From the NCBI GenBank assembly GCA_950059285.1, contig CATLTV010000034.1:1-35179 (forward strand): 35,179 bases of DNA, given 5' to 3'. Both the position numbers and the translations under genes were made by a program. This document shows positions 1 to 35,179 of this stretch, in pieces. Under the pieces are notes generated by a model. It saw only the letters and a program-made list of their open reading frames with translations, searched no databases and was not told where the DNA came from. The DNA comes from an uncultured Pseudomonadota bacterium. GTDB taxonomy: Bacteria; Myxococcota_A; Bradymonadia; Bradymonadales; Bradymonadaceae. How positions within the stretch are numbered: position 1 is the first letter of the stretch; every line of letters begins with the position of its first letter.

Positions 1-2760
1 GGCGTCATCGCAATCTTCCACGCCAGCTTGCACAAATCCATCGCCACATGTAGCGACGATGCATGCGCTCAAACATGCGTCAGAGTCGTCCATGTTGGCG
101 TCATCACACTCTTCCACGCCTGCTTGTACAAAGCCGTCACCGCAGCTTGCGTCAATGCATGCGCTCAGGCAGGAGTCCGTATCGTCCATGTTGGCGTCAT
201 CGCAATCTTCCACGCCTGCTTGCACGAATCCATCGCCACAGCTTGCATCCTCACAGGTATCAAGACATGCGTCCGTGTTGTCCATGTTGGCGTCATCACA
301 CTGCTCCTGACCAAACCACACAAATCCATCGCCACAGCTTGCGGCCTCACAGGTATTCAGACAGGCATCCATGTTGCTGGCGTTGCCATCATCACAGGTT
401 TCAACTCCTGCCTGAACAAAGCCGTCACCGCAACTTGCAGCCTGACAGGTGTCAAGACATGCATCGGTGTTATCAGCATTGGCATCATCGCAATCTTCAA
501 TGCCTGCTTGTACAAAGCCGTCACCGCAGCTTGCGACCTCACAAGTCGTCAAACATGCATCGGTGTCGTCCATGTTGGCGTCATCACATGCTTCCACGCC
601 TGCCTGAACAAATCCATCGCCGCAACTTGCAGCCTCACAGGTGCTCAAGCACGCATCGGTATCGTCTGCGTTAGCGTCGTCGCAATCTTCCACGCCAGCT
701 TGCACAAATCCATCGCCACAGCCTGCAACTTCACAGGTATCAAGACATGCATCCGTGTTGTCTGCGTTTGCATCATCACACTGCTCGACACCTGCCTGAA
801 CCACACCATCACCGCAGGTTGCAGCCTGACAGGTTGTCAAACACGCATCGGTGTCGTCCATATTGGCGTCGTCGCAATCTTCCACGCCTGCCTGCACAAA
901 ACCGTCACCGCAGCTTGCAGCTTCACAGGTATCAAGACATGCGTCAGTGTTATCTGCGTTGGCATCATCACATGCTTCACCAGCATCAACCACTGCGTCG
1001 CCACAGGTTGGTAACACGCAGGTTGTACGACATGTATCAGGTGCAGAATCAGAGTTTCCTGCGCCCGCATCACACTCTTCAATACCAGCTTGCACGAATC
1101 CATCACCACAGCTTGCGGCCTGACACGTGTTCAGACATGCGTCGGTGTCGTCCATGTTAGCATCGTCGCAATCTTCGACGCCTGATTGCACGAATCCATC
1201 GCCACAACTTGCAGCCTGACAGGTTGTCAAACATGCGTCGTTGTTGCTGGAGTTGCCATCATCACAATCTTCAATGCCAGCCTGAACAAAGCCGTCACCG
1301 CAACTTGCAACCTCACAGGTGCTCAAACATGCGTCGGTGTTATCTGCGTTAGCGTCATCGCAATCCTCCACGCCTGCCTGCACAAAACCATCGCCGCAAC
1401 TTGCGGTCTGGCATGAGTTCAAACATGCGTCGGTGTTATCTGCGTTGGCGTCATCACAGGTTTCGCCAGCATCAACCACAGCATCACCACAGGTTGGCAA
1501 CACACAGGTTGTACGACATGCGTTGGGAGTAGAGTCAGAGTTTGCTGCGCCATCATCGCAATCTTCAATGCCTGCTTGAACAAAACCATCACCGCAGCTT
1601 GCGATCTCACAGGTGTTCAAGCAACCATCCGTGTTGTCAGAGTTACCATCATCGCACTCCTCAACACCTACCTGCACAATCCCATCACCACAGGTTGCAG
1701 CCTGACAGGTCGTCAAACACGCATCAGTGTTATCAGCATTGGCGTCATCGCAATCTTCCACGCCAGTTTGCACAAAACCATCACCGCAGCTTGCGTTTTG
1801 GCAGGAGTTCAAACATGCATCAGCATTGCTGGAGTTACCATCATCACAATCCTCGACACCTGCCTGAACCACACCATCACCACAACTTGCGATCTCACAG
1901 CTGTTCAAGCATGCGTCAGTATTGTTGGAGTTGGCATCATCACATTGCTCCACACCAATCTGCACGAATCCATCACCACAGCTTGCGGCCTGACACGTGT
2001 TCAGACATGCATCTGAGTTAATCAAGTTGGCGTCATCGCATTGCTCCACGCCAGCCTGCACAAAGCCGTCTCCACAGCTTGCGGACAGACATGAGTTCAG
2101 ACATGCGTCGGTGTTATCTGCGTTGGCATCATCACACTGCTCCACGCCAGCTTGCACAAAGCCATCACCACAACCTGCCAGGTCACAGGAGTTCAGGCAC
2201 GCATCCGTGTTGCTGGAGTTACCATCATCACAATCTTCAATACCAACCTGAACAAAACCGTCACCGCAGCTTGCGACCTCACAGGTGTTCAAACATGCAT
2301 CGTTGTTGCTGAGGTTTGAGTCATCACAATCCTCCACGCCTGCCTGCACAAAACCATCACCACAGAAAGCAAAATTACAGGATGAAAGGCAGCTGTCAGA
2401 GTTATCTGCGTTGGCATCATCACACTGCTCACCAAGGTCGGTCACGCCGTCGCCACAGGTTGGCAACACGCAGGTTGTACGACATGCGTTGGGAGCAAGA
2501 TCGGAGTTTGCTGCACCATCATCGCAATCTTCAATGCCAGCCTGAACAAAGCCATCACCGCAGCTTGCGATCTCACAGCTGTTCAAGCAACCATCTGTGT
2601 TGTCAGAGTTGCCATCATCGCACTCCTCGACACCAACCTGCACAATACCATCACCACACGTGGAGAGCACACAGCTTGAGAGACAACTATCCGTCTCATC
2701 TGCATTGGCATCATCACACTCTTCGCCAATCTCCACACTTCCGTTACCGCAGCTTGCGAG
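1..2760 (-). repeat. About 29 tandem four-cysteine repeat units (~93-96 bp) with higher-order duplication
   Basis: Units begin with Cys-Gly-Asp/Asn-Gly and carry a CDD(A/G)N core and a DxCLxxC end. Most are 31-32 residues. Three copies contain a longer variant reading LAPNACRTTCVLPTC or close to it, near 1019, 1505 and 2471. These are spaced 486 and 966 bp apart, so a block of about five repeats (483-486 bp) seems to be the duplicated unit. A 50-bp stretch at 1091-1140 recurs identically at 1961-2010. This is an intragenic protein repeat, not a CRISPR. Confidence 0.9.
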
Positions 2761-3495
2761 CACGTACTCAAGGGCATTGGTCATGATGGTCGTACCATCC
2801 GTGGCGCTATTCCAAAACTTTGTGTCCACATCTGAAGACACGGGGTAGAAGTTCAGGGCCACGTTCCTCACGCTCCCTACCTCTCGCCTGATAATCAGAG
2901 GCACGCTATTGGAAGACCATCTCGCCACAGTGGTTGCGCCTGGACGCAGGGAGATATTCGCGTTGTAGCGCGTATCCGTACCTGCCGAAAATGAGCTCAC
3001 ATTCTCAAGAAGAGCATCCCCAGAGACGACCTCAGTCAAGGTAGCACCATTGACAGCACCTTGCGAACTCCCCGTAACTGGGGAGTAGTCAGTCATATAA
3101 CGACCTTGCAAACCAAGCGGGGCACCCGAACCAAAGAAAGAGAATGTCGCCACCACCACGCGCCCTTTCTTGACGCTTGGGTCCATGGGATCACCCTCAA
3201 TATAATCGGCCAATACATTGCCCATCAGGGACGGACTGTGAAAGCCCGCATCACTGAAGACAAACACCGCATCGTATGCGGCCAACGATGCAGCCGTGGG
3301 TGTTGATGTCCTGACTGAAATCCCCGTCACGCTATCAAATTTTCCTGACGCGCTAAGCTTACTGATCACATCAGCACTGTGTGATGAGTTGTACACAGTG
3401 TGAAGCACGGCGATGTCTTGCGCTGATGCTGACGAGGCAAAGCTCATCAGAAAAAGCACAGAAAACAAACCACTTATATATAAACTACTTTTCAT
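1..3495 (-). CDS. Giant exported Myxococcus-type Cys-rich repeat protein (3' end outside window)
   Basis: Reading leftwards from ATG at 3495 the frame stays open to base 1, giving 1165 codons with no stop, so the C-terminus lies outside. The start has an SD-like AGGG about 5 nt upstream. Residues 1-25 form a Sec signal peptide ending ASA before Gln-Asp. Residues 26 to about 240 form an alpha/beta domain (motifs DIAVLHTVYNSS, AVFVFSDAGFHSPS, GRVVVATFSFFG) that resembles the Rossmann-like, ThuA/amidotransferase-like folds; that assignment is inference. From about residue 245 on there are about 29 tandem repeats of CGDGxVxxGxExCDDxNxDxTDxCLxxC type, the TIGR02232 / DUF4215 Myxococcus cysteine-rich family, usually extracellular or surface-bound. 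With four Cys per repeat the protein must be disulfide-rich, and it is strongly acidic. No partner gene is visible; the neighbour sucB is divergent. Adhesion, scaffold or surface-layer roles are guesses. Confidence 0.9.
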   Translation of the reverse strand, partial: MKSSLYISGLFSVLFLMSFASSASAQDIAVLHTVYNSSHSADVISKLSASGKFDSVTGISVRTSTPTAASLAAYDAVFVFSDAGFHSPSLMGNVLADYIEGDPMDPSVKKGRVVVATFSFFGSGAPLGLQGRYMTDYSPVTGSSQGAVNGATLTEVVSGDALLENVSSFSAGTDTRYNANISLRPGATTVARWSSNSVPLIIRREVGSVRNVALNFYPVSSDVDTKFWNSATDGTTIMTNALEYVLASCGNGSVEIGEECDDANADETDSCLSSCVLSTCGDGIVQVGVEECDDGNSDNTDGCLNSCEIASCGDGFVQAGIEDCDDGAANSDLAPNACRTTCVLPTCGDGVTDLGEQCDDANADNSDSCLSSCNFAFCGDGFVQAGVEDCDDSNLSNNDACLNTCEVASCGDGFVQVGIEDCDDGNSSNTDACLNSCDLAGCGDGFVQAGVEQCDDANADNTDACLNSCLSASCGDGFVQAGVEQCDDANLINSDACLNTCQAASCGDGFVQIGVEQCDDANSNNTDACLNSCEIASCGDGVVQAGVEDCDDGNSSNADACLNSCQNASCGDGFVQTGVEDCDDANADNTDACLTTCQAATCGDGIVQVGVEECDDGNSDNTDGCLNTCEIASCGDGFVQAGIEDCDDGAANSDSTPNACRTTCVLPTCGDAVVDAGETCDDANADNTDACLNSCQTASCGDGFVQAGVEDCDDANADNTDACLSTCEVASCGDGFVQAGIEDCDDGNSSNNDACLTTCQAASCGDGFVQSGVEDCDDANMDDTDACLNTCQAASCGDGFVQAGIEECDAGAGNSDSAPDTCRTTCVLPTCGDAVVDAGEACDDANADNTDACLDTCEAASCGDGFVQAGVEDCDDANMDDTDACLTTCQAATCGDGVVQAGVEQCDDANADNTDACLDTCEVAGCGDGFVQAGVEDCDDANADDTDACLSTCEAASCGDGFVQAGVEACDDANMDDTDACLTTCEVASCGDGFVQAGIEDCDDANADNTDACLDTCQAASCGDGFVQAGVETCDDGNASNMDACLNTCEAASCGDGFVWFGQEQCDDANMDNTDACLDTCEDASCGDGFVQAGVEDCDDANMDDTDSCLSACIDASCGDGFVQAGVEECDDANMDDSDACLSACIVATCGDGFVQAGVEDCDDA

Positions 3496-4055
3496 ATTCC
3501 CTACCCTGTCCCTGGCAATAATGCACACCTAAAGCGACAATGACTCTTCTTGAGTTCCGACCTTAGCGACACAACATACAAAACGCAACACAAGCACTCA
3601 CATCGTGATCGTGCCTCGTGATCGCTACCTATGAAATCGGCACGATCATAAGAAACACGACTTTTTTGGCCATCTTGAGATCGAAAACTGTGTATCCCAA
3701 ACGCCTTAAACACCATGAATACACCTGTCTAAACGCTACATATATCAGCGGTTAGAAGTGTCAGTCCCAGCGAGAAAAAAGGCACCCACTGCACCCTATA
3801 TGACCTTTGCCCTGAACGCTCAACTGTAGTATCAAGACTGACGTAATATCGTGGCACCCTCGCACCATGAATATCGAGCTTCTCTATTGAGTTCTCACCC
3901 AAAGCATTGATACAAAACAGTTCAGTTCTTTTTCATGCACGGCCCTGTTCTCAGTATAATAGCTTAAAATTAAGCACTCAAAGCTGGCATCCAAACACAT
4001 GGTGCATAGGGTTCCCCCAAGTTTTTTTGTTTTCTCCACACACGAGGCAAATCAT
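3496..4055. other. 560-bp divergent intergenic region between the Cys-rich gene and sucB
   Basis: No convincing gene is present. The region holds a 10-bp inverted repeat, TGATCGTGCC at 3606-3615 and GGCACGATCA at 3639-3648. It overlaps a direct repeat CGTGATCG at 3604-3611 and 3617-3624. A good -10 box lies at 3955-3960. The rest is AT-richer than the flanking genes and shows nothing I can name. Both flanking genes must be expressed from here. Confidence 0.6.
3932..3960 (+). promoter_or_regulatory. Candidate sigma70 promoter of sucB
   Basis: A perfect TATAAT lies at 3955-3960. The best -35 at 17-nt spacing is the weak TTCATG at 3932-3937. It is 95 nt upstream of the sucB ATG. The -10 match is seen; function is inferred. 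Confidence 0.4.
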
Positions 4056-5291
4056 ATGAGCGTATCCGTTGAAGTCCCTTCTCTTGGTGAATCCGTCACC
4101 GAGGCAATTATCGCTGTCTGGAACAAGAAGCCAGGTGATTACATTGAAGTTGACGAGATCCTTGTTGAACTTGAAACAGACAAGGTCAGCGTTGAGATCC
4201 CCGCGCCTGTCTCTGGCGTGATCGCCGAGCTCAAGGCCGAGATTGATGACACTGTCAACGTCGGCGACGTCATCGCTGTCATTGAAGAAAAAGAGCGCCC
4301 CGCTGGTGACTCCTCCACAAGCACACCTGCCCCCACAGAAGAGCAGGCAAAAGCTCAGGAGAGCCCCTCTGGCCCAGAAAGCAGCGAAGCCACTGAGCAG
4401 CACGATGCGATCTCTCCTGCCGTACATCGCTTGCTTGAAGAGCACAGCCTGAACGCCAAGGACATCCCCGCAACAGGCCCCAATGGACGACTCCTCAAAG
4501 GCGACGTCCTCGCCTATGTTGAGCAGAAGAAATCAGCGCCTGCTCCTGCTAAAGCCAAGAGCTCCACACCTGCTGCACCACAAGATACCAGCGCTCGCGA
4601 AGAACGCGTCCGCATGACCAAGCTCCGTCAGACCATCGCCAAGCGCCTGGTCGAGGCACAACAAAACGCCGCCATGCTCACGACCTTCAACGAGGTCGAC
4701 ATGAGCAACCTCATGGCCATGCGTAAAAAATACCAGGACGCCTTCGTCAAGAGACACGGCACCAAGCTTGGCTTCATGTCGCTCTTCACCAAAGCTGTCA
4801 TCGAAGCGCTTAAAGAGTACCCTGCGGTCAACGCCGAGATCGATGGCAACGAGATCGTGTACAAAAACTACTACCATGTCGGTATCGCCATCGGCGGCGG
4901 CAAAGGTCTTGTCGTTCCCGTCATCCGTGACGCCGACCAGATGAGCTTCGCCGAGATCGAGCTTGAGATTAAGCGTCTCTCCGAACTCGCTATGAAGAAC
5001 AAGCTCAACATCTCCGACCTTCAGGGCGGTACGTTCACCATCACCAACGGTGGTATCTACGGTTCCATGCTCTCCACACCAATTCTCAACCCTCCACAGT
5101 CAGGTATCCTCGGCATGCACAACATCGTCGAACGCCCTGTCGCTGTGAACGGTCAGGTCGAGATCAGGCCCATCATGTATCTTGCGCTCTCCTACGACCA
5201 CCGTATCGTTGACGGGCGAGAGGCTGTGTCCTTCCTCGTCAGGATCAAAGAGTGCCTTGAGAACCCCGAACGTATCCTGTTTGAAGTCTAA
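4056..5291 (+). CDS. sucB: Dihydrolipoyl succinyltransferase, E2 of the 2-oxoglutarate dehydrogenase complex
   Basis: Transfers the succinyl group from lipoate to CoA in the TCA-cycle 2-oxoglutarate dehydrogenase complex in the cytoplasm. At 411 aa it has the usual length of the family. Residues 1-78 are one lipoyl domain with ETDKVSVE, Lys43 being the lipoylated residue. An Ala/Pro/Glu-rich linker follows. Residues 119-156 form the E3-binding domain ([23 protein letters not shown]). Residues about 181-411 form the acyltransferase domain with the signature [13 protein letters not shown] (catalytic His382, Asp386). The start at 4056 is chosen because GAGG lies 8 nt upstream and the lipoyl domain begins at once; an in-frame extension to 3999 has neither. 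lpd follows after a hairpin. No sucA (E1) is adjacent upstream, where a divergent gene lies instead. Other acyltransferases of the family are possible, but the GESVTEA start favours SucB. Confidence 0.95.
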
Positions 5292-5301
5292 TTGATCACC
5301 T

Positions 5302-5334
5302 GACAAAGCGAGGCCACACTGGCCTCGCTTTGTC
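5302..5334 (+). terminator. Hairpin between sucB and lpd
   Basis: Perfect 14-bp inverted repeat, GACAAAGCGAGGCC at 5302-5315 with its complement at 5321-5334 and loop ACACT. It starts 10 nt after the sucB stop. There is no long T-run after it, so it may act as a partial terminator or mRNA stabiliser that tunes lpd relative to sucB. Confidence 0.65.
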
Positions 5335-5386
5335 TCACTTATCCATATTTAACCTCTTATATACCCACCAAAGGAGACGTATCATT

Positions 5387-6787
5387 ATGTACGATTTGAT
5401 CGTTATCGGATCTGGTCCAGGAGGCTACATCGCTGCGATTCGTGCCGCACAACTTGGCATGAAGGTCGCCTGTATTGAACGCTACGCAACTTACGGAGGC
5501 ACCTGTCTTAACGTGGGCTGCATCCCCTCAAAAGCCATGCTCAACTCCAGTGAGCGTTACGCCGAGATTCAACACGGCCTCGATGCTCACGGCATCAGCG
5601 TGGGCTCCGTGTCTCTTGATGTTCCCAAAATGGTCTCCCGCAAGCAAGAAGTCGTGGACTCCCTTGTGGGCGGCGTCGCTTACCTCTTTAAGAAAAACAA
5701 AATCGACGCGTTTAACAACTGCTGGGGACGCATCGCCTCCACATCCAAGGTCGAGCTCCTTGATGATGATGGCAACGTCACACAGTCCCTCGACACCAAG
5801 CGCATCCTCATCGCCACGGGCTCAAAACCCATCTCCTTGCCTGGCATCACCATCGACAAGAAGAACATCGTCGACTCCACAGGCGCGCTTGAGTTTGAAG
5901 AGGTCCCCAAACACCTCGTCATCATTGGCGCTGGTGTCATTGGCCTTGAGCTTGGCTCCGTCTGGTCTCGTCTTGGCGCAAAAGTCACGGTCATTGAATA
6001 CCTCCCCGAAATCCTCGGTGGGCGTGCTGACAAGGACGTGACTCGCGAAGCACTCAAATCCCTCAAAAAACAAGGACTTGAGTTCATCCTCCAGGCCAAA
6101 GTCACAGGCGCAGAGGACAAGGATGGCGTCGTGGAAGTCACCTACGAACAAGGTGATGCCACCGAAACTATCTCCTGTGACAAGCTCCTTGTGGCTATCG
6201 GCCGCAAGCCCTTCACACAGAACCTCGGCCTTGAAAATGTGGGCCTCACACCCAACAAACGCGGTCAGCTTGAAGTCGATAAAAACTTCAAGACCAGCGT
6301 GGATGGCATCTACGCCATCGGTGATGTGATCCCTGGTCCCATGCTCGCACACAAGGCTGAAGAAGAAGCTGTCGTGTGTGTTGAACGCATGAACGATATC
6401 GGCGCGCACATCAACTACGATGCCATCCCCGACATCGTGTACACCGAACCCGAGATCGCAAGCGTGGGTAAAACTGCTCAGGAGCTCAAGGACGCTGGCA
6501 TCGAATTCAAGAGCGGCAAGTTCCCTTACTCCGCAAACGGTCGTGCCAAGGCCATGGACGCCACTGGCGGCTTTGTCAAAATCCTCGCTGATGCAAAAAC
6601 AGACCGCATCCTCGGCGCTCACATCATCGGCAAGAGCGCTGGCGACCTCATCGCTGAGCTCGCTGTCAGCATGGAGTTTGGCGCAAGCAGCGAAGACATC
6701 GCTCGCTCAAGCCACGCTCACCCCACACTCGCAGAGATCGTCAAAGAAGCTGCGCTCGCTGTGGATAAGCGCACACTCAACATGTAA
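5387..6787 (+). CDS. lpd: Dihydrolipoyl dehydrogenase (E3)
   Basis: FAD enzyme that reoxidises dihydrolipoamide with NAD+ in 2-oxoacid dehydrogenase and glycine cleavage complexes. At 466 aa it is full length. The FAD motif GSGPGG is at residues 8-13. The redox disulfide is GGTCLNVGCIPSK, Cys40 and Cys45. The NAD-binding motif is VIIGAGVIGLELGSVW. The second FAD motif is YAIGDVIPGPMLAHKAEEE. The C-terminal active-site dyad is in HAHPTLAE (His445, Glu450). The start at 5387 has an AAAGGAGA Shine-Dalgarno about 10 nt upstream; the in-frame extension to 5330 runs back into the sucB hairpin and is rejected. It lies 95 nt after sucB on the same strand, consistent with E2-E3 co-expression, and is followed by a 29-bp palindromic terminator. 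Confidence 0.97.
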   Translation: MYDLIVIGSGPGGYIAAIRAAQLGMKVACIERYATYGGTCLNVGCIPSKAMLNSSERYAEIQHGLDAHGISVGSVSLDVPKMVSRKQEVVDSLVGGVAYLFKKNKIDAFNNCWGRIASTSKVELLDDDGNVTQSLDTKRILIATGSKPISLPGITIDKKNIVDSTGALEFEEVPKHLVIIGAGVIGLELGSVWSRLGAKVTVIEYLPEILGGRADKDVTREALKSLKKQGLEFILQAKVTGAEDKDGVVEVTYEQGDATETISCDKLLVAIGRKPFTQNLGLENVGLTPNKRGQLEVDKNFKTSVDGIYAIGDVIPGPMLAHKAEEEAVVCVERMNDIGAHINYDAIPDIVYTEPEIASVGKTAQELKDAGIEFKSGKFPYSANGRAKAMDATGGFVKILADAKTDRILGAHIIGKSAGDLIAELAVSMEFGASSEDIARSSHAHPTLAEIVKEAALAVDKRTLNM

Positions 6788-6799
6788 TGCATGACCTCT

Positions 6800-6862
6800 C
6801 AATGAGATGAAAGAAGGGGCGGACCTTGCTGCGCAAGGTCCGCCCCTTCTTTCATCTCATTG
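6800..6862 (+). terminator. Long perfect palindromic terminator after lpd
   Basis: Arms 6800-6828 and 6834-6862 are perfectly complementary over 29 nt, with loop CTGCG (30 bp if the loop C and G pair). The left arm is purine-rich with AAAGAAGGGGCGG and the right arm is its CT-rich complement; CTTTTTTT-like T-rich sequence follows at about 6869-6876. It begins 13 nt after the lpd stop. It belongs to the long-palindrome set described in the findings. Confidence 0.85.
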
Positions 6863-6905
6863 CAGATCTTTTTTTCATAACGCTCAACGCATCAAGGAGT
6901 TACAC

Positions 6906-7334
6906 ATGACTACACATACATGGTCGCTGATTGAAGAGTGCGGCGGCGAACACGCATTAAGAGCACTCCTCACAGACTTTTATGATCGTCTTTATGACGA
7001 CCTCTTTGTTGGATTCTTCTTCCTGCCCCACGATAAAACACAGCTCATTCAGCACCAGTTTACTTACCTGACCAATCACCTTGGGAGACGCCCAGCCAAA
7101 GGTAGCATTGCGCCTTATGAAGGCAAACCCATGGCCACTGCACATCAACATATCCCCATTCTTGCAGGTCATTTTGATCGGCGCCATGTCATCCTCAAAG
7201 ACACCCTGCTTACGCATGATGTCCCTGAACATGTACGCATAGCCTGGCTCGAACTTGATCAAAGCTTGCGGCCATTGATCCTCAACCGAGGCAAGCAGGC
7301 AGCACATGCATTGAACACGTCAGAAGAAGCGTAA
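6906..7334 (+). CDS. Truncated haemoglobin-family protein
   Basis: Small haem protein of the 2-over-2 globin family (COG2346 type), which binds O2 or NO in the cytoplasm, often for NO detoxification or redox sensing. At 142 aa it has the typical length. The features seen are GGEHALRALLTDFYDRLYDD, with Tyr26 fitting position B10, and FFFLPHDK in the CD region. HLGRRPAKGSIAPYEGKPM comes before the F-helix stretch ATAHQHIP, where His80 fits the proximal haem ligand F8. HFDRRHVIL follows. The start at 6906 has AAGGAG 8 nt upstream; the longer in-frame start at 6807 lies inside the lpd terminator. It is expressed separately from lpd and converges on the next gene with an 18-nt gap and no visible terminator. 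The family call is firm; the subgroup and role are not. Confidence 0.85.
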   Translation: MTTHTWSLIEECGGEHALRALLTDFYDRLYDDLFVGFFFLPHDKTQLIQHQFTYLTNHLGRRPAKGSIAPYEGKPMATAHQHIPILAGHFDRRHVILKDTLLTHDVPEHVRIAWLELDQSLRPLILNRGKQAAHALNTSEEA

Positions 7335-7352
7335 ACACACGCCCATGACACG

Positions 7353-9137
7353 CTACAGATAGGCCAACATCCTTAATCGGCTCTGCTCAATCGCTGCCAG
7401 TGTGGTGGACACGGGTTGCCCCTGCATGGTCTGCATGGTCAACTCCTGATCCGAGAGCCATCGACAGGGAGCCTGGGGTGCGTTTGGCACATCAATCATA
7501 CGAAGATGCAATGGTGGAGCACCTGTCGCCGAGGTAAACATCAGCGCGGCCAAAGGAATGGAGAATGGCACGCGATCCAGATGCTCATTCATCGCCACAA
7601 CAAAACAAAACGTGGGAATGGGCTTGAGTGTGCTGTCATCAGGAGCCATGAACGGGTCAAGCAATACGGGCACACCAAAGATGTCTGACACAGTCAAACA
7701 AAGACGCTCCAGACGTGACTCAAGATCATCAAGCTTCCACCCCTGAAGGCGTCGCTGCCAGACCTGTGAGGTGTTCATAAAGAACCCATCATAACAACCT
7801 CGCAGTCGGTGACACACACCCATTTGCTGCGACTCGGGCAAGCTCTGCACCTGACGAATAATGCGATTGAGCACAGCACGCAAAGCACGCTCCTGCATGC
7901 GCTCTACACCATCGGGCATGTCCACGTTGGCGCCCACAACCTGCGTCTGGACGCGTGTGTTACCTTCAAGAATAAGCTCTGACGTGTTGGCGTCTCCCGC
8001 CTCCTCCACAAGCAACAGCTCAACCTCGCTCTCCTGCTGCTGAACCTTGCGCGCCTGCACAAAACCATTGAGCAAGTCACGCAATGCGTTGGTCTCTCTG
8101 ACAGACCAACACAGCAAAGGATAGCTCCATGGAAGATCTTCGGGCTCACGCAGCAACATGGAATCACGCGGCGCCTGGAACGTAGAGATCGAAGGCGTCC
8201 TGATGGCACCTTGTTGATAGTTTCTAAGCTCATCAAGCTCGTAAGAATACAATTCGGCCCACGCGCCCTGCAAGTCCTTGAGGGATGGCCACTGCTCAAG
8301 GCGCTCAAGCTCCTCAAGTTCATGCTTTGCGACCACGCGTGCAAGCAACCTCAAAAAGTCCTCATCGACCTGCGCATCACGCGCACGTAAATCGCGCGCG
8401 GCTTGCCTCAAAAAGGACTGCGCTGACAACTCGAGACTCTCCCAGCAAAGCTCAATCAACAACTCGGAAGGCACCGCACAGGTGCTTCCGAGCACCATGT
8501 CCATGCTCGCCTGAATCTGCACAATAAAATCTTGTGAGGCGACATCAATCCACTCGGGCCATGACCCCTTGCAGGTCTCCAGCCAGTTGATAAGCCCCAA
8601 CGGAGAAGGCAAGGGCACGCCCATACCTTGAGAGAGCGACTGCACAACCTCACGAAGCCGCCCAGTGAACGTCGTCACTCGACGCTCAATCACAGAACGA
8701 ATGCTCGCTGCCTGAAGAACCTCTCCAGAGATCTTGCTTCGCGCGCTGTGATACAGGTTGCGCAGGTGCCGCTCATCGGTGCCTTGCAACACAAGACCCA
8801 CATTGATGGGAGCCAGGTCCAGCAGGTCACAGACAGGGCGAGTGAAGCAGGATATGAGCTCCTGATGATCGAGACGGGAGAGAAACTCCTCGTTCATCAC
8901 CAACACGGGAGCCTTCCCCTCCTCCTGATTCAGGAGCATGGGGACACGACGCCCCTGCACAAACAAGGTGCTCTCAAACTGAATATGGGTAAGACATCTC
9001 ACCAGCATATCTACACGGCGGCGTTGCTCCTGCGCAGACGCGCCTCGCTCTGCCAACAAGAGAAGCAACAAGTCCAGATGCTTTTGGATTAACTCCCCAC
9101 ACGCTCTTCGTACCTTGTCTCGTACCTGCACACTCAC
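7353..9137 (-). CDS. Uncharacterised 594-aa cytoplasmic protein
   Basis: I do not recognise a family. It starts at GTG 9137 with AGAGG 7 nt upstream and ends 18 nt from the convergent globin gene. No signal peptide or membrane segment is visible. Residues 12-35 hold a Leu-rich helix (HLDLLLLLLAERG). The rest is mostly amphipathic helical with many Leu, Glu and Arg. The last 130 residues contain more strand-like hydrophobic stretches (IFGVPVLLDPFM, TFCFVVAMNEHL, SIPLAALMFTS), suggesting a separate C-terminal alpha/beta domain. No catalytic motif was found. It stands alone between a globin gene and a divergent protease operon, so context gives no role. A DUF1631-like helical protein was considered but the match by eye is too weak. 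Confidence 0.8.
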   Translation of the reverse strand: MSVQVRDKVRRACGELIQKHLDLLLLLLAERGASAQEQRRRVDMLVRCLTHIQFESTLFVQGRRVPMLLNQEEGKAPVLVMNEEFLSRLDHQELISCFTRPVCDLLDLAPINVGLVLQGTDERHLRNLYHSARSKISGEVLQAASIRSVIERRVTTFTGRLREVVQSLSQGMGVPLPSPLGLINWLETCKGSWPEWIDVASQDFIVQIQASMDMVLGSTCAVPSELLIELCWESLELSAQSFLRQAARDLRARDAQVDEDFLRLLARVVAKHELEELERLEQWPSLKDLQGAWAELYSYELDELRNYQQGAIRTPSISTFQAPRDSMLLREPEDLPWSYPLLCWSVRETNALRDLLNGFVQARKVQQQESEVELLLVEEAGDANTSELILEGNTRVQTQVVGANVDMPDGVERMQERALRAVLNRIIRQVQSLPESQQMGVCHRLRGCYDGFFMNTSQVWQRRLQGWKLDDLESRLERLCLTVSDIFGVPVLLDPFMAPDDSTLKPIPTFCFVVAMNEHLDRVPFSIPLAALMFTSATGAPPLHLRMIDVPNAPQAPCRWLSDQELTMQTMQGQPVSTTLAAIEQSRLRMLAYL

Positions 9138-9511
9138 AATAGGCCTCTTATTATGCTCTTCTTACACACCAGATGTATGGTGGTGTCCCCTGTGACTATT
9201 CCTCGCACTAACCTCTGGCAACCATAACACATAAATTTGGCTTGCTCCATGCATTATCCCTACTGCCTCACCGCTTTTTGAATGTACACAAAAACCCCAC
9301 ACGCCCACACCATGGCGCCTCTCAGGCCAGGATTAACCCCACAGGTTCAACCGCACGCTTCACACCGCTTGCAATCGTGGAACTGTATTTGATTCCTCAC
9401 TTCACACCTCTTATGATGAAGGGAGCAGCTTTGCTCACAACGCCTCCCTTCCACATCGTGAGCACTTACAACATGCTGTATCATGAATGTTTTTAATAAT
9501 TGGATGAATTG
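9138..9511. other. 374-bp divergent intergenic region before the protease operon
   Basis: No believable gene. A short open frame at 9242-9496 lacks a ribosome site and has no coding look. It contains a candidate promoter at 9389-9417. Just downstream are two mutually exclusive small hairpins: GAAGGGAG at 9418-9425 pairing with 9444-9451, or GAGCA at 9423-9427 pairing with TGCTC at 9432-9436. These would sit in the 5' leader of the 9512 gene. Confidence 0.5.
9389..9417 (+). promoter_or_regulatory. Candidate sigma70 promoter of the protease operon
   Basis: TTGATT (9389-9394), 17-nt spacer, TATGAT (9412-9417), 94 nt upstream of the ATG at 9512. The match and spacing are seen; activity is inferred. 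Confidence 0.45.
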
Positions 9512-11491
9512 ATGCACAGATTACACTCACTTCACACACCCTGGCTTGCGCTACTTGTGACCTCACTTCTGGTGAGCTGCGAACAAGGAGGAGTGGATTC
9601 AGGCCCATATCCCTCATCGAACCCAAATCAACCTGCGCCCACCAATAACTCCACTTCAAACCCAGATGATCCTATCCCCTACATGCCCCCCGAGGTGATC
9701 CCAAACTCCACCGTGGGCAACAATAACAGTGGCTGGAACAACACCTCCACGGGCAATAACACCTCTCCAGGAAACAACTTTAACTCCACTGGCGCATCGG
9801 TAGGTGCAGCCTGTACACAGGACTCCGACTGTCGCGGTTATGGTGGCTGTATCACCGAGCCAAACGCTCCAGGTGGTTACTGCGTCACTGCCATGTGTGA
9901 CACCCTTGGTTGCGAAGATGAACGCGATCAATGCCTCGTGTTCCCTTTTGAAGACACCGAGGTTTCACTCTGCCTCAAAGGCTGCACCACACGTGAAGAT
10001 TGTCGTCAGGGTTACGATTGTCAGAGCGCCAACGGGATCAGCATCTGCTGGATCGAGGGCTCGCCCATGCCTGGAAACAACAACACGGGTAACCCTCCAG
10101 GTGATGGCCTTGATGGATCAAGCTGCACCGCCAACACCGACTGCACTGGCGGCCTCTGCATCCTTGATGTGGATGGTTGGCCACAGGGCTACTGCTCGTC
10201 GGGCTGCCAGTCTGATGCCGAGTGTAACGGTGATGACGCGGGCTCAACATGCACCACAAACCTCACCACGGGTGCGTCCTTTTGCCTTGATAACTGTCAC
10301 TCCAATGCAGACTGCCGCACAGGTTACCGCTGCGAACGACAGGGTACACGTGACGGCACATGCGCTCCCAACGTTCAGATTCAACCGGGTCAGGACCTCC
10401 AAAACCTCCCCTTTAATACCTCCTGCTATACACCTCAGGATGGCCTCGTCTTTGTCCCTTATGATGTGTTCCAGACGACAACATCCTACACGCTTGTCTT
10501 TCATGGAGACTTCAGCAACATCAACCCCTCCCAGGAAGTCCCAAGCATCGAACTCTTTGGCATCGAACGCCCTTCAGGTCCAGACCTCACACTTGGCACC
10601 TCTGATCTCGACTTTGGTGAAGACCTCTCGCAACTTGTTGATGGCCTCCCATCACTTGCACTGACCATTCCCTCAAACCCCTCAAAAACAGCTCAACTTC
10701 AGTCGGGAAGTCATCGCGCTGTCATTGGCACAAACGCTCAAAAACTCTGCGCCTACCTGGTGGAAGAAGACCAGCCAGGCGACCGCATCGATCTCAACCT
10801 CTACTTCAGCGGCGCGATGGGACTCTCTGCAAGCAGCGCCCCTGATGATCCAAACTTCCAGCGCGTCTTGCAGACGATGCACACACAACTCAACAACTCG
10901 GGCATCCAGCTCGGTAAAGTCCGCATGATGGACCTCTCTCCTGCGCTCGCTCAAACCTATCAGGCCCCCGATGTCAATCAGCTCTTCTCCATGGCCCAGG
11001 ACATCACACGCTCCCCAGGTTACGACCAGTATGATGCGCTCAGCCTGAACATCATCTTTGTACCTCGATTTGATGCTTCTCTCCCCTTCCTTGGCCTCTC
11101 CCTTGGCATTGGCTCACCTCCTGGACTCCATGGCACCGCCATGAGCGCCACCATCGCGAGCACGGAATACATCTACCAGTCACAACAAGACATCAACAAC
11201 AACACCATCGATGGTGGTAGCTACATGGGCCTCACGCTCGTTCATGAACTTGGCCACTTCCTTGGCCTGCACCACACCTCTGAGGCCCAGTTTGAGAAAA
11301 ACGATCCTCTGACAGACACACCTCAATGTGCCAGAAATACCGTCATCAGCGATTACAAGGCATGCCCCGATGTCAGCAACGCCATGTTCCCCTACATCTC
11401 TCACCCCTCCCCCTCATTTACTGCACAACAACAGGCCGTCTTGAAGGCCAGCACGCTGACCAAACCTTCCAGCACGGAGTTAGGACCATGA
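9512..11491 (+). CDS. Secreted lipoprotein metalloprotease, M43 (pappalysin/cytophagalysin)-like
   Basis: Predicted zinc endopeptidase anchored as a lipoprotein. From ATG 9512 it has 659 aa; a TTG at 9500 would add four residues. The lipobox is LLVSC with Cys23. Residues about 27-95 are a low-complexity Asn/Thr/Pro/Gly linker. About 100-290 hold disulfide modules of the CxxDSDC and CxxNTDC kind common in myxobacterial surface proteins. About 300-500 is a beta-rich region. The catalytic domain carries HELGHFLGLHH (578-588), the gluzincin/metzincin extended zinc site, followed by TDTPQC and a candidate Met-turn NAMFP (Met625), then SFTAQQQAVL, as in M43 peptidases. The stop overlaps the next start by 4 nt (ATGA), so translation is coupled. 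It is the first gene of a four-gene unit ending at 15168. Substrate unknown. Confidence 0.85.
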   Translation: MHRLHSLHTPWLALLVTSLLVSCEQGGVDSGPYPSSNPNQPAPTNNSTSNPDDPIPYMPPEVIPNSTVGNNNSGWNNTSTGNNTSPGNNFNSTGASVGAACTQDSDCRGYGGCITEPNAPGGYCVTAMCDTLGCEDERDQCLVFPFEDTEVSLCLKGCTTREDCRQGYDCQSANGISICWIEGSPMPGNNNTGNPPGDGLDGSSCTANTDCTGGLCILDVDGWPQGYCSSGCQSDAECNGDDAGSTCTTNLTTGASFCLDNCHSNADCRTGYRCERQGTRDGTCAPNVQIQPGQDLQNLPFNTSCYTPQDGLVFVPYDVFQTTTSYTLVFHGDFSNINPSQEVPSIELFGIERPSGPDLTLGTSDLDFGEDLSQLVDGLPSLALTIPSNPSKTAQLQSGSHRAVIGTNAQKLCAYLVEEDQPGDRIDLNLYFSGAMGLSASSAPDDPNFQRVLQTMHTQLNNSGIQLGKVRMMDLSPALAQTYQAPDVNQLFSMAQDITRSPGYDQYDALSLNIIFVPRFDASLPFLGLSLGIGSPPGLHGTAMSATIASTEYIYQSQQDINNNTIDGGSYMGLTLVHELGHFLGLHHTSEAQFEKNDPLTDTPQCARNTVISDYKACPDVSNAMFPYISHPSPSFTAQQQAVLKASTLTKPSSTELGP

Positions 11492-12033
11492 ATATTTTCA
11501 AACACTTAACCCTGCACATATCGCTACTTGCCTGTCTCACTCTTGCGCCCCTGTCTCTCCTTGCTCAAGACGATCAGGACGATCAAGACACCACCTCCTC
11601 ACCTGCACCACAGGACAGGGACACCATCAAACATGAGCAAAAACTCGTCTGGCAACTGCTCTCTGCGCACCATGATATGCCCACAAAAAAACAGCTACTC
11701 ATGGTCTCTGCTGACCCCGCCGCTCGCCTGACCGAAATCGTTCAAGGGACTCACCTCTTCGTTCTTCAGCGACGACGTGCTCTGCTTGTCCTCTCCAAAA
11801 ACTGGCCCAATGACCACACCCACGAGGTGATTCATTCGCTTATGTGGGACTCCATGCTCTACAGCCCATCACTCCATGCAGAGGCCATGTATGCGCTCGT
11901 GCACTACTACGGGGATGATGGCCTGAAACAGGTCATCTCCTACACCAAAACGAACGACCTGTGTCCTGTTGCCCTTATGGTCCTGAAGAAACACGCACCC
12001 AAAAGCATCCCAGACACCACCACATGCCGTTAA
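11488..12033 (+). CDS. Small exported helical (HEAT-like) protein
   Basis: Unrecognised family, 181 aa. The start at 11488 overlaps the protease stop as ATGA and has TTAGGA just upstream; a much longer in-frame extension inside the protease gene is a shadow. Residues 1-26 form a Sec signal peptide (hydrophobic LLACLTLAPLSLLA) cut before Gln-Asp. An acidic, Gln/Asp-rich stretch (QDDQDDQD) follows. Residues about 55-170 are made of short helices (ALLVLSKNWPND, AEAMYALVHYYGDDG, ALMVLKKHAPK) spaced like HEAT repeats, which suggests a protein-binding platform in the periplasm. Two Cys remain in the mature part. Translational coupling suggests that it works with the protease, for example as chaperone, inhibitor or adaptor; this is inference. 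Confidence 0.8.
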   Translation: MNIFKHLTLHISLLACLTLAPLSLLAQDDQDDQDTTSSPAPQDRDTIKHEQKLVWQLLSAHHDMPTKKQLLMVSADPAARLTEIVQGTHLFVLQRRRALLVLSKNWPNDHTHEVIHSLMWDSMLYSPSLHAEAMYALVHYYGDDGLKQVISYTKTNDLCPVALMVLKKHAPKSIPDTTTCR

Positions 12034-12063
12034 ACAGACCCCTCGCACACGACAAGGTCAATC

Positions 12064-13959
12064 ATGTTCAAGAAAAAAGAGTGGGCAGAACTTATCTCTG
12101 AAGTCTCTGAACTTGTCCCCATTACACCGCTGGCCAGGGCCAATGCCCCTGACAAGCTCAAGGACAACTACATTGATTACCTGCCTACACCACACATCGA
12201 CAGCTATTGCATCGAAGTCCCCGAGCTTGAACACACCTATGTCATCCTCTCGTACTCCAAGACCATCACCTACCTGAACCTTGTGATCCCCAGGCAGTTT
12301 ATCTGGAAAAATGCCACGATCCTGAATAAACACCAGGGCACAGCCTTCATGAACCTCGATGAGACGAGCATTCAACTCTGTGTTGAGAACTGGCTCGTGC
12401 CGCTCAATATCCCCATCTTTATGCTCTTCCATGATAGCGCCCTGCGCGCCATTGCGTCATGGAGCAGCGGCATGGCGGACAACGCCCTGAAACAAGGCCA
12501 CTCCACCACGCACGCCAACTGGATTGATGAATATTACATCTCCATTCAACGCTGCTATGTTGTCCCACGCGGGTGGCGAAAATCTCCGCTGGATTCTGGC
12601 CTCATTGAGCAACTTAAACTCGATATTCCTCGCCATTTCCAACTCGCGCAAACACTCGCAAAGACCAGAGTCCACATTCCATCACACTATGATGACCTCA
12701 TGGAATGGCTCAAGTTACGCTTCTTCACCCCACAGAATTACCCCACGCAACACGCGCCCACACTCGCCTTGTACCAGAAGAGCGCGCCCGACCTGTTGAT
12801 GGGGTGGTGGTATAACTCCAGTATCACAGCAGTCGTCTACAACGCACATCATGCACATTATCTGGAAGGGAGCACATACCACGCAGGCATGAAACACCTC
12901 ATGTTTGAAGCCCTGAATCATGTCGAGTGGTATCACCTGCGCACACGCATTTTACACCAGGAGCTCCAGTTCAAAAATACCATGGCGCACCAAAACAAAG
13001 GCGCCAGGAGTCCTCGTAAACCACTGCCAGCCCTGCGTGCCATGCAGTGCGTCTTGCAGGTTCACATCTTGCGTCATGACCAGGCCGCAACCTCGGGCTG
13101 GTTCACACAACCAAGCCACCTTCATGACACAGCGCTCCTCAGCGCATTCAAAGATGTCTACAGTGACCTACGCCCCATCCTACTTAGCTACATGATCGCA
13201 CATGAACTTGAACTTCAAGGCATGAGCACCATCCTCATGACCACGCCCGAAGGCAGCATTCGAGTCAAAGACTGGCACACACCAGACGGCAACCTTCGCC
13301 TTGATAATCAACATTTTGGCGCAGCAATAAGCCTTATTTGGTCGGCCTATCCATGGCAAGGTAGAGACCTCTCCTCATGGATGCTCGACCTGATCGAAGC
13401 ACGCTTTATTGCAGGAGATCTTCGTGTCGCAGACCTCATGATTCATCACCCCAATCATGTGTGCATCATGACCGATGTGTGCAAACAACATCCTCGTCGT
13501 GCAAGGTGGCTTGTCTCATGGCTTGCACATCACCCACAGGTTGCAGATGGCACACTGATGCAGGCGCTGTTCTTGCTCAGCGATGAACAGATCATCAGCC
13601 TTGATGAGCTTGAACTAAGCGCCATTTACGAACAACTTGAACGCGCAGACACCACGCTCCGACAACAACACATCAACAAGACCAAACTCATTGTCACACA
13701 GGCCGTCACCACACTTGGTGCAAGCTCCTTTGACCTGCTGGATAACATCCTCAAAGATGTCATGCACGCTGATATCATGACCCATATTCGTGTCACTGCC
13801 GAAAACCTGCCTCGCCTGAGCGCCAAACGACGCGCCTTGCTCCGTGAACAAAAAGAAGCCATCGCCAACTCGGATATCGAACAGGGACAGCTCTCACTCC
13901 ATCACCACGATGACTCACGACAGGGGGCGCTCTCCACAGTGGATGAACCAAAAACCTAA
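12064..13959 (+). CDS. Uncharacterised 631-aa cytoplasmic protein of the protease operon
   Basis: No family recognised. It starts 30 nt after the previous stop, with AAGGT 7 nt before the ATG. There is no signal peptide and no clear membrane span. The N-terminal 100 residues look alpha/beta (HTYVILSYSKTITYLNLVIP, QGTAFMNLDE). The middle is rich in His, Trp and Tyr (GWWYNSS, AHHAHYLEG, HVEWYHLR). The C-terminal third is helical, with a polar tail containing HHHDD. A bacterial enhancer-like or nuclease motif was looked for and not found. Being the only non-exported member of the unit, it could be an intracellular regulator or modifier of the exported partners, but the sequence does not say. Confidence 0.8.
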   Translation: MFKKKEWAELISEVSELVPITPLARANAPDKLKDNYIDYLPTPHIDSYCIEVPELEHTYVILSYSKTITYLNLVIPRQFIWKNATILNKHQGTAFMNLDETSIQLCVENWLVPLNIPIFMLFHDSALRAIASWSSGMADNALKQGHSTTHANWIDEYYISIQRCYVVPRGWRKSPLDSGLIEQLKLDIPRHFQLAQTLAKTRVHIPSHYDDLMEWLKLRFFTPQNYPTQHAPTLALYQKSAPDLLMGWWYNSSITAVVYNAHHAHYLEGSTYHAGMKHLMFEALNHVEWYHLRTRILHQELQFKNTMAHQNKGARSPRKPLPALRAMQCVLQVHILRHDQAATSGWFTQPSHLHDTALLSAFKDVYSDLRPILLSYMIAHELELQGMSTILMTTPEGSIRVKDWHTPDGNLRLDNQHFGAAISLIWSAYPWQGRDLSSWMLDLIEARFIAGDLRVADLMIHHPNHVCIMTDVCKQHPRRARWLVSWLAHHPQVADGTLMQALFLLSDEQIISLDELELSAIYEQLERADTTLRQQHINKTKLIVTQAVTTLGASSFDLLDNILKDVMHADIMTHIRVTAENLPRLSAKRRALLREQKEAIANSDIEQGQLSLHHHDDSRQGALSTVDEPKT

Positions 13960-14074
13960 AGCACAACACACCATTGGTCGTTGCAAGAATGAGGACTTCT
14001 GTCTTATGATCCACCACAGAGATCCTCCCCCATTACACTCCCTGTCATTCATGTATCCACACCGAGGCAAGCCC

Positions 14075-15094
14075 ATGAAACAATGGACTAAACTCTCGTT
14101 TATTATCGCGCTCTCCACCATTCTTTGTGCAGCGAGCCCCTCAAAGAAAAGCTCCTCTGACCATGTCACCGCCATCAGCTTCCATGAAAAAACAGGACAG
14201 CTCCTCGTGGGCTATGAGGATGGCAAACTTGCGCGCATTGATACTCGCAGAAAGCGCGGTAAACTCCACACCATGGACAGAAAGAAAAACGCGATCATCG
14301 CCATCGCACCCAATGGAGCAAGCGCTGTACTTGACTCCAAACCCATCGCAGTCATCGAGACAAAACGTGGCAAGCACCTCGCTGAAGTCTCCAAAATCGA
14401 TACGCTTGAAGATGCCGTCTACACCCCAAACGGTGACTATCTGCTGATCTCGGGGCCAGACAAGGTCCTCATCTGGAAAGATGCAAACAACCTCACCTCA
14501 CTCTCCAGAAAAGGGATTCGCCTTGAAGAATACCTCTCTCGACAGGATGGCGATCGCATCGCCTCTCTTGGCGAGATGCACGCGCAAATGAACCTCCTCG
14601 ATGAAGGCCCCACGCTCCTGTTTGGCAACAAGGAAGGCCTCCTCACGCTCTGGGATATGCGTAATGAACAGGAAGCAAACTTCATCGCAAAACTCCCGCT
14701 GCCACACACGGTCCGCATGATTCACGGCAAGATCGCGTTTGTCGCAAGCCAGGAAGATAAGCTGCTCCATGTCTTTTATCACGAAAATGGCAAAAGACTC
14801 GCGTGGGACAAGAGCATCAAGGCTGATGATGCACTGAGCACGCCAGAGGGCATCGCCATCGTCCTTGATAAAACCATCACGCTGCATCACCCCGACACAG
14901 GCGAAGTCATCTGGACGGATGATGCTCTGGCCGAAGGAGCCTCCTGTGGCATGGCATTCTGGCAACAGAAGAAAAAACAACACCTCGCAGTGTGCCAGGA
15001 CGACACCATCACGCTGTATGACATCACCTCTGGAAAAAAACTCTCCAGATACACACGCTCAAAGAGCACGATCAAATCACTCAAGATCAAATAA
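14075..15094 (+). CDS. Exported WD40/quinoprotein-like beta-propeller
   Basis: 339 aa from ATG 14075, which has GAGG 7 nt upstream; longer in-frame starts overlap the previous gene and lack ribosome sites. Residues 1-20 form a signal peptide (KLSFIIALSTILCAAS). The Cys before AAS does not fit a good lipobox, so free periplasmic export is more likely than lipidation. The mature protein shows repeated blade-like strands: VTAISFHEKTGQLLVGY, YLLISGPDKVLIWKD, TLLFGNKEGLLTLWD, IAIVLDKTITLHHPDTGEVI, HLAVCQDDTITLYD. About seven blades are expected. Such propellers usually bind proteins or small ligands and are not enzymes. It is the last gene of the unit, 115 nt after the 631-aa gene, and is followed within 5 nt by a 34-bp palindromic terminator. 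Confidence 0.82.
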   Translation: MKQWTKLSFIIALSTILCAASPSKKSSSDHVTAISFHEKTGQLLVGYEDGKLARIDTRRKRGKLHTMDRKKNAIIAIAPNGASAVLDSKPIAVIETKRGKHLAEVSKIDTLEDAVYTPNGDYLLISGPDKVLIWKDANNLTSLSRKGIRLEEYLSRQDGDRIASLGEMHAQMNLLDEGPTLLFGNKEGLLTLWDMRNEQEANFIAKLPLPHTVRMIHGKIAFVASQEDKLLHVFYHENGKRLAWDKSIKADDALSTPEGIAIVLDKTITLHHPDTGEVIWTDDALAEGASCGMAFWQQKKKQHLAVCQDDTITLYDITSGKKLSRYTRSKSTIKSLKIK

Positions 15095-15098
15095 AAGC

Positions 15099-15168
15099 GA
15101 GAGTAGTAGACACAAAGAAGGGGCAGGTTGATAAATCAACCTGCCCCTTCTTTGTGTCTACTACTCTC
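15099..15168 (+). terminator. 34-bp perfect palindromic terminator of the protease operon
   Basis: Arms 15099-15132 and 15135-15168 are perfectly complementary over 34 nt with only AA between them. The core is AAAGAAGGGGCAGG and its complement CCTGCCCCTTCTTT, closely related to the lpd palindrome. It lies 4 nt after the stop. The following 167 nt up to the pyrG stop show no gene or second hairpin, so it probably serves both convergent units. Confidence 0.85.
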
Positions 15169-15335
15169 TAATTACTTTTTAGAGCGTGATGGAGAAGGAG
15201 CTGTTGGAAGAAAAGCGAAGTAGAAGGCGTGGAGTTTAAGGAGCAAAAACCAAGAATAGTAGCCGTGTTACATTCTGTTTTTGCGACACCAAAATACGCG
15301 GTTTCTACAAGCTTTTCCGGACAGATCCTTCTTTA

Positions 15336-16976
15336 TTACGCTCTAGAATCAGCAACTTGAGAAGACTTCACGCATGCTGCAATGTAGCTTGCAAAGAGTG
15401 GGTGAGCCTTTGTAGGACGGCTCTTGAACTCTGGGTGGAACTGGCAGCCAAGATACCAGGGATGCTCGGCAAGTTCGACCATCTCGACGAGGTGGTCGTC
15501 AGGAGATGTACCACTGATAATCAGGCCAGCCTCCTGAAGACGCTCGCGGTAAGCGTTGTTGAACTCATAACGATGCCTGTGGCGCTCGCTAATTTCTTTC
15601 TCACCATAGATTTCAAGCGCGTGGCTACCTTCGGCAAGTTTGCAGGGGTATGCACCAAGACGCATGGTCGCGCCCATCTCTTCGATATCCTCCTGATCAG
15701 CCATCAATGCGATCACTGGCTCAGGGGTGTTGGCATCAAACTCAACGCTGTTTGCCTTCTTGAGACCCACCACGTGACGTGCATATTCGGTGACCATCAA
15801 CTGCATACCAAGGCAGATACCAAAGCAAGGAATCTTGGAGGTACGTGCGTGTTGAAGTGCACAGATCTTACCCTCGATACCACGCTCACCAAAACCACCA
15901 GGAATGAGGATACCATCGACATCCTTGAAGACCTCTTTGAGGTCCGCCTTGGGCAAGGTTTCGCTATCCACGAAGGTCAACTTGACCTTGGTTTCGTTGG
16001 CGATACCACCGTGAATGAGCGCCTCATTCAAAGACTTGTAACTCTCTGTAAGATCAACATATTTACCCACAATGGCGATATTCACTTCATGCTTGGGCTG
16101 CTCAAGACGTTTGATGATCTCACGCCATTCTCCAAGATCGGCAGCGCGAGACCAGATGTCGAGCGCATCCTTGCTTGCAAGTTCTGCGTCCATGCCTTGC
16201 TCGGCGAGCAGGACAGGAACCTCGTAAATCGACTTGGCATCACGAGCCGTGATGACGCGTGAGGGGCGCACATTACAGAACAACGCGATCTTGGCCTTGA
16301 GGTCCTCATCAAGCTCGCGGTCTGCACGACAGATCAGGAAGTCAGGCTGAATACCGATCTCGCGTAATGCCTTGACCGAGTGCTGTGTGGGCTTGGTCTT
16401 GATCTCATCTGCGGAGGGGATATAAGGCACAAGTGTCACGTGCAAGAACAACGCGTTCTCACGGCCCACATCTGCGCCAAGCTGCCTGATCGCCTCAAGG
16501 AAAGGCAAGGACTCAATATCACCCACGGTGCCGCCAACCTCGATAATGGCGAGGTCTGCTCCTGATGCCTCGGTGACCTTCATGATGCGACGCTTGATCT
16601 CATCAGTGATGTGCGGAATGACCTGAATGGTCTGTCCCAAATACTCGCCGCGACGCTCCTTGTTGATCACCGCATCATACACCTGACCGCTGGTGAAGTT
16701 GTTCTCGCGAGTCATACGCGCAGAGGTGAAGCGCTCGTAGTGTCCAAGGTCAAGGTCTGTCTCGGCACCATCATCGGTGACAAACACTTCGCCGTGCTGG
16801 AAAGGACTCATTGTACCAGGATCGACGTTGATGTACGGATCAAGCTTGATGAAGGTCACCCTCAATCCCCTGTTCTCCATCAATGCACCGATGGCCGAGG
16901 CGGTGAGCCCTTTACCAAGGCTTGAAATCACTCCTCCTGTGACAAATAAAAATTTTCTCTCGCGTTGATTTGTCAT
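15336..16976 (-). CDS. pyrG: CTP synthase
   Basis: Makes CTP from UTP, ATP and glutamine in the cytoplasm, the last step of pyrimidine nucleotide synthesis. At 546 aa it is full length. The N-terminal amidoligase domain starts with [20 protein letters not shown] (P-loop) and [20 protein letters not shown]. The C-terminal class I glutamine amidotransferase has the nucleophile elbow [11 protein letters not shown] (Cys near residue 388) and the His/Glu of FHPEFKSRP. The start at 16976 has TAGGGA a few nt upstream. A 13-bp hairpin followed by a T-rich run lies 55-97 nt upstream of the ATG and may be an attenuator. It stands alone, convergent with the protease operon and divergent from the barrel gene. 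Confidence 0.98.
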
Positions 16977-17296
16977 GGTCCCTACTTCACCCTAAAAGGC
17001 GTTCCGAAAGTATTTGAAATAAAACAAGAATGCAGTTCATGCGAAGTCGGCTCATGACCCGCATAAACTGCAACACTGATGTGCTCACACTGGCACACAC
17101 GCATGTATACCAGAGCGTCCCCGCGCTCGTTGGTGACTTATATAAGAAGCATTTCCACTTCTGGCAACACTTCTGTACAGGTTTTTTGCAGTACCCTTAA
17201 TTTTTAACGTTTTATGCACAATTTATCGTGGGGCTCGCGACAGACAGATCACCTATTTGCCTGACTTATGACATATTCCGCTCAAGGAGCCTCACC
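16977..17296. other. 320-bp divergent region between pyrG and the barrel gene
   Basis: No gene is seen. It contains the pyrG leader hairpin (17031-17072). An AT-rich segment at about 17180-17230 has runs of T and is probably the promoter area of the plus-strand gene, though no good -35/-10 pair could be fixed. Confidence 0.5.
17031..17072 (-). promoter_or_regulatory. pyrG: Hairpin plus T-rich run in the pyrG leader, possible attenuator
   Basis: TGCAGTTCATGCG (17031-17043) pairs with CGCATAAACTGCA (17060-17072) with one mismatch and a 16-nt loop. On the minus strand the stem is followed directly by TTCTTGTTTTATTTC, as in an intrinsic terminator, and pyrG starts 55 nt further on. Attenuation of pyrG is known in Bacillus; here it is inference from structure only. 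Confidence 0.4.
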
Positions 17297-17926
17297 ATGC
17301 ACGCCAAAACACCGATCGCTGCGCTCACTCTCATCACATCACTTTTGTGCACACAACATGTCATGGCTCAGGAGGTCTCAACCTCCACGCAGCGCACCAT
17401 TACTCCCTCCATCGGTGCTCGCATCGGCGGCTATGGCTTTCGACAGCTCAACCCCGAAACCGATCTCATCAACTGGGAAAACTGTCGCATGAACGGTGTT
17501 GGCATCTTTGGCAACTTTGACTTCAAGAACACCAAACTCTACTCCGAGATCTCACTGGACACATACTTTGCGACAGCACAAACCATGAACCAGGGCATTG
17601 ATCGCATCTCCTATCATACACAAGGTCTCCTGGGTTACAGGCTCCCCATCACACAATGGCTCGTCCCAAATATTCACCTTGGCGGTGGCGCAGAGCTGAC
17701 ACGCGTTGAGATCTTTCAAAAAACCGACAGCAGAATCACCCCCACTGGATTCATTGGTGTTGGTGGAGAACTCGTCATCAAAGACCTGCATTTTGGCATG
17801 GCTATCCGCACAAATGTCATGCAACTCCCTGAATACGAATGGAATGTAACAGGCGACTCTGCCTCACTTGAATACCATACAGAGCTGGCATCCCAGATGC
17901 TTTTCTCTGTCAGATATACGCTGTAA
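17297..17926 (+). CDS. Outer-membrane beta-barrel protein candidate
   Basis: 209 aa from ATG 17297, with AAGGAG 8 nt upstream; the in-frame extension to 17228 is not supported. Residues 1-25 form a Sec signal peptide (ALTLITSLLCTQHVMA cut before Gln-Glu). The mature part is made of alternating polar and hydrophobic strands with Gly-rich turns: GARIGGYGFRQL, GVGIFGNFDFKN, LYSEISLDTYFAT, LVPNIHLGGGAEL, TGFIGVGGELVI. It ends in LFSVRYTL, a typical outer-membrane protein terminus. The length suits an eight-stranded OmpA/OmpW-like barrel. The function is unknown. The stop codon lies inside the left arm of a 34-bp palindrome shared with convergent clpB. Confidence 0.75.
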   Translation: MHAKTPIAALTLITSLLCTQHVMAQEVSTSTQRTITPSIGARIGGYGFRQLNPETDLINWENCRMNGVGIFGNFDFKNTKLYSEISLDTYFATAQTMNQGIDRISYHTQGLLGYRLPITQWLVPNIHLGGGAELTRVEIFQKTDSRITPTGFIGVGGELVIKDLHFGMAIRTNVMQLPEYEWNVTGDSASLEYHTELASQMLFSVRYTL

Positions 17927-17991
17927 AAAGAAAGAGAGGGGGCGGCAAAAAATCGAAGATTTTTTGCCGCCCCCTCTCTTTCTTTTTACAG
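17921..17991. terminator. 34-bp perfect palindrome, bidirectional terminator between the barrel gene and clpB
   Basis: Arms 17921-17954 and 17958-17991 are perfectly complementary over 34 nt around the loop GAA, closed C-G (CGAAG). The A-rich outer left arm and T-rich outer right arm give a U-run on both strands. It contains the barrel gene stop codon and ends 11 nt before the clpB stop, so it can end both transcripts. The core GGCAAAAAATC-GAA-GATTTTTTGCC is nearly the same as that of the palindrome at 32297. Confidence 0.9.
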
Positions 17992-18002
17992 CCACAGTTT
18001 CT

Positions 18003-20618
18003 TTATGACGATGCTGCGACCCTTGTATCAAAGACCTTCGCACCGAACTGCAGAGCATCATCTCCTTCGCCATGATCCACCAGGATGGTGTCTCCAGGGC
18101 CAAACTCACCTGCAAGCAGGAGCTTGGCGAGCTTGTTTTGGACCTCTTTCTGGATCACACGCTTGAGCGGGCGAGCACCGTAGAGAGGGTCGAAACCACG
18201 CTCGGCAAGGAAATGACGAGCGGCAGGAGTCAGCTCAATGTGCATATCTCTGGCCTCGATCAACTTCTCGAGTCCGCGCATTTGAATCGTGACGATATCG
18301 TCCATCTGATCTCGAGTAAGAGACTTGAAGGTGATGATCTCATCAACACGGTTCAAAAATTCGGGCCTGAACATCGATCTCAGCTCTTGCATCACCAGCT
18401 CATCGGAACGCTCTGGATCGGTGTGTGCAAACTCCTGAATGTGATGGCTGCCCACGTTTGAGGTCATGATGATGACTGTGTTGGTAAAGTCCACTGTGCG
18501 GCCTTTGCCATCGGTCAATCGACCATCATCGAGAATTTGCAACATGATATTGAACACATCAGGGTGTGCCTTCTCAATCTCATCAAACAGGATTACTGTG
18601 TAAGGACGTCTCCTGACATGTTCTGTCAGGTAACCACCTTCATCATAACCCACATATCCAGGAGGTGCGCCGATCAAGCGTGCCACGGCGTGCTTCTCCA
18701 TGAACTCACTCATGTCGATGCGAGCCATGTTCTGCTCGTCATCAAACAGGAGCTGCGCCAGCGCCTTGGCAGTCTCGGTCTTACCCACACCTGTTGGTCC
18801 AAGGAAGATGAAGCTACCAATGGGTCTGTTCGGATCTTGCAATCCACTTCGTGCACGACGTACAGAGTCAGCAACCGCCTCGATGGCTTCCTCCTGACCA
18901 ATCACGCGCTCGTGCATTCTGTCTTCAAGCTGCAACAACTTCTGCTGCTCGCTTTCCAACATCTTGCTGACAGGAATCCCAGTCCACCTCGAGACGATCA
19001 TGGCGATGTCTTCATCATTCACTTCTTCGTTCAGGAAAGAGCTGCCTTCCTGAGCTTTATCAAGCTGTGATTGAAGCTCCTCAAGTCGCCTCTCCGTGGT
19101 TGGAATTTCACTGAATCTAAGCTCACTTGCACGCTCAAGATCGCCGCGACGTGTCGCCTGTTCATACTCGATTTTAAGTTGCTCAATCTTCTCTTTGGTC
19201 TCACGAAGCTCACCAATCTTATCGCGCTCGCTCATCCACTGGGCCTTCATCCCACTGGCTTTTTCACGCAGCTCGGCAAGTTCTTGCTCCACAAGATCAA
19301 GTCGCTTCTTGCTCGCGTCATCGACCTCTTTTTTCAGCGCCTGTCGCTCCATCTCCAGAGAGGTGATGCGACGCTCGGCGCGGTCAATGTCTTTGGGCAA
19401 GCTCTCAAGCTCCATCTTCACACCACTGGCAGCCTCATCGACCAAGTCAATTGCCTTGTCAGGCAAGAATCGGTCGCTGATGTAGCGGTCTGACAGTGTC
19501 GCTGCACTCACCAACGCAGCATCCGTGATACGAATACCATGGTGCACCTCGTAACGCTCTTTCAGGCCACGCAGGATCGTGATGGTGTCAGCCACGGTGG
19601 GCTCCTTCACGAGCACGGGCTGGAAGCGCCTTTCGAGGGCAGCATCCTTTTCAATGTACTTGCGATACTCATTGAGCGTGGTTGCACCGATGCAACGCAG
19701 CTCCCCACGCGCAAGCGCTGGCTTGAGCATATTGGACGCATCCATCGAACCTTCCGACGCGCCTGCACCCACAAGCGTATGAAGCTCATCGATGAACATG
19801 ATCACTTCGCCATCAGAGCTATCAACCTCTTGAAGAACAGCCTTCAAGCGCTCCTCAAATTCACCGCGAAACTTTGCGCCCGCCACAAGGGAACCAAGGT
19901 CGAGCATCATCACGCGTTTGTGCTTCAAGCTCTCGGGTACATCGCCCGAGGCCACGCGCTGAGCGATGCCCTCCACAATGGCGGTTTTACCCACACCTGG
20001 CTCACCAATGAGCACGGGGTTGTTTTTTCTACGACGTGAGAGGACCTGCAACGCACGACGAATCTCCTCATCGCGACCAATCACAGGATCAAGCTTGCCT
20101 GACAGCGCCTCCTGAGTCAGATCTCGCGTGTACTTCTCAAGCGCCTGATATTTACCTTCGGGGTCCTGGTCAGTCACACGCTGGTTGCCTCGAACTTGCT
20201 GCATTGCCTGCATGACACGCTCTCGTGTGATGCCAGAATCAGCAAGTAAATCAGCAGCTTCATCATTCTTCGTCTTCAGCAAGGCGAGCAACAGGTGCTC
20301 TGTTGATGTGTACTCATCCTTGAGATCGCTGGCTTCTTTTTGAGCCGTGCGCGTCACATCAACAAGTGCATTGGAGAACCCAATCTGACCGCCAGACACA
20401 CGGGGCAAGCGCTCAAGCTTGGTCGTGGCTTTCTGAGCAATAAGGTCAGGAGACAGGTTCATCTTCTGCAAAATAGGACTCACAACACCACCCTCCTGTT
20501 CAAGGAGCGCGGAGAGCAAGTGCAATGGGCGAACCTCAGGATGGCTAGAACGCTCTGCAATTTCCTGGGCTTCAACGAGTGCTTCTCTGGACTTGATCGT
20601 GAATTTATCGAATCTCAT
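18003..20618 (-). CDS. clpB: ATP-dependent protein disaggregase ClpB
   Basis: Hexameric AAA+ chaperone that pulls apart protein aggregates with DnaK in the cytoplasm. At 871 aa it is full length. It has an N-terminal Clp repeat domain (residues 1-145; [14 protein letters not shown]), first AAA+ module with Walker [10 protein letters not shown] near residue 206 and [14 protein letters not shown]-type Walker B. The coiled-coil middle domain at about 405-525 is unique to ClpB over ClpA/C. The second AAA+ module has GPTGVGKTE near residue 610 and the pore loop GYVGYDEGG. The C-domain has FLNRVDEII. The start at 20618 has AGAGGTGAT upstream. It is a single-gene unit, convergent with the barrel gene. 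No CIRCE element and no acceptable sigma32 promoter were found upstream. Confidence 0.98.
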
Positions 20619-20908
20619 GATGTATCACCTCTTGTCTTGGCATCATTACCATTTTGGATTTTAGGGATGGGCGCACAACTCTCCTGCAAGGTGATGACAC
20701 TGTCTCCAGCACAACACCCGTAAAGGTTTCCCTCCCAACAGGAATCTGTGTGTTCGGCAGCGTGTGAACGCTCAAAAATTCTCACCGCCGCATCCAGAGA
20801 GGAATCTGTACACAGATCCCATATGGGGCAAGGTTTTCAAGACAAAAAACCGCCCACAAAAACAAATAATACAATAATTTCAAATACTTACAAAAACAAG
20901 ACAAAATA
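20619..20908. other. Region upstream of clpB
   Basis: No gene seen. AGGAATCTGT occurs twice, at 20740-20749 and 20800-20809. The second copy is part of a dyad ATCTGT-AC-ACAGAT (20804-20817), next to the palindrome CCCATATGGG (20818-20827). These may be regulatory sites of clpB. The stretch 20850-20908 is A-rich on the plus strand and belongs to the tail of the neighbouring terminator. Confidence 0.4.
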
Positions 20909-20943
20909 CAACCCGCGAGGCAGCTCGACTACCTCACGGGTTG
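20909..20943 (-). terminator. Intrinsic terminator of the ceramidase-like gene
   Basis: Twelve-bp stem with one mismatch (CAACCCGCGAGG at 20909-20920, CCTCACGGGTTG at 20932-20943), followed on the minus strand by a T-rich tract including TTTTTG. It lies 7 nt after the stop. Confidence 0.8.
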
Positions 20944-20950
20944 AAACAGG

Positions 20951-23158
20951 CTATTCGGGCAGTCCGTTCACGACCGCGTTCAATCCCTCAAGCCAGTCAT
21001 CGACAAACTCACCACTTGCGCTGTTGGTCTCCTCATAGTGTGCACCTGGCGCATCATTGGGCTCAAAATCATACGATGGCACCATGTACCCAAGGAAGTC
21101 CATTCCCAGACCAATGAAGAAAGGATACTCTCCAGGAATCAAGTCATAACCATAGGGAGGATCGGGCGCCAATGACCAGTCAGGAGGATTCTCCTGATCT
21201 GCCTTCACAAGACATGGGAACATGCCAACCTCACCATTCATGGGTGGCAGCCCGTTGATATCACAGGTCGCAGAGACACGCACTTCACCCACATCACCAA
21301 TCACAGGATTCTGTGCCGTCGGCTTACCAGGGTACCCTCCCACCAACAACTCAGGGAACACCTCGCCTGGCGCAGTAAAGAAGCTCAATGGCCCAAGCCT
21401 CACCACTGCAACCTGACTCATGACATGAGGAAAGTTTGGCTCGAAATCAACGAAACCAAGATGCTTGGCGTTGTACATGTCGCGCTCAAATACATTGATC
21501 ACAAACCCAGCTAACAGGAACAACGTGTTGGTAATGGGTGTCAGGAAACGCTTCGTCGCAAACCTGAGCTCGGTATCCTCCAACAATGTAAACTTACCCT
21601 CGTTATGCTGCTGTAAAATGTGCATCGCAATACGCTGACCCACGGCATCGGCCTTGGCATAACCATGCTCTCGATGCTCCACATCAGCATAATCCAGCGC
21701 GCTTGAGTGACCGGGATTAATCAACCCACCCACAGCGCCAGCAAACATCACCGTCACACCGCCAAGACCAGCGAGTGCAGGTTTTCTCACCTCACCATTT
21801 TCCTCAACAGCATCAAGACCTTGCGAGACATACTCTCTCACAAAGTGAAAATAATCCGATGAGATATAAGGGTTGTTGGACCACAGCACCTCGGCATGAT
21901 TACCCACGCTCAACATCGTCCCAATGGGAGCACCACTCATGCTGTCCGTCACGCGCACCACAGGGATGTTATCATCATAAATATAAGGAGGTCGTGAATC
22001 ACTCATCGCCAGCGTCTTGATCCCCTCCTCACCCACATCAATCACGGCGACTTCCACCGTCGCAGGTGCAAGATTTGCTACAGCCTCCTTGATCCCCGCC
22101 ACAGTCTCATCCTGAATGCGCTTCATATAATGTCGATCTCGGCCCGTCCTTACAGGCGCATCCGTGCCTGGCCCCCACTGCCCCACAGTATCAGGGCTTT
22201 CGTGGGAGTGCGTGGAGGACATGACCAGCAAATCAATATCGGCCTCTTCTGCCACACGACGGCGAATCTCATCAATGTAGGTGTGGAAATAGCCAACCGA
22301 ATCAAGCACTGCAAAAGCAACGCGAGTCGACCCCTTCTCAAACACCATGATCTGCACACGAAGATCATCATGCGCATACTTGGAGACACAACACTCTGGC
22401 CCCTCACACCCGATCAACTCCTCGGGACAAAACTGCGCCGCACGCCCCACGGAAAACCCTGCGATCCACATGCCTTGAAGCTCTCCATCGCCCTCGCCTT
22501 CATCAGGCATCATATAACCATCATCGCCTGGACAGAGCCCATCATAGCCGCAATCATTCCAGAGCTCGGGTTTGCGCAAAGGTGGGTTAAAGTTGATGTA
22601 CGCGCCATCAAGTCCCTCGGCGGTGGCGGTCTCAAAACCTTGAGGCGTCACAATCTTGCTCACCGCAGCGGCCCTTAACATACCTGCATTATCCTGACAG
22701 GTATCCAGCCCAGGGCACGCCTCCACAGTGAGCGTGGACTCATCAAGCACACAAACCTGAACCGTGCGATCGCCTGTTGAACGTGGCAAAACTTCACACG
22801 TTTCGCCCTCTCGACAATCACTGTCATTCTCACAGCCGCGATCCTGAGGAGCTACACACTCACAGTAATCGTTGTAATCATAACCTCTTCTACATCTTGG
22901 CAAATCTGGACACTTCAATGGCTCTGACATATCTGACATGTCAGCCATATCTTCTACAACCTGCATATCGGCATCAGGCTGTGTGTCCACACGATCCACA
23001 GGCATGTCAACATCCACTTTCCCCTGATCTGTTGAACCAGAGTCGAGCACATCAACCACAACCTGCATATCTTTTGCTGTCTCTTCAGACTCATTTGAAG
23101 GGCAACCCGTCAAAATCATCGCGCCAAGAAGCACCACCACACACGCTCTTACTTGCAT
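20951..23158 (-). CDS. Lipoprotein with neutral/alkaline ceramidase-like domain
   Basis: Predicted surface or periplasmic hydrolase related to neutral ceramidases (Ceramidase_alk), zinc amidases that split ceramide into sphingosine and fatty acid. 735 aa; the start at 23158 has AAGGAGAT just upstream. The lipobox MILTGC puts the lipidated Cys at 19. Residues 25-80 are an Asp/Met/Val-rich linker. Residues 83-155 form a Cys-rich module with CENDSDC. The ceramidase-like domain starts near 160. STHSHESPD (315-323) aligns with the zinc-binding ATHTHSGP of ceramidases, with the Gly-Pro replaced. GNHAEVLWSN and ISSDYF (418-437) match the HP...SGDY region. An acidic Gly/Asp insertion at 201-226 and a second Cys cluster (243-257) are unusual. 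It is a single-gene unit with its own terminator. The substrate could be another lipid amide. Confidence 0.75.
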   Translation of the reverse strand: MQVRACVVVLLGAMILTGCPSNESEETAKDMQVVVDVLDSGSTDQGKVDVDMPVDRVDTQPDADMQVVEDMADMSDMSEPLKCPDLPRCRRGYDYNDYCECVAPQDRGCENDSDCREGETCEVLPRSTGDRTVQVCVLDESTLTVEACPGLDTCQDNAGMLRAAAVSKIVTPQGFETATAEGLDGAYINFNPPLRKPELWNDCGYDGLCPGDDGYMMPDEGEGDGELQGMWIAGFSVGRAAQFCPEELIGCEGPECCVSKYAHDDLRVQIMVFEKGSTRVAFAVLDSVGYFHTYIDEIRRRVAEEADIDLLVMSSTHSHESPDTVGQWGPGTDAPVRTGRDRHYMKRIQDETVAGIKEAVANLAPATVEVAVIDVGEEGIKTLAMSDSRPPYIYDDNIPVVRVTDSMSGAPIGTMLSVGNHAEVLWSNNPYISSDYFHFVREYVSQGLDAVEENGEVRKPALAGLGGVTVMFAGAVGGLINPGHSSALDYADVEHREHGYAKADAVGQRIAMHILQQHNEGKFTLLEDTELRFATKRFLTPITNTLFLLAGFVINVFERDMYNAKHLGFVDFEPNFPHVMSQVAVVRLGPLSFFTAPGEVFPELLVGGYPGKPTAQNPVIGDVGEVRVSATCDINGLPPMNGEVGMFPCLVKADQENPPDWSLAPDPPYGYDLIPGEYPFFIGLGMDFLGYMVPSYDFEPNDAPGAHYEETNSASGEFVDDWLEGLNAVVNGLPE

Positions 23159-23200
23159 ATATCTCCTTGATTAAGCTGTCATGCACCCTCGCACGATAAA

Positions 23201-23269
23201 GTAAGGAGATAAAAAAAGAAAGGGTGCGCTGGCCTGCGCCAACGCACCCTTTCTTTTTTATCTCCTTAC
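23201..23269 (-). terminator. Long near-perfect palindromic terminator of the 23293-24282 gene
   Basis: Left arm 23201-23233 and right arm 23238-23269 pair over 32 nt with one bulged A and one mismatch, loop CTGC. The T-run falls in the arm (AAAAAAAGAAAGGG and complement). It is placed 24 nt past the stop on the minus strand. Same architecture as the other long palindromes. Confidence 0.85.
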
Positions 23270-23292
23270 AGTGGGAGAAGTTACGAAGCACA

Positions 23293-24282
23293 TCAACGCT
23301 CCAGCGTGGCAAGTTTCTCAACACACGCTTCAAAGCCATAATGATCATCTTTTTTATTCTGTGCAGAGCACAACGCCACGATGTGATCAGGCTCATCACT
23401 CTTCAACTTTTTGGCCATCTCAAGACACCTATCAAAGTAAAACGTGGAGCTTGTGCCATAACGCTCATCACACGCCCGAACAACCTGTGCAGCGCGTGTG
23501 TGTTCAAGCGACTTGGCTTTTTCAAGACACTGATCAAAGTAGAATGTATCACTGCCATGGCGCGCCGAACACACCGAGATAATGCGGTCAGCCTTCACAT
23601 GTTCAAGCGCCTTGGCCTTTTCCAGACACCGCTCAAAATAGAATGCCTTCTTACCATGACGCGCTGAACAGACCTCGATAAGCTGCGCTGAGCGAGCATG
23701 ATCTAGCGCCCTGGCTTGATCAAGACATTGCTCAAAGTAGAACCCTGTGGTTGTACCATGATGGTCAGCACATGCCTTCGCGATCTGCACCGCCTGGGAG
23801 GATCTTCGCCGCTTCTTTTTATGGCCCTTTCTGACGTCGCTTTTATGAGACCTCTTTTTTTTGGAATCCACACCTGATTGAGTCAGCACAAAACCTTCGC
23901 TGCGGCGACCCTTGAGAGCCATTGCATCGATCCTCTGATACTCTCCAAAACCAACAATCTCAACGCGCACCTCAAGACCTGTGCTCGCTGTTAACTTCTC
24001 TGCTTTCACCACACCTTCACGTTGCTTCAGAGGTTGTGAAAACCGATACACATAGCGCCCCTTACCCGACTGCTTTGTATAAATGTTCAACCGAGGCTGG
24101 ATGTTGGCATCCTCCAACTCTCTCCATGATGTCGATGTAATGGCGTATTTTACAGCAACCTTGCTTGAATGCTCTTCAAGGGCGAGCTCATCAAGCGCAA
24201 CCGACACATCATCACCCCCGGCAAATGCCACCATGGGTGCGCAACATACACACAAAACAATCCAAAAACTCACGCGAATCAT
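23293..24282 (-). CDS. Exported two-Cys helical repeat protein, paralog A
   Basis: Unrecognised family, 329 aa. The start at 24282 has GAGGAG 5 nt upstream. Signal peptide 1-21 (VAFA then GG). Residues 22-137 form a beta-rich domain with TSWRELEDANIQPRLNIYT, GRYVYRFSQPLK and VEIVGFGEYQRID. Residues 140-162 are a Lys/Arg/His-rich linker. From 164 there are five tandem units of 33-37 residues. Each has a hydrophobic helix start, Cys, 13-14 residues with FYF(E/D) before a second Cys, then LEKAKALEH-like helix. Spacing C-x13/14-C suggests one disulfide per unit joining two helices. The 26344-27420 gene has the same domain order and a clearly related N-domain. It is a single-gene unit. An alpha-solenoid binding or cell-envelope protein is likely; the function is unknown. 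Confidence 0.85.
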   Translation of the reverse strand: MIRVSFWIVLCVCCAPMVAFAGGDDVSVALDELALEEHSSKVAVKYAITSTSWRELEDANIQPRLNIYTKQSGKGRYVYRFSQPLKQREGVVKAEKLTASTGLEVRVEIVGFGEYQRIDAMALKGRRSEGFVLTQSGVDSKKKRSHKSDVRKGHKKKRRRSSQAVQIAKACADHHGTTTGFYFEQCLDQARALDHARSAQLIEVCSARHGKKAFYFERCLEKAKALEHVKADRIISVCSARHGSDTFYFDQCLEKAKSLEHTRAAQVVRACDERYGTSSTFYFDRCLEMAKKLKSDEPDHIVALCSAQNKKDDHYGFEACVEKLATLER

Positions 24283-24334
24283 AGTCTCCTCACATACAAA
24301 AGTTCAAATCATTGCAGTCATATAAGAGACGTTA

Positions 24335-24405
24335 CTGCGCCCAAAACATTCAAGGGGGCGAATTTTACTGCGTAAAATTCGCCCCCTTGAATGTTTTGGG
24401 CGCAG
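24335..24405. repeat. 34-bp perfect palindrome between divergent genes
   Basis: Arms 24335-24368 and 24372-24405 are perfectly complementary over 34 nt around TGC, closed C-G (CTGCG). Both neighbouring genes point away from it: one starts 53 nt to the left on the minus strand, panP starts 349 nt to the right. It has the same form as the terminator palindromes of this window but does not follow any recognised gene. Confidence 0.9.
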
Positions 24406-24565
24406 CGCTGTGTAAGACTTGCAGAAGGTTAAACATCGTGAGAAAGTGATGAAAGGTCATGACCTAACGTGTGCAGCCCCCTCCAACAGCACACTCTAAC
24501 CCCATGAATATCATGACTTTTCCACCCACACATCAAGACTATCCTTATTAAGTCAACACGTATGG

Positions 24566-24595
24566 TTGAACATTTATAAGCTTTTAAGGTATCTA
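24566..24595 (+). promoter_or_regulatory. panP: Candidate panP promoter
   Basis: TTGAAC (24566-24571), 18-nt spacer, TATCTA (24590-24595), 158 nt upstream of the panP ATG. The long leader makes it only a moderate candidate. Confidence 0.35.
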
Positions 24596-24753
24596 GGCTT
24601 TCGTGTCTGTGTGCGAGACAGCCCACAGCTCACAAGAAAGCCTCACACCATGCAAGCTTTCCCCATCAAGGTGCACAACGACACACGTTGTTTTCAAAAC
24701 ACTCACACAACACATTCAGCACCGTGACCTCTTCTCATCAGGAACAAAGCGTT

Positions 24754-26265
24754 ATGGACCACCCTTTCTCAACGGACACAAGCCTCACCTCCGAGCACTT
24801 TCGCGCACAAATGAGCGACGAGGACAAGTCGTTTGCAGATGAGATTGAACAACTCTTGAGCGACCACCGCAGTCAGAGCAAAACTGTATTGAAAGAAGCG
24901 CATCTGTCCGAGCTTTACGACCGCTTTAACACCACAGAGATGTCCGATGAATCGGGGACGCTCTCGAACTATGCCTCGATCCTAAAACACGATATTTTAC
25001 CTCATGTTGTCAACGTAGGAAGCGAGTATTGCGTGGGGCATATGACCTCGGCGCTCCCTCGTTTTCAGGCCGAAATCTCACGGCTCGTCTCATTGCTCAA
25101 TCAAAACGTCGTCAAGATTGAAACATCTCGCGTCCTGACCTTGATCGAACGTCAGTCCATCGGCATGTTGCACAGACTTGCATTTTCACAATCCGACGAC
25201 TTCTACGCACAACACCTCTTTGAACCATCCAGCGTCCTTGGTGTGGTCACATCAGGTGGTACGCTCTCCAACATCACCGCATTATGGATGGCACGCAAAC
25301 GCCTTGGTCCAGACGAACTTGATGGCAATGAAGTCATCGTGGCCTCGGAACTTGCACACTACTCATTCCGCAAGGCAGCATCACTGCTTGGACTCAAACG
25401 CGACCCCATCAAAGTTCCCGCACACAGCAACGGTGCCATCAACCTGGTCGCCCTTGAAGAGACGCTCACAGAACTTCGTGAAGCAGGTGATCGCGTCCTC
25501 GCTGTGGTCGGCATCGCAGGCACAACAGAGACAGGTGCCGTGGACGACCTCAAAGCCATGGCCGCCATCGCCAAACGCCACAACACACACTTCCACGTTG
25601 ATGGTGCATGGGGCGGAGCACTGTTGCTCTCCAACACACACCGCAACTTACTTGATGGACTTGAACTTGCCGATACGTTCTCCATCTGTGGCCATAAACA
25701 ACTTTACTTACCTCAAGGCATCAGCATCCTGCTCTGTCGCGACCCATCTCTTGGCGCTGGCATCAGGACACAAGCAAAATACCAGGCTCGCCCGAAGTCA
25801 CTCGACCTCGGGATGCACTCGGCAGAAGGATCACGCCCTGCCATGAGCCTACATTTGCACGCTGCATTTCATGTACTTGGCCGACGCGGATATGAGGAAC
25901 TGATTGATACAAGCATTGAAAAAGCCCGCATATTTGCAGAGCTTATCAATGCTCACCCCGCGTTTGAACTGCTCGCCAAGCCAAAGACAAACCTGATTGT
26001 TTACAGATACTTACCAGAGCAATACCGCACCAATACACCAGCGGGCCTCTCTGAACATATCGATCGTGTGAACACGTGGCTTCAGGAGCGACAGTTCCTG
26101 GAAGGCAACTCCTTAATCTCACGCACAACGCTCTCATCAAGCGAACCTTATGGGAGAGGAAGCGTGGTCGCACTTCGTGCAGTGCTGGCAAATCCACGCA
26201 CAACAGCCAAGACACTCCAAAGCGTACTTGAAGAACAAGTCATGCTTGGTGACATGGCTCCCTGA
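24754..26265 (+). CDS. panP: PLP-dependent aspartate 1-decarboxylase, PanP type (group II decarboxylase)
   Basis: Group II PLP decarboxylase. PanP enzymes turn L-aspartate into beta-alanine for pantothenate in bacteria lacking the pyruvoyl enzyme PanD. 503 aa from ATG 24754 (AGGAAC 8 nt upstream); an in-frame TTG at 24688 has no ribosome site. The N-terminal half contains VGHMTSALPRF and LLNQNVVKIETSR followed by IERQSIGMLHRLAF, the pattern I associate with PanP rather than GadB. PLP contacts are HVDGAWGG (Asp283) and GHKQLY (Lys315, Schiff base). TSGGTLSNITALWMAR binds the cofactor phosphate. The panC and panB genes lie 4-6 kb away in the same window, which supports the pantothenate role. 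A glutamate or cysteine-sulfinate decarboxylase is the main alternative. Confidence 0.85.
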   Translation: MDHPFSTDTSLTSEHFRAQMSDEDKSFADEIEQLLSDHRSQSKTVLKEAHLSELYDRFNTTEMSDESGTLSNYASILKHDILPHVVNVGSEYCVGHMTSALPRFQAEISRLVSLLNQNVVKIETSRVLTLIERQSIGMLHRLAFSQSDDFYAQHLFEPSSVLGVVTSGGTLSNITALWMARKRLGPDELDGNEVIVASELAHYSFRKAASLLGLKRDPIKVPAHSNGAINLVALEETLTELREAGDRVLAVVGIAGTTETGAVDDLKAMAAIAKRHNTHFHVDGAWGGALLLSNTHRNLLDGLELADTFSICGHKQLYLPQGISILLCRDPSLGAGIRTQAKYQARPKSLDLGMHSAEGSRPAMSLHLHAAFHVLGRRGYEELIDTSIEKARIFAELINAHPAFELLAKPKTNLIVYRYLPEQYRTNTPAGLSEHIDRVNTWLQERQFLEGNSLISRTTLSSSEPYGRGSVVALRAVLANPRTTAKTLQSVLEEQVMLGDMAP

Positions 26266-26277
26266 TTTTCCTGATAC

Positions 26278-26333
26278 ACAAAAAAAGCCCCGAAGTGCGC
26301 TGGCAAGCCAGCGCACTTCGGGGCTTTTTTTGT
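26278..26333. terminator. 27-bp perfect palindrome, bidirectional terminator between panP and paralog B
   Basis: Arms 26278-26304 and 26307-26333 are perfectly complementary over 27 nt with AA between. Seven A's and seven T's flank a GC-rich stem (GCCCCGAAGTGCGCTGGC), so a U-run follows on both strands. It lies 12 nt after panP and 10 nt from the convergent stop: a textbook two-way intrinsic terminator. Confidence 0.93.
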
Positions 26334-26343
26334 AGGTCTGTGT

Positions 26344-27420
26344 TTATCGTGCAGACCTCTCGATACAACGCCTGAGCTCACTGGCATAACGCGTTGCACC
26401 ACCACAGGCGTTCACCACAGCAGCGTGGTCACGATCAAGCTTTTTGGCGGCAGAGATACAGCTGTTCAAATCAGAGCTGTAAGAGGTGTGCGCATCACAT
26501 GCTGCGATGACCTCACCTGCGTTACGGTGATTGAAGTCCGCAGCCTTTTGAAGGCAGCTCTTCACCTCGGAGTCATAACTTGTCGCCTTACCACAGGCGC
26601 TCACAGCCTCCACAGGGCGGCCCTGAAGCTTGGCAGACTCTTTCAGGCAACTGTTCAAACCACTGGAGTAGCTTGTCGCCACACCACATGCATCCACGAC
26701 CTTGTCTGCAACTCTTGGGAACGGAAGATCAAGTGCAAGCTCAACGCATTTATTCAGCTCGGAGTCATATGAAGTCTGACGATCACACGCCTTGATCAAG
26801 TCGGCCTTGGACGCAGAGGCGCGCCTACCATCGTCGTGACGATCACCTCGTCTGTCATCATGACGGTCACCTCTTCGATCATCGTGACGATCTCCACGAC
26901 GATCTCCACGACGATCTCCACGACGATCATCATGACGGTCATCATGACTGCGGCGAGCGCGGGAGACATTGATGGTCAACTGTTTGGATTCTTTGGATTT
27001 ATAGGAAATTTCATCCACACGAAATGCACCGCTGTAACCCACCACCTCAATACGCACGCTCTTGATGCCATCAATATCCACATCGCGCTTGTTGTAGAGG
27101 ATGCGACCCTTGCGATCCTTGAGAGGCACCGAGTAACGATACACATAGCGACCACGACGACCAGGGGTGTAGATGTTCAAACGAGGCTCAATGCTCGCCT
27201 TTCTGAGATCGCGCCATGAGCGGCTGTCAATGGTGTAATCAAGCACTGCATCACCACGCTTGGAGTAGACCTCCACAGCGTCGAACTCCACATCAATATC
27301 AGGGTTGCTCCCTGCTAACGCGATGCTGGAGATGGACATCACAACACCAAGAATCAATGTCATGATGAAAGAGTTACGCATGTGACCTGCATTGATTACC
27401 AAACCTGCTGACTTACTCAT
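26344..27420 (-). CDS. Exported two-Cys helical repeat protein, paralog B, with Arg/Asp/His linker
   Basis: Paralog of the 23293-24282 product. 358 aa from ATG 27420 (GAGG 7 nt upstream). ATG 27381 would give the shorter MRNSFIMTL start, which better mirrors the paralog and is needed if the promoter at 27436-27466 is real. Signal peptide ends near residue 36 (IALA then GS). The N-domain (about 40-150) has SRSWRDLRKASIEPRLNIYT, GRYVYRYSVPLK and IEVVGYSGAFRVD. Residues 154-205 are a low-complexity linker of DRRG and DRHD units. From 206 there are five units of about 30-33 residues, each with C-x12-C around (T/S)YxSxL: CDRQTSYDSELNKC, CGVATSYSSGLNSC, CGKATSYDSEVKSC, CDAHTSYSSDLNSC, CGGATRYASELRRC. 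Function unknown. The charged linker differs in sequence from the paralog's but sits at the same place. Confidence 0.85.
   Translation of the reverse strand: MSKSAGLVINAGHMRNSFIMTLILGVVMSISSIALAGSNPDIDVEFDAVEVYSKRGDAVLDYTIDSRSWRDLRKASIEPRLNIYTPGRRGRYVYRYSVPLKDRKGRILYNKRDVDIDGIKSVRIEVVGYSGAFRVDEISYKSKESKQLTINVSRARRSHDDRHDDRRGDRRGDRRGDRHDDRRGDRHDDRRGDRHDDGRRASASKADLIKACDRQTSYDSELNKCVELALDLPFPRVADKVVDACGVATSYSSGLNSCLKESAKLQGRPVEAVSACGKATSYDSEVKSCLQKAADFNHRNAGEVIAACDAHTSYSSDLNSCISAAKKLDRDHAAVVNACGGATRYASELRRCIERSAR
26886..26933 (-). repeat. 12-bp minisatellite in the paralog B linker
   Basis: GACGATCTCCAC (plus-strand reading) occurs three times exactly at 26886-26921, followed by a diverged fourth copy; looser copies extend from about 26830 to 26957. 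It encodes the DRRG/DRHD linker. Units of 12 bp keep the frame, so slippage would change linker length without breaking the gene. Confidence 0.85.
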
Positions 27421-27435
27421 AAGAACCTCGTCTCA

Positions 27436-27480
27436 AATATAAAGCTGCGCCGTACAAACTGTTCAAATCTTGAACGTTTG
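27436..27480 (-). promoter_or_regulatory. Candidate promoter with overlapping inverted repeat, upstream of paralog B
   Basis: On the minus strand TTGAAC (27466-27461) and TATATT (27441-27436) are 19 nt apart. The -35 is one arm of the dyad GTTCAA-ATC-TTGAAC (27461-27475), which extends to CAAAC/GTTTG (27455-27480) with one bulged base. An operator that hides the -35 is plausible. The start of transcription would lie only about 10 nt before ATG 27420. Confidence 0.35.
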
Positions 27481-27521
27481 TCTTAGTCCTCGGCCCAGCG
27501 GTTGTCCATACTAAACACCAA

Positions 27522-27554
27522 TCAAAATAAGCATTTATGGTTATCTTATTTTGA
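27522..27554. promoter_or_regulatory. AT-rich 10-bp inverted repeat
   Basis: TCAAAATAAG (27522-27531) and CTTATTTTGA (27545-27554) are perfectly complementary with a 13-nt spacer. A second dyad, ATGAGGA-GTGT-TCCTCAT, follows at 27563-27580. Both lie between the etfA terminator and paralog B. Regulator binding is inferred from symmetry only. Confidence 0.4.
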
Positions 27555-27639
27555 GGTTGATGATGAGGAGTGTTCCTCATTCATTCTAAAACAACAGACG
27601 CCGCCCTGTGAGCATCTATTCAGATAAAGTGAAAAAAAC

Positions 27640-27674
27640 AAACGGCGAGCTGGTTATGAACCAGCTCGCCGTTT
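27640..27674 (-). terminator. Intrinsic terminator of the etf operon
   Basis: Perfect 16-bp stem (AAACGGCGAGCTGGTT at 27640-27655, complement at 27659-27674), loop ATG. On the minus strand it is followed by GTTTTTTTC. It lies 34 nt after the etfA stop. Confidence 0.92.
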
Positions 27675-27708
27675 ATCACAGAACTTTGCAAAAGCTCAGG
27701 TAAGTAGA

Positions 27709-28689
27709 TTACTTACCAAGGCCAGCAGCCTGAAGCTTCTCGGTCAACTCGGGGACAACCGTGAAAGCGTCAGCAACAAGACCGTAGTCAGCAACCTGGA
27801 AGATAGGTGCTTCAGCGTCTTTGTTGATGGCCACGATGGTCTTGGAGCCCTTCATACCAGCAAGGTGCTGGATAGCGCCAGAGATGGCGACTGCGAAGTA
27901 GAGGTTAGGAGCAACGACCTTACCAGTCTGGCCAATCTGCCAGTCGTTAGGTGCGTAGCCGCTATCAGCAGCAGCGCGGCTTGCGCCAACAGCGCCGCCA
28001 AGGAGGTCAGCAAGCTGCTCAAGCATACCGAAGTTTTCAGCGGACTTGAGGCCACGGCCACCAGCCACGATGACGTCGGCATCGGTAAGCTCGGGGCGGT
28101 CAGACTTGACCTGATCGAAGCTCACGAACTCAGCAGAGTCAGAAGCAGCAGCGCCAAGGTCAAGTGTCTTGAGCTCAGCAGCAGCTTCGCCTTCGAGTGC
28201 ATCAAATGCGGTTGCGCGAACGGTCACAGCCTTGAAAGGTGTGGTGACTTCCACAGTGGTGATGACGTTGTCAGCCCACAGAGGACGCTTGAAGCGAAGA
28301 CCACCGTCGTCGAAGACTTCGATGGCGTCAGAGACCATACCAGCGCCGAGCAGAGCTGCAACGCGAGGCACAAGGTCCTTACCAAAGGTTGAAGAAGGTG
28401 CACACACCACGCTGGCGTCGAGGTCTTTGGCGACCTGTGCGACGGCGGGAGCGTAGTTTTCAGCAAGGTAGTTTGTGAAGGTTGCAGAGTTGGACACGTG
28501 AACCACGTTGGCTCCGTAACCACCAGATGCAAGCTCGTTAGCAAGCGTGTCAACGCCCTCTCCGAGCACCAACACATGAACCTGTCCGCCTGTCAGAGCA
28601 GCAGCCTGCTTGGCGAAGTTAATGGTCGACAATGTCACCTTACGGAGTGTCTTTTCGACGTGCTCCGCAACAACGAGAACATTACTCAT
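27709..28689 (-). CDS. etfA: Electron transfer flavoprotein, alpha subunit
   Basis: FAD-binding subunit of the soluble heterodimer that takes electrons from acyl-CoA and other dehydrogenases. At 326 aa it has normal length. The N-terminal domain begins [17 protein letters not shown]. The C-terminal FAD domain, residues about 195-326, has [32 protein letters not shown] and [20 protein letters not shown]. The signature continues with [19 protein letters not shown]. The start at 28689 has TAGGAGA upstream. It lies 56 nt after etfB in the same direction, ends at a strong terminator, and is probably in one unit with etfB and the upstream TetR gene. Confidence 0.97.
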
Positions 28690-28745
28690 GAGATTCTCCT
28701 AATATACGTCATTAATCTTAAATAAATACGTCAAAAAAGCTTAAC

Positions 28746-29492
28746 TTACAGAGCTTTGGCTTCGTCGCGAAGCTTCTCAATAAGCGCATCCACGCTGTCC
28801 ACAATCTGGCCAGCTGCACGTGCGGGGGGAGCTTCAAACTTCAAGACGTTTACTTTGTTGGTAATGTCCACGCCGAGGTCGGATGGGGACTTGGTATCAA
28901 GAGGCTTACGCTTGGCCTTGATGATACCAGGCAAGCTTGCGTAACGTGGCTCGTTCAAACGCAAGTCAGCGGTCACGATCGCAGGAAGCTTGACGCGCTT
29001 GGTGCTTGTACCACCGTCAACTTCGCGGCCCACTGTGGCCCAGCCATCAGCAACTTCGAGGCTGTATGCGAATGTAGCCTGTGGGTATCCAAGGTAGCTC
29101 GCAAGCATCTGGCCTGCCTGGTTGCGGTCAGAGTCCACAGCCTGCTTGCCCATGAGGACGACCTCAGGAGCTTCAGCCTTGACAACCTCTGCCAACAAAC
29201 GTGCCACTGCATCGCTGTCGAGATCTTCGTCGGTCTCGATCAAGATGCCACGGTCAGCACCCATCGCAAGCGCGGTACGAATTTCCTTGGTCGCTGCTTT
29301 TGGGCCCACGCTCACCACGACGACTTCGCCGCCATGAGCTTCTTTGAGCTTGATTGCTTCCTCGACACCATATTCGTCGAAGGAGTTCATCTTGTACTCA
29401 ACACCATCGGTCACGATACCTGATCCGTCGGGCTTGATCTTGACCTTCATATCGGGGTCGGTCACACGCTTTACTGTCGTGAGGATCTTCAC
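28746..29492 (-). CDS. etfB: Electron transfer flavoprotein, beta subunit
   Basis: Partner of EtfA that binds AMP and contacts the dehydrogenases. 248 aa, full length. It begins MKILTTVKRVTDPDMKVKI and carries NSFDEYGVEEAIKLKE, VVSVGPKAATKEIRTALAMG, GADRGILI and the signature region DLRLNEPRYASLPGIIKAKR. The start is GTG at 29492 with a perfect AGGAGG 6 nt upstream, so the rare start codon is well supported. A small dyad AGGTGC-CTGAT-GCACCT (29533-29549) lies 41-57 nt upstream in the gap to the TetR gene. The pairing with a fatty-acid-type TetR regulator suggests a role in beta-oxidation. Confidence 0.97.
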   Translation of the reverse strand: MKILTTVKRVTDPDMKVKIKPDGSGIVTDGVEYKMNSFDEYGVEEAIKLKEAHGGEVVVVSVGPKAATKEIRTALAMGADRGILIETDEDLDSDAVARLLAEVVKAEAPEVVLMGKQAVDSDRNQAGQMLASYLGYPQATFAYSLEVADGWATVGREVDGGTSTKRVKLPAIVTADLRLNEPRYASLPGIIKAKRKPLDTKSPSDLGVDITNKVNVLKFEAPPARAAGQIVDSVDALIEKLRDEAKAL

Positions 29493-29651
29493 TGCCTGCC
29501 TCCTTGTCTTTCTAAGGACAAATTGTGAGTTGAGGTGCCTGATGCACCTGTCTTGTTGAATTTTAATGCATGCTCACACCGTACAGCCTCTGGAGACCTC
29601 TTTGGAGCTGACATGCAACACTCTCGTTCGTATTGACGCTGCAACGTCGCG

Positions 29652-30260
29652 CTAAGGTGCCAGCCCTCCAATAAACATATCGGAGAGCATCGCCGTCCTT
29701 CGCTCAACCTCTGCAACATCCAATTTTGTGCTCAAACTCAGCTGCAACAACACCTCATCCAGCGCACCAAAAATAGCGCGGCTGACGAGGCGAGCGTCAA
29801 GCTCCTGACGAAGCTCGCCTGCTTGTTGTGCTTGCTCAAGCAAACCTTGTAGCATCTTTAAGTAATCACCAAACTTGGGATTGGAATACTCCTTCACAAA
29901 TTTGGCGCTCTGACGAAGCTCCACGGTGATAAACTCCGCCAAATCCTGGTTCTCAAGCACCAACATAAAGTGCAGCCTGATAAACAATGCCAACTTCTCG
30001 GCAAAGCCACCGTCGGTCTGCTCCATCTCGGAGCTTAACCTCTCAATAATCCACTCCATGCGGTCTTCAAAGAGTGATATCAACAAATCATCCTTGTTCT
30101 TGAAATACAAGTAGATTGTGCCATCTGCGACGCCAGCTTCACTGGCAATCTCAGACACCTTTGTGTTGTAAAAGCCCTTCTTGGCAAACGCCTTGAGCGC
30201 ACCGTCCAATATACGGCGACGCTTCTCGTTGTTCCCTTTTTGCTTGACCGCTTCAACCAT
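29652..30260 (-). CDS. TetR-family regulator, FadR-like, of the etf genes
   Basis: Transcription repressor with an N-terminal helix-turn-helix: FAKKGFYNTKVSEIASEAG then VADGTIYLYFKNKDDLLISL, very close to the Bacillus TetR-type FadR that controls fatty-acid degradation and responds to acyl-CoA. The C-terminal all-helical ligand domain follows. 202 aa from ATG 30260, chosen for AGGA 6 nt upstream and the usual distance to the first helix. In-frame ATG 30290 and GTG 30311 would add 10 and 17 residues but have weak ribosome sites. etfB starts 159 nt downstream on the same strand, as in fadR-etf loci. A symmetric GAATGAAT dyad lies upstream, fitting autoregulation. The FadR identity is an inference from sequence feel and context. 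Confidence 0.88.
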   Translation of the reverse strand: MVEAVKQKGNNEKRRRILDGALKAFAKKGFYNTKVSEIASEAGVADGTIYLYFKNKDDLLISLFEDRMEWIIERLSSEMEQTDGGFAEKLALFIRLHFMLVLENQDLAEFITVELRQSAKFVKEYSNPKFGDYLKMLQGLLEQAQQAGELRQELDARLVSRAIFGALDEVLLQLSLSTKLDVAEVERRTAMLSDMFIGGLAP

Positions 30261-30287
30261 CTGACTTCCTGGCGTGGATCTTTTCCT

Positions 30288-30323
30288 CATCGAGTTTGCT
30301 TCATAACTCACTCAAACTCGATG
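30288..30323. promoter_or_regulatory. 11-bp inverted repeat in the TetR gene leader
   Basis: CATCGAGTTTG (30288-30298) and CAAACTCGATG (30313-30323) are perfectly complementary with a 14-nt spacer. It lies 28-63 nt upstream of ATG 30260 and could be a second operator or an mRNA hairpin. It covers the alternative starts at 30290 and 30311. Confidence 0.45.
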
Positions 30324-30356
30324 GTCTCTCAGGCGGAGAACTCCCGTGTTCACACT

Positions 30357-30376
30357 GAATGAATCACCATTCATTC
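30357..30376. promoter_or_regulatory. TetR/FadR-type operator
   Basis: GAATGAAT-CACC-ATTCATTC, perfect 8-bp arms, about 100 nt upstream of ATG 30260. The half-site TGAATGA also occurs in the Bacillus FadR box, though there the halves are closer. Likely target of the adjacent regulator. Confidence 0.6.
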
Positions 30377-30424
30377 TTTAGTGATCGACCACCACTCTTG
30401 TCAAGGCAAAGTCAGTTGAAAAAC

Positions 30425-30463
30425 ATTTGCCCATGCAAGCAACAACGCAACACACGGGCAAAT
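30425..30463 (-). terminator. Terminator of panBC
   Basis: ATTTGCCC (30425-30432) pairs with GGGCAAAT (30456-30463), loop 23 nt, followed on the minus strand by GTTTTTC. It lies 29 nt after the panC stop and separates panBC from the TetR-etf unit. Confidence 0.65.
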
Positions 30464-30492
30464 ACACAAACAATATCAAAACCTTAAACCAA

Positions 30493-31365
30493 TCAGACAG
30501 AGAGTTCAGGAAGCGGACCATCCAGACGCATATTATCGATCAAACGCGCCTTCCCAACATGCACAGCGAGCGCCATCACACAGCCACGCGCCTCCTCCAC
30601 TGTACCCTCAAGCAAGTTCAACTTCTCGGGGTCTACCAAGGATAAATAGTCGACAGCAATCCCATCCACACTATCCAATACTCCCTGAGCCACGCCTAAC
30701 AACGCACCAGCATCACGCTCGCCTGCTGCCCACGCCTCGTTCGACGCCTTGAGCGCACGATAAAGCACCGTCGCGTTGGTCCTGTGCTCGCCCTCAAGAT
30801 ATCTGTTACGCGATGACTTCGCCAAGCCATCACGCTCACGTACGGTGGGGACACCCACCACATCGATCGGAAAGTTCAGCTCTTTGACCATTCTCCTGAT
30901 GATCGCAAGCTGCTGATAATCCTTCTGACCAAATACGGCAACATCGGGCTGCACAAGGTTAAAGAGCTTACTCACAATCAGTGTCACACCATTAAAGTGC
31001 CCCTCTCGCGAAGCCCCACACAGGTTATCACCCATGCCGCCATCAACCTCGACAGTCGTCGCAAAATCATCGCCATACATCATCGCATTAGATGGCAAAA
31101 AGATCGCAGACACGCCCACCGACTCACACTTTGCAATGTCTCCCTCCATGTCACGAGGATAGCTATCCAGATCCTCATTCGGGCCAAACTGCGTCGGGTT
31201 GACGTACACGCTCACAACCACATGATCCGAAAGCTCACTGGCTTTGCGCATCAGCGTCAAATGGCCCTCGTGCAAAAAACCCATGGTGGGCACAAAACCA
31301 ATCGTGTCGCTCCAGTGCAATCGTCTCCAGGCACGAAGCTCCTCTATGGTGCGTAAGATCTCCAT
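30493..31365 (-). CDS. panC: Pantothenate synthetase (pantoate-beta-alanine ligase)
   Basis: Joins pantoate and beta-alanine with ATP through a pantoyl-adenylate, in the cytoplasm. At 290 aa it is full length. Nucleotidyltransferase motif PTMGFLHEGHLTL (HEGH at 32-35), VSVYVNPTQFGPNEDLDSYPRD, then FGQKDYQQLAIIRRMV. The KMSKS-like loop is KSSRNRYL near residue 185. The start at 31365 has AGAGG overlapping the end of panB, and the gap to the panB stop is 14 nt, so the two are one operon with close translation. It uses the beta-alanine expected from PanP. Confidence 0.97.
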   Translation of the reverse strand: MEILRTIEELRAWRRLHWSDTIGFVPTMGFLHEGHLTLMRKASELSDHVVVSVYVNPTQFGPNEDLDSYPRDMEGDIAKCESVGVSAIFLPSNAMMYGDDFATTVEVDGGMGDNLCGASREGHFNGVTLIVSKLFNLVQPDVAVFGQKDYQQLAIIRRMVKELNFPIDVVGVPTVRERDGLAKSSRNRYLEGEHRTNATVLYRALKASNEAWAAGERDAGALLGVAQGVLDSVDGIAVDYLSLVDPEKLNLLEGTVEEARGCVMALAVHVGKARLIDNMRLDGPLPELSV

Positions 31366-31379
31366 TTTGACACTACCTC

Positions 31380-32177
31380 TTACTTCTCAAAGCTGTGTTC
31401 AGGACCAGGATATGTACGCTCAACAACCTCTTGTTTGTATTGCTTGAGCGCACCTTCAATCTCCTGCTCAAGGTTGGCATAACACTTCAGGAACTTTGGT
31501 GTGAAATCCGTATTCATCCCCAACATGTCATAAATCACGAGCACCTGACCCGAGGTCTGGTTGCCTGCACCAATACCAATGGTTGGAATCTCGAGCGCCT
31601 CGGTGACCTGTGCGGCAAGCGGCGCAGGAATCATCTCCAACACCACCATGTAAGCGCCCGCATCCTGCAACGCCAACGCATCCTCAATGAGCCTCTTTGC
31701 CGCATCATCACCACGGCCTTGCACGCGAAACCCTCCCATGGCGTGCACCGATTGAGGTGTCAAACCAAGGTGACCACACACGGGCACACCTGCTGTCACA
31801 AGGCGCTTCACTAACGGCGCGATCTCCTTGCCTCCCTCAAGCTTGACGGACTGTGCGCCTGCCTTCAGAAGTTTTCCTGCTGCACGCATCCCATCATCAT
31901 CGTTTGCTTGATAGCTCATAAACGGAAGATCAGACAGAATGTGCGCGTCCTGATTGCCACGAATTACAGCACGGGTGTGATAAATAATATCCTCAAGCTC
32001 AACAGGAACCGTGGTCTCATGACCCTGAATTACATTCCCGAGGCTGTCGCCGATGAGGATCATGTCTGCACCTGCGCGCTGCACAAGGCGAGCGAAGGTG
32101 TAGTCATAACATGTAATCATGGTGATGGGTGTACCTGTGGTGTACATCTTATGTAGGCTTCGTATTGTCTTTCGCAT
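31380..32177 (-). CDS. panB: 3-methyl-2-oxobutanoate hydroxymethyltransferase
   Basis: Makes ketopantoate from 2-oxoisovalerate and methylene-tetrahydrofolate, the first pantothenate-specific step. 265 aa from ATG 32177, the usual length. Motifs: MITCYDYTFARLVQRAGADM, ILIGDSLGNVIQGHETTVPV (Mg-binding Asp), VKLEGG, GHLGLTPQSVHAMGGFRVQG, EMIPAPLAAQVTEAL and PTIGIGAG. Start 32177 was chosen because AGGAG lies 10 nt upstream; in-frame ATGs at 32198 and 32210 have no ribosome site. First gene of panB-panC. No ketopantoate reductase (panE) is in the window. Confidence 0.97.
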   Translation of the reverse strand: MRKTIRSLHKMYTTGTPITMITCYDYTFARLVQRAGADMILIGDSLGNVIQGHETTVPVELEDIIYHTRAVIRGNQDAHILSDLPFMSYQANDDDGMRAAGKLLKAGAQSVKLEGGKEIAPLVKRLVTAGVPVCGHLGLTPQSVHAMGGFRVQGRGDDAAKRLIEDALALQDAGAYMVVLEMIPAPLAAQVTEALEIPTIGIGAGNQTSGQVLVIYDMLGMNTDFTPKFLKCYANLEQEIEGALKQYKQEVVERTYPGPEHSFEK

Positions 32178-32296
32178 GAGGTATTTACTCCTGTTCATAT
32201 ACAGAAACATGGTAACGTAATTGCGCCATTTTTCTGACTATGACGCTGCGCGTCACGCTACATCACCGCACACCATTCACGCAACAACCTCTTGTG

Positions 32297-32380
32297 CTTG
32301 GACGCGAATAAAGGGCGCGGCTGGGGGGGCAAAAATCGAAGATTTTTGCCCCCCAGCCGCGCCCTTTATTCGCGTCCAAG
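32297..32380 (-). terminator. Longest palindromic terminator (41/40-nt arms), after the LRR-like genes
   Basis: Arms 32297-32337 and 32341-32380 are complementary throughout except for one extra G in a run (7 G against 6 C), around loop GAA closed C-G. The core GGCAAAAATC-GAA-GATTTTTGCC is nearly that of the 17921 palindrome. It begins 10 nt after the stop at 32390 and lies upstream of panB. Confidence 0.88.
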
Positions 32381-32389
32381 ACCACCCTG

Positions 32390-34105
32390 CTAAAAATTAT
32401 CCGTGCGACCTAACCAGAGGTGCATACTGTCCTCACGTGCATTGTCCCACCCAAAGGAGAGGTTGTAACTACCATCCGACTTTGTTTTGTTGAACGTCTT
32501 TACCCGCTGCCCCAAATCATACGAGCCGTATATCCTTCGCAGCGCCAACTCTCCGATGCGATCAGCCAAAAGCTCCTCAAAAATAACGGTCGACTGTCGA
32601 TCATCATAATCAAAGAACCGAAGACTCTCCGCTCGTCCAAGCTTGCCCGCATCCATCAGGCGTTGAAACGCCTCTTTGCTCAGGTCAAAAGCCAGACCAA
32701 GATGGCGATACGCAGGAATGTTCTTTGAGGTCGTCAGTATATCCACATCCACATCGGTGAACACGTTGCCCTCAAGCTGGAACTCCTCCAACGCACTCAT
32801 ATACGGAGCATCCACGAGCCCTCCCAACAGACCACCATCAAAGCTAGCAGAGGCATACACACACAAAGCCAGACCCTGAAGTTGCTCAAACTCAACGTCG
32901 CCCAAGGTGTCAAAGATAGGCCTGAATTTCTCACTCAAGACCTCCTGACCAACTGAATCAAAGTCACCGCAGAAGAACTCAAGCTTGAACTGCTTGAGCC
33001 CACTGATGCCAGGTGCGCGGATGATGTCCTGTGTACACGCAAGCAGCTCATCAAGTCGTGACTCATCACCATAAACCTCATAAGGCAAGGAGATGGAGAG
33101 AAACAACATATCAAGCTTGTCAATGAAGCTGGAATTGAGCAGCACACGTGTACGCTCACTGTGATTGTCTTCAAGGGCGATACTACAACGCCTGAGCGCA
33201 GGAAAATGCTCCGAGTGCCAGAAACGCTTTTCATCCTCAACAGCACACTTAACCCCATGAAGCTTCAACACCTCCAATGACTCAAAGTGTGTCGCCTTTG
33301 CAAAAAGCTTGATGTCCTTCGCGTTCACCCCCGTCACACTTAACACCCTGAGATGACTCATGGATTCATTCTTTGCAAGCTCACCAAGAACACCCTCATG
33401 GGTTTTGTAACCTCCATCGATCTCCACATACAACTCTTCGAGTTGTCCAAGCCTCCCCGTGTCAAGCAGCTCCTTTAAACGCCTTGATGAAATGACCTTT
33501 GAACCACAAAAATCAAGCACCTTGAGGTTCTCAAGCGGAAAGGACTCCGTCATCAAGGTGTACACATCAGGTTTGATCTTGTCCCAACCTCGAAATGACA
33601 GATGCTCCACTCTGGATAACATCTTTGACGCAAAGAACCTCGACAACTCCTGATAATCCAATGACTTTGTTGACTTTCTAAACGCAAGATAGGTCAACAC
33701 TCCAAACGGGTTTGCATCGGCAATGTCGTTGAGTTGCTCCCACTTCACACGACAGGAGCGCAAATCAAGGCAGGTCACCGCCCCCATATGTGTGGCCTCA
33801 AGCAAACGCGCCGTCCTCTTTTGCGCCAACCCCTGCCCCTCAAAGTTCAGGCTAGTGACAAGTGGCACCCACACCACACTGTTTACCTCATAACCTTCCA
33901 ACAGATCCTGTGGACACTCACGTGTGCGATCAGGCCAGCTCTCCTGAAGCTTTCCAAGCGCATATGGAATCCACTCCGCCTCGATTTGAGCACGCTTCGC
34001 CTCATCCTGTGCATGATGCTCCAAAAAGCGCACAACATTTCCAAAAGCCCCAATCGATGGAACTTGCTCAAGCAAACCTCTAAGTTCTCCAAACAACTCT
34101 CTCAT
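32390..34105 (-). CDS. Leucine-rich-repeat-like protein, downstream copy
   Basis: 571 aa with degenerate leucine-rich-repeat pattern: LTYLAFRKS, VEHLSFRGW, LKVLDFCGS, LEELYVEIDG, LRVLSVTGVN, LEVLKLHGV, LKQFKLEFF, LEEFQLEGN. No signal peptide is visible, so it is probably cytoplasmic. Residues 1-80 are a helical cap (ELFGELRGLLEQVPS). The start at 34105 has AGGGT 5 nt upstream and lies 6 nt after the stop of the upstream gene. The two share motifs such as HFESLEVLKLH and DAGKL...LRFF and clearly come from a tandem duplication. Myxobacteria have many such proteins, some with a TIGR02996 domain, which I cannot confirm here. Protein binding is likely; no partner is apparent. Confidence 0.78.
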   Translation of the reverse strand: MRELFGELRGLLEQVPSIGAFGNVVRFLEHHAQDEAKRAQIEAEWIPYALGKLQESWPDRTRECPQDLLEGYEVNSVVWVPLVTSLNFEGQGLAQKRTARLLEATHMGAVTCLDLRSCRVKWEQLNDIADANPFGVLTYLAFRKSTKSLDYQELSRFFASKMLSRVEHLSFRGWDKIKPDVYTLMTESFPLENLKVLDFCGSKVISSRRLKELLDTGRLGQLEELYVEIDGGYKTHEGVLGELAKNESMSHLRVLSVTGVNAKDIKLFAKATHFESLEVLKLHGVKCAVEDEKRFWHSEHFPALRRCSIALEDNHSERTRVLLNSSFIDKLDMLFLSISLPYEVYGDESRLDELLACTQDIIRAPGISGLKQFKLEFFCGDFDSVGQEVLSEKFRPIFDTLGDVEFEQLQGLALCVYASASFDGGLLGGLVDAPYMSALEEFQLEGNVFTDVDVDILTTSKNIPAYRHLGLAFDLSKEAFQRLMDAGKLGRAESLRFFDYDDRQSTVIFEELLADRIGELALRRIYGSYDLGQRVKTFNKTKSDGSYNLSFGWDNAREDSMHLWLGRTDNF

Positions 34106-34111
34106 AACACC

Positions 34112-35179
34112 CTAAAACCCAAGAGGTTCACTCAGCCATGACGCATAAGTATCCGTGAATACAAACTCCCTCTGCCCCCACACCCAGCCCCCCATGGCAC
34201 ACATCTTCTCACTGCGCTCAAGATACACGCTATAATTGTGTGGCACACGCACCCCACGAAGCCTTAATTTACTTGCTATCTCAATTATATAATTTTCAAA
34301 CTCACTGGCACTAAACGCAAAGCTAAAGAACCTCAACTGTCTCACATCATCCAGTTTGCCAGCGTCCACAAATGCCTTGAGTTGTGCCAACGAACATTCA
34401 ACCTCCAGCCCCAGATACTTACATCGCACATCAGATGCTTGAATTGCTTTTACGTCCTCATCGCCAAACATCTCGCCCTTGAGCAAGAACTCATCAAGCG
34501 CCTGAAACCAGGACGCCTGCGTGAGCACAGCAGCACTGCCGCCACCCTCAAGCTGATGCGCCACACGATAGTCCTTGAGAGTCTGGTAGGTCGCAATCTG
34601 CTCATAAGCAAAGCCTCGTAAAGCCTCCAGATTCAACGCAGAAAACCCCTCAAGAAGGGAGCGCGTCACACGGTACAAATCGCCCTGCTCAAAGCCCTCT
34701 TCCCGGCTCATCTTGTTGATATCCTCACACCATTTCAGACGCTGTAGTGATGCACCATCTAACGCTGAGATGAACGCACGGGCATGCTCGGCATAGGACT
34801 CAAAATGCTCGGCATCATTGTGAATCACACGCACCTCAAGTGAGGTCAATTGCTGCAACAACTCAGAGCCCGCCAGTGCTTGCAACACCTCCGACTGGTC
34901 CTGTCTGATCATCAACACAAAGCGTTTAAGCGATGGAAAACCAGACGACTTTGCAAATACTTGCATCGACTTTACGTCCCACCCCTCGGTATGTAACTTC
35001 AACACCTCCAACGACTCAAAGTGAGTCGTCTTCACAAACGCTTGAATGTCCTTGCTGTCTGCCCCTGTCAGGTGCAATCGCTTCAAGTTTTTCAAGCCCT
35101 TATCACCTGCAAGAACCTTGAGCACACCCTTGTAATCCTTGCTCAGATCGTGGCGCTCAAAATACAGCTCCTCAAGCCC
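34112..35179 (-). CDS. Leucine-rich-repeat-like protein, upstream copy (5' end outside window)
   Basis: The frame is open to the right edge (356 codons seen); the GTG at 35125 is internal, because codons beyond it continue as LEELYFERHDLSKDYKGVLK, matching LEELYVEIDGG and GVLGELAK of the downstream copy. Shared motifs: LKRLHLTGADSKDIQAF against LRVLSVTGVNAKDIKLF, HFESLEVLKLH, and LGLEVECSLAQLKAFVDAGK against LGLAFDLSKEAFQRLMDAGK. It ends WLSEPLGF, with the stop 6 nt before the next start. Overall it is diverged from its neighbour, so the duplication is not recent. No signal peptide can be judged because the N-terminus is missing. Confidence 0.78.
   Translation of the reverse strand, partial: GLEELYFERHDLSKDYKGVLKVLAGDKGLKNLKRLHLTGADSKDIQAFVKTTHFESLEVLKLHTEGWDVKSMQVFAKSSGFPSLKRFVLMIRQDQSEVLQALAGSELLQQLTSLEVRVIHNDAEHFESYAEHARAFISALDGASLQRLKWCEDINKMSREEGFEQGDLYRVTRSLLEGFSALNLEALRGFAYEQIATYQTLKDYRVAHQLEGGGSAAVLTQASWFQALDEFLLKGEMFGDEDVKAIQASDVRCKYLGLEVECSLAQLKAFVDAGKLDDVRQLRFFSFAFSASEFENYIIEIASKLRLRGVRVPHNYSVYLERSEKMCAMGGWVWGQREFVFTDTYASWLSEPLGF

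Follow-up and report, generated by a model that had tools for sequence, protein, structure and literature searches.

A paralogous pair of putatively exported proteins built on a two-Cys helical-hairpin repeat in Myxococcota

Two genes on the minus strand of a 35,179-nucleotide stretch of Bradymonadaceae DNA (the whole stretch analyzed, hereafter the window) lie on either side of a panP-like gene and encode proteins that each end in five units with two Cys. The locus raises the question of what this repeat is, whether the equal number of units and the position of panP carry any meaning, and what proteins of this design could do. Both open reading frames noted in the preliminary description of the locus are present, and their products, here wA and wB, are paralogs by BLASTP (28% identity, 326 positions, E 6e-26). 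They are the only copies found in the source genome (6.65 Mb, 441 contigs). The features are listed with the evidence in parentheses.

23212..23259, minus strand: terminator-like hairpin 3' of wA, ahead of the next gene (20951-23158) (sequence)
23293..24282, minus strand: gene wA, 329 aa (ORF, BLASTP paralogy, predicted structure)
23296..23799, minus strand: wA Cys-hairpin array, residues 162-329 (unit reading, AlphaFold)
23917..24195, minus strand: predicted beta-sandwich domain at the wA N-terminus, residues 30-122, resembling FnIII/Ig domains (AlphaFold, Foldseek)
24220..24282, minus strand: putative wA signal peptide, residues 1-21, ending ...VAFA/GGD (sequence, inference)
24688..26265, plus strand: PanP-like PLP-dependent decarboxylase between wA and wB, outside the array family (NCBIfam, neighbourhoods)
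26278..26333, no single strand: bidirectional terminator-like hairpin common to the convergent ends of panP and wB (sequence)
26344..27420, minus strand: gene wB, 358 aa (ORF, BLASTP paralogy, AlphaFold)
26347..26814, minus strand: wB Cys-hairpin array, residues 203-358 (unit reading, AlphaFold)
26815..27003, minus strand: wB Arg/Asp/His linker, residues 140-202, predicted to be disordered (AlphaFold, DNA repeat)
27004..27285, minus strand: predicted beta-sandwich domain at the wB N-terminus, residues 46-139 (AlphaFold, Foldseek)
27313..27420, minus strand: putative wB signal peptide region, residues 1-36, ending ...SIALA/GSN (sequence, inference)
27637..27677, minus strand: terminator-like hairpin 3' of etfA, upstream of wB (sequence)

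Both products run from a signal peptide without a lipobox through a beta N-domain and a charged linker into the Cys array, and an inner start of wB at residue 14 (27379-27381) is possible. As first described, the N-domains share the motifs PRLNIYT, GRYVYR[FY]S and VG[FY], and the linker is Lys/Arg-rich in wA and rich in Arg, Asp and His in wB. The DNA of the wB linker is a 12/24-nt tandem repeat, so that linker length can slip. All five units of wB are spaced C-x12-C (C212/225, 245/258, 276/289, 308/321, 339/352); the wider units of wA follow in the order C-x14, x13, x13, x14, x14-C (C171/186, C205/219, C238/252, C271/286, C305/320). The preliminary description was right about these spacings and about five units per protein, but the sequence marks it gave to the two unit types, FYF in wA and TSY in wB, each occur in only four of the five units, the fifth reading HYGF and TRY, respectively. 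The mature proteins contain exactly ten Cys each, all inside units; three further Cys of wA lie in the signal peptide.

The proposal that each unit is a helical hairpin with one Cys pair, and the array a solenoid of such hairpins, is supported by AlphaFold models together with the strict Cys pairing. For wB, AlphaFold2 gave ten helices forming five hairpins with three-residue loops (205-215/219-230, 235-248/252-262, 269-279/283-293, 301-311/315-325 and 332-342/346-357) at an array pLDDT of about 90, an N-domain of seven strands and a short helix at about 70-80, and a disordered linker. The model of wA has the same layout at lower confidence (pLDDT about 75) and loops of about five residues, and in both proteins each helix of a hairpin carries one Cys. 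These models were computed from alignments of only 7 (wB) and 5 (wA) sequences and have pTM values of 0.45 and 0.39. Foldseek found no significant match to the whole models in the PDB at E 1e-3 and none among viral structure models. The best partial matches were FnIII and Ig-like domains, by way of the N-domain (TMt up to 0.66 to FnIII monobodies, with E above 1e-3), and another partial match was to a designed helical assembly (TM 0.31).

The unit recurs in 38 proteins, the window pair and relatives, with 189 units in all, and the repeat of wA and wB is therefore not a chance pattern. The spacing is C-x12-C in 159 of the 189 units, and the commonest gap from the second Cys to the first of the next unit is 18, which gives a period of 13 + 18 = 31. 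A rough consensus reads [PA]-A-x-[VAT]-[IV]-x-A-C-[DG]-x-A-[TFM]-x-[GFY]-[DS]-S-[DN]-x-L-x-C-[LVI]-x-x-A. The two Cys, at unit positions 10 and 23, stand among hydrophobic positions on the same helix face (93% hydrophobic at position 7, 96% at 24 and 80% at 27); the conserved hydrophobic positions, both Cys included, occupy one face of each helix. When Cys was masked in the model and in the proteins, both Cys were found to be kept in 147 of 148 recognized units, a count made on proteins collected with a Cys-bearing profile, by which Cys-less arrays would be missed; the single exception is an alignment shift, and the unit concerned still has two Cys. Outside the Cys, each polar residue stays below 40% at every unit position, which favors a scaffold over an active site.

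The earlier reader had recognized no family, and indeed the repeat falls within no Pfam, NCBIfam or PDB family; it is not confined to this lineage, however, being found in other Myxococcota families and resembling the hairpins of DUF4476 (PF14771). Array proteins had no convincing match in NCBIfam or PHROGs, the N-domain had none in Pfam, and a literature search found no paper describing the repeat. Where homologs exceed a Pfam cut-off, the match is a short C-x12-C look-alike. Thus stn_TNFRSF12A (PF12191) aligned to wB over about 40 residues at 17.6-21.9 bits, below its cut-off of 24.9, reached E 1.4e-6 and 29.2 bits in one homolog, where it covered 46 residues of a 129-position model, and was weaker in ten others. 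Local matches of 18-24 residues in a few homologs were given by CBM_14 (E 1.5e-5) and Cys_rich_FGFR (E 2.7e-6), both over cut-off in the homologs with wB below it, and by Cin1_N (two homologs, E 2.5e-5 and 5.8e-5, below cut-off). Were these matches taken at face value, the unit would be a small disulfide beta module of the TNFR or peritrophin kind. We consider this very improbable: each match is confined to 18-46 residues at one C-x12-C, without the remaining Cys pairs that such domains have, and several mutually unrelated families are hit; wB itself stays below the Pfam cut-offs, and in the AlphaFold models the loop is flanked by helices. We accordingly rejected the matches to TNFR, peritrophin and FGFR families, and wA and wB belong to none of the tested families.

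The array profile matched 15 of the 21 genomes of the same family and none of the remaining genomes of the same class. Elsewhere in Myxococcota it matched 17 of about 320 genomes (families f18, f19, f24, f29, f32, f42 and f44), and the distribution in the phylum is therefore patchy. An exact pattern taken from a closer alignment, the first alignment having no conserved stretch, hit five loci in a genome contig collection, only in MAGs labelled Myxococcales and in Lujinxingia; the direct wB peptide pattern had no match there. We found no relatives in viral contigs or plasmids. Signal peptides occur throughout the homologs. Within the same family the array is also found without the N-domain (L012, L014, L015, L016) and the N-domain without the array (L017, L019, L026), and in one genome (G014) an N-domain-only gene adjoins an array gene (L106 7940-8623 and 8779-9738), as expected of modules. 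One candidate (G050, L018) was set aside as a linker match to a DUF4476 protein rather than an array. Outside the window's family, an eight-unit, more degenerate array follows a similar beta N-domain (L152 1213-2631, G217:C513), and another array has shorter links, mostly 13 rather than 18 residues between Cys pairs (L151 1712-2506, G116:C94), as if its second helix or connector had been trimmed.

Our survey of gene neighbourhoods covered 24 loci and found no conserved operon partner or neighbour, the array gene being the sole family common to all. A small Cys-rich lipoprotein gene stands beside the array gene at only three loci, from three genera (L114 7656-8306, L167 9958-10674, L168 6929-7765). 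In the window, wA is probably transcribed on its own, because the terminator-like hairpin at 23212..23259 separates it from the next gene, and an operon with gene 20951-23158 was rejected on that ground. The product of that gene is a secreted lipoprotein that weakly resembles neutral ceramidase (E 0.0047, below the cut-off), and the gene adjoins the array gene in the syntenic genome G007 also. Similarly, wB is probably its own transcript because of the terminator-like hairpin upstream (27637..27677). The window also contains long intergenic inverted repeats, perfect or nearly so, at 6800-6862, 15099-15168, 17920-17992, 24335-24405, 26278-26333 and 32297-32380, with arms of 27-38 nt and loops of 2-8 nt. 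They exceed ordinary terminators in length; the repeat at 24335-24405 has no T run, and its 29-39-bp core occurs at about 15 other sites in the genome.

Comparison with G007 bears on both the number of units and the place of panP. There the gene order is a large lipoprotein, one six-unit array gene, etfA, etfB, a TetR gene and panC; the window repeats this order, except that it carries a second array gene, with panP between the two. Units 1-4 of wB, whose nearest relative has six units, are in register with their counterparts in the G007 ortholog (diagonal identities of 0.43-0.50). The units of wA are homogenized, with up to 0.64 identity among themselves and no register with wB, and the wA array was therefore rebuilt after the duplication. 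A tree of the N-domain pairs wA with wB as sisters (92/88), the wA branch measuring 1.74 against 0.32; because the branches are long, this placement is provisional. The two fives thus arose separately rather than as one inherited number. Together with the range of three to eight units among the 38 proteins and six in the syntenic ortholog, this leaves the suggested selection for a fixed length of five unsupported.

The flanking of panP, which the same description had mentioned, turned out to be specific to this lineage and incidental, as panP is absent from this place in the closest syntenic genome, where the array gene is single. The best NCBIfam match of 24688-26265 is PanP (476 bits, below the curated cut-off of 606), and the gene lies near panB and panC. 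None of 18 relatives has a homolog at E 1e-80, and panP was therefore probably acquired. A functional link of the array genes to panP was rejected on the neighbourhood comparison and the lack of a match in those relatives at that threshold.

The best explanation, which we consider fairly probable, is that wA and wB arose by recent duplication within a secreted, non-enzymatic scaffold family whose stapled hairpin units bind a partner. We infer that the proteins would be exported by Sec to the periplasm, outer surface or medium. The disordered charged linker would keep the FnIII/Ig-like beta domain and the C-terminal alpha-solenoid apart, and in each unit, a helix-loop-helix of about 31 residues, the buried-face Cys of the two helices would form an intra-hairpin disulfide. 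With each unit stapled separately, the number of units could drift. The exposed faces of the solenoid may bind a protein, glycan or peptide, while the N-domain or linker may anchor or dock the protein.

The ten strictly kept Cys, together with the His/Asp-rich linker of wB, could also be read as metal, haem or redox sites, the array being metal-binding or thiol-active and the linker adding ligands. We regard this as quite unlikely, as C-x12-C spans two helices, units have no CxxC and no conserved His, Met or third Cys, the linkers of homologs differ freely in make-up, Ser/Ala and Pro/Gly types among them, and export would take the proteins to an oxidising compartment. Their putative export would also suit secreted weapons or adhesins, and Bradymonadales include facultative predators (PMC7460792, PMC7188933). 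A role in predation is nevertheless unlikely, since the array is missing from 6 of the 21 same-family genomes, two of them single-contig, and the neighbourhoods of the array gene show no conserved toxin, secretion or pilus gene. The two single-contig genomes are presumably those of Persicimonas caeni and Bradymonas sediminis, both predators.

Compatible with the stapled-scaffold explanation is a proposal on origin, to which we give just under an even chance: the Cys unit may descend from, or share an ancestor with, the Cys-free hairpin of DUF4476, the staple having been added to an exported solenoid. DUF4476 proteins occur in 99 of 284 Myxococcota genomes, though not in the source genome, and often share the architecture of the array proteins in the same genomes, with a signal peptide, an S/A- or R/D/H-rich linker and a C-terminal helical domain. 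The period is similar (30-31), as is the order of an aromatic-Ser-x-Asp loop, a helix, D-P and a helix. A Cys-masked two-unit profile aligned to DUF4476 in register over 48 columns (58/62 at a lower threshold) with a score of 18.3, above all 200 local-mode column shuffles (two sets of 100, maxima 12.0 and 14.2), and consensus sequences of TPR, ANK, PPR, SEL1 and HEAT scored 5-8.5. With the masked HMM, 14 of 20 DUF4476 domains ranked 14-63 among 2594 fragments, the background being fragments of neighbouring ORFs (Mann-Whitney p 1e-13), and the reciprocal test gave p 9e-11. Against this, the unmasked comparison was insignificant (2 of 100 shuffles equally good), the HHalign probability was 13%, and the Pfam model of DUF4476 was called in no array and found in neither wA nor wB at E up to 10. 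A PDB sequence search with DUF4476 returned one weak, unrelated match. As the column shuffles do not keep helical amphipathicity, and convergence among helical hairpins is common, the link is suggestive of a common origin but not proof, and convergence may also account for it.

More tentatively, and with somewhat less than even confidence, we picture a soft-core DUF4476-type hairpin in exported Myxococcota solenoids that gained one disulfide per unit and became a self-contained module, to be added, lost or rebuilt independently; in wA such a rebuilding would have followed a recent duplication and come with a wider loop. If the DUF4476 link is true, it offers a natural experiment in the gain of disulfides, unit by unit, by a solenoid, and a fold for a widespread exported domain of unknown function. 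The repeat has no name but can be clearly defined (about 31 residues, C-x12-C, 3-8 units); present libraries either overlook it or label it wrongly, and its motif resemblances would mislead automatic annotation toward TNF-receptor, chitin-binding or FGFR-type Cys repeats. It may also serve as a scaffold of independently stapled modules.

Among known systems, the extracellular domain of TNFRSF12A (Fn14, PF12191) shares the local C-x12-C with the array, which lacks the receptor domain's other Cys pairs, and the resemblance is at motif level only. The Cin1 repeat of Venturia inaequalis (PF20738) forms secreted tandem repeats with a helix-loop-helix core (PMC4617103), but it is fungal, its 52-64-aa units are three-helix bundles, and the match is limited to 24 residues. 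In H. pylori CagY, the repeat region is exported and alpha-helical, its Cys are regularly placed and its copy number varies (PMC2581425); its A motif, unlike the array unit, is TPR-like, with 38-39 aa and three Cys, and is part of a secretion-system sheath. DUF4476 resembles the array in hairpin period, SFSSD-type loop, exported linker architecture and phylum and differs in having no Cys staple, in a Pfam model that misses the arrays, and in a link significant only with Cys masked. The SEL1-like repeats of Helicobacter HcpB and HcpC have a period of 36 against about 31 here, wA, wB and homologs have no SEL1 or TPR among their Pfam matches, and a sequence search of PDB chains with the array gave nothing at E up to 10. 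The Hcp repeats are disulfide-bridged alpha/alpha repeats; in the array, alpha hairpins are predicted and the Cys are strictly paired, with bonds that are presumed, and we think that the array proteins work like the Hcp/SEL1-like disulfide solenoids (PMC2581425) without being members of that family.
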